DNA of 51,129 nt from assembly GCA_023382675.1 (NCBI GenBank), contig JAHDWN010000024.1:53325-104453 (forward strand), written 5' to 3'. Of this stretch, positions 1-51,129 are shown piece by piece. The DNA comes from Anaerolineae bacterium (GTDB lineage Bacteria > Chloroflexota > Anaerolineae > Aggregatilineales > Phototrophicaceae). How positions within the stretch are numbered: the first letter of the stretch is position 1; each line of letters opens with the position of its first letter. The notes under the pieces were generated by a model that was not told where the DNA came from, did not search any database, and worked only from the letters and a program-made list of their open reading frames with translations. The position numbers and the translations under genes were made by a program.

Positions 1-2
1 CG

Positions 3-1430
3 CTCAAGACGCGGCAGGTGCATTTTGTGGCGGAAGGCGATCCGGGCGAGCATCCCGTGCGTCTCAGCCTGATGATGAACAGCAACGGCAACGGCAGTCA
101 TCGCATCGTCGTCAAGGCGCGCCAGGATGGGCAGGGCACGCGCGATCTCGTCGGGCACACACCCTATGATCCGCAAGCAGTCGGCATGATCCTCCAGAAC
201 GCCCGCGATGCGCTGTTTGACTGCTATTTCGAGCGTGACGAATCCGGCATTGTGACGGACACCCAACGCGACGGCCCGCCCGCCTTCAACGACAAGAATG
301 GCAAGTCGCTGGCGCAGTTCAAGCGCGATCTCGGCACGCTGGCGATTCAGGGCAGCGCGCTGTTCTCGCTCGCGTTCGATCACGTCAAGACCGAAGGTTC
401 CGGCCTGACGTCCGCCACCTGGCAGCGCGAACTGCTCAAGACCCTGAGAGAGAGCGCGATCATTCAGATCACGCGCGTCAGCTCTGCCAACTATGTCTTC
501 CCCTGGTCGCTTGTCTATGAGTATCCCCTGATCACGGCTGAGCGCAACGAGTGGCGCGTTTGCCAGATCGTCAACGAGGAATGGGCGCAGGACGGCACAC
601 GTAAGCTGCCGGACGGCGAAATGCACAAACGCTGCAAATATCACGACGAATCGTGGCACAAGAAAAACGTCATCTGTCCCTATGGCTTCTGGGGCTTGAA
701 GCACATCATCGAGGAGCCGCAGTCGATCCAGGATTCGCCCACCGTTGCCGATGTAGGCAGGCGCGTCTATTTCGCCGATAAGCTCGATCTGGCCGTCAGC
801 ATCACCGAAGACCCGGCGCTGGTCAACAAGATTGCGACACACCTGGGCAACATGGCACGGCTGCCGGACATTCGCTTCGTCACGCCGCAGCCCGCGACCG
901 GCTGGAAGAGCCTGCGTCCCAATCTGAAAGCGCCGGAGATCGTCTACTTCCTCTGCCACGGGGAGGCCGACGAAACAAATGCGCTCGACAGCGCTTACCT
1001 GAGCATCGGCGCACGTGACGATGACCCGGATCACCGCATCTACGCAGTAGGCACACTGGGTGCCTGGATACGCGATCTGGTCGATGGCCCGGACACCGAC
1101 GCCTGGGCGCATCAGAGGCCGCTGGTTTTCATCAATGGCTGCCACACCAACGGCCTGCGTCCCGGCCACATCGTCAGCTTTGCCTCGGCGTTTGCCAGCC
1201 TGGGCGCGTGCGGCGTCCTCGGCACGGAAGTCCGCGTGCCGATCTCCGTCGCGACCGAAGTGGCGGAGAGCTTCTTCAGCAAGATCGCCCCGCCGCAGCA
1301 AATGACCGTCGGCGATGCGCTGCGCCAGCTCCGTTGGGAGCTTGCCAACAAGGGCAACGTGCTCGGATTAGCCTACAGCCTGTATGGATTGGCCGACCTG
1401 CGTGTCGAAACTGATCCCGCCGGGCCGTAA
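3..1430 (+). CDS. CHAT-domain cysteine peptidase, 5' end outside the window
   Basis: The reading frame is open to the left edge, so the N-terminus is probably missing; a GTG at 18 would give 470 residues. The C-terminal third has the CHAT (caspase-like, HetF-associated) signature. A conserved FLCHGEAD has the catalytic His near residue 314 (counting from the GTG), and FINGCHTN has the catalytic Cys near 375. The closing YGLADLRV block is typical of CHAT domains, as is FPWSLVYEYPL upstream. CHAT proteins are clan CD peptidases, often in bacterial conflict or regulated-death systems, where they cut a partner protein. No TPR or gasdermin partner is visible here; it may lie left of the window. 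The next gene is a small membrane protein on the opposite strand. The family is confident; the substrate and role are unknown. Confidence 0.85.
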   Translation, partial: LKTRQVHFVAEGDPGEHPVRLSLMMNSNGNGSHRIVVKARQDGQGTRDLVGHTPYDPQAVGMILQNARDALFDCYFERDESGIVTDTQRDGPPAFNDKNGKSLAQFKRDLGTLAIQGSALFSLAFDHVKTEGSGLTSATWQRELLKTLRESAIIQITRVSSANYVFPWSLVYEYPLITAERNEWRVCQIVNEEWAQDGTRKLPDGEMHKRCKYHDESWHKKNVICPYGFWGLKHIIEEPQSIQDSPTVADVGRRVYFADKLDLAVSITEDPALVNKIATHLGNMARLPDIRFVTPQPATGWKSLRPNLKAPEIVYFLCHGEADETNALDSAYLSIGARDDDPDHRIYAVGTLGAWIRDLVDGPDTDAWAHQRPLVFINGCHTNGLRPGHIVSFASAFASLGACGVLGTEVRVPISVATEVAESFFSKIAPPQQMTVGDALRQLRWELANKGNVLGLAYSLYGLADLRVETDPAGP

Positions 1431-1436
1431 GTAGGG

Positions 1437-1796
1437 CTATTCAGGCAGCTTGGGCGGTTTGGGCGCACCCTGCGCACCCGCGGCCGGCGGTGTGCTCGGC
1501 CCGCCGCCCAGCCATTCGTTGACCTTGGCTGCCTCACCAGCCTTGCCCGCCTGATCGATGGCGGTGCGCAGATAGGCGAAAAAGCCGATGGCGAGGCCGA
1601 TGCAGTATGCGCCGAACATGATCGTCCCTTGCGGGAAAAGCGCCGTCAGCGCCGCGCCGCCGACCGCGCCGATCACCGTCGCGATGTCGCTCAGGCCGCT
1701 GGTCGACGAACGGCGGATCGTGCGGTAGCAGATCCAACCGATGACGATGCCAAAAGACAACGCGCCAATCCCGTTGATAATGGCTACAGCATCCAT
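1437..1796 (-). CDS. Small multi-pass membrane protein of unknown function
   Basis: I do not recognise a family. The start at 1796 is chosen because AAGGGG lies just upstream of that ATG; a longer frame to 1853 adds a Cys-rich leader that looks non-coding. The product of 119 residues has three hydrophobic stretches, around AIINGIGALSFGIVIGWICY, IATVIGAVGGAALTALF and IMFGAYCIGLAIGFFAYL. A Pro/Gly/Ala-rich soluble tail ends in PKPPKLPE. The size and topology recall small holin-like or phage-shock-type membrane proteins, but there is no diagnostic motif. It converges on the CHAT peptidase gene with a 6-bp gap, which makes a shared terminator region or a functional partnership possible but unproven. 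Confidence 0.6.
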   Translation of the reverse strand: MDAVAIINGIGALSFGIVIGWICYRTIRRSSTSGLSDIATVIGAVGGAALTALFPQGTIMFGAYCIGLAIGFFAYLRTAIDQAGKAGEAAKVNEWLGGGPSTPPAAGAQGAPKPPKLPE

Positions 1797-2032
1797 AGTC
1801 AAAACCCCTTTTGCATAAAGCCATACGCATTTGCCGCACTTCCAGTATGCCACAAATTGCGCGTGGCGGGGAAATTGGCGGTTGGGTGTGACATGGGCGA
1901 ATGTTGTGCGGTTATAATTGTAATTGAGCTTGTCATATACGGCTTAGGTGCGGTAGGCGATTTGCTCGGCTACCTGCTGCCCCAGATCGATCCCCCAGCC
2001 AGACGCATCCCCTATCGCCCAGGAGCAAAACA

Positions 2033-2737
2033 ATGCATCACTTGCTGATTGCTCGGCGACTGTGCCTCCTCTTGTGCGCAATCACACTCCTTAGCGCACC
2101 AGCGAGCGACATTTGTGCCGCAGCCTATCCCGTCACCGGCTGGGGCAGCGACGACAATGCTTCCAGCTGCGGCAGGATCACGCTGACTGCACTCCCAGTC
2201 GTAACACCCGAACCGGCCGAGCCGACGCTTGCCGATCTCATCACCCAGACGGCAGCGAGCGATCCGGCGGAATTCGAGATCCTGCTTCGGGCGGTGCAGG
2301 CGGCTGACCCACGCATCCTGGCTGCGCTCAGCGACCCCAGCGCGAGCCTGACCGTCTTCGCCCCAACCGACACCGCGTTCCAGCGGTTCTTCGACCGCAC
2401 GGGTCTGACTACCGAACAGCTTCTTGCCGATCAAATCCTGCTCAACAACCTCCTCATCTACCAGGTCGTTGTGGGCGAATACGATGCGACGACCCTGTTC
2501 GATCTCGCCAGCCAGCGATGGCCACACAATTACCTGCGCACGCTCCACGGCACATACATCGAGTTCACCGGCGACGATGACTCGCTGACCGCCAATGATG
2601 CCCGCGTACAGACAGACGCCCTTCAGGCAGAGAACGGCATCCTCTACGCTATTGATACAGTGCTTGATCCGCCCTACGCGTGGCGTGTGGACGAACTGCC
2701 GCTAGGCGGTGATGGCGAGGCAAACGACGAGGGATGA
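2033..2737 (+). CDS. Secreted fasciclin (FAS1) domain protein
   Basis: The 234-residue product starts with a Sec-type signal peptide: LLIARR, a hydrophobic core LCLLLCAITLLSAPA, then ICAAA. One FAS1 domain follows at about residues 65-215. Its two family motifs are visible: TVFAPTDTAFQRFF (H1 box) and ENGILYAIDTVLDPP at the end (H2 box), with LLIYQVVVGEYD between them. FAS1 domains are extracellular adhesion or matrix modules. There is no membrane anchor or sorting motif, so the protein is probably released or loosely cell-wall associated. It stands alone between convergent and divergent neighbours. The start ATG at 2033 follows AGGAGC at a suitable distance. Confidence 0.85.
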   Translation: MHHLLIARRLCLLLCAITLLSAPASDICAAAYPVTGWGSDDNASSCGRITLTALPVVTPEPAEPTLADLITQTAASDPAEFEILLRAVQAADPRILAALSDPSASLTVFAPTDTAFQRFFDRTGLTTEQLLADQILLNNLLIYQVVVGEYDATTLFDLASQRWPHNYLRTLHGTYIEFTGDDDSLTANDARVQTDALQAENGILYAIDTVLDPPYAWRVDELPLGGDGEANDEG

Positions 2738-2789
2738 GTATCCCGCGATGGTTCGGGTTTTTCGCTTGCCCAGGATCAATGGTTGAAAG

Positions 2790-4010
2790 CTACGTTGCCA
2801 TCCGCCGCGCCGTGATCGCGAAGACTGCCGCTGTCTCGACCAGGCTGTCGATCTCGACGTACTCGTCGATGGCGTGCGCGTTCGCGCCATCCGGCCCGAA
2901 GCCGCAGATCGTCGGGATGCCGCGCTCGATCAGCAGGTAGCCCTCGTTGGTCGGGCCAGCAACCACCCGCTCCGGCGTTTTGTGCTTCACGTCGCGGACG
3001 ACGCTTTCGAGCACGCGCACGATCGGCGCATCGTCCGGCGTGATCGCTGCCGCCGCGTCGTTGAGCAGCGTCCGCGTGAAGCGCAGGCTGGGGCGCGCCT
3101 GCTTGACGGCAGCGATCTGGGCGTCCAGCACCTGCTCGATCTGCGCCCGGTCGTATTCCGGCGTCAGGCGGATGTCGATCAGCGCCTCGCAGTGATCGGG
3201 CACGATGTTGATGCTCACGCCGCCGTGGATGACCGTGCCTGGCGTCACCAGCGTGCGATACGCCTCGAAGTAAGGTGACGTGGACATATCGAAGCGCAGA
3301 TCTTCGAGCGCGATCAGCAGCCGCGCCATGCCGGTGACGGCGTTCGCGCCCGCCGTGCCCTCTTGCCATTCCGCCGCCCCGGTGTGGATCGCCTGGCCGT
3401 GGCATTCGATTCGGTAGCGCAGCAGCCCGCGATGCCCCAGCGTGATCTGATCGCCCGAATAGGCATAAATCGCCCCGGCAGCGTTCAGCAGACCGTGATC
3501 GTGCAGCCAGCGGATGCCGAGCGTGCCGGTCGCGCCGGACTCCTCATCCGGCACGCAGATGAGCTGCGCGCGCCCGCCGGGCAAAACACCAGGCACGGCT
3601 TGCAGGATCGCCAGCGCGTAGAGCGCCGCTGCCATCCCGCCCTTGGTGTCGATCGCGCCCCGGCCATGCACCCGCCCATCGCCGATCGCCCCGCCGAACG
3701 GCGGCCATGACCAACGCGCCGCGTCTCCCGCGGGCACCGTGTCGAGATGCCCCAGCAGCAGCAGTCCGGTCGTCTCGCCCATCCCCGCACTGATGATGAC
3801 GTTAGGCCGCCGTGCATCCGCGCCCGCGAGTTCGGCTGCCAGCCCTAACGCCTGTGCCTCATCCACAATCGCCTGGGCGACGTTCGCCTCGTTATCCACG
3901 CCGTTGACCGACGGAATCTGGATTAAGCGGCTGCAAAACCCGGCGATGGCGTCTCGCCGCGCCTGCGCCGCTGCGACAAGCCGTGTATCCATTGAGTCGA
4001 GGTTGCTCAT
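2790..4010 (-). CDS. M20 family zinc metallopeptidase (ArgE/DapE/ACY1-like)
   Basis: The 406-residue product has the M20 metal-site motifs in order. LLLLGHLDTVPAG has the first metal His and the catalytic-site Asp, GRGAIDTKGGMAAALYAL has the bridging Asp, and CVPDEESGATG has the general-base Glu with a metal Glu. A lid/dimerisation segment follows (GQAIHTGAAEW, GGVSINIVPDHCEALIDIRL), then a C-terminal metal half near the end. M20 enzymes hydrolyse N-acyl amino acids or short peptides in the cytoplasm (acetylornithine deacetylase, succinyl-diaminopimelate desuccinylase, aminoacylase). The exact substrate cannot be read from sequence, and no arg or dap genes adjoin it. It shares its strand with the regulator further right but is separated from it by about 245 bp of repeats. 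Confidence 0.88.
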   Translation of the reverse strand: MSNLDSMDTRLVAAAQARRDAIAGFCSRLIQIPSVNGVDNEANVAQAIVDEAQALGLAAELAGADARRPNVIISAGMGETTGLLLLGHLDTVPAGDAARWSWPPFGGAIGDGRVHGRGAIDTKGGMAAALYALAILQAVPGVLPGGRAQLICVPDEESGATGTLGIRWLHDHGLLNAAGAIYAYSGDQITLGHRGLLRYRIECHGQAIHTGAAEWQEGTAGANAVTGMARLLIALEDLRFDMSTSPYFEAYRTLVTPGTVIHGGVSINIVPDHCEALIDIRLTPEYDRAQIEQVLDAQIAAVKQARPSLRFTRTLLNDAAAAITPDDAPIVRVLESVVRDVKHKTPERVVAGPTNEGYLLIERGIPTICGFGPDGANAHAIDEYVEIDSLVETAAVFAITARRMAT

Positions 4011-4032
4011 CGGGTGTAAAGCTCCAGTGTGA

Positions 4033-4193
4033 GCAAATTAGCGGATTAGTAGATTAGCACATTAGCCGAAAGCCGGCCGCCGATAGCCAATACCCAACCG
4101 CCGAACGGCCAAAATGCAAAGTCCCCTCTCCGAAATCAGAGAGGGGATTTAGGGTGAGGTGAGATAGCAAATTAGCGGATTAGCACATTAGCC
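4033..4193. repeat. ATTAG-rich direct repeat flanking a GC-rich hairpin
   Basis: Two copies of a segment starting GCAAATTAGCGGATTAG and ending CACATTAGCC lie at 4033-4067 and 4167-4193; the first has an extra TAGATTAG. Between them is a perfect 8-bp hairpin, CCCCTCTC/GAGAGGGG with an 8-nt loop (4123-4146), followed by ATTTAGGGTGAGGT. There are also many GCCAA-type words (GCCAATACCCAACCGCC at about 4087). The region lies between the M20 peptidase start and the end of the SorC regulator and has no coding potential that I can see. The hairpin may serve as a terminator for the regulator, although no clean U-tract follows on the minus strand. Confidence 0.6.
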
Positions 4194-4255
4194 AACAGCC
4201 AAAGGCCAATATCCCCAAAAAGCCAAAGCCCAACAGCTTTCGGCTGAAGGCTTCT

Positions 4256-5206
4256 CTAATCCAGCGCCAGAATCGCGCGCACGGTAATGTCATCCGTTGC
4301 CAGCACGCGGGTGAAGCCGCCGCGCAGCGCGCCGAGGATCGCCTGGGCTTTGACCTCGCCGCGCGCAATCGCAATCGACTGCGGGATCTTGCGCAGATCA
4401 TCCAGTTCCAGGCCGATGATGCGCCGGTTGATCTCGAAGCGGTCGCAGCGCCCCTGGTTGTCGTAGAAGCGCCCGCACATCTCGCCAATGACGCCCTGCC
4501 GCCGCAGCGCGCTCAAATCGGCGCGCGTCAGCAGCCCGGCGCGCAGGAAGCTCGACGCCTCATCCTGCATCGTGCCGATGCCTGTGATCGCCAGCTTGAC
4601 GCTCTGCGCGCGGACGATGCCTTCGCGCACGGATGGCTCGCGCAAGAACACGTCGCGCGACTGCGGCTGCTCGACCAGCACCGGCGCGTGCAGGTCAAAA
4701 TGGCGTCCGCCGAGCTTTTGCGCCACCATCCGGCCCAGATCCGGGCTATCGACCACCAGCTCGCCGACGCCGCCCAAAAGCTGCACCACGTCCGTGTTGC
4801 GCGTGTAGTTATCCGCAATCGCGCTCACGGCGGCGTGAACGCCCGTGCCCCAGGCCACGCCAATCGACGCACCGCTGCTGAAGTTCTTGATCACGCGCTC
4901 AAGATAGGTCGCCGCCAACCGCCCAATGGCATTCAGCAGCGTGTCGTGAGTGCTTTCGCCGGAGGTTTGCAGCACGTAGGCATCACGCAGGCCATAGCGT
5001 TCGATCAAGGTCTGTTCGAGTTCGAAATCATGCGGGATGGGCATGGAGATGTGGATCTGGACGATGCCGCGGTCGTGGGCTTCTTTAAGGATGCGGGAGA
5101 CGGTGGCAGTGGAGAGATCGAACCGGTCGCCGATTTCGCGCTGACTCTGGTTCATCTTGTAATAAAGGCTGGCAACTGTCGCGAGCAGTTCGTCACGATG
5201 TTCCAT
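4256..5206 (-). CDS. SorC/DeoR-family sugar-phosphate-responsive transcriptional regulator
   Basis: The 316-residue protein has an N-terminal helix-turn-helix of the SorC type (about residues 12-46: YYKMNQSQREIGDRFDLS, then VSRILKEAHDRGIVQI). A long C-terminal effector domain follows, with GASIGVAWGTGVHAAVSAI and GVIGEMCGRFYDNQG, typical of phosphosugar-binding SorC proteins related to sugar-phosphate isomerases. Such regulators bind palindromic operators, and a phosphorylated sugar or polyol relieves or triggers control. The gene is transcribed divergently from the transport/kinase operon that begins at 5451, across a 244-bp region with several palindromes. It is therefore the likely local regulator of that operon and of itself. 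The family is confident; the inducer is unknown. Confidence 0.88.
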   Translation of the reverse strand: MEHRDELLATVASLYYKMNQSQREIGDRFDLSTATVSRILKEAHDRGIVQIHISMPIPHDFELEQTLIERYGLRDAYVLQTSGESTHDTLLNAIGRLAATYLERVIKNFSSGASIGVAWGTGVHAAVSAIADNYTRNTDVVQLLGGVGELVVDSPDLGRMVAQKLGGRHFDLHAPVLVEQPQSRDVFLREPSVREGIVRAQSVKLAITGIGTMQDEASSFLRAGLLTRADLSALRRQGVIGEMCGRFYDNQGRCDRFEINRRIIGLELDDLRKIPQSIAIARGEVKAQAILGALRGGFTRVLATDDITVRAILALD

Positions 5207-5258
5207 ACAGAGTACTCACTCAGTGCCAGCCTTATAAGAAGAAATACATTGCAAGACG

Positions 5259-5352
5259 ATTTTGTGCAAAATCTATCACGTCGCGCAAAATTCGTCAAGA
5301 AGTTCGTCAAATATCTTGACAAGATCATCACCTTATGTTAGTTTTGCGCACA
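5259..5352. promoter_or_regulatory. Divergent control region with candidate SorC-type operators
   Basis: Several symmetric elements lie between the regulator and the operon. ATTTTGTGCAAAAT at 5259-5272 is a palindrome with a 2-nt centre. CGCGCAAAAT (5282-5291) and TTTTGCGCACA (5342-5352) are inverted half-sites of the same TGNGCAAAA type. TTCGTCAA occurs twice 12 bp apart (5291 and 5303). ATCTTGACAAGAT (5313-5325) is a 13-bp palindrome that contains a perfect -35 hexamer, TTGACA (5316-5321), for the rightward operon; the -10 at 17-bp spacing (TAGTTT) is weak. The layout suggests that a SorC tetramer occupies paired sites over the promoter. Binding is inferred. Confidence 0.5.
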
Positions 5353-5450
5353 TATTCTCAGTGCATGAATATTTTTTCACAAGATGAGTTTCGCCGTTGT
5401 GACTAGACTCAGACTTTCCTTTAGGTCACTGCCCGACCGGGAGGCCGCTC

Positions 5451-6278
5451 ATGCCCGCGATTGACGGCTTCATTTTCGACCTCGATGGTACGGTTTACCT
5501 TGGCAATGCGGCGCTCCCCGGCGCGGTGGATGGCATCGCCACCCTGCGCAGCATGGGCAAGCGCACGCTGTTCGTCAGTAACAAGCCGCTCGAACCCCGC
5601 GAGAAATATGCGCACAAACTCACCGGCCTCGGCATTCCCGCCTCGCCGGATGACGTAATCACGTCGGGCTTCGTGCTCGGCTATCACCTGGCGCGCACCG
5701 AGCCGCATCTCAAGCTCTACGTCGTCGGCGAACAAAATCTGCTCGACGAACTGCGCGGCCACGGCTTGACCATCGTCAACGAGTTTCTCGATCAAGACCC
5801 GATGGAAGTCATCCACCCGGATGGTGTGGATGCCGTCGTCGTCGCCTTCGACCGCACCCTTACCTACCGCAAACTCAACACCGCTTACCAGGCCTTGATC
5901 CAGGGCGCGCGCTTCTTCGCCACCAATGCAGACAAGATGTGCCCGATGCCCGGCGGTGGTATTCCCGATGCTGGCGGCACGATTGCGGCGCTCGAACACA
6001 TGACCGGGCGCAAAGTCGAACTGCTCGCCGGTAAACCGTCCAAATTGATTATGTCCGTCGCGCTCCAACGCCTGGATCTACCGGCAGAGCGCGTGATGAT
6101 GGTCGGCGACCGGCTGGAAACCGATATTTTCATGGGCCAGCAGTCCGGCATGAAAACCGCTGTCACCATGACCGGCGCGTCCAACCGTGACGATGTCGCG
6201 CACATGGCGACACCGCCCGACCACATCATCGAAAATCTGGGGGATCTGCCCGGCCTGATGGTGCAATACGTGCCCTAG
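5451..6278 (+). CDS. HAD-superfamily IIA sugar phosphatase (NagD/AraL-like)
   Basis: The 275-residue protein has motif I FIFDLDGTVY (nucleophile Asp10, acid Asp12), motif II in LFVSNKPLEP, the Lys motif LLAGKPSKLIM and motif III/IV VGDRLETDIFMG. The large C2A cap between motifs II and III is characteristic of NagD-type class IIA HAD enzymes. These are cytoplasmic Mg-dependent phosphatases acting on sugar phosphates, phosphoglycolate, glycerol phosphate or nitrophenyl phosphate. It opens the transport operon behind a strong GGGAGG site. The B. subtilis counterpart AraL occupies an equivalent place beside the araMNPQ genes and is thought to relieve toxic sugar phosphates; a similar detoxifying or dephosphorylating job is inferred here. 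Confidence 0.85.
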   Translation: MPAIDGFIFDLDGTVYLGNAALPGAVDGIATLRSMGKRTLFVSNKPLEPREKYAHKLTGLGIPASPDDVITSGFVLGYHLARTEPHLKLYVVGEQNLLDELRGHGLTIVNEFLDQDPMEVIHPDGVDAVVVAFDRTLTYRKLNTAYQALIQGARFFATNADKMCPMPGGGIPDAGGTIAALEHMTGRKVELLAGKPSKLIMSVALQRLDLPAERVMMVGDRLETDIFMGQQSGMKTAVTMTGASNRDDVAHMATPPDHIIENLGDLPGLMVQYVP

Positions 6279-6377
6279 GCTGTGGCGCAAGCAACAGGAG
6301 GAGGTGCTGCCCGTAAAGACGATACTGAGACGCTCTCAACCACGGTTCGCAAGTTGTTGATAATGATGGAGATCTGT

Positions 6378-7742
6378 ATGAAGCACAAACTAGTCCTATT
6401 GCTCATCGTTGTCGTGATGCTCGCCCTGGGCGTTGGCGTCACTACCGCACAGGATGAGTTCAACTGGCGCGCCTACGAAGGCACTACGCTCAGATTGCTG
6501 CTCAACCAGCACCCCTACCAGCAGGCGCTGGTCGGTGAGCTGGCCAAGTTCACGGAACTGACCGGTATCAACGTCGAATACGATGTGTTCCCGGAGCAGA
6601 ACTATTTCGATAAGGTCACCATCGACCTGTCCGCAGGCGCAGCCAGCACCTACGACGTGTTCATGACGGGCGCGTACATGATCTGGCAGTATGCTCCGGC
6701 CGGCTGGATGGAACCGCTGGAACCCTACATCAACGACCCGACCAAGACCAACCCCGATTACGACTGGGAAGACATCTTCGCCGACCTGCGCAACTCGGAA
6801 GCCTGGAACCTCGAAGCTGGCCGTGAGAACCTCGGCCAGGGTTCGCAGTACGCGATTCCGTGGGGCTTTGAAGCCAACGCCTTCATGTATCGCCAGGATC
6901 TGTTCGAGGAGCACGGCCTGAGCGTCCCGCAGTCGCTGGACGAACTGGTTGCCGTCGCCGAAGCGCTGGATGCAGCTGAGCCAGAGATGGCCGGTATCGT
7001 CGTGCGTGGCAGCCTCAACTGGGCGACCATTCACCCCGGTTTCATGACCATGTACGCCAGCCAGGGCTGCGTCGACTATGACGAGAACATGATCCCGCAA
7101 ATGAACAGCGCGTGTGCCGTTGAAGTCACCAGCAAGTGGACGGAAATGGTCCGTAACGCCGGGCCAGAAGCCTGGACGACCTACACCTGGTACCAGGCCG
7201 GTTCCGACTTCGGCGCTGGCAAGGCCGGTATCCTGTTCGACGCCGACATCCTTGCTTACTTCCAGAATCAACCCGATACCGCGGCGCCTGAGGTGCTCGG
7301 TAACATTGCCTGGGCCCCCGGCCCGCTCGGCCCGGATGGCGCGCTGCGCACCAACATCTGGATCTGGTCACTGGCGATGAACTCCGGCTCCCGCAACAAG
7401 GATGCCTCCTGGTACTTCATGCAGTGGGCAACGGGCAAGGAATTCCTGACGACCGGCGCGGTCGACTACAGCATGGTCAACCCGGTTCGTGCGTCGATTT
7501 GGGAGAACCCGGACTTCCAGGCGAAGATGGCCGAACAGACCAACTACCTGGAAACCTTCAACACCATCATGGCGAACGACGCCAAGATTCAGTTCACGCC
7601 TCAGCCGCTCTTCTTCGAAACCACCACCGAATGGGCGCAGGCACTCCAGGATATTTACGCTGGTGCGGATGCACAGCAGCGCCTGGATGAACTGGTCGAT
7701 AGCCTGACGTTGCAGCTCCAGGACGCAGGCGTCATCCAGTAA
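6378..7742 (+). CDS. ABC transporter solute-binding protein, family 1 (carbohydrate/polyol)
   Basis: The start at 6378 is chosen over an upstream in-frame ATG at 6282 because it begins a clean signal peptide (MKHKLVLLLIVVVMLALGVG, then VTTAQDE) and has GGAGA upstream. The 454-residue protein fits the family-1 extracellular solute-binding fold. TGINVEYDVFPEQNYFDKV is the first domain, YDVFMTGAYMIWQYAPAGW the binding-cleft region, and AIPWGFEANAFMYRQDLF the hinge. It has no lipobox Cys, so it is predicted to be secreted rather than lipid-anchored. It delivers substrate to the two permeases that follow. A strong hairpin after its stop probably keeps its mRNA more abundant than the rest of the operon. 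The substrate is not readable; glycerol, a tetritol/pentitol or a pentose fits the context. Confidence 0.88.
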   Translation: MKHKLVLLLIVVVMLALGVGVTTAQDEFNWRAYEGTTLRLLLNQHPYQQALVGELAKFTELTGINVEYDVFPEQNYFDKVTIDLSAGAASTYDVFMTGAYMIWQYAPAGWMEPLEPYINDPTKTNPDYDWEDIFADLRNSEAWNLEAGRENLGQGSQYAIPWGFEANAFMYRQDLFEEHGLSVPQSLDELVAVAEALDAAEPEMAGIVVRGSLNWATIHPGFMTMYASQGCVDYDENMIPQMNSACAVEVTSKWTEMVRNAGPEAWTTYTWYQAGSDFGAGKAGILFDADILAYFQNQPDTAAPEVLGNIAWAPGPLGPDGALRTNIWIWSLAMNSGSRNKDASWYFMQWATGKEFLTTGAVDYSMVNPVRASIWENPDFQAKMAEQTNYLETFNTIMANDAKIQFTPQPLFFETTTEWAQALQDIYAGADAQQRLDELVDSLTLQLQDAGVIQ

Positions 7743-7759
7743 GCTGTGAGCTGCTCTCC

Positions 7760-7784
7760 GGGGGCGAGCCTATTGCTCGCCCCC
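7760..7784 (+). terminator. Hairpin after the binding-protein gene
   Basis: A perfect 10-bp stem, GGGGGCGAGC/GCTCGCCCCC with loop CTATT, sits 18 bp after the binding-protein stop and is followed by ATTTCC. A strong stem between binding-protein and permease genes is a common arrangement that stabilises upstream mRNA or partly terminates transcription, giving excess binding protein over membrane subunits. The T-tract is short, so partial termination or 3'-end protection is more likely than full termination. Confidence 0.7.
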
Positions 7785-7828
7785 ATTTCCGTCCGATAGG
7801 CGGAGAGACATTTGACCGACGAGGACAT

Positions 7829-8767
7829 ATGGCCACTAAGCAAGTCTCCGCGACAGATTTCGCGGTCCCAGAAGAAGTCGTCAAGCCACCGTGGCTTGTG
7901 CGGATGCGCCCATTCCTAATTGCGCTGCCGGCGCTGCTCATCCTGATCGGCATCCTCTACCCGTTCGTCGTGGGTGTCGCTTATTCCTTCACAGCCTACG
8001 CCTTCACCCGCCCGAACACCGCTTTCGTCGGCCTGCGCCAATATCAGCGCATGGTCGAAGACTCCGACTTTCTCTATAGTACGTTTATTACGCTGGCCTA
8101 CGCGATCTCTGCGACCGGCGTACAGCTTCTCCTCGGGCTGATCGTCGCCACCCTTCTCAACCGGGACAGCCGGATCGCCAAGATCCTGCAAACCACCCTT
8201 ATCTTCCCGATGATGGTCGCGCCGGTGATCAGCACCCTGATCTGGAAAATGATGATGCAGCCGAGCGTCGGCATCCTCAACCCGATGCTGAATGCGATCG
8301 GGCTACCTTCACTCCAATGGGCCGCCGTGCCGGAGACAGCGCTCTTTTCCGTCGTCCTGGTCGATGTCTGGATGTACACGCCGTTCGCGGCGCTCATCCT
8401 GCTCGCCGGGCTGCGCTCGTTCCCGCAGGGGCCATTCGAGGCGGCGCGCGTCGATGGCGCTTCGTTCTGGTTCACTTTCCGCAACCTCACGCTGCCGATG
8501 CTGACGCCGTTCATCCTGATCGTCATCATCTTCCGCTTCATGGACTCGCTCAAGATGTTCGACATCATCTTCGCCATGACGGAAGGCGGCCCAGGCAGCA
8601 CACTGATGACCTATCAATTGACCGCCTACCGCACCAGCATCCAATTCCAGCGTCTCGCGCAGGGCCTGCCCTACGCCATCGTCCTGTACTTCGTCATCTA
8701 CTTCGTCAGCCAGTATCTGGTGAAGTGGTGGGGCCGTGCGCAGCGGCGCGCGGCAGGTTACTCGTAG
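7829..8767 (+). CDS. ABC transporter permease, MalF/UgpA/AraP type
   Basis: The 312-residue inner-membrane protein has six predicted helices; the first is FLIALPALLILIGILYPFVV. The cytoplasmic EAA loop that docks on the ATPase reads FEAARVDGASFWFTFRNLTL and is followed by LPMLTPFILIVIIF. Length and motif placement are normal for the MalF branch lacking the extra N-terminal domain. The start has GAGG upstream (ACGAGGACATATG). It pairs with the next gene to form the channel. There are no anomalies. Confidence 0.92.
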   Translation: MATKQVSATDFAVPEEVVKPPWLVRMRPFLIALPALLILIGILYPFVVGVAYSFTAYAFTRPNTAFVGLRQYQRMVEDSDFLYSTFITLAYAISATGVQLLLGLIVATLLNRDSRIAKILQTTLIFPMMVAPVISTLIWKMMMQPSVGILNPMLNAIGLPSLQWAAVPETALFSVVLVDVWMYTPFAALILLAGLRSFPQGPFEAARVDGASFWFTFRNLTLPMLTPFILIVIIFRFMDSLKMFDIIFAMTEGGPGSTLMTYQLTAYRTSIQFQRLAQGLPYAIVLYFVIYFVSQYLVKWWGRAQRRAAGYS

Positions 8768-8777
8768 GGAGCCTATC

Positions 8778-9638
8778 ATGCATCCAAGAACAAGAAAGGC
8801 GCTGACGTCGATCTTCTCAGACGGCTTCCTGCTGATCTACTTCCTGTTCGCACTCTTCCCGATTGTCTGGATGATCCTCGTCTCGCTCAAAAGCACCAAC
8901 GAGTTGTTCACGACGCAGTTCGTCTTCACGCCGACACTCGAAAACTACCAGGCGATCATCTTTGGCGACCCGCGGGCCGCAGCCGGCGTCGTTGCGCGCG
9001 TCGATTTCCCGCGCAACTTCCTCAACAGCCTGATCGTGAGCAGCGGCGCAGTGGTCGTCTCGCTCCTGGTCGGTGTTCCGGCGGCGTATGCGCTGGCGCG
9101 CTACAACTTCAAGGGCAAAGATACACTCGCGTTCACCTTTTTGTCGTTCCGGTTCGCGCCGGAGTTGGTCGTCATCATCCCGCTGTCGCTCATCTACCGG
9201 CAGTTGGGGTTATATGACACCTATTTCGGCATCATCTGGGTCTACCAATTGGTCACACTGCCACTGCTGATCTGGGTGCTGCGCAGCTACTTCGAAGACA
9301 TCTCACCCGATGTCGAGCAGGCGGCCATGATCGATGGCTACCCGTGGCACCAGATCTTCATGAAGATTCTCCTGCCCCTGGTGCGACCGGGGTTAGCGGC
9401 GGCGGCGCTGCTGGCGTTCGTCTTCGCCTGGAACAACTTCATCTTCCCACTGGTGCTGGGCGCGTCGAACGTGCAAACCGTGACCGTCTCGGCGCTGGGT
9501 TACATTTCGTCCGCGCAGGCGTTCTTCAATCGTATGGCCGCGGCGGCAGTGATCGCATCCGTGCCGCAAATGATGCTCGCGCTGAGCATCCAACGCTACC
9601 TCATTCGCGGTCTCAGCTTCGGCGCGGTGAAGGGCTAA
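8778..9638 (+). CDS. ABC transporter permease, MalG/UgpE/AraQ type
   Basis: The start at 8778 (ATG preceded by TAGGGA) yields 286 residues and begins just ahead of the first helix, FLLIYFLFALFPIVWMILVS. An upstream in-frame start at 8736 would overlap the previous gene and add a charged leader, so it is rejected. The EAA motif reads VEQAAMIDGYPWHQIFMKIL and is followed by LPLVRPGLAAAALLAF, typical of MalG-type subunits. The gene lies 10 bp after the partner permease and is surely co-translated with it. It forms the second half of the membrane channel of this importer. Confidence 0.92.
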   Translation: MHPRTRKALTSIFSDGFLLIYFLFALFPIVWMILVSLKSTNELFTTQFVFTPTLENYQAIIFGDPRAAAGVVARVDFPRNFLNSLIVSSGAVVVSLLVGVPAAYALARYNFKGKDTLAFTFLSFRFAPELVVIIPLSLIYRQLGLYDTYFGIIWVYQLVTLPLLIWVLRSYFEDISPDVEQAAMIDGYPWHQIFMKILLPLVRPGLAAAALLAFVFAWNNFIFPLVLGASNVQTVTVSALGYISSAQAFFNRMAAAAVIASVPQMMLALSIQRYLIRGLSFGAVKG

Positions 9639-9643
9639 CGGCG

Positions 9644-10756
<1,113 letters not shown>

Positions 10757-10767
10757 CAGGTGACGCC

Positions 10768-11871
10768 ATGGCTGAAGTACGTTTAGAGCACATCTACAAG
10801 ACCTACAAAGGCGGCGTCGAGGCGGTCAAAGACCTCAACCTGACGATCAGGAACGGCGAGTTCCTGGCGCTGCTCGGCCCGTCCGGGTGCGGCAAGACAT
10901 CGACGCTGCGCATGATCGTCGGGCTGGAGCAGATCACCGCCGGCGATCTCTACATCGGCGACCGGCGCATGAACGACCTCGAACCAAGCGAACGCAACGC
11001 GGCGCTCGCCTTCGAAAGCTACGCCCTCTACCCGCCGCTGACCGTTCACGACAACATCGCCTTCTGCCTGCGTGCCCGCCAGATGGACCCCGGTGAGATC
11101 AAGCGCCGCGTCCTCGAAGTCGCAGACATGCTGGAGATTCGCGATATTCTCGGACGTAAACCGGCGGAACTCGGCGGCGGACAGAAGCAGCGCATCTCGC
11201 TGGCGCGCGCGCTCGTGCGTGACCCGGATGCCTTCCTGATGGACGAGCCGCTCTCGCACCTGGACGCCGCCCAGCGCGCCCACATGCGTGTCGAACTCAA
11301 ACGTCTGCACGCGCGCACCGGGCGCACGACCGTGCTCGTGACGCACGACCAGCTCGAAGCCGTCGCCATGGCTGAGCGCGTCGCCGTCATGAACTTCGGC
11401 GTCTTGCAGCAGGTCGGCACGTTCGACGAAATCTACAACCACCCGGCCAACGAATTCGTCGCCGGGTTCATTGGCGAACCGCCGATGAACTTCCTGGAGT
11501 GTGAACCCACCAGCCAGGATGGTCAAACGGCCCTGCGCGCGACCGATGGCAGCTTCAGCGTGACCCTGCCGGGCGAACTGCGCGCCAGGGTCGAAGGCCA
11601 GAAGGCGGGCAGGCTCAAGCTCGGCATCCGTCCCATCGACATGATCGCCGCGCCGAAGGCGAATGGCAACGGGGTGGTTGAGATCGCCGGTAACGTCTAC
11701 ACGTATGAATCGTTGGGTGAAGAAGGTCAGCTTGCGGCGCGCATTGGCAGCAATGAAGTCATCGTCGTGACCTCGCCAGATGTGACCTTCGAGCGCAGCC
11801 AGCCTGTCTGGCTCCAACTGCGCACCCATCGCATTCATCTGTTCCACGGCGATACGGGTGTGGCGCTCTAG
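10768..11871 (+). CDS. ABC transporter ATP-binding subunit 2 (MalK/UgpC-like)
   Basis: The 367-residue protein begins MAEVRLEHIYKTYKGG behind an AGGTGA site, 11 bp after subunit 1. Walker A is GPSGCGKTST, the signature is LGGGQKQRISLARA, Walker B is AFLMDEPLSHLDAAQ and the switch region is TVLVTHDQLEAVAMA. The Q-loop again reads FESYALYPPLT, with the same Gln-to-Glu change as its partner, and the signature Ser is Gly. A C-terminal regulatory domain follows residue 240. All catalytic residues for hydrolysis (Walker B Glu, switch His) are present, so both members of the pair look active. Retention of two diverged ATPases argues for an asymmetric heterodimer. Confidence 0.92.
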   Translation: MAEVRLEHIYKTYKGGVEAVKDLNLTIRNGEFLALLGPSGCGKTSTLRMIVGLEQITAGDLYIGDRRMNDLEPSERNAALAFESYALYPPLTVHDNIAFCLRARQMDPGEIKRRVLEVADMLEIRDILGRKPAELGGGQKQRISLARALVRDPDAFLMDEPLSHLDAAQRAHMRVELKRLHARTGRTTVLVTHDQLEAVAMAERVAVMNFGVLQQVGTFDEIYNHPANEFVAGFIGEPPMNFLECEPTSQDGQTALRATDGSFSVTLPGELRARVEGQKAGRLKLGIRPIDMIAAPKANGNGVVEIAGNVYTYESLGEEGQLAARIGSNEVIVVTSPDVTFERSQPVWLQLRTHRIHLFHGDTGVAL

Positions 11872-11889
11872 CATCGAGGACTCTGCCTG

Positions 11890-13422
11890 ATGTATGTTCT
11901 AGGGATCGATGCCGGGACCGAAGCGATCAAAGCAGGCGTGTTCGACCTTTCCGGCCATCTGATCGCTTCGGGTTCGCGCTCGTACACCACCCATTTCCCA
12001 CGCCCAGGCTGGGCTGAGCAAGACCCGGATGAATGGTGGGCGGGAATGGTCGGTGCGGTGCGCGACTGCCTGGCAAAGGCCAATCTCCCGGCAGACTCGA
12101 TCCGGGGTCTCAGCGCCGACGCCACAACCTGCACCCTGCTGCCGATCAAGGCGGATGGTCGTCACCTGCGGCGCGCGCTGCTGTGGATGGACGTGCGCGC
12201 GACCGAGCAGGCAGCGCGCATCTTCGCCAGCGACCACCCCGCCCTGCGCTACAGCCTCGCCGGTGTCAGCGCCGAATGGATGCCCGGCAAGATCCTCTGG
12301 CTCAAGGAGAACGAGCCGGACACCTTCGCCAACACCGACTACTTCATCGAGTTCACCGACTGGCTGGCTTACCGCCTGACCGGGCAGCTGGCGCTCAACC
12401 TGAACACCATCGTCCAGCGCTGGTATTATCACCCGCATCAGGGCGGCTGGCCGGTCGATTTTTACGAGACCATCGGCCTGGGTGGTATCGAGCAGCGCTT
12501 CCCCACAGACATCGTCCCCATCGGCGCGCCGACCGGCAGCCTGTCTGCCGAGGCAGCGGAGGCGCTCGGTCTGCCCGCAGGTATCCCGGTCGCCATGGGC
12601 GGCGGCGATGCCTTCGTCGGGCTGCTTGGTTTGGGCGTCGTCGAGCCGGGCGACCTTGGCGTGGTCACGGGGTCGTCGAACGTGCTCTCCGGCCTGGCCG
12701 CCGACGAAGTTCACTTCAAAGGCATTTTTGGCAGCTTCCCGGAGGCGCTCGTCCCCGGCCTTAACCTGATCGAGGGCGGGCAGGTCTCGACCGGCTCGAT
12801 CCTCAACTGGTTCAAGCGCAATTTCGCCGGTGGTCTCGCCGCCGAGGCGGAAGCCAGTGGCACGAGCATCTACCGCCTGCTGGACGAAGAAGCGGCGCAA
12901 GTGCCGGTCGGCTCTGACGGCCTGATCGTGCTCGACTACTTCCAGGGCAACCGCACGCCGCACACCGACTCGCTGGCGCGCGGCGTCGTCATGGGGCTGT
13001 CACTGGCGACCGGGCGGGCGCACGTCTTCCGTGCCATCATGGAGGGCATCGCCTACGGTATGAAGGACATCCTGGATACCTACGAAGCCAATGACTGCGA
13101 TGTCAGGCGCGTCATCGCCTGCGGCGGCGCGACGCAAAGCCCGCTGTTCATGCAAATCTATGCAGACGTGATCGGCAAAACGATCTATACTACACGGGTT
13201 GCGGAGGCGTCACTGTTGGGATCAGCCGTGGCCGCCGCCCATGGCGCAGGGCTTTTCCCCACTCTCGGCGCGGCGTCACGGGCGATGGTCGAGATCAGCG
13301 GTGAGTATCAGCCCGACGGCGCACGACACGCACAATATCAGTTTTATGCCGGTAAATATCGCGATGTCTACCAACAATTGCGCCCGGTGATGCACGATGT
13401 TGCCCGGCACGTGATGAAGTGA
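11890..13422 (+). CDS. FGGY-family carbohydrate kinase (ribulokinase-like branch)
   Basis: The 510-residue protein has the FGGY opening VLGIDAGTEAIKAGVFD (phosphate-binding DxGT), a domain-I segment LSADATTCTLLPI and ALLWMDVRATEQAARI, FIEFTDWLAYRLTG in the middle, and the C-terminal ATP-binding signature IACGGATQSPLFMQIYADV. The TTCTLLPI and W-Y-Y-H-P regions resemble ribulokinase-type members more than glycerol kinases, which have a different ADP-binding loop. It phosphorylates a sugar, ketose or polyol in the cytoplasm after import by the upstream transporter. The gene is 18 bp downstream of ATPase 2 and is followed by a hairpin. The substrate is undetermined; a ketopentose or a C3-C5 polyol fits. 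Confidence 0.87.
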   Translation: MYVLGIDAGTEAIKAGVFDLSGHLIASGSRSYTTHFPRPGWAEQDPDEWWAGMVGAVRDCLAKANLPADSIRGLSADATTCTLLPIKADGRHLRRALLWMDVRATEQAARIFASDHPALRYSLAGVSAEWMPGKILWLKENEPDTFANTDYFIEFTDWLAYRLTGQLALNLNTIVQRWYYHPHQGGWPVDFYETIGLGGIEQRFPTDIVPIGAPTGSLSAEAAEALGLPAGIPVAMGGGDAFVGLLGLGVVEPGDLGVVTGSSNVLSGLAADEVHFKGIFGSFPEALVPGLNLIEGGQVSTGSILNWFKRNFAGGLAAEAEASGTSIYRLLDEEAAQVPVGSDGLIVLDYFQGNRTPHTDSLARGVVMGLSLATGRAHVFRAIMEGIAYGMKDILDTYEANDCDVRRVIACGGATQSPLFMQIYADVIGKTIYTTRVAEASLLGSAVAAAHGAGLFPTLGAASRAMVEISGEYQPDGARHAQYQFYAGKYRDVYQQLRPVMHDVARHVMK

Positions 13423-13426
13423 GCAT

Positions 13427-13454
13427 ACGAGCGGGAGCAACACCCGCTCGTTTT
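13427..13454 (+). terminator. Rho-independent-type terminator after the FGGY kinase gene
   Basis: A perfect 9-bp stem ACGAGCGGG/CCCGCTCGT with loop AGCAACA begins just after the kinase stop codon and runs into TTTT. It lies inside the 48-bp gap before the AraM-like gene, so it would attenuate rather than wholly block transcription into that gene, unless the gene has its own promoter. Confidence 0.75.
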
Positions 13455-13476
13455 CAATCAGTCAACGAGGATGACC

Positions 13477-14727
13477 ATGAGCAAAATCGATCCGATCTAT
13501 GTGGGTAAAGACGCGACCAGCAAGATGTTGGAGTACGTCGCCGCCCACAACCTGAACCGCTTCGCCCTGATAGCGGATACGAACACTTATGCAGCGCTCG
13601 GCGAACACGTCGAAAAAGCGCTGAAAGATAAAGGCTACGAGGTTCACAGCGTCGTGCTGGAAGGCGATCACATTCATACCGACGAGCATCAGGTCGTCCA
13701 GGTTCTCATCCGTGCGCCCCTGGGGCCGTGTACCTTCATCGCCGTCGGTTCCGGCACGATCACCGACATCACCCGCTTTTGCAGCCACCGTTCCGGGCGT
13801 GAATTCATCGGGATGCCGACCGCGCCCTCGGTCGATGGTTTCACCTCCATCGGCGCGCCGATCATCCTGGCGGGCGTCAAGACGACCATCGTTTGCCAGC
13901 CGCCGCTCGCCGTCTTTGCCGATCTGGATACGCTCTGCAACGCGCCGCAGGAATTGGTTGCTGCCGGTTTCGGCGATATGATCGGCAAGATCACTTCGCT
14001 CGCCGACTGGAACCTGGGGCGCATCCTCTGGGACGAGCCGTTCGACACGGCTATCGAGGCGCGTTCGCGCGTCGCCATCGACAGCGTCATGAGCCAGTCG
14101 GACGCCATCGGCCACCGTTCGGAGCCGGGCATCCGCGCGCTGATGGACGCGCTGATCGAGTCTGGCCTGTGTATGCTCGATTTCGGCGCGACTCGCCCCG
14201 CTTCCGGCGCGGAGCATCACGCCTCGCACTACTGGGAAATGAAGCGCCTGCGCGAAGGCCGCGACAGTATGCTCCATGGCGCGCAAGTCGGTTACGCGCT
14301 GACGCTGGTCGCCAAGCAGTACGCCCGCATCCGCGCCATCGACCGCACCGAAATGATGAACCGCCTGGAAGCGGCGACGCTGCCCAACCGCGACAAAGAG
14401 ATCGAACAGATCCGCGCGGGCTATCAGGACATGGCTCCGAAGATCATCATCGAGCAGGGGCCGTTCCTGAACCTGACCGAGGCCGACTACGATCAGCTCA
14501 AGCGCCGCATCGCCGATAACTGGGACGAGATCCAGCGGATCGCGCAGACGGTGCCGGAACCGTCGGTCATCATCGACGCGCTGCGCAAGGCGGGCGGCCC
14601 GGCGGATTACGAGGCGCTCGGCCTGGACGCCGACGAGGTGCCGCTCGGCTTCCGCTACGGTCACTTCCTGCGCAACCGCTTCACCGTCGTCAAGCTCAGC
14701 CGCGTCCTTGACGTGCCGATTGACTGA
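13477..14727 (+). CDS. araM: sn-Glycerol-1-phosphate dehydrogenase family protein (AraM/EgsA-like)
   Basis: The 416-residue protein belongs to the iron-alcohol-dehydrogenase-like superfamily, AraM/EgsA branch. The NAD site is visible as FIAVGSGTITDITRF, with MPTAPSVDGFTS following. Metal ligands are the Asp in VAAGFGDMIGK, His in ASGAEHHASHYWEM and His in MLHGAQVGYAL. Such enzymes interconvert DHAP and sn-glycerol-1-phosphate in archaeal lipid synthesis and in Bacillus AraM. ATG 13477 is preferred to ATG 13471 because GAGG would be only 1 nt from the latter. In this operon a catabolic direction, oxidising a polyol phosphate made by the kinase or imported, is plausible; an ether-lipid role is also possible. 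The gene symbol is used for family likeness only. Confidence 0.85.
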   Translation: MSKIDPIYVGKDATSKMLEYVAAHNLNRFALIADTNTYAALGEHVEKALKDKGYEVHSVVLEGDHIHTDEHQVVQVLIRAPLGPCTFIAVGSGTITDITRFCSHRSGREFIGMPTAPSVDGFTSIGAPIILAGVKTTIVCQPPLAVFADLDTLCNAPQELVAAGFGDMIGKITSLADWNLGRILWDEPFDTAIEARSRVAIDSVMSQSDAIGHRSEPGIRALMDALIESGLCMLDFGATRPASGAEHHASHYWEMKRLREGRDSMLHGAQVGYALTLVAKQYARIRAIDRTEMMNRLEAATLPNRDKEIEQIRAGYQDMAPKIIIEQGPFLNLTEADYDQLKRRIADNWDEIQRIAQTVPEPSVIIDALRKAGGPADYEALGLDADEVPLGFRYGHFLRNRFTVVKLSRVLDVPID

Positions 14728-14730
14728 TTT

Positions 14731-14798
14731 TGAACCACAGAGGCACGGAGATCACAGAGGCTTCTTCCCCCAGTGTTCTCTGTGTCTCTGTAATTTTG
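14731..14798. repeat. CACAGAG-family inverted repeat between convergent genes
   Basis: Left arm at 14731-14760 (TGAACCACAGAGGCACGGAG and on to CACAGAGG) pairs with the right arm at 14773-14798 (TGTTCTCTGTGTCTCTGTAA). It starts 3 nt after the AraM-like stop and ends 7 nt before the GlpD stop, so it fills the whole convergent gap. It belongs to the same family as repeats at 39141-39437, 40736-40772 and 49653-49910. It would fold as a long imperfect hairpin in either transcript and may act as a bidirectional terminator. Confidence 0.7.
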
Positions 14799-14805
14799 AT
14801 TCTGC

Positions 14806-16539
14806 CTAGCTCACTTTTGCTGCCACCCCCGCCAGCCGTGCCGCCGGGACGCCGTGCTCGCGGATCAGGATGTCCGCCGCGCGTGTGATCTCCTGCTCCG
14901 TCTGTTCTGCTGACCAGTCGGTCACCTCGGCGGCGGCCTCCGCCAGCGCGCGCAGCGATGTGCTGTTGACCAGCCCGCACAGACCGATGACCGTGCGCCG
15001 GATCACGATGTCGTCCAGATGCGCGATCTTCTCATGCTCAGCGATGAACATGGTCTCGCGGCGGCTGTAGCTCGGCAGCCCAGCGAGCGAACGATCATCC
15101 CCGGCAGCGATGTAGCGCGCGACCGCTTCCGCCCGCGTGCCATAGCGCTCGAACAGCGCCGTCAGCCGGTCGAGCGGGACGCCGGTCGCGCTCGATGTCT
15201 GCGCCAGCCATGCCTCGCGCTCCGGCGGTGTATGCGGATAGCCTGCGCCGCCGCCAATGGCGATGTCATGCGTGCCCGTGCGCCGCGCCCGCTGGAGATA
15301 GGCCAGCGCCTTGTCCGTCGTCTGCTCGGCGAAGGCGCGGAAGGTCGTCCACTTGCCGCCGACCAGCGAGTAGATCGGGTAGCGCAGTGATTCATCCGGC
15401 GCGACTTCGCGGATGCTGTGCTCGCGCGTCACCAACCCGGCAAATTCGACATCGGTGTGTGGCAGCGGGCGCACGCCGCTAAAATGAAAGACGATGTGTG
15501 AACGGTCGACTTTGATGCTTGGCAGGACGTGGTCGCTGAACTTGAGGAAGTAATCGATCTCCTCGTCGCTGCACACCATCCCTTCCGGATCGTCCACATA
15601 GATGTCGGTCGCGCCGATGATCGCCTTGTCGTAGAAGGGCATGAAGATCGCCGTGCGGCCATCGGTGTTCTCGAAGTAGATCACGCTGCCATCGAGCACG
15701 CGCACTAACTCCGGATGATCGACAACGATGTGCGAGCCTTTGGTGCCGCCGATGAAGTGCGTCTTGCGCTGGAGGCTGCCGTTGACGAAATCGATCCACG
15801 CGCCCCCGGCATTGATCACCAGCCGGGGTTTGACGCGGAAGGTCTCGCCGGTCAGCTCGTCACGCAGTTCCACGCTTTCACCGTCGCCGCCGATCAGCGT
15901 GCAGTAATTGAGCGCGTGGGCATCCGCGTTCGCCGCCTCGGCATCGAGCGCCAGTTCCAGGCCGATGCGCTCCGCCTGCGGCATCAGGCAGTCGTAGTAG
16001 GTCGCTGCGCCGATCACGTCCGGGTTGAGCGCCGTGTGCTTCTTGAACGCCTGCTCACGGTTGAGCATCTTGTGTGTCGGCATCATCCGGTCGTTGCGCG
16101 TGAACCAGTCGTAGAACATCATGCCGATCTTGACGACCAGGTAGCCGCGCTCGTTGGGCTTCTTGAGCAGCCCCAGGAACTTGAGCGGCGCGTTCAACAG
16201 ACCGGAAAACCAGTGAAAGACCGGGATCGTCGTTGGGAGCGGTTCGACGGCGTGCGGCGCATTGCGCAGCAGGCGGTTACGCTCCGCCAGCGATTCGCGC
16301 ACGAGCCGGAAATCGCCGTGTTCGAGGTAGCGCAGGCCGCCGTGGGCCTGCCGAGAAGAGGCCGCGCTGGAGGCCGCGCAGAAGTCGGCCTTGTCCACCA
16401 TCAGTACGTCGACGCCCTGGAGCGCCAGGTCGCGAAACGTGCCGATGCCGTTGATGCCTGCGCCGACGATCAGCACGCTGATCTCAGGCTGCTGGCGGTA
16501 GTGATCGATGATTTGTGAGCGGTTCATGGCCTGCTGCAT
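14806..16539 (-). CDS. glpD: FAD-dependent glycerol-3-phosphate dehydrogenase
   Basis: The 577-residue product has the FAD dinucleotide-binding motif VLIVGAGINGIGTFRDLALQG near residue 22, followed by VDKADFCAASSAASSRQAHGGLRYLEHGDF, the GlpD family block written here in part. FAD-domain segments LVINAGGAWIDFVNG and GATDIYVDDPEG are present, and a C-terminal helical DAO_C domain runs from about residue 410. GlpD oxidises sn-glycerol-3-phosphate to DHAP at the membrane, passing electrons to quinone. An ATG at 16527 is an equally possible start; neither has a strong ribosome site. It converges on the AraM-like gene, so both glycerol-phosphate enantiomers could be turned into DHAP at this locus. 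Confidence 0.92.
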   Translation of the reverse strand: MQQAMNRSQIIDHYRQQPEISVLIVGAGINGIGTFRDLALQGVDVLMVDKADFCAASSAASSRQAHGGLRYLEHGDFRLVRESLAERNRLLRNAPHAVEPLPTTIPVFHWFSGLLNAPLKFLGLLKKPNERGYLVVKIGMMFYDWFTRNDRMMPTHKMLNREQAFKKHTALNPDVIGAATYYDCLMPQAERIGLELALDAEAANADAHALNYCTLIGGDGESVELRDELTGETFRVKPRLVINAGGAWIDFVNGSLQRKTHFIGGTKGSHIVVDHPELVRVLDGSVIYFENTDGRTAIFMPFYDKAIIGATDIYVDDPEGMVCSDEEIDYFLKFSDHVLPSIKVDRSHIVFHFSGVRPLPHTDVEFAGLVTREHSIREVAPDESLRYPIYSLVGGKWTTFRAFAEQTTDKALAYLQRARRTGTHDIAIGGGAGYPHTPPEREAWLAQTSSATGVPLDRLTALFERYGTRAEAVARYIAAGDDRSLAGLPSYSRRETMFIAEHEKIAHLDDIVIRRTVIGLCGLVNSTSLRALAEAAAEVTDWSAEQTEQEITRAADILIREHGVPAARLAGVAAKVS

Positions 16540-16680
16540 TGGGTTATGTCGAAGATGCGTCGATTATACCGCGCGCAGGCTGGTTTGGGGGGTGAGTATC
16601 GGCGGGTTTTACCCGTGTGAAGCGGCACATAAGCCGTCAATTGCATGACCATCGCCCGCCAACAATCCAGCCCGCCAGAC

Positions 16681-17481
16681 TTAGGCTTTGACCGCGGTCA
16701 CGATGTGCGCGGGCGCGTCGAAGGCCACGCTGCCGTCGGCGGTCACGAACGGCTGCAGGTGCTGCCGCGCTTCGTAGAGCAGCAGCGCAAACTGATCGTC
16801 GTCGAGCATGTCCGCCAGCACCCAGCCCTTGATATCGGTGTAGACCCACGCCTCAATCGACGGGAAGCGCGCCGTCCCCTTGAGCGTCGCGATCTGCACG
16901 TCGAGCAGGCCCGCCGCGCTGAATAGGTCGCGCAGTGTTCCCACATCGCCCAGGTTGTAGGGCGCGCGGATGCCGTTGGCTGCCGCTTCGTCAAACAAAC
17001 GCGCCAGCAGTTCCACCATCGCTGCGTAGCCGGGCGTGTTGTCGAGCGTATCCCACACCGCCACGACCAGGCGACCACCCGGTCGCAGCACGCGGAACAT
17101 CTCGCGGATCGCTTGCTGCCGATCTTCGAAGAACATCAGCCCGAACTGGCTCACGACCACATCGAACGCACCGTCGTCAAACGGCAGCGCTTCCGCCTGA
17201 CCATGCCGCCAGTCGATTTGCGACGCTTTGGCGGCGGCGACGGCCAGCATCCCGTCGTTCACATCCAGCCCGACGACCGATCCGCTTGCACCCACACATT
17301 CGGCAGCGCTGCGCGCCAGAATCCCTGTGCCACAGGCCACGTCGAGCACGCGCTGCCCGGCCTGAAGCTGTGCCACATCAGCCACACGCGCCGCCCATTC
17401 CTGGAACAGCGCCGGGATGAAGAACGTCTCATAAATCTCGGCGGCGCTGTGGTTCACCTGCCCGCGGTCTGTGTCACCCAT
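16681..17481 (-). CDS. Class I SAM-dependent methyltransferase (UbiE-like)
   Basis: The start at 17481 is set by GAGGAGGGG 6 nt upstream of ATG; a longer frame to 17517 lacks such a site. The 266-residue protein has motif I VLDVACGTGILARSAA, an acidic loop at VVGLDVNDGMLAVA, motif II-like region ALPFDDGAFDVVVSQFGLMFF and post-motif VLRPGGRLVVAVW. These are standard for Methyltransf_11/UbiE-type enzymes acting on small molecules. The substrate cannot be told. It is divergent from the HxlR regulator across 95 bp, so that regulator probably controls it. Confidence 0.87.
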   Translation of the reverse strand: MGDTDRGQVNHSAAEIYETFFIPALFQEWAARVADVAQLQAGQRVLDVACGTGILARSAAECVGASGSVVGLDVNDGMLAVAAAKASQIDWRHGQAEALPFDDGAFDVVVSQFGLMFFEDRQQAIREMFRVLRPGGRLVVAVWDTLDNTPGYAAMVELLARLFDEAAANGIRAPYNLGDVGTLRDLFSAAGLLDVQIATLKGTARFPSIEAWVYTDIKGWVLADMLDDDQFALLLYEARQHLQPFVTADGSVAFDAPAHIVTAVKA

Positions 17482-17544
17482 GTCAACCCCTCCTCGCAAA
17501 ACCTTGTCGCCACTCACCCTATGCTAAAATTGCGCGCGTAACCA

Positions 17545-17559
17545 GTTCACATTCTGAAC
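17545..17559. promoter_or_regulatory. Inverted repeat, candidate HxlR operator
   Basis: GTTCA-CATTC-TGAAC is a perfect 5+5 inverted repeat with a 5-nt centre, sitting 18 bp before the HxlR start and within the 95-bp divergent region shared with the methyltransferase gene. HxlR proteins bind short inverted repeats in their own promoter regions, so autoregulation and control of the methyltransferase are inferred. Confidence 0.45.
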
Positions 17560-17576
17560 CAGTCGAGGAGGCGCAG

Positions 17577-18278
17577 ATGTCAAAGTACGGACAATACTGC
17601 CCGGTGGCGCAGGCGCTCGAAATCCTGGGCGACCGCTGGACGCTGCTTATCATCCGCGACATGCTGACCGGTACGACGCACTTCAACGATATGCAGCGCG
17701 GCCTGCCCGGCATCTCCAGGGCGCTGCTGACCAAACGCCTGCGCCAGCTCCACGAAGTCGGCGTGATCGAGAAGCGCAGCCGGGCGTCCGGGCGTCAGAC
17801 GACCGAATACCACCTGACACCAGCAGGAGAGGATCTGCACAACGTCATCAACGCCCTGCTCTGGTGGGGCGCGACCTGGGCCTTTGGCGATCCGTCGCCG
17901 GACAAGCTCGATCCGCTGCTGCTGATGTGGTGGATGCGCAATCGTGTCATCGCCGATCAACTGCCGGAGGGGCGCACCGTCGTCGAGTTTCGCTTCCACG
18001 GCGCGAAGACCGAGACCTACTGGCTGGTGCTCAAGCCGGAGGACGTCACCCTGTGCCTGACCGACCCCGGCTACGAGATCAACCTGCTGGTGACGGCGGA
18101 TCTGGCGACCTTCTTCAAGCTGTGGCTGGGGCGCATCAGCTACACCGATGCCCTACGCGATTACGACGTCGATGTCGAGGGCAGCCCGCGCCTCGTGCGC
18201 GCCTTTCCGCAGTGGTTCGCCTGGAGTCCGGCAGCGCCTGTTGTGCAGAGGGTGCGCGCGGGAGCCGCGGCGCATTGA
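17577..18278 (+). CDS. HxlR-family winged-helix regulator with C-terminal extension
   Basis: Residues 1-100 are a typical HxlR domain: CPVAQALEILGDRWTLLIIR with the redox-capable Cys8, HFNDMQRGLPGISRALLTKRL as recognition region, and a TTEYHLTPAGEDL wing. HxlR proteins are usually about 110-130 residues; here a further 120 residues follow, including VVEFRFHGAKTETYWLVL and INLLVTADLATFFKLWLGR. These resemble an SCP2-like lipid/ligand pocket seen in a subset of long HxlR proteins, so ligand sensing is plausible. GAGGAGG precedes the ATG. It probably controls itself and the divergent methyltransferase. Confidence 0.88.
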   Translation: MSKYGQYCPVAQALEILGDRWTLLIIRDMLTGTTHFNDMQRGLPGISRALLTKRLRQLHEVGVIEKRSRASGRQTTEYHLTPAGEDLHNVINALLWWGATWAFGDPSPDKLDPLLLMWWMRNRVIADQLPEGRTVVEFRFHGAKTETYWLVLKPEDVTLCLTDPGYEINLLVTADLATFFKLWLGRISYTDALRDYDVDVEGSPRLVRAFPQWFAWSPAAPVVQRVRAGAAAH

Positions 18279-18314
18279 TCACGACCACATTCATGCGCAA
18301 CCATCCAGGCCTCC

Positions 18315-18343
18315 TTGACTCAATCGAACAAATGGTCTAGAGT
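18315..18343 (+). promoter_or_regulatory. Promoter with GAACAAATGGTCTA operator-like spacer
   Basis: TTGACT (18315-18320), 17-bp spacer, then TAGAGT (18338-18343). The spacer holds GAACAAATGGTCTA at 18326-18339, exactly the same word and spacing as in the promoter at 21054-21082. The GAAC-N4-GGTC core is one mismatch from the Gram-positive-type LexA box GAAC-N4-GTTC, so an SOS-like or other shared repressor could bind. The -10 is poor on its own; the call rests on the matching second copy. Confidence 0.5.
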
Positions 18344-18373
18344 GACATGGGTAATGGTGATGAGAGGGTGATC

Positions 18374-19072
18374 ATGAGCCAGAGTGCCGTGAAGCGTCTT
18401 TATCTGATGCAGGTTGGGATTATGCCGGAATACGCGATTCCGATTGTGTGCTATCTGGTGCAAACGGGTGACGGCAAAAATATCCTGATTGACAGCGGTC
18501 TACCGGAGCTTATGCCTGAAGGAGAATCGGAGTTCGAGAATGGGCAGGACGTGATCGAGCAGTTGGCGAGCATTGGCTTGAAACCGGACGACATTGATAC
18601 CGTCATTTCGACCCATTATGATGGCGACCATGCCGGAAGACACGCGGCATTCACGAAGGCGCAATATGTTGTTCAGCGCTCCCATCATGAACAGGCGCCG
18701 GGGAACGCCCGCTTTGCATTCACACGTCCGCAGTGGGATCAGCCGATGGAGCGCATTCGGCTGGTGGACGGCGACGCGGAACTGCTGCCGGGACTAGAGT
18801 TGATCGAGACCAGTGGGCATGTTCCCGGTCACCAATCGGTGCTGGTACGGCTGTCGAAAACGGGTACGGTTCTCCTGACGATTGACGCTGTCCCCTTCCG
18901 CGAGAGCTTCGTCCGTGACCTCGCAGACGATGGGAGCGACGCTGACGCGATTCGCGCCAGCACGAACAAGCTGCTTGATCTGGTGGAACGGGAGAAAGTT
19001 GGGCTGGTGATTTTTGGTCATGATCCGGAACAGTGGGAAGGGCTGAAAAAGCTGCCGGAGTATTACGAGTGA
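18374..19072 (+). CDS. Metallo-beta-lactamase-fold hydrolase, N-acyl-homoserine lactonase-like
   Basis: The start at 18374 follows GAGAGGGTGATC; 18347 is rejected for lack of a site. The 232-residue protein carries the zinc motif STHYDGDHAGRH (HxxxDH-type), a second His in ETSGHVPGHQSVL and an Asp in LLTIDAVPF, with FGHDPEQW near the end. These fit the AiiA/AttM-type lactonase branch of the MBL fold, which opens lactone rings in quorum signals or lactone metabolites. Activity on homoserine lactones is only inferred. It stands alone with its own promoter. Confidence 0.8.
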   Translation: MSQSAVKRLYLMQVGIMPEYAIPIVCYLVQTGDGKNILIDSGLPELMPEGESEFENGQDVIEQLASIGLKPDDIDTVISTHYDGDHAGRHAAFTKAQYVVQRSHHEQAPGNARFAFTRPQWDQPMERIRLVDGDAELLPGLELIETSGHVPGHQSVLVRLSKTGTVLLTIDAVPFRESFVRDLADDGSDADAIRASTNKLLDLVEREKVGLVIFGHDPEQWEGLKKLPEYYE

Positions 19073-19138
19073 GGATGCAAGCACCTCTCTCCCCATGTAT
19101 CTTATTCCACCTCTCGATGATGCAGTGAAAGGCGCCGC

Positions 19139-19588
19139 ATGATGGATAACCAACAGCAAATGATGAATGTCCAAGACCAAATCGAGAGCTACATTGCGGA
19201 TCAACCTGAGCCAAAACGTAGTGATATGCAAGCATTGCACCGCATCATTCTGGAGATAATGCCAGCCTGTAAATTATGGTTCCTGGATGGCAAGAACAGC
19301 GAGAATAGAACCGTTTCTAATCCGAATGTAGGCTATGGGCTTCATACCATAAACTATGCGGATGGAAGAACCAGAGAGTTCTATCAAATCGGTTTGAGCG
19401 CAAACAAAACTGGAATCTCTGTCTATATCCTGGGGATTAAAGACAAGAAATACTTAGCCCTGACGTATGGCGAAAAACTTGGCAAGGCCAATGTAACAGG
19501 TTATTGCATCAAGTTCAAAGCGCTCAAAAATATCAACATTGATATACTCGAGGCGGCAATACGAGATGGAGTGGCACTCACAACTTAA
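19139..19588 (+). CDS. DUF1801-like protein, AT-rich
   Basis: The 149-residue protein resembles DUF1801/YdhG-type small proteins: IESYIADQPEPKRSDMQALHRIILEIMPAC, with a core TREFYQIGLSANKTGISVYILGI and KYLALTYGEKLGKANV. DUF1801 proteins have a helical-sheet fold with no assigned activity; some relate to iron or stress proteins. Base composition is clearly lower in GC than its neighbours and codons such as AAA, AAT and ATA are frequent, which suggests recent transfer from another lineage. A second DUF1801 gene lies at 26856 with normal composition. Confidence 0.65.
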   Translation: MMDNQQQMMNVQDQIESYIADQPEPKRSDMQALHRIILEIMPACKLWFLDGKNSENRTVSNPNVGYGLHTINYADGRTREFYQIGLSANKTGISVYILGIKDKKYLALTYGEKLGKANVTGYCIKFKALKNINIDILEAAIRDGVALTT

Positions 19589-19746
19589 GAGCAGGCTGGG
19601 CTTGAGCTAAACCAGACCTATGCAGGGTATCACCAACGTGTTGAGCATATCGGCATTTGGACTTTGTTCAGCAGTAAAGCTGTGACGCCATACAAGAATA
19701 GTCCCCCGAAAGCCTTTGGCGAAATTTAGTTATCGAAACTTTTGTG

Positions 19747-19875
19747 ATGACTCGCGATGGATTCATCAGCGATCGGGGCGGCAGCGCAGGCCGCCTGTAT
19801 CCCGATTTCGCGGGCATGCAGCAGTCGGAACTGATGCAGGAGACCATGCGCACAACCGACGCAGTCGCCAAGTGA
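19747..19875 (+). pseudogene. N-terminal fragment of a DHFR/RibD-like reductase
   Basis: A 42-codon frame reads MTRDGFISDRGGSAGRLYPD and continues with FAGMQQSELMQETMRTTDAVAK before a stop. It matches the opening of the DHFR/RibD-C family (compare SLDGYVD and SLDGFVAGPNGEMDW in intact copies at 19968 and 24946): the DGF turn, then a helix leading to a T-D-AV strand. The rest of the domain, about 130 residues, is missing. Frame is also open upstream without a good start. It is best read as a decayed relative of the next gene, in a 380-bp gap that otherwise shows nothing. Confidence 0.55.
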
Positions 19876-19967
19876 AAAGATGAAAGAGAAAGCGGAAACG
19901 AAAACAGCGTGTCCCTTGTATCTACAGCGGCGATTTATGATGTGCCGCATAAGGAAAGGAAGTGGGT

Positions 19968-20498
<531 letters not shown>

Positions 20499-20581
20499 TC
20501 TCCCGACCCGCGTCACGGTCATCCGCTATCGCGTCATCAAGTAGGGTACGCGATCGTTCGGGCTGTGGAGAATCAACAGAC

Positions 20582-20992
20582 ATGACCCTACAGGAAGTGG
20601 AAACATTCGTCGCCCAACTGGAAAACGTCCAGCGCGAAGAGAATTTCGGCTACGTGTTCTTCTTCGTGGGTGATGATCACCGCCTGCCGTTCGTGACGCT
20701 GGCAGACTCGGACAATGAGTACGACAGCGTCTCGAATCTCGACCGAGACGGCGTCTTCCGCATCAATATCGGGGTCAGCCGAGAAACGTTCGACTCACTT
20801 CTAGGCGAAAGGACCGGCGTTCCCATCGACTACACTGCCCTCGACGCATTTCTTCCCCATCCCGAATATGCGAAGCAGCATTTCGTGTGCATTCTCAATC
20901 CGTCTGAGAAAAGTGCAGAAGCCACGAAAAAACTCATCCGTGAAGCCCATGCCATCGCAGCGGCGCGCCTTGAACGCAGAACGGGAGCGTAG
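20582..20992 (+). CDS. DUF6194-like protein of unknown function
   Basis: The 136-residue soluble protein shows FGYVFFFVGDDHRLPFVTLADSDNEYD, then a strand-rich centre DGVFRINIGVSRETFDSLLG, and DAFLPHPEYAKQHFVCILNPSEKS. That ordering fits the DUF6194 family of small actinobacterial and chloroflexal proteins, for which no function is known. The conserved DHxxPFxT and HPxYxxxxxVCILNP segments are visible. It sits between a DHFR-like gene and the MFS pump, with its own intergenic space on both sides. Confidence 0.65.
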   Translation: MTLQEVETFVAQLENVQREENFGYVFFFVGDDHRLPFVTLADSDNEYDSVSNLDRDGVFRINIGVSRETFDSLLGERTGVPIDYTALDAFLPHPEYAKQHFVCILNPSEKSAEATKKLIREAHAIAAARLERRTGA

Positions 20993-21053
20993 ACGTTGAC
21001 CTGGAGCGTCGGTATTGCGATCAGACTGCGCAGGCTGCAGCGATCGCTTCCAC

Positions 21054-21082
21054 TTGACAGAACAGAACAAATGGTCTATCCT
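21054..21082 (+). promoter_or_regulatory. Promoter of the MFS gene with GAACAAATGGTCTA spacer
   Basis: TTGACA (21054-21059), a 17-bp spacer and TATCCT (21077-21082) form a good sigma-70-type promoter 109 bp ahead of the MFS start. GAACAAATGGTCTA at 21065-21078 fills the spacer, identical in sequence and in distance from the -35 to the element at 18326. Placement inside the spacer suggests repression by a dimeric regulator. Confidence 0.65.
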
Positions 21083-21190
21083 TCTCATGCAACCCAGGCG
21101 GCACTGGGATAGCGAGCGATGCGCGTTATCATGCCCTGCGTTATGCACATGCAGCAGCGCAAGTCAAAGTAAGCGGAGCACACAACCTAA

Positions 21191-22789
21191 ATGAATCCAA
21201 TCACCCCACCCCGGGCCGGACGGCGCGAGTGGATCGGACTGGCAGTGTTGATGCTGCCGACCCTGCTCATTGCCATGGACATGACGGTACTGCATCTGGC
21301 CGTGCCGTCGCTGAGTGAAGACCTGCAACCCACCAGTTCCCAACTCCTCTGGATCACCGATATTTACGGCTTCATGATCGCCGGGTCGCTGATCACGATG
21401 GGCACGCTGGGCGACCGCATTGGCCGCCGTAAGTTGCTGCTCCTGGGCGCCATCGCGTTCGGCTTTGCCTCGGTGCTGGCCGCGCTCTCGACCACCGCGG
21501 GCATGCTGATTGCAGCACGCGCACTGCTCGGTGTCGCGGGGGCGACGTTGATGCCGTCCACCATGTCGCTGATTCGCAATATGTTTCTCGATCCTAATCA
21601 GCGGACAGCCGCTATCGGCCTATGGGTTTCCGGCTTCTCGGTCGGCAGCACGATTGGCCCCCTGGTGGGTGGCATCCTGCTGGAGAATTTCTCGTGGCAC
21701 TCCGCCTTCCTGCTCGGCGTGCCGGTGATGGCCGTGCTGCTGATCACTGGGCCGCTGCTGCTGCCGGAGTTTCGCGACCCCAAGCCTGGCCGTTTCGACG
21801 TGCTCAGCGCAGGCATGTCGCTGGTCGCCGTGCTGCTGATCATCTACGGCTTCAAGCAGATCGCCGAATCCGGCTTGAGCTGGTTCGCCGTATTACCGAT
21901 CATGGCCGGACTTGTCATTGCCTTCTTCTTTGTCCAGAGGCAGCGCCGGCTGGATGACCCGTTGATCGACCTGCGGCTGTTCCGCGTGCCCGCGTTCAGC
22001 GCATCGCTGGCCACCTACACAATCGCGGCAGCGGTCGCATTCGGAACCTTCCTCTTCATCGCGCAGTATCTGCAACTGGTGCTCGGCCTGTCGCCGCTGC
22101 AAGCGGGCCTGTGGTCAGTGCCGGGCGCTATCGCCTTCATCGTCGGCTCAAACCTTGCACCGAGAATCGTGCGCAGTGTGCGTCCGGCTTACGTCGTGGC
22201 GGGCGGCCTGGCCCTTGCAGGCGTCGCTTTGGGCCTGCTCACTCTGGTTGGCACAAACGCTCTGGCCCTGGTCGTGATCGGGAACACCCTCATGTCCGTG
22301 GGCTTCGGCTTCGCCCTCACCCTGAACATTGATATGGTGGTCACTGCAGCGCCGCCGGAGCGCGCAGGCGCAGCATCGGCCATCGCAGAAACCGGCGCGG
22401 AACTGGGCGGCGCCCTCGGCCTGGGACTCCTGGGCAGCCTGGGAATGGCCATCTACCGCCTCCAGTTGACGGCCACGATGCCGCAGGGCATCGCGCCCGA
22501 AATCGCCGACGCCGCCAGAGAGACGCTGGGTGGCGCAGTCGTGGCCGCCGAGCGCCTGACCGACCAGCTGGCCACAGGGCTGCTCAATGCGGCACGCCAG
22601 GCGTTTGCCCAGGGGCTGCAAGTCAACGCGCTGATTGGCGCTATCGGCTTCACTATCCTTGTCGCACTGACGCTGACCATGCTCCGGCACTTGCGCCCGC
22701 ACACGGAGGCAGAGGATCAGCCGGAGCCTGGATACACCGTTGAGGGCAGCCCAGCCTATCCGCTACCGCAGACGCAAGTCGGGGACTAA
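21191..22789 (+). CDS. MFS drug efflux pump, DHA2 (14-helix) family
   Basis: The 532-residue protein has the length and helix count of DHA2 pumps such as SmvA, QacA and EmrB. Motif A is GTLGDRIGRRKLLLLGA after helix 2, the opening IAMDMTVLHLAVPSLSEDL matches motif D1, and motif C is visible as GFSVGSTIGPLVGGILLE in helix 5. An extracellular loop near residues 430-480 before the last helix is typical of SmvA-like members. It exports hydrophobic cations or biocides by proton antiport. It has a dedicated promoter with a candidate operator, so inducible expression is expected. No adjacent TetR or MarR gene is present. Confidence 0.9.
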   Translation: MNPITPPRAGRREWIGLAVLMLPTLLIAMDMTVLHLAVPSLSEDLQPTSSQLLWITDIYGFMIAGSLITMGTLGDRIGRRKLLLLGAIAFGFASVLAALSTTAGMLIAARALLGVAGATLMPSTMSLIRNMFLDPNQRTAAIGLWVSGFSVGSTIGPLVGGILLENFSWHSAFLLGVPVMAVLLITGPLLLPEFRDPKPGRFDVLSAGMSLVAVLLIIYGFKQIAESGLSWFAVLPIMAGLVIAFFFVQRQRRLDDPLIDLRLFRVPAFSASLATYTIAAAVAFGTFLFIAQYLQLVLGLSPLQAGLWSVPGAIAFIVGSNLAPRIVRSVRPAYVVAGGLALAGVALGLLTLVGTNALALVVIGNTLMSVGFGFALTLNIDMVVTAAPPERAGAASAIAETGAELGGALGLGLLGSLGMAIYRLQLTATMPQGIAPEIADAARETLGGAVVAAERLTDQLATGLLNAARQAFAQGLQVNALIGAIGFTILVALTLTMLRHLRPHTEAEDQPEPGYTVEGSPAYPLPQTQVGD

Positions 22790-22924
22790 CGCAATTGGGG
22801 ACGTGAAGCTAGCGGACAGGACGTGGTTAGGCGGGGACGTGCCGTTGCGCATCCATCCAGATACGTGAATAGTTACCTTACTGCTGCGTTCTGGCGGTTA
22901 GCTCCATCAAGAGGAGTCGCAATT

Positions 22925-23149
22925 ATGAGCGATAAAAAGCGCATTCAGCTGGAGAGCGATCTCCCACACAAATTGGCACAGCCTGCACGGCGCGCACTCA
23001 TCAGCGCTGGCTACCTTCGACTGGAGCAATTGGCAGGAGTCAGCGAAGCGCAGATCAAACAACTGCACGGTATCGGGCCGAACGCGCTCAAGCAGCTTCG
23101 CCAGGCGCTCGCCGAGCGCGGTCTTTCGTTCGCCGAGTCAGTGAGATAA
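22925..23149 (+). CDS. Small helix-hairpin-helix protein
   Basis: The start at 22925 is set by AGAGGAGTCGCAATT ahead of ATG; earlier in-frame starts have no site. The 74-residue product is almost wholly one domain resembling the RNA polymerase alpha C-terminal/HhH fold: ALISAGYLRLEQLAGVSEAQ then IKQLHGIGPNALKQLRQAL. HhH motifs bind DNA without sequence specificity or mediate protein contacts; the LHGIGPNALK hairpin is well formed. A stand-alone protein of this type may serve as a nucleoid or regulatory factor, but no function is assigned. It is followed after 5 bp by the DUF2277 gene. Confidence 0.75.
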   Translation: MSDKKRIQLESDLPHKLAQPARRALISAGYLRLEQLAGVSEAQIKQLHGIGPNALKQLRQALAERGLSFAESVR

Positions 23150-23154
23150 CGCCC

Positions 23155-23430
23155 ATGTGCCGTAACATCAAGACGCTCTACAACTTTGAACCTCCGGCGA
23201 GCGATGACGAGATCCGCGCGGCAGCCCTGCAATATGTGCGCAAGATCAGCGGCTTCAACAAGCCGTCGCAGGCCAACGAAGCGGCCTTTCACGCTGCCGT
23301 CGATGCGGTCGCCGCTGCCTCGCGCAATTTGCTCGCTGCGTTGGAGACGAACGCCGCGCCGAAGAATCGCGAGCAAGAGGCGGCCTTGGCGCGGGCACGC
23401 TCCGCGCGCCGCTTCTCCATCGAGCGCTGA
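23155..23430 (+). CDS. DUF2277 protein
   Basis: The 91-residue protein begins MCRNIKTLYNFEPPASDDEI, a nearly invariant opening of DUF2277, and continues with ALQYVRKISGFNKPSQANEAAF, then an arginine-rich tail. The family is common in Actinobacteria, Proteobacteria and Chloroflexota and has no known function; the Cys-Arg-Asn start suggests that the N-terminal Cys is important. It lies 5 bp after the HhH gene and 2 bp before the AraC gene, so the three are probably one transcript. Confidence 0.85.
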   Translation: MCRNIKTLYNFEPPASDDEIRAAALQYVRKISGFNKPSQANEAAFHAAVDAVAAASRNLLAALETNAAPKNREQEAALARARSARRFSIER

Positions 23431-23432
23431 CC

Positions 23433-24146
23433 ATGGATTTGATCGGCGACGAGCGCGCGTCGGACTCGCCCTACGTCCAGCGCGTCTGGCGCAGCCAGAG
23501 CGAGCGCGCGGGCGACTTCCTCTCCATCGCCGAGAGCCATTGGGAGATGGTCGTCACGCGCTATCAAGGCCGGACGACGCTGACCGTGCGCGGGCCGGAG
23601 ACGCGGGCGACCTCGGCCTACTGCCCCGCCGGTGGCGAGTGGATCGGCATTCAGTTCAAGCCCGGCGCATTCATGCCGGATTTCCCGGCGCGCATGCTGA
23701 TGGATCGGCAGGATGTGCATCTGCCCGGCGCATCGAGCCAGGCCTTCTGGCTCAAGGGCGCGGCCTGGCAGTTCCCGACCTACGAAAACGCGGACACGTT
23801 CGTCGCTTGGCTGGTCGAAGATGACCTGCTGGTGCGCGATCCGCTCGTCGGCGCTGTGCTGCGCGGCGAGCGTGTCCACACATCCGCGCGAACAGTGCAG
23901 CGCCGCTGCCTGCACGCGACCGGCCTGACGCAAGGCACCATCGACCAGATCAAACGTGCGCGCTATGCGACGACGCTGCTCAAGCAGGGCGTCTCGATCC
24001 TCGACACTGTTTACCGCGCCGGGTATACCGATCAGCCGCACATGACCCGCTCACTTCAGCGGTTCGTCGGCCAGACTCCCGCTCAAATTGCGCACACCAA
24101 TCGATCTGAGCAGTTCTCGCTTTTGTTCGAAGTCGAACCTTATTGA
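23433..24146 (+). CDS. AraC-family transcriptional regulator, paralogue 1
   Basis: The 237-residue protein has an N-terminal sensor-like region (SPYVQRVWRSQSERAGDFLS, then ESHWEMVVTRYQGRTTLTV) and a C-terminal AraC double helix-turn-helix: ARTVQRRCLHATGLTQGTID, ILDTVYRAGYTDQPHMTRSL and RFVGQTPAQI. A sibling of the same architecture follows at 24187, so the pair arose by tandem duplication. The start overlaps nothing but is only 2 bp after the DUF2277 stop, implying translational coupling. The ligand is unknown. Confidence 0.88.
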   Translation: MDLIGDERASDSPYVQRVWRSQSERAGDFLSIAESHWEMVVTRYQGRTTLTVRGPETRATSAYCPAGGEWIGIQFKPGAFMPDFPARMLMDRQDVHLPGASSQAFWLKGAAWQFPTYENADTFVAWLVEDDLLVRDPLVGAVLRGERVHTSARTVQRRCLHATGLTQGTIDQIKRARYATTLLKQGVSILDTVYRAGYTDQPHMTRSLQRFVGQTPAQIAHTNRSEQFSLLFEVEPY

Positions 24147-24186
24147 TACACAGGTGCATGAGAGTGATGAATAAGGAGACACGTGC

Positions 24187-24861
24187 ATGAGCGCTTTCTT
24201 CGAAAGCCGACCATCCGACTCGCCCTACATCGAAATTATCTGGCGCGGGCACGTCGAGCACGATTATTCCCCGGTCTGCCCTGCTGACGTGCGCTGGAAT
24301 CTGCTCTTCATGAAGCGCAGCCGCTGGGCGCGCGTATCCGCTGAGGGCGCAACGTCGCAGTTTGTGCCCAAGACTCAGGCGGAGGGCATCGAGTTCCTCG
24401 TCATCAAGTTCAAGCTCGGCGTCTTCATGCCGCACCTGCCCGCAGATCGGCTGCTGAACAGCGATGCTATCCTGCCGGACGCGGCGGGGCAGTCGTTCTG
24501 GCTCCACGGCTCGGCCTGGCAGACGCCAGATTTTGAGAATGTCGAGACGTTCGTCGGGCGATTGGTACACCAGGGATCGCTGGTCGTTGATCCTGTGGTC
24601 ACGTCCGCCCTGCAAGGTCGGCCAGCGGCGGCGTCAACGCGCACGGTGCGGCGTCGCTGCCTACGGGCGACCGGGCTGACGCCCAAGACGATCCAGCAGA
24701 TCGAGCGTGCGCAGCAGGCAGCGACACTCCTTGAGCAGGGCGCGCCGATCCTCGATGCTGTCTATCAGCTTGGCTACGCCGATCAGGCGCACATGACGCG
24801 CTCGCTCCGGCGGTTCTACGGCCAGACACCGGCGCAGATCGCGCGGGCAGGCCACGCATGA
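24187..24861 (+). CDS. AraC-family transcriptional regulator, paralogue 2
   Basis: The 224-residue protein is built as its upstream neighbour: SPYIEIIWRGHVEHDYSPV, DVRWNLLFMKRSRWARV, FKLGVFMPHLPADRLLN, and the C-terminal DNA-binding part TRTVRRRCLRATGLTPKTIQ and ILDAVYQLGYADQAHMTRSL. AAGGAG lies 8 nt before the ATG. The conserved C-terminal recognition helices versus diverged N-termini suggest that the two share operator type but sense different signals. They may control the DHFR-like and hydrolase genes downstream, which carry a shared promoter box; that link is inference. Confidence 0.88.
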   Translation: MSAFFESRPSDSPYIEIIWRGHVEHDYSPVCPADVRWNLLFMKRSRWARVSAEGATSQFVPKTQAEGIEFLVIKFKLGVFMPHLPADRLLNSDAILPDAAGQSFWLHGSAWQTPDFENVETFVGRLVHQGSLVVDPVVTSALQGRPAAASTRTVRRRCLRATGLTPKTIQQIERAQQAATLLEQGAPILDAVYQLGYADQAHMTRSLRRFYGQTPAQIARAGHA

Positions 24862-24871
24862 AGCTGTCCAC

Positions 24872-24919
24872 TTTGTTCAAGACAGCGCCTGCCAGTTGCT
24901 TTATGCTGTACATGTTGAC
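24872..24919 (+). promoter_or_regulatory. Shared-box promoter A (TTTGTTCAAGAC)
   Basis: TTTGTTCAAGAC (24872-24883), 18 nt, then TATGCT (24902-24907), followed by GTACATGTTGACA. The 12-nt box and its distance to the -10 are identical to those at 26005 and 27256. It lies 27 bp ahead of the DHFR-like gene at 24946. Confidence 0.6.
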
Positions 24920-24945
24920 AGCGAGCGACACAAGGAGCAAGCAAT

Positions 24946-25527
24946 ATGCGTAAGGTCATTTTCCTCATCCATGTATCGCTGGATGGTTTTGTGGCCGGGC
25001 CGAACGGCGAGATGGACTGGATCGTCTACAATGATGAGGTCGAGAAATACTCCCACGATCTGCACAGCACGACAGACACAGCGATCTATGGTCGTGTCAC
25101 CTACGATATGATGCAGAACTACTGGCCGACGGTGCTCACCGACCCGAACAGCACGGCGGGCGCGCTGAATCATGCACGCTGGTACGACGCCGCAACCAAG
25201 ATCGTCGCCTCTCGGACGCGTGACAGCGTGGAAGGGACGCACACACGGGTGCTGCACGGCAACTTCGCCGAAGAAATCACGCGCATCAAGCAGCAGCCCG
25301 GCAAGGATCTCTGGTTGCTCGGCAGCCCCAGTCTGGCGCAGACCTTCATGCACCTCGGCCTGATTGACGAGTACCGGATCAACGTCAACCCGGTCATACT
25401 GGGCATTGGCAAAACGCTTTTTGGCGGCGTGGACGAACCGATCAAGCTGAAGCTGCTCGAAGCGCGGACGTTCAGCGGCGGCGTGGTAGCGCTGCGCTAT
25501 GAACCGGCTCCACGTGAGGACTCATGA
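24946..25527 (+). CDS. DHFR/RibD C-terminal-domain family reductase, copy 2
   Basis: The 193-residue protein starts behind AAGGAGC with IFLIHVSLDGFVAGPNGEMD, the most canonical opening of this family. It continues with TAIYGRVTYDMMQNYWP, KIVASRTRDSVEGT, then DLWLLGSPSLAQTFMHLGLI and DEYRINVNPVILGIGKTLF. Glycine-rich turns and the YGRxTY loop fit the nucleotide/substrate cleft of dihydrofolate-reductase-like proteins, but folate activity is not expected. It is expressed from promoter A and followed by TrmO after 21 bp. Confidence 0.88.
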   Translation: MRKVIFLIHVSLDGFVAGPNGEMDWIVYNDEVEKYSHDLHSTTDTAIYGRVTYDMMQNYWPTVLTDPNSTAGALNHARWYDAATKIVASRTRDSVEGTHTRVLHGNFAEEITRIKQQPGKDLWLLGSPSLAQTFMHLGLIDEYRINVNPVILGIGKTLFGGVDEPIKLKLLEARTFSGGVVALRYEPAPREDS

Positions 25528-25548
25528 CGATCAGATCGGGGGTAGGGT

Positions 25549-25965
25549 ATGGCCGACAGCAGCTACGTGATCGAGCCGATTGGTGTCATCCACTCCGAAT
25601 TGACGAGCCGGGAGGCAGCGCCGCGCCAGGGCTATGAAGGCGCGCCCGCGGCCTGGCTCGAACTCGACGCGCGCTTCGCGCCGGGGCTGGACGGCATCGC
25701 GGTGGGCGACACGCTGATCGTGCTCACGTGGCTGCACGTCGCCCGGCGCGACGCGCTCCAGGTACACCCGCGCGGCGATCCTGAGCGGCCATTGACGGGC
25801 GTGTTCGCGACGCGCTCACCGGATCGTCCGAATCCCATCGGCGTCCATCGCGTGACTGTCGTCGAGATCGACGGACACAGGCTCAAGATCGCGCCGATGG
25901 AGGCCATCGACGGCACGCCGGTGATCGACATCAAGCCCACCCTGGCACGCGCGGATGTCCATTGA
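25549..25965 (+). CDS. trmO: TrmO/TsaA-family tRNA m6t6A37 methyltransferase
   Basis: The 138-residue protein is a single TsaA (YaeB/VirR-like) beta-barrel domain: YVIEPIGVIHSELTSREAAP at the start, LEVDARFAPGL-like LELDARFAPGLDGI, then the SAM/tRNA-binding signature VFATRSPDRPNPIGVHRV and DGTPVIDIKPTL. TrmO uses SAM to methylate t6A37 of certain tRNAs; archaeal and short bacterial versions lack the C-terminal extension, as here. It follows the DHFR-like gene closely and may share its promoter. Family is confident; substrate tRNA is assumed. Confidence 0.85.
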   Translation: MADSSYVIEPIGVIHSELTSREAAPRQGYEGAPAAWLELDARFAPGLDGIAVGDTLIVLTWLHVARRDALQVHPRGDPERPLTGVFATRSPDRPNPIGVHRVTVVEIDGHRLKIAPMEAIDGTPVIDIKPTLARADVH

Positions 25966-26004
25966 TCATTGCCGTGCATAAACGACACGAACCGGCATGT
26001 CGTT

Positions 26005-26050
26005 TTTGTTCAAGACCATGTCGCCCCTATCGACTATGATACAAATGTTC
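26005..26050 (+). promoter_or_regulatory. Shared-box promoter B (TTTGTTCAAGAC)
   Basis: TTTGTTCAAGAC (26005-26016), 18 nt, TATGAT (26035-26040), then ACAAATGTTC (26041-26050), which resembles the ACAAATGGTC core at 18329 and 21068. CATGTCG flanks the box on both sides. It lies 23 bp ahead of the alpha/beta hydrolase start. Confidence 0.65.
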
Positions 26051-26073
26051 GACACAAAACCTACGGAGAGACG

Positions 26074-26859
26074 ATGAGCACAGTCACTTCAAAAGACGGT
26101 ACCGCGATTGGGTATGAAAAGTTGGGCGCGGGCGCGCCGGTCATCCTGGTTGATGGTGCCTTCTGCTACCGCCAGTTTGGCCCGATGGGCGCGCTGGCTC
26201 CCCTTCTGTCACCGCACTTCACGGTCTACATGTACGACCGGCGCGGGCGCGGCGCGAGCGGCGACACGCTGCCGTACGCGCTTGAGCGCGAGATCGAGGA
26301 TATCGACGCCCTCATCAATGTCGCTGGCGGATCGGCCTGCGTTTACGGTATCTCCTCCGGCGCAGCGCTCGCTCTCGAAGCGACGATCCAACTCGGCAGC
26401 AAGATCAAGAAGCTCGCCATGTACGAAGCCCCCTACAACGCCGAACCCGGTGCGCGCGAACAATGGGCAACCTATCGCCACGGGCTTGACGAGGCACTGT
26501 CAGCGGGTCGCCCTGGTGATGCGGTGGCGCACTTCATGGCGCTGGTCGGCACGCCGCCCGATCAACTGGAGGGTATGCGTCAGATGCCCATGTGGCCGAT
26601 GCTGGAAGCCGTCGCCCCGACACTGGCCTACGATGCCACCGCACTCGGCGACGACCGCACGGCCCCGCTTGCACAGGCAGCCAACGTCCACGTCCCAACG
26701 CTCGTCATGAGCGGTGATGCGGGCTTCCCCTTCATGGCGGCGACGGCACGGGCGATCAGTGAAGCCATGCCGAACGCTCAGTTCCGATCCCTACCCGGCC
26801 AGACGCACGACGTTGCTGCCGAGGTCATTGCGCCTGTTCTGGTGGAGTTTTTCTCATGA
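26074..26859 (+). CDS. Alpha/beta-hydrolase fold protein
   Basis: The start at 26074 (behind ACGGAGAG) gives 261 residues; an upstream frame start at 25969 would read through the promoter and is rejected. The nucleophile elbow is VYGISSGAALAL (Ser in G-x-S-x-G), the oxyanion region follows PVILVDGAFCYRQF, the strand-turn MYDRRGRGASGD is typical, and the catalytic acid and His are expected in VMSGDAGFPFMA and LPGQTHDVAAE. The role could be esterase, lactonase or haloperoxidase-like hydrolysis. Its stop overlaps the start of the DUF1801 gene (ATGA), so the two are translationally coupled. Confidence 0.88.
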   Translation: MSTVTSKDGTAIGYEKLGAGAPVILVDGAFCYRQFGPMGALAPLLSPHFTVYMYDRRGRGASGDTLPYALEREIEDIDALINVAGGSACVYGISSGAALALEATIQLGSKIKKLAMYEAPYNAEPGAREQWATYRHGLDEALSAGRPGDAVAHFMALVGTPPDQLEGMRQMPMWPMLEAVAPTLAYDATALGDDRTAPLAQAANVHVPTLVMSGDAGFPFMAATARAISEAMPNAQFRSLPGQTHDVAAEVIAPVLVEFFS

Positions 26860-27203
26860 ACCTGGAAGTGACCACGTATATCGACAATCTTAGCCAGGAC
26901 TGGCAGGCTGATCTGTGCCGGCGCATTCGTCAGATCATCCTCGACTCCATTCCAGATGTCGCCGAACGCATACAGTATGGCAAGCCACACTTTCTCAAGA
27001 ATGGTCACTATGTCTGTGTGCTTGGGACAGCAAAAGCCTGGGTCAGCCTGACGATCTTCAATGCCCAGGCGCTCAAAGCGCCCGACGGCTATTTCGAGCC
27101 ATCGGATACAACCGCGAGAAAGACCGCAAAATTCCGCCAGGATCGGCCACTTGAAGATGCGTTTCTGGCTGGGCTTGTCCAACAGGCTGCAAGTAATCTC
27201 TAA
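26856..27203 (+). CDS. DUF1801 protein, coupled to the hydrolase gene
   Basis: The 115-residue protein shows the compact DUF1801 pattern: YIDNLSQDWQADLCRRIRQI, DVAERIQYGKPHFLKNGHYV, CVLGTAKAWVSLTIF and a C-terminal helix. DUF1801 proteins bind no identified ligand. The start lies inside the hydrolase stop (ATGA), so expression is coupled and comes from promoter B. It differs in sequence and base composition from the AT-rich DUF1801 gene at 19139. Confidence 0.78.
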   Translation: MNLEVTTYIDNLSQDWQADLCRRIRQIILDSIPDVAERIQYGKPHFLKNGHYVCVLGTAKAWVSLTIFNAQALKAPDGYFEPSDTTARKTAKFRQDRPLEDAFLAGLVQQAASNL

Positions 27204-27255
27204 CCCAACCTCCATAGCCAAAATGACACCTGTGCGGTGCGACGCAGGTGTCGTT

Positions 27256-27301
27256 TTTGTTCAAGACACCAGGGCACTGATGGCATATGATACAAGTGTT
27301 C
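27256..27301 (+). promoter_or_regulatory. Shared-box promoter C (TTTGTTCAAGAC)
   Basis: TTTGTTCAAGAC (27256-27267), 18 nt, TATGAT (27286-27291), then ACAAGTGTTC (27292-27301). The arrangement matches promoters A and B, including GTCGTT immediately before the box as in B. It is 23 bp ahead of the DHFR-like gene at 27325. Confidence 0.65.
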
Positions 27302-27324
27302 TACCCAGGGAGGGAGCAAAGCAC

Positions 27325-27879
27325 ATGGGCAAGCTTATCGTATCTGAGTTTATCTCGCTTGATGGCATCATGGAAGCGCCGGAAACCTGGCATTTCCCGT
27401 ACATCAGCGACGACATGGCGGCGCATATCGAGCGGGAGATCAACGCGACCGACGTCATGCTCTACGGGCGCGTCACGTATGAGGCCTTCGCCGGCTTCTG
27501 GCCGACTGACGAGGCCAAAGGCGAAAGCATTGCCGAAAAACTCAACAGCGCGCCTAAATACGTCGTTTCGACCACGCTCGCCAGCGCTGATTGGAAGAAC
27601 TCGACGCTGATCAAGAGCAACGTCATCGACGCCATTGCCCGCCTCAAGCAGGAAACGCAAGGCACAATCGGTATCACCGGCAGCGCGACGCTCGTCCGCG
27701 CGTTGACGCAAGCAGGTCTGATCGACGAGTTCCAACTGCTGGTGCATCCGATCGTCGTTGGCAAGGGCAAGCACCTGTTCGACGGCATGAGCGCCACTGT
27801 GCCGCTGAAGCTCACCGGCACGAAGACGTTCGCGTCCGGCGTCGTCCTGCTCACCTACCAGCCGGACAGCCCGGCCTGA
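27325..27879 (+). CDS. DHFR/RibD C-terminal-domain family reductase, copy 3
   Basis: The start at 27325 (site AGGGAG) yields 184 residues; the frame upstream covers promoter C and the previous gene and is ignored. Motifs follow the family order: LIVSEFISLDGIMEAPETWH, VMLYGRVTYEAFAGFWP, KYVVSTTLASADWKNS, then IGITGSATLVRALTQAGLID and FQLLVHPIVVGKGKHLFDG. The third intact copy differs clearly from the other two, so these are old paralogues or separately acquired genes rather than recent duplicates. Confidence 0.88.
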   Translation: MGKLIVSEFISLDGIMEAPETWHFPYISDDMAAHIEREINATDVMLYGRVTYEAFAGFWPTDEAKGESIAEKLNSAPKYVVSTTLASADWKNSTLIKSNVIDAIARLKQETQGTIGITGSATLVRALTQAGLIDEFQLLVHPIVVGKGKHLFDGMSATVPLKLTGTKTFASGVVLLTYQPDSPA

Positions 27880-27965
27880 TGCCGCGCCAGCTTTGAGCGT
27901 ATGATGATGTGAGTCCAGCGCCAATCGCTGGACTCGTGCCATTTCTAATCGAAACGGAGCGGCTG

Positions 27966-28775
27966 ATGCCCAACTTCATTTGTATGACCTGCGGGGTGCA
28001 GTATGCCGAGAGCGAAACGCCCCCCGCGCACTGCACTATCTGCGAAGACGAGCGCCAGTACGTCAAGGCGAGCGGGCAGCAGTGGACGACGCTGGCTGAC
28101 CTGCGCCAGCGCCATCACAACGAGATCCGCACCGTCGAGCCGAACCTGACCGGCATCGCCACCGTGCCGAGCTTCACCATCGGCCAGCGCCCGCTGCTGA
28201 TCCAGACGCCGAACGGCAACGTGCTCTGGGACTGCATCAGCCTGATCGACGACGTGACCGTCGCCGCGCTGAACGCCCTGGGCGGCGTCGATGCGATTGC
28301 CATCTCGCACCCGCATTTCTACGACTCGATGGTCGAGTGGAGCGCAGCCTTCCACGACGCGCCGATCTACCTGCACCGCGACAACCAGCCGTGGGTGATG
28401 CGCCCCGACCGGCGGATTGTCTACTGGGAGACGGAGACGCATTCGCTGCTGCCAGACATCACGCTGATCCGCTGCGGCGGGCACTTCCCCGGCTCCAGCG
28501 TCCTCCACTGGGCAGCGGGCGCGGACGGCAAGGGCGTGCTGCTGACGGGCGACACGATCATGGTCGTGGCCGATCCGCGCTGGGTGACGTTCATGTACAG
28601 CTATCCGAACGACATCCCGCTCAATCGCACGGCGGTCGAGCGCATCGTCGCCGCCGTCGAGCCATATGCTTACGACCGCCTCTACAGCGCGTGGTGGGAG
28701 AAAGTCGTGCCGACCGACGCGAAGAGCGTCGTCAAGCGCTCGGCAGAACGCTACATCCGGGCGATCAGCGATTGA
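27966..28775 (+). CDS. MBL-fold protein with N-terminal zinc ribbon
   Basis: The ATG at 27966 starts a 269-residue protein. Residues 6-26 form a zinc-ribbon-like CMTC...CTIC pair. The MBL part has IAISHPHFYDSMVEWSAAF, GGHFPGSSVLHW and LLTGDTIMVVAD. The usual HxHxDH is degenerate here, HPHFYDSM, but this variant is shared by a recognised set of MBL-like proteins, so it is not a local decay. Loss of the Asp-His pair suggests one metal site or none. The function is unknown; a rubredoxin-like or hydrolase role is possible. Confidence 0.78.
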   Translation: MPNFICMTCGVQYAESETPPAHCTICEDERQYVKASGQQWTTLADLRQRHHNEIRTVEPNLTGIATVPSFTIGQRPLLIQTPNGNVLWDCISLIDDVTVAALNALGGVDAIAISHPHFYDSMVEWSAAFHDAPIYLHRDNQPWVMRPDRRIVYWETETHSLLPDITLIRCGGHFPGSSVLHWAAGADGKGVLLTGDTIMVVADPRWVTFMYSYPNDIPLNRTAVERIVAAVEPYAYDRLYSAWWEKVVPTDAKSVVKRSAERYIRAISD

Positions 28776-28806
28776 GAATTCGATACACGATGTATGGAGA
28801 CGTGCG

Positions 28807-29256
28807 ATGAAGACGACCTTTACCACCACCGTCGTCCAGGAAGAAGGCAAGAACGCCACCGGCCTGCGCATCCCGGCGGAGGCCATCGACGCGCTGGGCG
28901 GCAAGAAGCGCCCCGCCGTCAGAGTGACGCTTAGCGGCTACACCTATCGCAGCACCGTTGCGGCTTATGGCGATGTCTTCATGCTGCCGTTGGCGCAGGA
29001 GCACCGGGAAGCGGCAGGCGTCAAGGCGGGCGATCAAGTCGAGGTCACGCTCGAACTCGATACCGAGCCGCGCACGGTCGAGGTCCCGGATGACCTGGCG
29101 GCGGCGCTCGCAGCCAGGCCGGGCGCACGCGCGGCGTTCGATGCGCTGGCCTACTCCGCGCGTAAGGAGCACGTCCGCCAGGTCGAAACGGCCAGGGCGC
29201 AGGAGACGCGCGAACGGCGCATCGCCAAGATCGTCGCCAGCCTGGGCGTGTCCTGA
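28807..29256 (+). CDS. DUF1905/YdeI-like small protein
   Basis: The 149-residue protein has an N-terminal DUF1905 beta domain (TTVVQEEGKNATGLRIPAEA, VRVTLSGYTYRSTVAAYGD, EAAGVKAGDQVEVTLELD). A C-terminal OmpD-associated/YdeI segment follows (VPDDLAAALAARPGARAAFD, ARKEHVRQVETARAQETRER). Proteins of this pair-domain type have been linked to bacteriocin or peptide resistance in some bacteria, without a known mechanism. ATG 28807 is chosen because the homology begins there. It lies 31 bp after the MBL gene. Confidence 0.8.
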   Translation: MKTTFTTTVVQEEGKNATGLRIPAEAIDALGGKKRPAVRVTLSGYTYRSTVAAYGDVFMLPLAQEHREAAGVKAGDQVEVTLELDTEPRTVEVPDDLAAALAARPGARAAFDALAYSARKEHVRQVETARAQETRERRIAKIVASLGVS

Positions 29257-29327
29257 GGTTGGTCTGACGACTGAGGTTCGCCATTTTGGGCCGAAAGTGG
29301 CACAATCGCGTTCAGGCAGGGGAATGA

Positions 29328-30611
29328 ATGCACGTCGCGATTTCCACGTTTGGCACCAGGGGGGATATTCAACCGTTTATCGCGCTGGCAGTGGGCCTCC
29401 AGCAAGCGGGGCATCAGGCCACGCTCGTTACATCCAACACGTTCACGGATTGGATTCAAGCCTACGGAGTGAATACCCACCCGCTGCATTTTGACCCGCA
29501 GGAAATTGTGCAACATCCCGACACACAGGCGGTCATGAAGGGGCGCGGCAACCCGATCCGGGCATTTCGTGTCATGCGCGACGTGCTGGCGCGCGCGACC
29601 GGGGCGCTGGATGAATTCTGGCAGGTCGCCAGGACGGCGGATTTTGTTGTGCAGGCGTATGGCGGCGCCGGGGCATTGGAAGCGGCGGAGAAGCTCAAGC
29701 TGCCCGCGGCCATTGTCCATCTGTTTCCCTTTACGCCCACACGCGCTTTTCCATCGCCCTTTCTTGGGTCGCTCCTTTCGCGCTTTTCACTGGGCGCGGG
29801 CTACAATCGGTTGACGCATCTTGCCATGCATCAGGTGCTCTGGTCAGTCGTTGGCGGGCCAATGACCAATCACTGGCGCAGGGGCCTCGGCTTGCGGCCA
29901 TGGCGCTCCTACGGCGATATGTATGCCCATGCCCGCCGTCTGCACATACCTACGCTGTGCGCCTTTAGCCCGGCATTCTTCCCCAGGCTGCCGGATTGGG
30001 ATGATACCCATCACCTGACAGGTTACTGGTTCTTGCCTGCGCCCTCCGCCTGGCAGCCGTCTGCCGAACTCTTGCACTTTCTAGACAGCGGCCCGTCGCC
30101 GGTCTATGTTGGCTTTGGCAGTATGAACGCTGGTGACGGCGCAGCTAAAGTGCAATTGGTGTTGCAGGCGCTGGACATGAGCGGGCAACGCGGACTCATT
30201 CTCACAGGCGGGGGCGGTCTCGCGCGCGGTGCAGACTCCCCAAATGTAGTGTATGTAGACAATGTCCCCCACGAATGGCTGTTCCCACGGATGGCGGCAG
30301 TGATCCATCATGGCGGCGCTGGCACGACGGGTGAAGGCTTGCGGGCGGGCGTGCCAAGCATCATCACACCCGTCGTCGGCGATCAATACGTGTGGGCGAA
30401 ACAAGTGGTGAAACTCGGCGTTGGGCCACAAGCACCAGATTTGAAATCGCTCACGGCTGAAAAACTGGCCGAAGTGATACGAATCGCCGTGCGTGATCCT
30501 GGCATACGAGACCGCGCCGCCCAGCTTGGCGAAATAATCCGGACAGAACGCGGTGTGGCGCGGGCGGTTGAAATCATGGAGCGCCGTGTGGCGCAGTTCA
30601 GACGACAATGA
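29328..30611 (+). CDS. GT1-family glycosyltransferase (UGT/MGT-like)
   Basis: The 427-residue GT-B enzyme begins MHVAISTFGTRGDIQPFIAL, with the acceptor-side His region. It ends with the donor-binding segment VPHEWLFPRMAAVIHHGGAG and TTGEGLRAGVPSIITPVVGDQ, typical of sterol, macrolide and UDP-glucosyl GT1 enzymes. Length is normal. It transfers a hexose from a nucleotide sugar to a lipid or small hydrophobic acceptor in the cytoplasm. Alone, it cannot be assigned to a pathway. It converges on the TIR/WD gene with a 35-bp gap. Confidence 0.9.
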   Translation: MHVAISTFGTRGDIQPFIALAVGLQQAGHQATLVTSNTFTDWIQAYGVNTHPLHFDPQEIVQHPDTQAVMKGRGNPIRAFRVMRDVLARATGALDEFWQVARTADFVVQAYGGAGALEAAEKLKLPAAIVHLFPFTPTRAFPSPFLGSLLSRFSLGAGYNRLTHLAMHQVLWSVVGGPMTNHWRRGLGLRPWRSYGDMYAHARRLHIPTLCAFSPAFFPRLPDWDDTHHLTGYWFLPAPSAWQPSAELLHFLDSGPSPVYVGFGSMNAGDGAAKVQLVLQALDMSGQRGLILTGGGGLARGADSPNVVYVDNVPHEWLFPRMAAVIHHGGAGTTGEGLRAGVPSIITPVVGDQYVWAKQVVKLGVGPQAPDLKSLTAEKLAEVIRIAVRDPGIRDRAAQLGEIIRTERGVARAVEIMERRVAQFRRQ

Positions 30612-30646
30612 GGCCACCAGCGCGCTCTATAGAGTCCACCGACCAC

Positions 30647-33600
30647 CTATGATTCCGGGCACGTCGGCGTGTCGTCCAGGCCATACATCTGGCGCTGCTC
30701 TCCCGTGAAATCAGAGGGATAGAGATGCGCACAGGCGTAGGTGGCGAGGTCGGGTTGATCTCCGGCCCAAAAGCGCAGCGTGCCGTCCGCACCCCACGAG
30801 AGCAGGCGGCCATCGCTCAGTTCTAGCGCGCCATTTACTCTGTCCGTATGCCCCATGAGTGTGGTGATCGCCCTCCCGTCGGCGTCCCACAGCCGCAGCG
30901 TGCCGTCCTCACTCCACGAGAGCAGGCGCCCGTCCGAGAGTTCCTGCGCGCCCGTTACCCGGTCCGTATGCCCTTCGAGCTTGGCAAGAGCCTCACCCTC
31001 CGAGTCCCAAAGGCGCAGTGTACCGTCACCGCTCCACGAGAGCAGGCGGCCATCACCCAGTTCCTGCGCTCCGCTTACCCCTCCCGTATGTCCTGCAAGC
31101 GTCGCGAGCGTGCGCCCGTCCGCGTCCCACAGCAGCAGCGTCCACTCACGATTATTCCACGAGAGCAGGCGGCCATGACTCAGTTCCAGCACGCCCCTCT
31201 CACCGTAGACATGCCCCACCATCCTGGTCAGCGCCTGCCCACGGGCATCCCAAAGTTGTAAAATCCTATCCTCACTCCACGAGAGCAGGCGGCCATCAGA
31301 CAGTTCCAGCGCGCCAATTACATAGTCCGTATGCCCTTCCAACGTGGTCAGCACCTCTCCGTCCGCGTCCCCCAGCCGCAGCGTTTGACCACTCCATGAG
31401 AGTAGGCGGCCGTCAGACAGCTCCAACGCACCATCTACCCAGTCCATTCCCGTGTCCCTTCGTCCTTCGAGCGTGGTCAGCGCCTCTCCGTCCGCGTCCC
31501 ATAGCCGCAGCGTGCTATCCTCACTCCACGAGAGCAGGCGGCCGTCACTCAGTTCCAACGCGCCCATTAAGTAATTCCTCACCCCTTCAAGACAGGCAAT
31601 GTGCACCCAATCGGCGTCCCACAGCCGCAGCGTGCCGTCACGGCTCCACGAGAGCAAGCGGCCGTCAGACAGCACAAGCGTGCCAACTACAAAGTCCGTA
31701 TGCCCTTCAAGCATCGTCAGCGCCGCCCCATCGGCGTCCCACAGCCGCAGCGTGCGGGAATCCCACGAGAGCAGACGGCCGTCACTCAGTTCCTGCGCGC
31801 CAGCTACCGCATTTGTGTGCCCCTCGAGGGTGGTCAGCGCCTGTCCGTCCACGTCCCACAGCCGCAGCCTGCCGTCATCACTCCACGAGAGCAGGCGTCC
31901 GTCACGCAGTTCCAACGCACCCAATACGAAGTCCGAATGCCCCTCGAGCGTGGTCAGCGCTCGCCCGTCGGCATCCCACAGTCGCAGCGTTTCGTCAGCA
32001 CTCCACGAGAACAGGCGTCCGTCACGCAGTTCCAGCGCGCCGCGTACTGCACTTGTGTGCCCCTCAAGTATGGTCAATGCCCTCCCGTTCGCGTCCCACA
32101 GTCGCAGCGTGCCGTCATCGCTCCACGAGAGCAAGCGGCCGTCACTCAGCTCCAGCGCGCCGTTTACATAGTCTGTATGCCCCTCAAGCGTGGTCAGCGT
32201 CCCTTCGTCCGCATCCCACAGCAGCAGTGTGCTTCCATGATCCTTCCACGAAAGCAGGTGGCCGTCACTCAGCTCCAGCGCGCCCCGTACCGCGCCCGAA
32301 TATTTCTCAAGCGTGGTCAGCGCCCTCCCGTCCGCGTCCCATAGCCGCAGCGCGGTGTCGCACACAACGCCGTCGCAGCCTCCCCAAGAGAGCAGTCGAC
32401 CGTCCGACAACTCCAGCGCACCATCTACCGAACCCATATGCCCCTCGAGCGTGGCAATGGCCCCTCCGCCGGCATCCCACAACCGCAGCGTGGGGTCGCA
32501 CTCAAGGACGTCACAGCCTCCCCAAGAGAGCAGGCGACCATCCGATAGCTCCAGCCCGCCATCCACCGGACCAGTATGCCCCTCGAGCGCGGCAATAGCT
32601 CCTCCGCTGGCGTTCCACAGCCGCAGCGTGCCGTCACCGCTCCACGAGAGCAGGCGACCGTCCGATAGTTCCAGCCCGCCATATTGCCCCTCGAGCGTGG
32701 TCAGCGCTCCCCCGTCGGCGTCCCACAGCTGCAGCGTGCCATAAACGCTCCAAGAGAGCAAGCGACCGTCGCTCAGTTCCAGCGCGCCGCGTACCGCGCC
32801 CGTATCCCCGACCAGGGCTGTCCCACGCAAACTGTCGACGACCCGCGATAGAGCCCGGTCGGCTTGCACCGTGTAGGCGGTCTTCATGGCCCGAACGCCC
32901 AAGAGAGCAGCAGTCAGACGATCGCCTGTGGGGTCATTCAGGATGTTCACCGCCTCGGCGGCCAGGCGCAGCGACTCGATGCGTGCCTCGCCTTCCCCCA
33001 CCTGAGTCGCGACGGCTTGCAGCGTTGGAGGCACCGACGTAAGCGTCGCGTTCGCCTGTGCCACTTCTTGGCGCGCTGCGGCGACTTCCGTCGCCAGAGT
33101 CGCCTGCGCATTCAGCGCCTGCCCTTGCGCTACCGTAGCTGTCGCCGCACTGCTTTCCGCGATGCTAGTCTGATTGATCGCGAATACTGTCGCCAGGATC
33201 GCCAGCAGCCCCACGACGCCGGCAATCACCGCCGTGAGTCTGAGGCGGCGTGTGCGGCGGACTTGCTCGGCAGCTTCCTGCGCGGAATCGTCAGCGGCGG
33301 CGCGGCTGGAGTGGACAAACTCGCGCTGCCGGTCGGTCGGTTCGGGTCGCCTCTTGTCGACAGCATCGTCCCACCCGTGCAGCCATGCCTCCGCCGCATC
33401 CAGATCCGCCCCGCGTAGCAGCGCGTCCGGGTTGCGACCGACCTGCTCCCAATGGGCGGCGCTCTGGAGCAGCCGCGTGTGCATGCGCACGTGGTCGGGG
33501 TCGGTGTCGACCGTCTCGATCAAACCGGCGAAAGCGGTGTCGAACTCCGCCAGTTTGGGATAGTTGATCCACTGGACAGACTTGAGAAACTCCCAGTTAG

Positions 33601-33955
33601 CCCGCGCGAGCGTTTCGACGGGCCGCATCTCTACACTGGCATACCAGCCGCCAACCAGCAGCGCCTCGTCAGTCGTCTGGTAAATGAAGGGGATGATACG
33701 CTTGCCCCGTTGGCGTGCGTACTCGATCTCGCGATGGCAGTAGACGGAATTCAACGCCTGCGGGCTGACGACCAGCACGAAATTATCGGCATTGTCGATG
33801 CCCGCGCAGATCTCCTCCCACCATTTGGTCGAGTAGTCGATGCCCTGCCAATCGACCCACGCCGGGCGTCCCTGTGCCGCGAGCGCCTCGAAGAGTCGCC
33901 GCACAAAATCGGTGTCTTTGCGCGAATAGGAGATGAAAACGTCATAACTAGACAT
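30647..33955 (-). CDS. TIR-domain, membrane-anchored protein with 17 WD-like propeller repeats
   Basis: The 1102-residue protein opens with a TIR domain (residues 2-100: YDVFISYSRKDTDFVRRL, VDWQGIDYSTKWWEEI, VSPQALNSVYCHREIEYA). Glu76 sits where NAD-cleaving TIRs have the catalytic Glu. A linker with RGADLDAAEAWL (about 160-215), one transmembrane helix (238-260), a coiled-coil-like stretch (262-305) and a helical segment (LAAEAVNILNDPTGDRL) precede 17 repeats of about 40 residues (390-1072) of form GALELSDGRLLSW..DGTLRLWDADG..L.TLEGHT. A short tail ends TPTCPES. Seventeen units could make two propellers. It is likely a signalling or defence effector; the TIR would be cytosolic and the repeats outside. 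Family is firm; role is inferred. Confidence 0.88.
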   Translation of the reverse strand: MSSYDVFISYSRKDTDFVRRLFEALAAQGRPAWVDWQGIDYSTKWWEEICAGIDNADNFVLVVSPQALNSVYCHREIEYARQRGKRIIPFIYQTTDEALLVGGWYASVEMRPVETLARANWEFLKSVQWINYPKLAEFDTAFAGLIETVDTDPDHVRMHTRLLQSAAHWEQVGRNPDALLRGADLDAAEAWLHGWDDAVDKRRPEPTDRQREFVHSSRAAADDSAQEAAEQVRRTRRLRLTAVIAGVVGLLAILATVFAINQTSIAESSAATATVAQGQALNAQATLATEVAAARQEVAQANATLTSVPPTLQAVATQVGEGEARIESLRLAAEAVNILNDPTGDRLTAALLGVRAMKTAYTVQADRALSRVVDSLRGTALVGDTGAVRGALELSDGRLLSWSVYGTLQLWDADGGALTTLEGQYGGLELSDGRLLSWSGDGTLRLWNASGGAIAALEGHTGPVDGGLELSDGRLLSWGGCDVLECDPTLRLWDAGGGAIATLEGHMGSVDGALELSDGRLLSWGGCDGVVCDTALRLWDADGRALTTLEKYSGAVRGALELSDGHLLSWKDHGSTLLLWDADEGTLTTLEGHTDYVNGALELSDGRLLSWSDDGTLRLWDANGRALTILEGHTSAVRGALELRDGRLFSWSADETLRLWDADGRALTTLEGHSDFVLGALELRDGRLLSWSDDGRLRLWDVDGQALTTLEGHTNAVAGAQELSDGRLLSWDSRTLRLWDADGAALTMLEGHTDFVVGTLVLSDGRLLSWSRDGTLRLWDADWVHIACLEGVRNYLMGALELSDGRLLSWSEDSTLRLWDADGEALTTLEGRRDTGMDWVDGALELSDGRLLSWSGQTLRLGDADGEVLTTLEGHTDYVIGALELSDGRLLSWSEDRILQLWDARGQALTRMVGHVYGERGVLELSHGRLLSWNNREWTLLLWDADGRTLATLAGHTGGVSGAQELGDGRLLSWSGDGTLRLWDSEGEALAKLEGHTDRVTGAQELSDGRLLSWSEDGTLRLWDADGRAITTLMGHTDRVNGALELSDGRLLSWGADGTLRFWAGDQPDLATYACAHLYPSDFTGEQRQMYGLDDTPTCPES
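30740..32790 (-). repeat. Near-identical coding repeats of the TIR/WD protein
   Basis: The C-terminal 2 kb of the TIR gene consists of about 17 tandem coding units of roughly 120 bp. At DNA level the segment encoding LSDGRLLSWS and the one encoding LRLWDADG are almost invariant, whereas the hypervariable positions lie in the short loops between. This indicates recent expansion or gene conversion. Units 3 and 4 carry a Cys-containing insert (GGCDVLECDP, GGCDGVVCDT). Such arrays change unit number easily, so assembly of this stretch should be treated with care. Confidence 0.8.
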
Positions 33956-34032
33956 CTGCCGCTAAATGCCTAAGTATGCTTATTTGAATGTCCAAACTAT
34001 AACGGTATCTGCCGAAATGGGCAAACTACCCC

Positions 34033-34341
34033 TTACGGCGTGCGCACGGCCAGGAAAACCAGCTCCGTCTCGGCTTCGATGCCGCGCGCCGCGCCCGCTG
34101 GCACGATCATCGTCGCCCCTGCCGTGATGGCGTGGCGTTCGTCGCCCACCGTCATCCAGTCGCTGCCCTGGAGAAAGTGATAAACGCTCTGCGTCGCCGG
34201 GTGCGGCGGGATCTTCTGGACAGGCTTCAACCCGGCAAGCACAACCTTCATCTTTTCGTTCTCGATCAAGACCGTGGGCTGCGGGCCATCTGTGCCAAAG
34301 GCGACCTTCTCACGCCAGTCTGGATACAGCAAAGGCATCAT
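34033..34341 (-). CDS. Small single-domain cupin
   Basis: The 102-residue protein has one cupin barrel: VVLAGLKPVQKIPPHPATQS for metal motif 1 (only partly matching, with His in PPHP), then VYHFLQGSDWMTVGDERHAI, and MIVPAGAARGIEAETELVFL for motif 2. The start at 34341 is preferred to the GTG at 34353 by homology and by AAGTGAG at 7 nt. Small cupins of this type bind metal or act as sensors or isomerases; the second motif lacks the usual His here, so catalysis is uncertain. Confidence 0.8.
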   Translation of the reverse strand: MMPLLYPDWREKVAFGTDGPQPTVLIENEKMKVVLAGLKPVQKIPPHPATQSVYHFLQGSDWMTVGDERHAITAGATMIVPAGAARGIEAETELVFLAVRTP

Positions 34342-34551
34342 CGTCAGGCTCACTTCTACTGTCGAATTGCATCTGGCGGATCAGTGTAACAAAGCACCGC
34401 GCTTTCGCACCAATGGCGGAGCAACCTCTCGCTGGAAGGCGGTCAGCGAAGGCGATGTTGAAGAAGAGAACAACCCACTCTCTTCGATCAATGAGCATCC
34501 CCTGTGCTCATTAGAGAGTGCCCGGCGGTCGCGGTGGCCTGAGCGAACTGG

Positions 34552-35067
34552 TCAGCAATCGAATACGAACCAGCAATACTCATTGCGCAACCTCTGGTCG
34601 TCAAGCACGAGTTCTCGGATTTCGTCGGGAAGTTGTGCGCGCTGCCACTGGCACTCCAGACGACCAGCCTCCATCCGCTGATCTTCTGGAGCCGCCGCGC
34701 GTGCAGCCCGGATCGCATAGGCCGCTGCGCCCAGTTCGTGAGCTGCCACATGCGCCACCGCCGCAGCTTGCCCGGCGGCGTAGGCCGCTTCCCGCGCAGG
34801 GCCGCTCAACACTCTGGCAGCACCCATGGCGTGCCCGGCGGCGGTACGGGCTTGAGTCATCGAAACTTCACCTCGCACCCAAGCATGCACCTGTTCAAGC
34901 GCCCGGCGCGGGCGGTCGTCATCGGGTTGCACTTGCTCGAAGAAATGCAGCACGTGCTGCGCGCAACCAGCCGCCCACACTGCCAGAAGGCGATGATCGG
35001 CGTCCTGTAGGGTGCCGCCGCGACGCACGGTGATCAGCCTGGGGTCTCGGATCTCGCTGAAAATCAC
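34552..35067 (-). CDS. Imm-5-like putative immunity protein
   Basis: The 171-residue protein, from a GTG start, is helical and Ala-rich. It has the block HRLLAVWAAGCAQHVLHFFE, VQPDDDRPRRALEQVHAWVR and EAAYAAGQAAAVAHVAAHEL, which fits the Imm-5-like family found next to polymorphic toxins. No toxin gene with a matching C-terminus is visible in the window, so this appears to be an orphan immunity protein or a protein reused for another role. It is separated by 135 bp from the DinB-like gene on the same strand. Confidence 0.65.
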   Translation of the reverse strand: MIFSEIRDPRLITVRRGGTLQDADHRLLAVWAAGCAQHVLHFFEQVQPDDDRPRRALEQVHAWVRGEVSMTQARTAAGHAMGAARVLSGPAREAAYAAGQAAAVAHVAAHELGAAAYAIRAARAAAPEDQRMEAGRLECQWQRAQLPDEIRELVLDDQRLRNEYCWFVFDC

Positions 35068-35202
35068 TTGTCTACCTGTTTGTGCGCCCTTTGACCAACA
35101 CGATTAGGCGTCACTCTATAATGCCCAGTGCTCCCTAGATCGTGAAGCGGTGTTGTACCTGCATCCCGAAAGCTGACCGCCAACACATCGCAGTCGGCGT
35201 AA

Positions 35203-35889
35203 TCATTCGGCCCGATCCTCGATCTCCCAGACGTGATCGAGTGCGTGCCAGGCCACGCGGCGAACGAAGTAGCGCGGCGTCCAGCGGAGTCCGCCCCGCG
35301 GCCCCCGTGCGGGTATCTCGCCACGGGCGGCGGCGCTCAACGTGGTCAGCATGGCCTCGCGGGTTTGCGCAAGCGCGCGGCCGGGATCGTCGGTGTCGAG
35401 CTTGAGCGTCCCGCCCAGGCTGCGGAGATAGGCGGCATCGCTCTCGCGCGCGTGCTCGACGATCCTCGTCAGATCGCGCCCACCGCCGCGCGGGCCTGTG
35501 CGCAGGATCTGCCCGGTCGCTGCCTCCACAGCTGCATCGAACGCCCGCCAGCACGCTTGCAGGATCGCGCCCCAGCGCTCCAGCTCCGCCGGATCGACAG
35601 GCTCCGTGTCACCGGGTAGGACAGCGTCGGGCGCGCCAAAATCGGTCGTCGCGTTGCCCGGCAGCCGCTCGATCACCGCTATCGCCGACATGTCAGATGG
35701 CGCATGGAATCCGAGCGCTGTCGCCTGGAGCACGCGCGCATAACGCGGCGCATAATCGCACAGCGAATGCAGGGCTGTGGCCTCGTCGCGCCCGCCGCGG
35801 CTCCAACCCGGCCAATCAGGGACAATAGCGAACGTCCGCTTCTGGCCGACTTCCAGGTAGACCTCAATAGGCTTGTCAGTTGTGCTCAT
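35203..35889 (-). CDS. DinB-like protein with N-terminal HicB-like segment
   Basis: The 228-residue protein has a C-terminal DinB-type four-helix fold with His residues at the expected metal positions (IVEHARESDAAYLRSLGG and YFVRRVAWHALDHVWEIEDR). The first 45 residues (IEVYLEVGQKRTFAIVPDWP then GWSRGGRDEATALHSLCDYA) look like a HicB/antitoxin-type beta segment. DinB-like proteins include thiol-dependent S-transferases; the triad His residues in YFVRRVAWHALDHVW fit. The fusion is common in Chloroflexota-like genomes and its function is unknown. Confidence 0.7.
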   Translation of the reverse strand: MSTTDKPIEVYLEVGQKRTFAIVPDWPGWSRGGRDEATALHSLCDYAPRYARVLQATALGFHAPSDMSAIAVIERLPGNATTDFGAPDAVLPGDTEPVDPAELERWGAILQACWRAFDAAVEAATGQILRTGPRGGGRDLTRIVEHARESDAAYLRSLGGTLKLDTDDPGRALAQTREAMLTTLSAAARGEIPARGPRGGLRWTPRYFVRRVAWHALDHVWEIEDRAE

Positions 35890-36090
35890 GAGGACAGCTT
35901 CTCCGATGCCTGCTTGCTCCAGATCAATACTAGCTCATGTGTTCTAGGCAGTCAACAAGCTGCCAAAGGAATCTACAGGACAATCGAAATGGATCTAGCT
36001 AGCTGACTGAGCACGCAGCAGGGGGTGAATCGCGACGGGATTCGCGGGGCTTGCTCGCACTGTACCATTGTCAAAGACTGCACAACGATC

Positions 36091-36126
36091 GAGGCAGGCC
36101 CGGCCACTGATGGCACAGGCCCGCCT
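36091..36126. terminator. Imperfect GC-rich hairpin downstream of mgsA
   Basis: GAGGCAGGCC and GGCCCGCCTC form a 10-bp stem with one mismatch and a 16-nt loop, 26 bp past the mgsA stop on the minus strand. No convincing U-tract follows on that strand. It may be a weak terminator or mRNA end protector. Confidence 0.35.
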
Positions 36127-36151
36127 CTATCAGCTTTTCTAGTCTACGACG

Positions 36152-36637
36152 TCAATCGGTGATCGCCACGATCGGCCGATCCAGGTAGGTATCGTATTCG
36201 CGCCGGATCGGTGCGTACGACTGATTCATCAACGGTGAGGAAATCATGTAATCCGCAGTGGCGCGGTTACACGCGGTTGGGATGTTGTAAACGACGGCAA
36301 TGCGCAGGAGCGCCTTGACGTCAACATCGTGGGGATGCGGCTCCATCGGGTCCCAGAAGAAGATGATGAAGTCGATGCGCCCTTCTGCGATCATCGCTCC
36401 CAACTGCTGGTCGCCGCCCAGCGGTCCCGACTTCAGCTTGATGATCTCGACCGGTGGCTTTTCAACGGCCTCCTCAGATGTGATGCTGCTGAGCGACTCT
36501 TCGACGAGCCGACCGGTTGTGCCGGTGCAGACAAGCGTGTGCTGTGACAGTACCTCGTGATTCCACTTGACCCACTCGACCAGATCATGTTTCTGGTGGT
36601 CATGGGCGACGAGAGCGATATGCTTGACGACTTCCAC
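36152..36637 (-). CDS. mgsA: Methylglyoxal synthase
   Basis: A GTG at 36637, 9 nt after GGAGG, starts a 161-residue protein; the longer TTG frame to 36664 lacks a site. KHIALVAHDHQKHDLVEWV, TGTTGRLVEES, the catalytic GPLGGDQQLGAMIAEG (Asp in GGDQQ), FIIFFWDPMEPHPHDVDVKA with catalytic His and Asp, and NRATADYMISS make the assignment secure. The enzyme turns DHAP into methylglyoxal and phosphate when phosphate is scarce. It has a short extra loop (SITSEEAVEKPPVEIIKLK) before the GPLGGD motif. The link to the DHAP-forming locus at 5-16 kb is thematic only. Confidence 0.93.
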   Translation of the reverse strand: MEVVKHIALVAHDHQKHDLVEWVKWNHEVLSQHTLVCTGTTGRLVEESLSSITSEEAVEKPPVEIIKLKSGPLGGDQQLGAMIAEGRIDFIIFFWDPMEPHPHDVDVKALLRIAVVYNIPTACNRATADYMISSPLMNQSYAPIRREYDTYLDRPIVAITD

Positions 36638-36973
36638 TACAGTGATCCTCCATACCTCGTTCAAGCGTCACGATGGCGAGCGTGTTCGCCGCCTCCATCG
36701 CTCTTTGCAGGATAAGGCAATCCACCAGGCGGAGTTATGGCACATAATCACCAAAAGAAATCGGAAATAGACCGTTGCTTTTTACTGAATCACTCATATT
36801 TCAAGGGTGCAGAAACCGTCGTGGGCATCTTGACCGGGTGCTGCGTCTACTCCAAGATCTGCATATCCGTGCCACGCGCCTTCATAGCCGGGTTCATCGC
36901 ATCGTCGCGCAGTGCTGACCATCACGCAGATTCGTTATACTCTGCCCATGCGCCATTCCAATAGATACGAATC
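36638..36973. other. Intergenic gap with no recognised element
   Basis: The 336-bp divergent gap between mgsA and the FGGY kinase is more AT-rich than its surroundings at 36737-36800 and shows no protein-like frame, RNA gene or hairpin that I can support. TTATACT at 36935 could be a -10 for the kinase, but no paired -35 is evident. Confidence 0.4.
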
Positions 36974-38458
36974 ATGTCCAACGAACTCCTCTTAGGCATC
37001 GACATCGGCACGACCAACGCCAAGGCGATCCTGGCGACGCCGGACGGCAAGGTAGTCGCGCAGGCCACGGAAAGCTACGGCCTGCTCACACCGCGCCCCG
37101 GCTGGGTCGAACAGAATCCGGAAGACTGGTGGCAGGGCGTCGCCAGCGTGACGCGCCAGGTGATGGCGCAGTCGGGCGCGCAGCCGGGGCAGATCAAGGC
37201 CATCGGCCTGAGCGGCCAGGGCGCGGGCGCGGTCTTGATCGACGCGGCGGGCCAGCCGGTGCATCCAGGCATCATCTGGATGGACGCGCGCTCGGAAGCC
37301 GAGTCCGCCATGCTCCGCGAGCGCTGTGGCCCGCGCATCCTCGCCATCAACGGCAAGCACCCCGCGCCCTACAGCGTCGATCCCAAGCTCATCTGGCTGC
37401 AAACGCACATGCCGGACGTGATCGCGCGCGCGGCGACCTGGCTGACGACGACCGGCTACGGCACCTTCCGCCTGACGGGCGAGCGTGTCCTCAACGTCTC
37501 TGACGCCAGCATCGCCTTCTCGCTCGATCAGTTGGCGGGCGATTGGTCGGACGAATTGATCGAGGCGTATGGCACGCCGCGGCGGCTCTACCCGCGCGTC
37601 GAGCCATGCCAGGCGATTGTCGGCGGGCTGCTCCCGCAAGCGGCGGCGGCGCTGGGCTTGCAAGTGGACACGCCCGTCATCGCCGGGGGTGAGGATACGT
37701 CGGCAGCCGGGCTGGCGGTCGGCGTCAGCCAGCCGGGGCAGGCCATGCTCTCACTCGGCACGGGCGGCTCGATCTATATCGCCCAGGATCGCCCGCTGGC
37801 ACACCCGCTGATGCTGATCTTCGCCCACGTACTCGAACAGCAGTGGTTCGTCGGCGGGACGATTGTCGCTTTTGGCGCGTCGCTCGCCTGGATGCGCGAT
37901 CTGCTCGGCCACACCGATTTCGAAGCGATGACCGCGCTCGCCGCTCAGAGTGAACCGGGCAGCAGCGGCCTGCTCTTCCTGCCCTACCTGAGCGGCGAAC
38001 TCCAGCCGATCAACGACGGCCACGCGCGCGGCGTCTTCGCCGGGCTGAGCCTGAACACGCGCCAGCCGCAGTTGATCCGCGCCGTGCTCGAAGGCACGGC
38101 TTTCGCCATAGCGCACAACATCCTGGTGGCCGAGGAGGTCGGCGCGACGCTGACCGAACTGCGCGGCGTCGGCGGCCCCACGCGCAGCCCACTCTGGTGC
38201 CAGATCATCGCCGACGTCACCCAGCAGCCGCTGACCGTGCTCAAAGATAACCCCGGCGCGCCGCTCGGCGATGTCTTCCTGGCCGCGGCGGCCATCGGCC
38301 TGATCGACGATGCGGGCGCGGCGGCAGCGCGCGCGGCGCAGGTCGAGCACGTCTACCAGCCGGATACATCGTTGGCGGATGTCTACGCGCGTCAGTTCGA
38401 GGTCTATCGCGGCCTCTACCCGGCGCTCAAGCCCTCGTTCGCAGCGCTCAACGGCTGA
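36974..38458 (+). CDS. Xylulokinase-like FGGY kinase
   Basis: The 494-residue protein has LLGIDIGTTNAKAILATPDG at the start, IKAIGLSGQGAGAVLIDAAG and GIIWMDARSEAES in domain I, and LRGVGGPTRSPLWCQIIADV with VTQQPLTVLKDNPGAPLGDVFLAAAAIG in the ATP domain (quoted in part). These fit the xylulokinase side of FGGY. It phosphorylates D-xylulose or a similar ketose. It is not next to an isomerase or transporter and is followed, 4 bp after its stop, by a membrane-anchored unknown. It is distinct from the ribulokinase-like kinase at 11890. Confidence 0.85.
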   Translation: MSNELLLGIDIGTTNAKAILATPDGKVVAQATESYGLLTPRPGWVEQNPEDWWQGVASVTRQVMAQSGAQPGQIKAIGLSGQGAGAVLIDAAGQPVHPGIIWMDARSEAESAMLRERCGPRILAINGKHPAPYSVDPKLIWLQTHMPDVIARAATWLTTTGYGTFRLTGERVLNVSDASIAFSLDQLAGDWSDELIEAYGTPRRLYPRVEPCQAIVGGLLPQAAAALGLQVDTPVIAGGEDTSAAGLAVGVSQPGQAMLSLGTGGSIYIAQDRPLAHPLMLIFAHVLEQQWFVGGTIVAFGASLAWMRDLLGHTDFEAMTALAAQSEPGSSGLLFLPYLSGELQPINDGHARGVFAGLSLNTRQPQLIRAVLEGTAFAIAHNILVAEEVGATLTELRGVGGPTRSPLWCQIIADVTQQPLTVLKDNPGAPLGDVFLAAAAIGLIDDAGAAAARAAQVEHVYQPDTSLADVYARQFEVYRGLYPALKPSFAALNG

Positions 38459-38462
38459 GGCG

Positions 38463-39137
38463 ATGATCGGCTTGCTCGTGCGGCTGGGCGGGCTGCTGAT
38501 CGCCATCTTCACCGCCGTCATGATCGGCCTGCACGCGCGGCCCTACGACGACGGCGGCCTGCGCGATCTGCTGCTGCCGCCCGGCTGCGATGCGCCGTGC
38601 TTCCTCGGCATCCGCCCCGGCGTGACCGGCCTGGATGACGCGCTGGCGATCCTCGACAGTGAACACGCCGCCCACGCCCGAATGGAATTCGAGCTGCAAT
38701 ACCGCCGCGCCAGACTGCCGCTCTACCGGCTGATCCACTGGAGCGGCTACCTGCTCTACCCGCTTCAGCGGCGCGGGCGCATGGAAATGAACCATGATCC
38801 CGCACTGCCGGACGTGCCCATTGATACGATCTACGTGCGCGTCGATCCGGGGCTGACGCTCGGCGACGTCTATCTCAGTCTGGGGCGGCCAGCCGATCTG
38901 AGCGCGGGCTACTGGTATCACGACCTGGGCACGCAGGTCAGCCTGATCCTGCATCACAACTATGCGGGCGGCGCGGTCGAGGTCGTCACGCGCCATCTGT
39001 GCGGCCTGCGCGCGTCAGAGTTCTGGAAGACGCCCGTGCTCTCCGTGCGCTACAGCGCCCTCTCGCTGAGCGATCTGCAACCGATCAGCCTGGAAGCCGC
39101 GACCGGCCCCTACGCCTGCCGGCGGCGACGGCAGTGA
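38463..39137 (+). CDS. Membrane-anchored protein of unknown function
   Basis: The 224-residue protein starts with an N-terminal helix, IGLLVRLGGLLIAIFTAVMI, then a soluble region with CDAPCFLGIRPGVTGLDDAL, VRVDPGLTLGDVYLSLGRPA and CGLRASEFWKTPVLSVRYSA. It is not a family I recognise by name. The paired GxxxGxTxxDD and DPGxTLGDVYLSLGxP segments look like an internal duplication of a ligand-binding half, a pattern seen in several uncharacterised chloroflexal envelope proteins. It lies 4 bp after the kinase, so it is co-transcribed; its outer location is predicted. Confidence 0.6.
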   Translation: MIGLLVRLGGLLIAIFTAVMIGLHARPYDDGGLRDLLLPPGCDAPCFLGIRPGVTGLDDALAILDSEHAAHARMEFELQYRRARLPLYRLIHWSGYLLYPLQRRGRMEMNHDPALPDVPIDTIYVRVDPGLTLGDVYLSLGRPADLSAGYWYHDLGTQVSLILHHNYAGGAVEVVTRHLCGLRASEFWKTPVLSVRYSALSLSDLQPISLEAATGPYACRRRRQ

Positions 39138-39246
39138 AGATTTTGAATCACAGAGAACACAGAGGCACGGAAGGAAAATCGGGAAACCACAATTTGAACC
39201 GCAAAGGCACGAAGGACACAAAGGGAATGTCTCAAGAATGACGTCC

Positions 39247-39271
39247 GTAGGCCACAACCGACTGATGTGGC
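39247..39271 (+). repeat. Possible REP-like hairpin (weak)
   Basis: GTAG followed by GCCACA and, after 9 nt, TGTGGC makes a 6-bp stem with the GTAG foot typical of REP sequences, but its body differs from the 24-nt copies and overlaps the next hairpin by 5 nt. Confidence 0.4.
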
Positions 39272-39290
39272 GACAGGGCGCACCCTGTCC
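39267..39290 (+). repeat. REP-like 24-nt hairpin, variant foot GTGG
   Basis: GTGG foot, then a stem ACAGGG/CCCTGT closed by GG/CC with a bulged CG, ending GTCC. The length of 24 nt and the terminal GTCC match the good copies; the foot differs by one base. Confidence 0.4.
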
Positions 39291-39334
39291 GACGGATAGC
39301 CTAGCAGTTTTAGGTCGGCGTAGACGTATTCGAT

Positions 39335-39358
39335 GGACGCGCCATTGCGCGCCCCTAC
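39335..39358 (-). repeat. REP-like 24-nt hairpin
   Basis: Read on the minus strand: GTAG foot, then GGGCGCGC-AATG-GCGCGTCC, a stem of 8 pairs with one G-T pair. It is one of five copies of exactly 24 nt that start GTAGGG and end in a CGYCC. Confidence 0.7.
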
Positions 39359-39441
39359 AGTATTACCCTTTGCGTTTTTGCGCCTTAGCGGTTCAGTTTG
39401 TTTTTCCCCTCTGTGTCCTCTGCGTCTCTGTGGTTTAGACC

Positions 39442-40635
39442 TCACACCGGCACGACGATGATCTCCGTCTGCGGCTTGCCCAGCCATTCGTAGCCCGTCT
39501 CGGTCACGACCACGTCCTCCTCCAGGCTGACGAGGCCGTAGCCCGGCACCTGCACGCCGAGTTCGAGTGTGAAGCAGTTGCCCGCCTCGACGATACCGAA
39601 CGGCGTCTTGCCATAGCGCTCCCAGCGCGGGCCGAGCAGCGTCGCGCCGTCATGCACCGTGCGCCCGATCATGTGGCCGACCGCGTGCTGATACTCCGGG
39701 TACCCGGCGGCGACAATCGTGTTGCGCGCGGCGTCATCGACGACACAGCCCTGCACACCCGGCTTGAGCACAGCGCCCGCAGCCAGAATCGCCGCCCGCA
39801 CCGAGTCGAAAGCGTGCTGCACCGGCGCGGGGATGCCTGTCGCGCCCGCTGGCTGCAAGTACCAGACGCGCTGGATGTCGCTGATGTAGTGATTGAGGAT
39901 GACGCCCTGGTCGATGCGCACGAGCTGCCCGGCTCTGGCGATGTAGTCCGCCGACGGCGAGACGTGGCCGACCGGCGAGTCAGGGCCACAGGTGACGGTC
40001 GGGCAGTGACCGGGGTCCCACGAGGGGATGACGCCCTCTTTGCGGTATTCGGCGTGGATGTAGTTGGCGATCTCCAGTTCGCTCAGGCCGGGCTTGAGAT
40101 AGGCGGTGATGCGGTCGATGATGTCGTCCGTCAGCGCCACAGCCGCCCGGATACGCGCGATCTCACCCGGCGTCTTGCGCCCACGCAGCGGGTTGAGGAT
40201 GTCCTCGGCAGAAATGAGCGTGTACGGCTTGCCCGCCAGGTAGCGTTGGAGCGTCAGGTACATCCCGTGCGACAGGCCGTCGGCGGCGGTGTCGCTCTCG
40301 GAATAGTTGACGGCGATCTGGCGCGGGCTGAGCCGGTCAAGCACCTCGATCAGCGCGGGCTGGATGCTCTGGTCGTATTTGATGCATTCGTCCCAGATGC
40401 CCATGCGCTCGAAGTTGACGATCTCGTAGCGCCCGGCGATGGCGACCTTGTGCCCGTCGCGCGTGATGATCAGCGCCGTGTGCCAGGTGACGTTCGACGG
40501 CGAGATCAGCGGCAGCGCCGGGTCGGCGTTGTGCTCAGTCTCGCGCACGAACGTCAGCCATAGATCGACGTTCTTCTCTTGCAGAATGCCGACCGCCTGC
40601 GCGATCTTCTCAAGCTGGATGGTGAAATCAGCCAC
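39442..40635 (-). CDS. M24-family metallopeptidase (Xaa-Pro peptidase-like)
   Basis: The 397-residue protein, from a GTG behind AAAGGG, has a creatinase/prolidase N-terminal domain and an M24 pita-bread catalytic domain from about residue 165. The five metal ligands can be placed: Asp in VRIDQGVILN, Asp in YISDIQRVW, His in YQHAVGHMIGRT, Glu in CFTLELGVQ and Glu in VSLEEDVVV. HAVGHMIGR and GLVSLEED are the two most diagnostic blocks. It probably removes residues from Xaa-Pro or similar dipeptides in the cytoplasm. The gene is isolated from the Opp genes by 600 bp. Confidence 0.9.
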   Translation of the reverse strand: MADFTIQLEKIAQAVGILQEKNVDLWLTFVRETEHNADPALPLISPSNVTWHTALIITRDGHKVAIAGRYEIVNFERMGIWDECIKYDQSIQPALIEVLDRLSPRQIAVNYSESDTAADGLSHGMYLTLQRYLAGKPYTLISAEDILNPLRGRKTPGEIARIRAAVALTDDIIDRITAYLKPGLSELEIANYIHAEYRKEGVIPSWDPGHCPTVTCGPDSPVGHVSPSADYIARAGQLVRIDQGVILNHYISDIQRVWYLQPAGATGIPAPVQHAFDSVRAAILAAGAVLKPGVQGCVVDDAARNTIVAAGYPEYQHAVGHMIGRTVHDGATLLGPRWERYGKTPFGIVEAGNCFTLELGVQVPGYGLVSLEEDVVVTETGYEWLGKPQTEIIVVPV

Positions 40636-40735
40636 GGTGACTGCCCTTTCGTGAATGGTTGTGATGATGAGTGGAGATTATGCAACCGGACGCGCGCATC
40701 AGCCATAGGAATTCAGATGCGTGCGCGAAAGGAGA

Positions 40736-40772
40736 TTTGAACCGCAGAGACACAGAGGCCACAGAGAAGGAA
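40736..40772 (+). repeat. Single arm of the CACAGAG-family repeat
   Basis: TTTGAACCGCAGAGACACAG followed by AGGCCACAGAGAAGG is one arm of the family found in inverted pairs elsewhere in the window; no partner arm is present within 300 bp. It appears to be a solo or decayed copy. Confidence 0.6.
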
Positions 40773-40793
40773 ACGATCTCATCTTGAGGGCCG

Positions 40794-40817
40794 GTAGGGG
40801 CGCATCATGATGCGCCC
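40794..40817 (+). repeat. REP-like 24-nt hairpin within the toxin remnant
   Basis: GTAG foot followed by GGGCGCATCATGATGCGCCC, a perfect 20-bp palindrome. The following bases on the minus strand are the first codons of a disrupted toxin gene, so the element probably inserted into it. Confidence 0.75.
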
Positions 40818-40837
40818 GCCACCAGGACGACGGTCAT
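40805..40837 (-). pseudogene. Toxin gene remnant, truncated by a REP-like hairpin
   Basis: The ATG overlaps the antitoxin stop (ATGA), the normal layout of type II modules. The frame reads MTVVLVAGAS and then meets a stop inside the GGGCGCATCATGATGCGCCC palindrome. MTVVLV followed by an acidic DSN-type residue is the usual PIN-toxin opening; here the following bases are replaced by repeat. Identification as PIN is inference from those six residues and the partner. Confidence 0.4.
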
Positions 40838-41088
40838 TCATCTTCACCATCGCGGATGTCTCGCAGGAGACTGACGACATCCATGGACGGGAGCTTGTCG
40901 CCATGACTGACCTGTATCGCCTGTCGCAACGTCTCAACGTCACGAAACCAGGCATCATAATCAAACTCAGCCGCGCCAGCCTGTTCCTCTGAGTTTGCTT
41001 CCTGAACGATCAGTTCAAGGACTCGCTTTTACGCATCCCTATCCAACTGATGAAATTTCTCGACAACCTCGCGTTCGAGTGCGCTCAT
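40834..41088 (-). pseudogene. Antitoxin-like gene with one in-frame stop
   Basis: An 85-codon frame starting ATG AGC GCA CTC reads MSALEREVVEKFHQLDRDA, a TAA at codon 20 (41029-41031), then KRVLELIVQEANSEEQAGAA and EFDYDAWFRDVETLRQAIQV, ending LLRDIRDGEDE. A short helical N-terminus, a FDYxAW motif and an acidic SLLRDIRDGE tail match small antitoxins that pair with PIN-type toxins. Apart from the single stop the frame is intact over 255 bp. An alternative is sequencing error at 41029-41031. Confidence 0.5.
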
Positions 41089-41112
41089 GTCGCATTACCC
41101 TCATTCACTGGC

Positions 41113-41126
41113 TGTACAATTGTACA
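41113..41126. promoter_or_regulatory. TGTACAATTGTACA palindrome ahead of the antitoxin remnant
   Basis: A perfect 14-bp palindrome lies 25 bp before the antitoxin-like start. It includes TACAAT, a good -10, on both strands. Toxin-antitoxin modules typically repress themselves at such sites, so it may be a relic operator. Confidence 0.45.
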
Positions 41127-41238
41127 ACGCCTTGCATAGCGTTTAGCGTTCTATCAAGACGTGCAGACTATCGCCACAGGTGCGCACGATCTCCGTGTTC
41201 TTATGAGTTGGATTGAAATTCCGACCGTCTTGCCACAA

Positions 41239-42189
41239 TCACCGCAGCGACTTGGGATCGAAGGCGTCGCGCAGGCCGTCGCCCAGGAAATTGATCCCCA
41301 GTGTCGTCAGCATGATGAACAGCGCCGGGAAGAACCAGTAGTACCACTGATTCAGATAGCTGTTTGCCTGCCCCATGATGTTGCCCCAGGTCGGGGTCGG
41401 CGCACGCACGCCCAGCCCCAGGAAACCCAGATACGCCTCCAGCAGGATCGCCGCCGCCACGCCGAGCGTCGCCGAGACGACGATGGGCGCCAGGCAGTTC
41501 GGCAGCACGTGGACGAGCACGGTGCGCACGCTGCTCGCGCCGATCGCGTGTGCCGCTGTCACGTATTCCTGCTCCTTGACCGAGAGCACGACCGAGCGCA
41601 CGATCCGCGAGACGCGCATCCAGCTCGTCAGGCCGATGACGAACACGATCACAATCATGGTTGCGCTGTACTGCCGACCCATGAACGTGAAATCGGGAAA
41701 CTGCGTCGGATCAGAAAACAGCCGCAGCGCGATCAATGCCAGGAACAACTGTGGAATACTCAGCATCGCTTCCGCCAGACGCATCAACACCGAATCGACC
41801 GCCCCGCCCAGATAGCCTGCCGCGACGCCGACGAACGTGCCGACGAGAATCTGCACGATCACGGCGGTGACGCCGACGAACAGCGACACCTGCCCGCCAT
41901 AGACCACGCGCGCCAGGATATCGCGCCCGATCACGTCGGTGCCGAAGGGATGTTCGACGGATGGCGCTTGCAGCGCGCGCGAGGGATCGTTGTAGCGCGA
42001 GTCCGCCTCCGGGATCAGGATCGAGCCGACGACGACAAACAGGATGACGAATGTCACCAGCGCCGCGCCAACCAGGGCCATGCGATGCCGGCGGAGTTGG
42101 GCGAGGCTGCGCGCTAGATTCGACCTACCCGCGACGTAAGTATGCTCGTTGAGTTTCGGAATGGGTTGAGATTTTCCAAGTGTAGCCAT
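41239..42189 (-). CDS. Peptide/nickel-type ABC permease, OppC/DppC-like
   Basis: The 316-residue protein has an N-terminal cytoplasmic segment, a first helix ALVGAALVTFVILFVVVGSI, a periplasmic region with PFGTDVIGRDILARVVYGGQ (the OppC signature) and a cytoplasmic EAA loop near ASSVRTVLVHVLPNCLAPIV. It ends with GLGVRAPTPTWGNIMGQANS, LTTLGINFLGDGLRDAFDPK. The start has GGGAGAG. It pairs with OppB next door; the ATPases OppD/F are not in this window and must be encoded elsewhere or be shared. Confidence 0.92.
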   Translation of the reverse strand: MATLGKSQPIPKLNEHTYVAGRSNLARSLAQLRRHRMALVGAALVTFVILFVVVGSILIPEADSRYNDPSRALQAPSVEHPFGTDVIGRDILARVVYGGQVSLFVGVTAVIVQILVGTFVGVAAGYLGGAVDSVLMRLAEAMLSIPQLFLALIALRLFSDPTQFPDFTFMGRQYSATMIVIVFVIGLTSWMRVSRIVRSVVLSVKEQEYVTAAHAIGASSVRTVLVHVLPNCLAPIVVSATLGVAAAILLEAYLGFLGLGVRAPTPTWGNIMGQANSYLNQWYYWFFPALFIMLTTLGINFLGDGLRDAFDPKSLR

Positions 42190-42201
42190 CGGCGTCTCTC
42201 C

Positions 42202-43221
42202 CTAATACCGAATACGCGGGTCGAACCAGGTATAAACAACATCGGTCAGCAGTTGGAAGGCGACGACTAACAGACACAGCAGCATCAAGATCGCCATCAT
42301 CACAGGCACATCCGCGCGTTCGAAACTTTCGATGAACAGGCGTCCCATCCCCGGCCAGGCAAAAATACGCTCGGTGACGACCGCGCCTGCCAGCAGAAAC
42401 GGCAGATCCAGGCCGATGAGCGTCACCAGCGGCAGCGACGCATTCTTAAAGGCATGGCGTTGGACGACCCGGTTTTCGCTCAGACCTTTGGCGTGCGCCG
42501 TACGAATGTAATCCTGGTTGAGCACATCCAGCATCGACGAGCGAATAAAGCGAACGTAACCGGCGAGCTGGATTGCGACCAGGCAGAAGACCGGCATCAG
42601 CATATGCACGAGCAGATCCGGGAACGAGCCGTTGCCCGTGCCGCCGATAGGTAAGCCGGGTAAGTTCCATCTGGGGAACTGCACCCCGAATATATAGATC
42701 GTCAGCAAGGCGATAAAAAAGATCGGCATCGAATAAAAGAAAAAGGACAGGCCGGTAATCACATTGTCGGTCAAAGAATACTGCCGGATCGACGAGTAGA
42801 CGCCGATGCCTATCGCCAGCACGACCGTGATGATGTACGCCGGGACCATCAGTGTCAGCGTCATCGGCAGCCGTTCCTCGATGCGCGTCCAGGCGGGTTT
42901 GCGCGTGACGAACGACAGGCCAAGATCGCCGCGCAGGACGCCCTTGCGCGTCCCCGGTTCCATCACGCTGCCATCACCACGCACGTCGACCAACATCCAG
43001 TCGTTGCCGACCAACCAGACAAGATACTGCTCGAAGATCGGCCGATCCAGCCCCAGGCGGCGCACCAACATCTCGCGTTCCGCTGCCGAGGGGCGCTGGC
43101 GTGACTCGGCGAACACCGCCAGGGGATCGCCCAGGGCGTTCGTAAAGGCGAACAGCACGAAACTGATGATGAACAGGAGGGGAATGGCCTGGAGCAGGCG
43201 TCGAAAAATGAATTGAGTCAT
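42202..43221 (-). CDS. Peptide/nickel-type ABC permease, OppB/DppB-like
   Basis: The 339-residue protein starts MTQFIFRRLLQAIPLLFIIS, the typical OppB opening, and contains LGLDRPIFEQYLVWLVG, RYLVSERF-like RFIRSSMLDVLNQDYIRTAH and KGLSENRVVQRHAFKNASLP as EAA-type loop, then AGAVVTERIFAWPGMGRLFI. The last block is diagnostic. It precedes OppC by 12 bp. A long extracellular loop near residues 75-105 (GNDWMLVDVRGDGSVMEPGT) is within the normal range of DppB-type subunits. Confidence 0.92.
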   Translation of the reverse strand: MTQFIFRRLLQAIPLLFIISFVLFAFTNALGDPLAVFAESRQRPSAAEREMLVRRLGLDRPIFEQYLVWLVGNDWMLVDVRGDGSVMEPGTRKGVLRGDLGLSFVTRKPAWTRIEERLPMTLTLMVPAYIITVVLAIGIGVYSSIRQYSLTDNVITGLSFFFYSMPIFFIALLTIYIFGVQFPRWNLPGLPIGGTGNGSFPDLLVHMLMPVFCLVAIQLAGYVRFIRSSMLDVLNQDYIRTAHAKGLSENRVVQRHAFKNASLPLVTLIGLDLPFLLAGAVVTERIFAWPGMGRLFIESFERADVPVMMAILMLLCLLVVAFQLLTDVVYTWFDPRIRY

Positions 43222-43296
43222 TGGCTTGCCAACACGAATATCAGATAGCCGGAGACGGGCACGACGGCCCGCCTCCAGCGCTAAACAAACTCTAGA

Positions 43297-44985
43297 CTAG
43301 CCGCTCAGTTGCCAGTTCAGGATGTCGAACCACTGGTTGCCGACACCCGAACCCACGCGCGGGGTCTCCGCGAAGCGTGCGGTCACGTAGGCGTAGTTAT
43401 CACCACGCGGGAACAGGTTGATCAGAGGGGCCTGTTCCTTCATGATCGCCTGAATGCCATAGGCCGCATCCAGCCGCTCAGCCGCGTCAAGCGAGGTCAG
43501 CGTGGTCTGCGCAAAGGCGTCCATTTCCGGGCTGCAGAAGCCGGTGAAGTTCTGGCCACCGGGGTTACTCTCGCCAGGGATCTGTTCGCAGTTCAGCGCT
43601 TCGTACACCGTGACGTTGGCCGGGTTGGTCAGTGCGGTGTTGTTGGCATACTGGGCAATGTCGTATTCGCCGACGGCGTTGATACCGTTATTCGCCCACG
43701 CGCCGAAGAATTCGCTGGCCGGGTAGGCTTCGAGGATCGTGCCGACGCCGACCTGGGCGAGCTGCTGCTGCACGACGGCCTGGATGTTGTTGCGCCAGCC
43801 CGCGTTCGTGGTGCTGTAGCGCAGCATCAGTTCGACGCCGTCCTTATCGCGGACGCCATCGCCGTTGCTATCGACCCAACCGGCCTCATCGAGCAGCGCC
43901 ACGGCGGCAGCCGCGTCGTGCGGGGTCACGCCGAGATTGGGATCTTCAAACGGCGAACCGGCGTAGATGCTGTCGGTTGGGCTGACGGTGCCAGCGAGCA
44001 AATCGTCGGAAATCGCCTGACGGTTGAGCGCGTAGCGGATCGCCTGGCGGACGCGCAGGTCCTGGAGCGCCGGATGGCCGGCGCGGGGAGCTTCTTCGGT
44101 GCGCACGTTCAGCCACAGGCTTTCGATGTAGCCGCCGAAGACGGTCAACTGGGACACGCCCTCGAAACCGGCGATGCGCGGCTTGTCGCCTTCGCTGATG
44201 TTCGGCACGAAGTCAAGCTGGCCGGCTTCCAGAGCCGCGTACTGCGTGTCGGTATCCGGGAAGAAGCGGATGATGACGCGGCCAATCTGCGGCTGGCCAA
44301 CGATGTAGTTCGGGTTGGCTTCGAAGGTCATCGACTCGCCACGACGCCACTCGCTCAACACATACGGGCCGCTGAAGACGGTCGGGTCCTGATTTTCATC
44401 GGCAAACTCGATGCTGCCTTCGCTCTCATAAACCGGGCGGAAAATGTGCGCGGGCAGAATCGTGGACAGACCCGGCGAACCGGCCATGTCTTCCGGGAAC
44501 GGCTTCGGTGAGTTGAAGGTCAGGGTGAAGGTCGTCTCGTCTACAGCTTCCACAGAGACCAGCGCGTCACGGATCGAGCTGGCCTGGAGCATATTGTTGG
44601 CCGGGTCCATGACCATCTGGAAGGTGAAGACCAGATCATCCGAGGTCAGGGGCGTGCCATCGCTCCACATCAGGCCCGGCTTGAGCTTGATCGTGTAGGT
44701 CATGTAGTCTTCACTGATGCCGCCGTTTTCAACCGATGGGATTTCGTCCACCAGTACAGGCACGGATTCCAGTGTGTCCGCAATATCCCACAGGCTGGCC
44801 TGCACGAGATCGTTCGCCCACTGCGCGAACGCCATGCTGGTGTAGAAGCCGTTCATGCTGTCCGGCTCCTGAGCAAAGCCGACGGTCAGGGTCGGCACGT
44901 CCTGCGCGGCGGCGGGCGCCAACGCCAGCACCAGGGTCAGCGTCAGAATGAGCGCGAGACCAAGGGCTTTCTTCATCCGATTCAT
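43297..44985 (-). CDS. ABC transporter solute-binding protein, family 5 (peptide/oligopeptide type)
   Basis: The start at 44985 follows AGGAGAGAGATACTT; an upstream in-frame start at 45036 adds a leader with no signal-peptide logic. The 562-residue product has a Sec signal (LGLALILTLTLVLALAPA, then AAQDV), lacks a lipobox Cys, and shows the family-5 fold: YTIKLKPGLMWSDGTPLTSD, FTFQMVMDPANN, FSGPYVLSEWRRGESM and RQAIRYALNRQAI. It captures peptides or, in this family, also amines, opines or sugars, and feeds OppB/OppC. The neighbouring gamma-glutamylation genes make an amine-type cargo possible. Confidence 0.9.
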   Translation of the reverse strand: MNRMKKALGLALILTLTLVLALAPAAAQDVPTLTVGFAQEPDSMNGFYTSMAFAQWANDLVQASLWDIADTLESVPVLVDEIPSVENGGISEDYMTYTIKLKPGLMWSDGTPLTSDDLVFTFQMVMDPANNMLQASSIRDALVSVEAVDETTFTLTFNSPKPFPEDMAGSPGLSTILPAHIFRPVYESEGSIEFADENQDPTVFSGPYVLSEWRRGESMTFEANPNYIVGQPQIGRVIIRFFPDTDTQYAALEAGQLDFVPNISEGDKPRIAGFEGVSQLTVFGGYIESLWLNVRTEEAPRAGHPALQDLRVRQAIRYALNRQAISDDLLAGTVSPTDSIYAGSPFEDPNLGVTPHDAAAAVALLDEAGWVDSNGDGVRDKDGVELMLRYSTTNAGWRNNIQAVVQQQLAQVGVGTILEAYPASEFFGAWANNGINAVGEYDIAQYANNTALTNPANVTVYEALNCEQIPGESNPGGQNFTGFCSPEMDAFAQTTLTSLDAAERLDAAYGIQAIMKEQAPLINLFPRGDNYAYVTARFAETPRVGSGVGNQWFDILNWQLSG

Positions 44986-45683
44986 AAGTATCTCTCTCCT
45001 AAACAAAGCGAACAACAACGAGTTTGCGCCGGGCACGCTCCGGCTGTACGACCTGTGGTGGGTCTACCCTTCTGCGAGAAGCGATGCGGGTCTGGGGCAG
45101 ATTGCAGAATGGCATCTATGTCAGTTTCCCCCACCTGTGCGTGCGCTGGGGGGACATTCTATCGTTACGATCTATCGAGTTGCAAATCGAATTTTGAGCG
45201 TAAACTCGACCGCAGACCGGATCGACCTGCGTAACCTCCCCATCTCCGGCAGGGAATGCGCCCGTAAATGGATCTCTTATCCTGAAATTTTCGCTCATCT
45301 AACCACGGCGGCGAAAATCCGCTGCCGTCCCCTGCCTGCCCCACGCCGGTTACATAATATAGTCCTTACGATTTTTGAAGGTTCATTCGCCGGTGTTTGC
45401 GCGGCCATCGTCAGCGATATAGTCTGTCCCTAATGCAGCCTCAGAGTATATAGCTTGAGTCGTCTTTCATCCCCACCCCTGAACCTGCGGTTCGTCCCCT
45501 CCCCATCGCGATGGGGAGGGGATTGAGTGGAAGGGAGACATTCACAGCGTCACCGCATGGCCCTAAGACTTGAACAGCCCCCGACTCGGTCGGCATATGG
45601 TATAGTCTGCGCCGGGTCTTAAAGATTCTTTAACAGTGCTTGCCGGGGGCCGGCGAGCCTGCACCACGCGCAGGGGTAAATTT
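44986..45683. other. Divergent gap between the Opp operon and the glutamine-synthetase operon
   Basis: The 698-bp region has no convincing gene. It holds the palindrome at 45496-45521, a TATAGT (45601-45606) that could be the -10 for the rightward operon, and the leader before ATG 45684. An open frame over 44948-45433 on the plus strand has a biased composition and no family resemblance and is not accepted as a gene. Confidence 0.5.
45496..45521. repeat. CCCCTCCCC palindrome, 26 bp
   Basis: CCCCTCCCCATCG and CGATGGGGAGGGG make a perfect 26-bp palindrome. CATCCCCACCCC lies 28 bp upstream. A partial copy of the same unit is at 51071-51097 with the same upstream block 30 bp away, so it is a dispersed repeat. 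Confidence 0.65.
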
Positions 45684-47075
45684 ATGTCTGACCAAAAGAT
45701 ACGCGGGATGCTGACTCTCGACCAACTGCGGCAGGCAATCGTGGATGGCACGATTGAAACGGTGGTTGCGGTCTTCACGGATGTGTACGGGCGCTTCATG
45801 GGCAAGCGAGTCACGGGCGAGTTTTTTCTTGACCAGACCGCCGAGTCCGGGATGCACGCCTGCAACTACCTGCTGACAGTCGATATGCCGATGGAGCCGG
45901 TACCGGGCTATCGCTACGCCAACTGGGAACTCGGCTACGGCGACTTTCACCTCGCGCCGGATTTGAGCACGCTGCGTCGGGCGACCTGGCTGGATCGGTC
46001 GGCGCTCGTCATCTGCGACGTGAATGACGAGACAGCCCACGCGCCGGTCGCCGTTGCGCCGCGCAGCATCCTGCGCAAACAGATCGAAGCCGCGGCGAGC
46101 CAGGGCTACAGCGCGCTCGGCGCGTCTGAGCTGGAATACTTCATCTTCGACGAGACCTACGCCAGCGCGCGCGACAAGGGCTACGTCGGCCTGAAGCATT
46201 TCGGCGCGTACATCGAGGATTATCACATCCTCCAGGGCACACGCGAAGAAGTGCTGAACGCCGCCGCACGCAAACACCTGACCGACAGCGGCGTGCCGGT
46301 CGAATTCAGCAAAGGTGAATGGGGTCCCGGCCAGCATGAACTCAACATCCGCTATGCGCCCGCCCTGACCATGGCCGACCGCCATGCCATCTACAAGCAG
46401 TGCTTCAAAGAACTGGCTTACGCGCTCGGCCTCTCGGTCAGCTTCATGGCGAAGGTCGATGAGCGTTACGCCGGGTCGAGCAGCCACATGCATCTCAGCC
46501 TGTGGGACACGGACGAAACACGCAACCTGTTCGTGGGCGACACGCCGGTGGGGCCGGTGCATGGCTCGGACATCTTCCGCTGGTTCATGGGCGGCTGGAT
46601 CGCCCACGCGCGCGAGCTGATGGTCTTCTACGCGCCAACGATCAACAGCTACAAGCGCTATCAATCCGGCTCGTGGGCGCCGACGAGCCTGGCCTGGAGC
46701 GTCGACAACCGGACGGCGGGCTTCCGCGTCGTCGGGCACGGCAAGGCGCTGCGCATCGAGTCGCGCATCCCTGGCGCGGACATCAACCCGTATCTGGCGT
46801 ATGCGGCGGCGCTCGCCTCCGGGCTGGACGGCATTCGCAACCAGATCGAGCCGCCGCCGAGCTTCGAGGGCGACATCTATGCAGCGCAGGGTCTGCCGCA
46901 GGTGCCGCGCACCCTGCACGAAGCCATCGACGCCTTCGCGGGGAGCAGCTTCGCCCGGGCAGCCTTTGGTGACGACGTGGTCGAGCATTACCTGCACTTC
47001 TTCAAGACTGAACAGGCTGCCTACGACCGCGCGGTGACAAACTGGGAGCGCGCGCGCTATTTCGAGCAAATTTGA
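45684..47075 (+). CDS. Gamma-glutamylamine-synthetase-type glutamine synthetase
   Basis: ATG 45684 (site AGGGG) gives 463 residues with glutamine-synthetase domains: VVAVFTDVYGRFMGKRV in the N-terminal beta-grasp; GASELEYFIFDETYA with metal-binding Glu; GPGQHELNIRYAPALTMADR; SSSHMHLSLWD; and SYKRYQSGSWAPTSLAWSVD. The latter blocks match the PuuA/GlnA4-type branch rather than nitrogen-assimilating GlnA, and the adenylylation Tyr motif of GlnA is absent. These enzymes join glutamate to the amine of putrescine, ethanolamine or similar compounds with ATP. It opens an operon with the SDR and aldehyde dehydrogenase, in accord with such a role; the exact amine is unknown. Confidence 0.85.
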   Translation: MSDQKIRGMLTLDQLRQAIVDGTIETVVAVFTDVYGRFMGKRVTGEFFLDQTAESGMHACNYLLTVDMPMEPVPGYRYANWELGYGDFHLAPDLSTLRRATWLDRSALVICDVNDETAHAPVAVAPRSILRKQIEAAASQGYSALGASELEYFIFDETYASARDKGYVGLKHFGAYIEDYHILQGTREEVLNAAARKHLTDSGVPVEFSKGEWGPGQHELNIRYAPALTMADRHAIYKQCFKELAYALGLSVSFMAKVDERYAGSSSHMHLSLWDTDETRNLFVGDTPVGPVHGSDIFRWFMGGWIAHARELMVFYAPTINSYKRYQSGSWAPTSLAWSVDNRTAGFRVVGHGKALRIESRIPGADINPYLAYAAALASGLDGIRNQIEPPPSFEGDIYAAQGLPQVPRTLHEAIDAFAGSSFARAAFGDDVVEHYLHFFKTEQAAYDRAVTNWERARYFEQI

Positions 47076-47105
47076 TTGGAGGGTAATTGGTGGTTGGGTG
47101 TTGGC

Positions 47106-47129
47106 GGACAACCCACGGGTCGTCCCGCC
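47106..47129 (-). repeat. REP-like 24-nt hairpin, foot GGCG
   Basis: Read on the minus strand: GGCG foot, GGACGACCC-GT-GGGTTGTCC, 9 pairs with one G-T. The foot departs from GTAG, the rest fits the series. Confidence 0.55.
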
Positions 47130-47146
47130 GAAATGCGAGGTGCGTT

Positions 47147-47170
47147 GTAGGGACGAGGCGTGCCTCGTCC
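47147..47170 (+). repeat. REP-like 24-nt hairpin
   Basis: GTAG foot followed by GGACGAGGC-GT-GCCTCGTCC, a perfect 9-bp stem. It is one of four hairpins in a 190-bp gap between the glutamine synthetase and SDR genes. Confidence 0.75.
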
Positions 47171-47234
47171 GAAACGATAGATAACAGGGTGATTGCATCA
47201 ATTCTTGTGTAGGCGACAGAAGGACAAACGGTTC

Positions 47235-47258
47235 GTAGGGACGGCATTCTTGCCGTCC
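47235..47258 (+). repeat. REP-like 24-nt hairpin
   Basis: GTAG foot followed by GGACGGCA-TTCT-TGCCGTCC, a perfect 8-bp stem. It faces the next copy in opposite orientation at 47267, 8 nt away, making a BIME-like pair. Confidence 0.75.
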
Positions 47259-47266
47259 GTGAACTC

Positions 47267-47290
47267 GGACGCGAAAAATCGCGTCCCTAC
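47267..47290 (-). repeat. REP-like 24-nt hairpin
   Basis: On the minus strand: GTAG foot, then GGACGCGA-TTTT-TCGCGTCC, a perfect 8-bp stem. With 47235-47258 it forms an inverted pair. Confidence 0.75.
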
Positions 47291-47398
47291 AGGTCGATTC
47301 CCGATGTTGATGCAATTGCCATGCAGAATATTTACCTAAGGACGCCGCGTCTGCACAGACTGCGGCGGCAGCGCAGGCAACAAGAAGGGAACACAACC

Positions 47399-48172
47399 AT
47401 GCGATTGGAAAACAAAGTAGCGCTGATCACGGGCGCTGCGAGCGGCATTGGCCGCGAAACGGCGCTGCTCTTCGCGCAGGAAGGCGCGAGCGTGGTCGTC
47501 GCCGACGTGAACGACGCCGAGGGCCAGGAAACCGTGCGCCAGGTCGAACTGGGCGGCGGCAAAGCTGTGTATGTCCACAGCGATGTCTCGAAGGCTGCCG
47601 ACTGCGAAAACATGGTCAACGTTGCCGAGACGACCTACGGTAAGCTGAACATCCTGTTCAACAATGCCGGGATCATGCACAGCAACGACGACAACGCCAT
47701 GACGACTGAGGAGGCCATCTGGGATCTGACGATGGCGATCAACCTCAAGGGCGTCTTCTTCGGCTGCAAATACGGCATCCCTGCTCTGCGCCGCGCGGGC
47801 GGCGGCTCCGTCATCAACACGGCGTCGTTCGTGGCGCTGCTCGGCGCGGCCACCCCGCAGATCGCCTACACGGCGAGCAAGGGCGGCGTGCTGGCGATGA
47901 CGCGCGAACTGGCGATCATCCACGCGCGCGAAAACATCCGCGTCAACGCGCTCTGCCCTGGCCCGCTGCGCACCGAACTGCTGATGAGCTTCCTCAACAC
48001 CGAAGCCAAGAAGCAGCGCCGGCTGGTTCACATCCCGATGGGTCGCTTCGGCGAGGCCAAAGAACTCGCCTACGCCGCTCTGTATCTTGCGTCGGATGAA
48101 TCGTCGTATGTCACCGGCACCGAGTTCGTGGTTGACGGCGGCATCACGGCGGCTTACGTCACCCCGGAATAG
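47399..48172 (+). CDS. Short-chain dehydrogenase/reductase (SDR)
   Basis: The 257-residue protein from ATG 47399 (site AAGAAGGGA) has the classical SDR cofactor motif VALITGAASGIGRETALLF, the NNAG motif ILFNNAGIMHSND, the catalytic Ser in VINTASFVALLG and Tyr-Lys in IAYTASKGGVLAM, ending ASDESSYVTGTEFVVDGGIT. The acidic VADVNDAE after strand beta2 fits NAD preference. It would oxidise or reduce an alcohol/ketone. Placed between a gamma-glutamylating synthetase and an aldehyde dehydrogenase, it may oxidise the hydroxyl group of a gamma-glutamylated amino alcohol to the aldehyde; this is inference. Confidence 0.9.
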   Translation: MRLENKVALITGAASGIGRETALLFAQEGASVVVADVNDAEGQETVRQVELGGGKAVYVHSDVSKAADCENMVNVAETTYGKLNILFNNAGIMHSNDDNAMTTEEAIWDLTMAINLKGVFFGCKYGIPALRRAGGGSVINTASFVALLGAATPQIAYTASKGGVLAMTRELAIIHARENIRVNALCPGPLRTELLMSFLNTEAKKQRRLVHIPMGRFGEAKELAYAALYLASDESSYVTGTEFVVDGGITAAYVTPE

Positions 48173-48182
48173 GACGACGATC

Positions 48183-49643
48183 ATGACCACTCAGCAAATT
48201 CCTTTCGAAGGCCTGGCGAGCGGCGGCAAGCGCAGCGCCAGCAGTGACGGGCGCACCGCCCCGGCCTACAACCCGGCGACCGGTCAGCCCATCGCCGAGG
48301 TCGCGCAGGCCAGCGCCGCCGACGTCGACGCGACCGTCAAGCTGGCGCACCAGCGCTTCAGCACCGGCGCGTGGAAGACGATGCGTTCCCGTGAGCGCGG
48401 CCAGATCTTGCAGCGCATTGCCAACCTGATCCGCGAGCGCCAGGAGATGCTGGCGCAGATCGAATCCGCCAACGGCGGCAAGCCGATCAGCGCCGCGCGC
48501 GGCGAGATCGGCGCGGTGGCGAACACGTTCGAATACTACGCAGGCGCGGTCAACAAATTCCACGGCCAGACGATCCCGGCCAACGCCAACGGAACGGCGC
48601 TCACTTTCCGCGAGCCGCTCGGCGTCTGTGTCCTGATCGTGCCCTGGAACTTCCCGCTGGTGATCACCGGTTGGAAGGTCGCCCCGGCGCTGGCGATGGG
48701 CAACACGGTCATCGTCAAGCCCGCGAGCGCGACGCCGCTGAGCGCCCTGGCGCTGGCGGATCTCGCGGTCGAAGCTGGGCTGCCGGAAGGCGTGCTCAAC
48801 GTGCTGCCAGGTTCCGGTAGTGTGGCGGGCAGCGCACTTGTGACGCACCCACTGGTGCGCAAGATCTCGTTCACCGGCTCGACCGAGATCGGCATGGGTG
48901 TGATGAAGCAGGCAGCGGATGGCATTAAGCGTGTGTCGCTCGAACTTGGCGGCAAGTCAGCCAATGTCGTCTTTGCCGATGCCTATCTCGATACGTGCGT
49001 CGAGTCATCAATCTTCGCCGTCTACGACAATGCCGGGCAGGACTGCTGTTCGCGCAGCCGCATCTTCGTCGAGCGCCCGATCTTCGACGAGTTTGTCGAG
49101 CGCTTCACCGCCCGGACGAAGAGTCTCAAGGTCGGCGACCCGACGCAGGAAGCGACCGAGATGGGGCCGCTGATCACGCCGCAGCACCGCGAGACGGTCA
49201 TGAACTACCTGAATATCGGCGATGCGGAAGGCGCGAAACGGCTGTGTGGCGGCGTCGTGCCGACCGAGGCCGAGCTGGCGAACGGCAACTTCCTGACCCC
49301 GGCGGTCTACGTCAACGTGCAGACGGGGATGCGTATCATGCAGGAGGAGATCTTCGGCCCAGTCGTTTGCATCATGGCCTTCGAGGGTGAAGCCGAGGCG
49401 ATCCGGCTGGCGAACGACACGCCTTACGGCCTGTCCGGCTCGCTGTGGACGCGCGACATTGGCCGGGCGCTGCGGGTGGCACGCGCCATCGAGACGGGCA
49501 TGCTGTCGATCAACAGCAGCAGCAGCGTTCACATCGAAGCGCCGTTCGGCGGCATGAAGCAGAGCGGCCTCGGTCGTGAACAGGGCATGGTCGCGCTCGA
49601 ACACTACAGCGAGTACAAGTCGGTCTTCATCGCCAATGATTAA
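48183..49643 (+). CDS. NAD(P)-dependent aldehyde dehydrogenase
   Basis: The 486-residue protein from ATG 48183 shows VPWNFPLVITGWKVAPALAM, the cofactor segment VIVKPASATPLSALAL, ISFTGSTEIGMGVM, the general-base Glu in VSLELGGKSANVVF, and the catalytic Cys in NAGQDCCSRSR. C-terminal EEIFGPVVCIMAF and LSGSLWTRDIG complete the family. The sequence is close to the gamma-glutamyl-aminobutyraldehyde/betaine-aldehyde type. With the SDR 10 bp upstream, it likely oxidises the aldehyde to the carboxylate. Placement in the operon is certain; the aldehyde is inferred. Confidence 0.92.
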   Translation: MTTQQIPFEGLASGGKRSASSDGRTAPAYNPATGQPIAEVAQASAADVDATVKLAHQRFSTGAWKTMRSRERGQILQRIANLIRERQEMLAQIESANGGKPISAARGEIGAVANTFEYYAGAVNKFHGQTIPANANGTALTFREPLGVCVLIVPWNFPLVITGWKVAPALAMGNTVIVKPASATPLSALALADLAVEAGLPEGVLNVLPGSGSVAGSALVTHPLVRKISFTGSTEIGMGVMKQAADGIKRVSLELGGKSANVVFADAYLDTCVESSIFAVYDNAGQDCCSRSRIFVERPIFDEFVERFTARTKSLKVGDPTQEATEMGPLITPQHRETVMNYLNIGDAEGAKRLCGGVVPTEAELANGNFLTPAVYVNVQTGMRIMQEEIFGPVVCIMAFEGEAEAIRLANDTPYGLSGSLWTRDIGRALRVARAIETGMLSINSSSSVHIEAPFGGMKQSGLGREQGMVALEHYSEYKSVFIAND

Positions 49644-49652
49644 GAACGGATC

Positions 49653-49910
49653 TAACCACGGAGACACAGAGGGCACGGAGAAAGAAGGGGAATTCGAACC
49701 GCACAGTCGCAAAAGCGAAAAGGGAAAGGCGTTTGAACCACAGAGGCGCAGAGGGCACGGAGAGAATTCATCTCTATGTCCTCCGTGCCCTTATCGAGCG
49801 GTTTTGCGCGGAGCGAATGATACAGATGTCCACATTTTCTTTGTGTCCTTCGCGCCTTTGCGGTTCAATTTACCCAATTTCCTCTGTGTTCTCTGTGTCT
49901 CCGTGGTTTA
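49653..49910. repeat. Nested inverted repeat filling the gap after the aldehyde dehydrogenase
   Basis: Three layers: outer TAACCACGGAGACACAGAGG (from 49653) with CTCTGTGTCTCCGTGGTTTA (to 49910); middle CGAACCGCACAGTCGCAAAA onwards (49694) with CTTTGTGTCCTTCGCGCC onwards (49839-49869); inner AGGGCACGGAG (49752-49762) with CTCCGTGCCCT (49781-49791). The element starts 10 nt after the stop codon. The layered structure matches 39141-39437 and suggests insertion of one copy inside another, or a self-nesting element. Confidence 0.75.
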
Positions 49911-50010
49911 CATCATTCGCTCTACACTCTGAGTTCGGCAGGCGGGCGCATCTTGGGTATAGTAGACCCTACGCCTGCGAACCCATAAACACATATCTGG
50001 AGACAACCTT

Positions 50011-51033
50011 ATGTCGAAGACGCGCTGGGGGATTTTGAGCACGGGTTATATCGCCGGGATGCTCGCCGAAGGTCTGTCGGTCGTCGATGATGCCGAGCTG
50101 GTCGCGGTCGGCTCGCGCTCACAGGCAAACGCCGATGCTTTCGCCGACCGCTGGGGCGCGCAGCACCGCCACGCCAGCTACGAAGCGCTGGCCGCTGATC
50201 CTGACGTGGACGTGATCTACGTAGCGACGCCGCACCCATATCACTACGAAAACACGCTGATGTGCCTGAACGCGGGCAAGCACGTGCTGGTCGAGAAGCC
50301 GTTCGCGCTGAACGCGCGCCAGGCCGGTGAGATGATCGCGCTGGCGCGTCAAAAAGGGCTGTTCCTGATGGAGGCGATGTGGACGCGCTTCATCCCGGCG
50401 ATGGCACAGGTGCGCCAGTGGCTGGCCGACGGCGAGATCGGCGACGTGCAGCTTGTGCGCGCCAACCTGTCGTTCCACCACGACTTCAACCCGGAGAGCC
50501 GCCTGTTCAAGCGAGAACTCGGCGGCGGCGCGATGCTCGACGTGGGCATCTACCCGATCTCGTTCGCTTTCATGGTGCTCGGCTCGCCCACGTCCGTCTT
50601 TAGCACGGCCACACTCGGCCCGACGGGCACAGACGACCGTTCGGCCTACATGTTCGGCTACGAAGGCGGCAAAACGGCGCTGCTCTCGTCCGCCGTGCGC
50701 CTGAACGTGCCGGTCGAAGCCGACATCATCGGCACAGACGGCATGATCAAGATCCACCAGTCGTGGATCAACCCGCGCAAGATCACGCTCGGCAAGCTCG
50801 CGCCCGAAGGTGTCGTCAACCGCCTGATCTTCGAAGGCCGTCTGTATGACACCCAAACACTGCACATCCCGACCGAGGGCAATGGCTACAACTACGAAGT
50901 GATGGAGGTCGGGCGCTGCATCCAGGCCGGCAAGCAAGAGAGTGACATCATGCCGCTCGATCAATCGCTCGACATCATGCGCACGATGGATACGATCCGC
51001 GGCCAATGGGGTCTGACGTACCCGACCGAATAG
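50011..51033 (+). CDS. Gfo/Idh/MocA-family oxidoreductase
   Basis: The 340-residue protein (site GGAG) begins with a Rossmann motif WGILSTGYIAGMLAEGL, a second element VDVIYVATPHPYHYENTLM and the family motif HVLVEKPFALNARQAGEM with the catalytic EKP Lys. A C-terminal beta-sheet domain follows, with GGGAMLDVGIYPISFAFMVL. It oxidises or reduces a sugar or cyclitol with NAD(P). The branch resembles dihydrodiol dehydrogenase/xylose dehydrogenase types; the substrate is undetermined. It has its own leader and a TATAGT (49958-49963), so it may be expressed apart from the aldehyde dehydrogenase. Confidence 0.9.
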   Translation: MSKTRWGILSTGYIAGMLAEGLSVVDDAELVAVGSRSQANADAFADRWGAQHRHASYEALAADPDVDVIYVATPHPYHYENTLMCLNAGKHVLVEKPFALNARQAGEMIALARQKGLFLMEAMWTRFIPAMAQVRQWLADGEIGDVQLVRANLSFHHDFNPESRLFKRELGGGAMLDVGIYPISFAFMVLGSPTSVFSTATLGPTGTDDRSAYMFGYEGGKTALLSSAVRLNVPVEADIIGTDGMIKIHQSWINPRKITLGKLAPEGVVNRLIFEGRLYDTQTLHIPTEGNGYNYEVMEVGRCIQAGKQESDIMPLDQSLDIMRTMDTIRGQWGLTYPTE

Positions 51034-51070
51034 CGTCCCTCATCCCCACCCCACCTCGCTGCGCTCGACT

Positions 51071-51097
51071 CCCCTCCCCATCGCGATTGTAAAGGGG
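51071..51097. repeat. Partial CCCCTCCCC palindrome
   Basis: CCCCTCCCCATCGCGAT is identical to the left half of 45496-45521, then the right half decays to TGTAAAGGGG. CATCCCCACCCC precedes it by 30 bp, as in the other copy. It starts the 3' region after the last gene. Confidence 0.55.
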
Positions 51098-51129
51098 ACG
51101 ACACTATTAACCAAAGGATTGTCTGGGAC

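What the first reader, a model, noticed from the sequence alone, without database searches (positions are those of the whole stretch)
5451..16539. AraL-AraN-AraP-AraQ-kinase-AraM set without arabinose isomerase or epimerase
The order phosphatase (NagD/AraL-like), binding protein, two permeases, two ATPases, ribulokinase-like FGGY kinase and G1P dehydrogenase mirrors the B. subtilis araL-M-N-P-Q module and araB, but araA and araD are missing and GlpD converges. This implies that the module works on a C3-C5 polyol or glycerophosphate rather than arabinose. One route: import, phosphorylation by the kinase, oxidation by the AraM-like enzyme to DHAP or a ketose phosphate, with the phosphatase clearing dead-end phosphates. 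AraM acting in catabolism of sn-glycerol-1-phosphate, for example from archaeal lipids, would be new.
Basis: partly seen in the sequence, partly recalled or inferred. Interest (0 to 1): 0.7.

Follow-up and report, generated by a model that had tools for sequence, protein, structure and literature searches.

The report
Polyol uptake locus with AraM dehydrogenase
A conserved gene set in Chloroflexota bacteria looks built to import small sugar alcohols and feed them into central metabolism, and it includes a dehydrogenase of a family best known from archaea-type lipid synthesis, which suggests that such enzymes may also serve in breaking down sugar alcohols.

Summary
The gene set is real: SorC regulator, HAD-IIA phosphatase, binding protein, two permeases, two ATPases, FGGY kinase, AraM-type G1P dehydrogenase, convergent GlpD. 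It is not an ara module: the genome has araA, a true L-ribulokinase with an aldolase-II gene beside it, and a true GlpK elsewhere. The transporter is 44-47% (binding protein) and 40-52% (permeases) identical to Sinorhizobium/Gemmobacter polyol-locus transporters; its binding protein does not match those of the genome's own arabinan locus. A XylB-like kinase at 36974-38458 belongs to the set: its orthologues sit beside GlpD in relatives. The dehydrogenase is closest to Bacillus subtilis AraM in sequence and fold. HAD, both kinases and GlpD co-occur with it across 154 genomes; similar sets with distant homologues recur in Alphaproteobacteria and Rubrobacter. Best model (inferred): polyol uptake, phosphorylation, oxidation to ketose 1-phosphate by AraM (sn-G1P-like ends) or GlpD (sn-G3P-like ends), HAD dephosphorylation, re-phosphorylation by ribulo-/xylulokinase-like enzymes. 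No substrate was measured. Plain DHAP/G1P turnover remains a strong rival.

The parts
4256..5206 (-). SorC-family sugar-binding transcriptional regulator, divergent from the operon
   Evidence: PF04198 222.6 bits; homologue next to the HAD gene in L005, L006, L014, L015, L018, L019, L020 and L120
5451..6278 (+). HAD-IIA phosphatase (AraL/NagD/PGP class)
   Evidence: TIGR01460 142 bits, cut-off 100; 21 of the 22 genomes with it have the dehydrogenase
6378..7742 (+). ABC solute-binding protein, polyol type
   Evidence: PF01547; best PDB relatives are 4rya, named sorbitol SBP, and 5iai; 44-47% to Gemmobacter and Sinorhizobium polyol-locus SBPs
7829..8767 (+). ABC permease A
   Evidence: PF00528; 40% to the Gemmobacter and 44% to the S. 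americanum polyol-locus permease
8781..9638 (+). ABC permease B
   Evidence: PF00528; 51% to the Gemmobacter and 52% to the S. americanum polyol-locus permease
9641..10756 (+). ABC ATPase 1 (UgpC/MalK-like)
   Evidence: NF008653 365 bits, below cut-off 432
10768..11871 (+). ABC ATPase 2 (UgpC/MalK-like)
   Evidence: NF008653 386 bits, below cut-off 432
11890..13422 (+). FGGY kinase, ribulokinase-like subfamily (not AraB, not GlpK)
   Evidence: in 11 of 11 genomes with a close orthologue it lies directly next to the dehydrogenase
13471..14727 (+). AraM-type (G1P dehydrogenase family) dehydrogenase
   Evidence: PF13685 119 bits; B. subtilis AraM 9h4x Z 47.9, 40% identity over 364 residues; metal-ligand positions conserved
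14806..16539 (-). GlpD-family FAD dehydrogenase
   Evidence: DAO and DAO_C domains; below the GlpD equivalog cut-off (273 against 360 bits); orthologues of 63% or more in 12 genomes, all 12 with the dehydrogenase
36974..38458 (+). Second, XylB-like FGGY kinase of the set, displaced about 20 kb in this genome
   Evidence: 77% to the kinase beside GlpD in L022 and in one starred clade with those of L006, L015 and L018; 67% or more in 8 genomes, all 8 with the dehydrogenase

Best explanation
The locus is a polyol (sugar alcohol, most likely C4-C5) uptake and catabolic module. An ABC importer with two ATPases brings the polyol in. One FGGY kinase phosphorylates an end. The carbon next to the phosphate is oxidised to give a ketose 1-phosphate: by the AraM-type enzyme where that end has sn-glycerol-1-phosphate configuration, by GlpD where it has sn-glycerol-3-phosphate configuration. 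The HAD phosphatase frees the ketose, and a ribulokinase-like or xylulokinase-like FGGY enzyme makes the 5-phosphate for the pentose phosphate pathway. D-arabitol is a natural candidate: both of its ends are sn-G1P-like, and its two products, D-xylulose and D-ribulose, match the two kinase types. Shown: gene content, conservation, co-occurrence, family assignments. Inferred: substrate, reaction direction, step order, which kinase acts first.
For: Transporter related to polyol-locus transporters, and SBP unlike the two of the own arabinan locus. Rhizobial loci with the homologous transporter also have SorC, two FGGY kinases, a GlpD-family enzyme and a HAD gene; the published S. [quoted passage not shown] In L018 and L019 ten genes from HAD to the XylB-like kinase run co-directionally with gaps of 3-178 bp. 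Co-occurrence with the dehydrogenase: HAD 21 of 22, kinase 11 of 11, GlpD 12 of 12, XylB-like 8 of 8 among 154 genomes. SorC, FGGY, dehydrogenase and HAD together in 5 of 5 alphaproteobacterial loci opened for the dehydrogenase; there the HAD is annotated type IIB, so a phosphatase step recurs with a different phosphatase. Related sets in two Rubrobacter plasmids. The kinase keeps AraB-type motifs at positions I recall as substrate contacts. Stereochemical table.
Against: No activity or substrate is measured. The dehydrogenase keeps the B. subtilis AraM motifs, so it may be strict for G1P/DHAP. Of 27 dehydrogenase genomes, 16 lack the close kinase, 15 the close GlpD and 6 the HAD orthologue. 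In the stretches seen the dehydrogenase stands without kinase, GlpD or this importer in L009, L011, L012, L013, L079, L083 and L085, and with HAD but without the other module genes in L078, L079, L080 and L083. GlpD is only 30-32% identical to the EryB-type enzymes. No kinase here is an EryA orthologue. The SBP is below the 56% cut-off that Geddes et al. used for MptA. L006 has the module without the ribulokinase-like kinase. In Priestia the dehydrogenase lies in an ara context.
Confidence: 0.5

Rival explanations
1. True G1P metabolism: the AraM-type enzyme interconverts DHAP and sn-G1P and the HAD enzyme hydrolyses G1P to glycerol, a second route of glycerol formation or a redox valve; the transporter, kinases and GlpD are a loosely attached polyol/glycerol system.
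For: Closest to B. subtilis AraM, whose G1PDH activity is published (PMC5059525, passage seen), with its active-site motifs; HAD and dehydrogenase occur together without the other module genes in L078, L079, L080 and L083; solved relatives of the HAD include glycerol-3-phosphate phosphatases 7po7 and 4i9f, though several other phosphatases rank higher; class II aldolases beside the dehydrogenase in L017 and L084 could supply DHAP.
Against: Does not explain why two pentulose-type kinases, GlpD and a polyol importer track the dehydrogenase or run in one operon in L018 and L019.
Confidence: 0.28
2. Catabolism of imported or scavenged sn-G1P (for example from archaeal lipids): G1P to DHAP by the AraM-type enzyme, G3P to DHAP by GlpD.
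For: G1P- and G3P-type dehydrogenases lie side by side and both would give DHAP; ATPases score best against the UgpC model, though below its cut-off.
Against: Binding protein and permeases resemble polyol systems, and two pentulose-type kinases and a phosphatase would have no clear role.
Confidence: 0.08
3. G1P synthesis for archaea-type ether lipids, as for B. subtilis AraM and PcrB.
For: AraM family.
Against: 0 of 154 genomes of the order, this one included, have a PcrB/GGGPS match over the cut-off; 3 have one below it. Sugar-uptake context.
Confidence: 0.03
4. A cryptic arabinose operon: import and phosphorylation of L-ribulose or L-arabinose.
For: Resemblance to the B. subtilis ara gene set (recalled); kinase segments resemble AraB; in Priestia the dehydrogenase lies by araA and araB.
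Against: Separate araA, araB and AraD-like gene in the genome; SBP unlike the two arabinan-locus SBPs; kinase 247.5 bits against cut-off 583 for L-ribulokinase.
Confidence: 0.04

Closest known systems
S. meliloti / S. fredii erythritol-adonitol-L-arabitol locus (mptABCDE-ery-rbt)
   Same: SorC-type regulator, ABC importer with two ATPases (homologous), two FGGY kinases, a GlpD-family dehydrogenase, a HAD gene
   Different: Window adds an AraM-type dehydrogenase; its kinases are not EryA, GlpD is 30-32% to the EryB type, and no EryC, TpiB, RpiB or aldolase-II gene lies in the locus
B. subtilis ara operon with araL and araM
   Same: HAD-IIA phosphatase and AraM dehydrogenase together (B. subtilis order recalled)
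   Different: No araA/B/D in the locus, importer with two ATPases in the locus, GlpD and a second kinase in the set
Alphaproteobacterial plasmid loci SorC-FGGY-G1PDH-HAD (R. leguminosarum WSM1689, Agrobacterium, Acidiphilium, Shinella, S. meliloti Ak57)
   Same: Same functional set, GlpD annotated in four of the five
   Different: Dehydrogenase only 24-26% identical in the alignment, with altered motif; phosphatase annotated HAD-IIB; other transporters; no published function seen in the searches made
Rubrobacter plasmid loci (R. radiotolerans, R. indicoceani)
   Same: HAD-IIA next to the dehydrogenase, kinases 44-48% identical to the window kinase, GlpD-type enzyme
   Different: Dehydrogenases 26-27% identical; also dihydroxyacetone kinase family, RpiB, transketolase; DeoR regulator

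Membership tests
Arabinose (ara) operon | araA, araB, araD in the locus | tested here: not met
   Absent from the locus; araA at C8, AraB and an aldolase-II gene at C4
Arabinose (ara) operon | Kinase is L-ribulokinase | tested here: not met
   TIGR01234 247.5 bits, cut-off 583.25; own starred clade apart from the AraB clade (quick tree)
Arabinose (ara) operon | SBP homologous to arabino-sugar SBPs | tested here: inconclusive
   No match to one and E 0.055 to the other SBP of the own arabinan locus, against 45-47% to polyol-locus SBPs; B. subtilis AraN itself was not compared
AraM-type G1P dehydrogenase | Closest sequence and fold to characterised AraM | tested here: met
   9h4x best in sequence, Z 47.9 against 36.5 for the next
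AraM-type G1P dehydrogenase | Metal-ligand Asp/His/His positions (recalled for the Fe-ADH family) | tested here: met
   D169, H249, H253 and H269 are among the nearly invariant columns
AraM-type G1P dehydrogenase | NCBIfam NF002022 G1P dehydrogenase cut-off | tested here: not met
   180.8 bits against 413; B. subtilis AraM itself was not scored against it
AraM-type G1P dehydrogenase | DHAP/G1P activity | not testable with these tools
   needs enzyme assay
mpt/ery polyol locus | Homologous ABC importer with two ATPases | tested here: met
   SBP 44-47%, permeases 40-52%, ATPases 34-42% identical in best matches
mpt/ery polyol locus | MptA, EryA, EryB at the identity cut-offs of Geddes et al. (56, 46, 65%) | tested here: not met
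   SBP 44-47%; window kinase 24% to the Gemmobacter EryA-like kinase and XylB-like kinases of L006/L015 24-28%; GlpD 30-32% (cut-offs). S. meliloti 1021 proteins themselves not compared
Glycerol kinase GlpK | Kinase is GlpK | tested here: not met
   TIGR01311 138-143 bits, cut-off 590; true GlpK at C22, 757.8 bits
GlpD equivalog | NCBIfam NF008899 cut-off | tested here: not met
   273.4 bits against 360
Archaea-type ether lipid synthesis | PcrB/GGGPS partner in the genome | tested here: not met
   0 of 154 genomes over cut-off, 3 below it, none in this genome

The most novel reading that the evidence does not exclude
AraM-family enzymes outside Bacillus are polyol 1-phosphate dehydrogenases, the mirror-image partner of GlpD/EryB, so that a locus with both can oxidise tetritols and pentitols of either end configuration. 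The general scheme phosphorylate, oxidise, dephosphorylate, re-phosphorylate is a widespread, unassigned route of sugar-alcohol catabolism, and it would give bacterial 'archaeal-type' G1P dehydrogenases a catabolic rather than lipid role.
Probability: 0.33. Interest if true: 0.72.

Novelty: new variant of a known kind. Interest (0 to 1): 0.52.

Why it matters
Bacterial AraM is discussed as a lipid-divide enzyme in the two papers whose passages I saw (PMC13400652; PMC5059525). A recurrent catabolic context in three phyla, though with distant homologues in two of them, would give it a metabolic reason to exist in bacteria, give a testable substrate class to proteins annotated 'sn-glycerol-1-phosphate dehydrogenase', and warn against reading G1P-based lipids from the gene alone.

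Tried and rejected
Arabinose operon: rejected, since the genome has a separate araA, AraB and AraD-like gene. Kinase as GlpK: rejected. Ether lipids: no PcrB over cut-off. A GlpSTPQV-type glycerol importer was considered because of the two ATPases; the paper search gave one hit, a Halomonas genome report, and another two-ATPase importer in Shinella (L096) is only 27-40% similar in the subunits compared, so the mpt-type match was preferred. The dehydrogenase paralogue at C7 is not a second G1PDH of this kind: it lacks the metal-ligand residues (L038 row).

ORF picking chose false ORFs in GC-rich plasmids; replaced by deposited gene coordinates. The same picker was used for unannotated loci, so a missed gene there is possible (it missed the L021 kinase that one search found and one permease in L108). 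The PLSDB gene tables are incomplete. The SBP structure model was poor (pLDDT 40) and was not used. The kinase tree is a 'quick' tree with long-branch warnings; only shallow starred clades are used.

Identity thresholds for GlpD (63%) and XylB-like (67%) were set after seeing the gap. Looser: GlpD at 60% gives 13 of 13; XylB-like at 58-59% gives 9 of 10 (G088 lacks a close dehydrogenase). At 47-51% the kinase search also hits G045, G068 and G093, and G093 lacks a close dehydrogenase. The one HAD genome without it, G008, is 75% complete. p-values ignore phylogeny; within two genera the HAD association keeps p 0.0037 and 0.00041, while the other genes within single genera give p from 0.0062 to 0.18. 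Of 45 plasmid records with a dehydrogenase match I opened eight loci; seven show an FGGY and HAD context, and Priestia (L100) shows an ara context. One of the 18 loci (L012) is titled Bacteroidetes.

The listings of paper searches (titles and abstract beginnings) showed no paper joining G1P dehydrogenase with polyol catabolism; PMC5125639 (eukaryotic iron-containing alcohol dehydrogenases) holds both words and was not read, and one search listed 25 of 967. Two further papers, looked up by DOI for erythritol/adonitol catabolism, were not held. In PMC3599248 I saw passages and one section only; assigning lalA, rbtB and rbtC to the aldolase-II, FGGY and HAD genes is my inference from gene order. 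In PMC3207120 (AraL) I saw passages: AraL hydrolyses several sugar phosphates with low specificity, glycerol 3-phosphate gave no activity, and its deletion did not affect growth on arabinose.
Full report
What is there. A SorC-family regulator at 4256-5206 is divergent. The window lies in a 6.4-Mb genome. The closest named relatives of its dehydrogenase are in Anaerolineae MAGs.

Not arabinose. The genome has L-arabinose isomerase at C8:65101, near genes that I read as glycosidases. At C4 it has an L-ribulokinase at 778 bits over a cut-off of 583, next to an aldolase-II gene. A true GlpK is at C22 (757.8 bits). The locus kinase reaches neither cut-off (247.5 and 143 bits). In a quick tree it forms its own starred clade with Anaerolineae orthologues, within a larger set that also holds the AraB clade, a group of C29 and Rubrobacter kinases, and single Skermanella, Priestia and Shinella kinases. 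It keeps the D-x-T, S-A/S-E-W and E-A/G-G-Q motifs seen in the AraB rows.

Transporter. Against the PDB, the binding protein's best relatives are 4rya (named sorbitol SBP; 129 bits with a profile) and 5iai (89 bits), above the next (64 bits). Against plasmids, the best 20 SBP hits, in Gemmobacter, Shinella and Sinorhizobium, are 44-47% identical, the next 35%. The loci opened read SorC, SBP, permease, permease, ATPase, ATPase, FGGY and onward. The Gemmobacter and Sinorhizobium ones continue with a GlpD-family enzyme and class II aldolase, and the S. fredii NGR234 and S. americanum ones also with a second FGGY, a HAD gene (Hydrolase_6 domain in L108), an EryC-like isomerase, DeoR, a triose-phosphate-isomerase-type gene and RpiB. 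I take these as loci of the erythritol/adonitol/L-arabitol type described by Geddes et al. (PMC3599248; passages and one section seen). [quoted passage not shown] The two SBPs of the own arabinan locus do not match the window SBP (none, and E 0.055).

The dehydrogenase. PDB 9h4x is the best match by sequence (279 bits) and by fold (Z 47.9, 40% identity over 364 residues, next Z 36.5; model pLDDT 89.8). One search names it Ni2+-dependent G1P dehydrogenase AraM of B. subtilis. The metal-ligand positions are kept, with the RPASGAEHH stretch (RPASGGEHH in 9h4x); four of the five alphaproteobacterial homologues have HGSMGEHQ or SPGSMGEHQ-like letters there and the fifth HPGSMGEHQ, all with GSMGEHQ in common, and the C7 paralogue lacks the ligands. 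So the window enzyme may well be a genuine G1P/DHAP enzyme.

Conservation. The scan returned 18 loci. Labelled: eight keep transporter genes in the same run as the dehydrogenase (L005, L006, L007, L015, L016, L018, L019, L020); L014 keeps SorC, HAD, half an ATPase and the kinase; L008 keeps HAD and kinase; L010 the kinase; L017 the HAD; L021 a different FGGY; L022 GlpD and two FGGY; L009, L011, L012 and L013 none of the set in the stretch held. L020 and L022 come from one MAG. In L018 and L019 ten genes from HAD to a XylB-like kinase run in one direction.

A missing member found. The XylB-like kinase that stands beside GlpD in L006, L015, L018 and L022 has its orthologue inside the window at 36974-38458 (77% to L022; starred clade of five), about 20 kb away. 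It scores 375.5 bits against the xylulokinase cut-off of 380; of the four relatives' copies scored, L015, L018 and L022 exceed it (405, 392, 383) and L006 does not (375.6).

Co-occurrence. In 154 genomes of the order, 27 hold a close orthologue of the dehydrogenase (E 1.3e-78 or better; the next best genome has 5.9e-28). The HAD gene is in 22, of which 21 have the dehydrogenase. The close kinase is in 11 of 11, always adjacent; GlpD at 63% or more in 12 of 12; the XylB-like kinase at 67% or more in 8 of 8. Counts and hypergeometric values are, uncorrected for descent; the HAD link holds within two genera (p 0.0037 and 0.00041). In G048 and G051 HAD and dehydrogenase are on different contigs, so linkage alone does not explain it. 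Against the model: 6 of the 27 dehydrogenase genomes lack the HAD orthologue at that cut-off, 15 the close GlpD, 16 the close kinase and 19 the close XylB-like kinase.

Other phyla. Of 45 plasmid records with a dehydrogenase match I opened eight loci. Five alphaproteobacterial loci (Shinella, S. meliloti Ak57, Acidiphilium, R. leguminosarum WSM1689, Agrobacterium) hold SorC, an FGGY kinase, the dehydrogenase and a phosphatase annotated HAD-IIB; four of the five have an annotated GlpD and L104 has an unannotated gap there. Two Rubrobacter loci hold HAD-IIA beside the dehydrogenase, kinases 44-48% identical to the window kinase, and a GlpD-type enzyme. Priestia has it in an ara context. These homologues are distant (24-27%, Priestia 41%). 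A phosphatase of another HAD type in the same position suggests that the dephosphorylation step itself is selected. Sugar-type neighbours also turn up in Anaerolineae relatives with other contexts: xylose-isomerase-like TIM-barrel genes in L078 and L086, a zinc dehydrogenase in L086, class II aldolases in L017 and L084, RpiB in L125.

GlpD. The window enzyme is below the GlpD equivalog cut-off (273 against 360) and only 30-32% identical to the EryB-type enzymes of the mpt-type loci. Its best match among the plasmid genes compared is a Shinella GlpD/oxidase-annotated gene (42%) that lies by an importer, tpiA and a kinase in the EryA group of the quick tree. Whether its substrate is G3P or a polyol phosphate is open.

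Mechanism (inferred). GlpD-type enzymes and AraM oxidise the carbon beside the phosphate in opposite configurations. One search lists the consequence: L-arabitol and L-threitol offer only sn-G3P-like ends; D-arabitol and D-threitol only sn-G1P-like ends; erythritol, ribitol and xylitol one of each. A locus with both dehydrogenases could thus take all of them to ketose 1-phosphates, which the HAD enzyme could free and the ribulokinase- and xylulokinase-like enzymes re-phosphorylate at carbon 5. D-arabitol is the example that needs the AraM side and gives D-xylulose and D-ribulose. None of these steps is measured, and which kinase acts on the polyol is open. The rhizobial precedent for two FGGY plus HAD is my reading of gene order.

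Rivals. The strongest is plain DHAP/G1P/glycerol turnover by the AraM-HAD pair, which occurs without the other module genes in L078, L079, L080 and L083 (L080 beside another ABC importer). Archaeal-lipid G1P catabolism has no specific support. Ether-lipid synthesis lacks a PcrB match over the cut-off in all 154 genomes.

Verdict. Observation confirmed, interpretation partly supported: a new variant of polyol catabolic locus, worth assaying because it bears on what bacterial AraM is for.

Noticed in passing
L036 (G000:C29:54000-72000), kinase 8505-10070: A 50%-identical kinase paralogue sits with an RbsABC-like importer, genes that look like 2-oxoacid dehydrogenase E1 alpha/beta and E2, a SorC regulator and SDRs (my reading); a Priestia aryabhattai plasmid (L099) has a similar set with a SAF-domain protein. 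An unassigned sugar pathway.
   Followed up: partly
window 36152-36664 (-): MGS-like domain protein, possibly methylglyoxal synthase (a DHAP overflow enzyme), divergent from the XylB-like kinase.
   Followed up: partly
L038 8360-9415 (G000:C7): A 351-aa distant Fe-ADH_2 homologue, with similar weak matches in many genomes of the order, lacks the metal-ligand residues of G1P dehydrogenases; function unclear.
   Followed up: partly
L078 3201-4064; L086 8434-9291: Xylose-isomerase-like TIM-barrel (PF01261) genes lie near the AraM-type dehydrogenase in two relatives without the importer of the window, possibly ketose epimerases.
   Followed up: partly
L020 2697-4185 and 5296-6186: Binding-protein and permease genes each appear as two ORFs in this MAG contig, perhaps frameshifts or assembly errors.
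   Followed up: no
G000, 20 places: The genome carries 20 matches to the FGGY kinase at E 0.001 or better, a large sugar and polyol kinase repertoire.
   Followed up: partly
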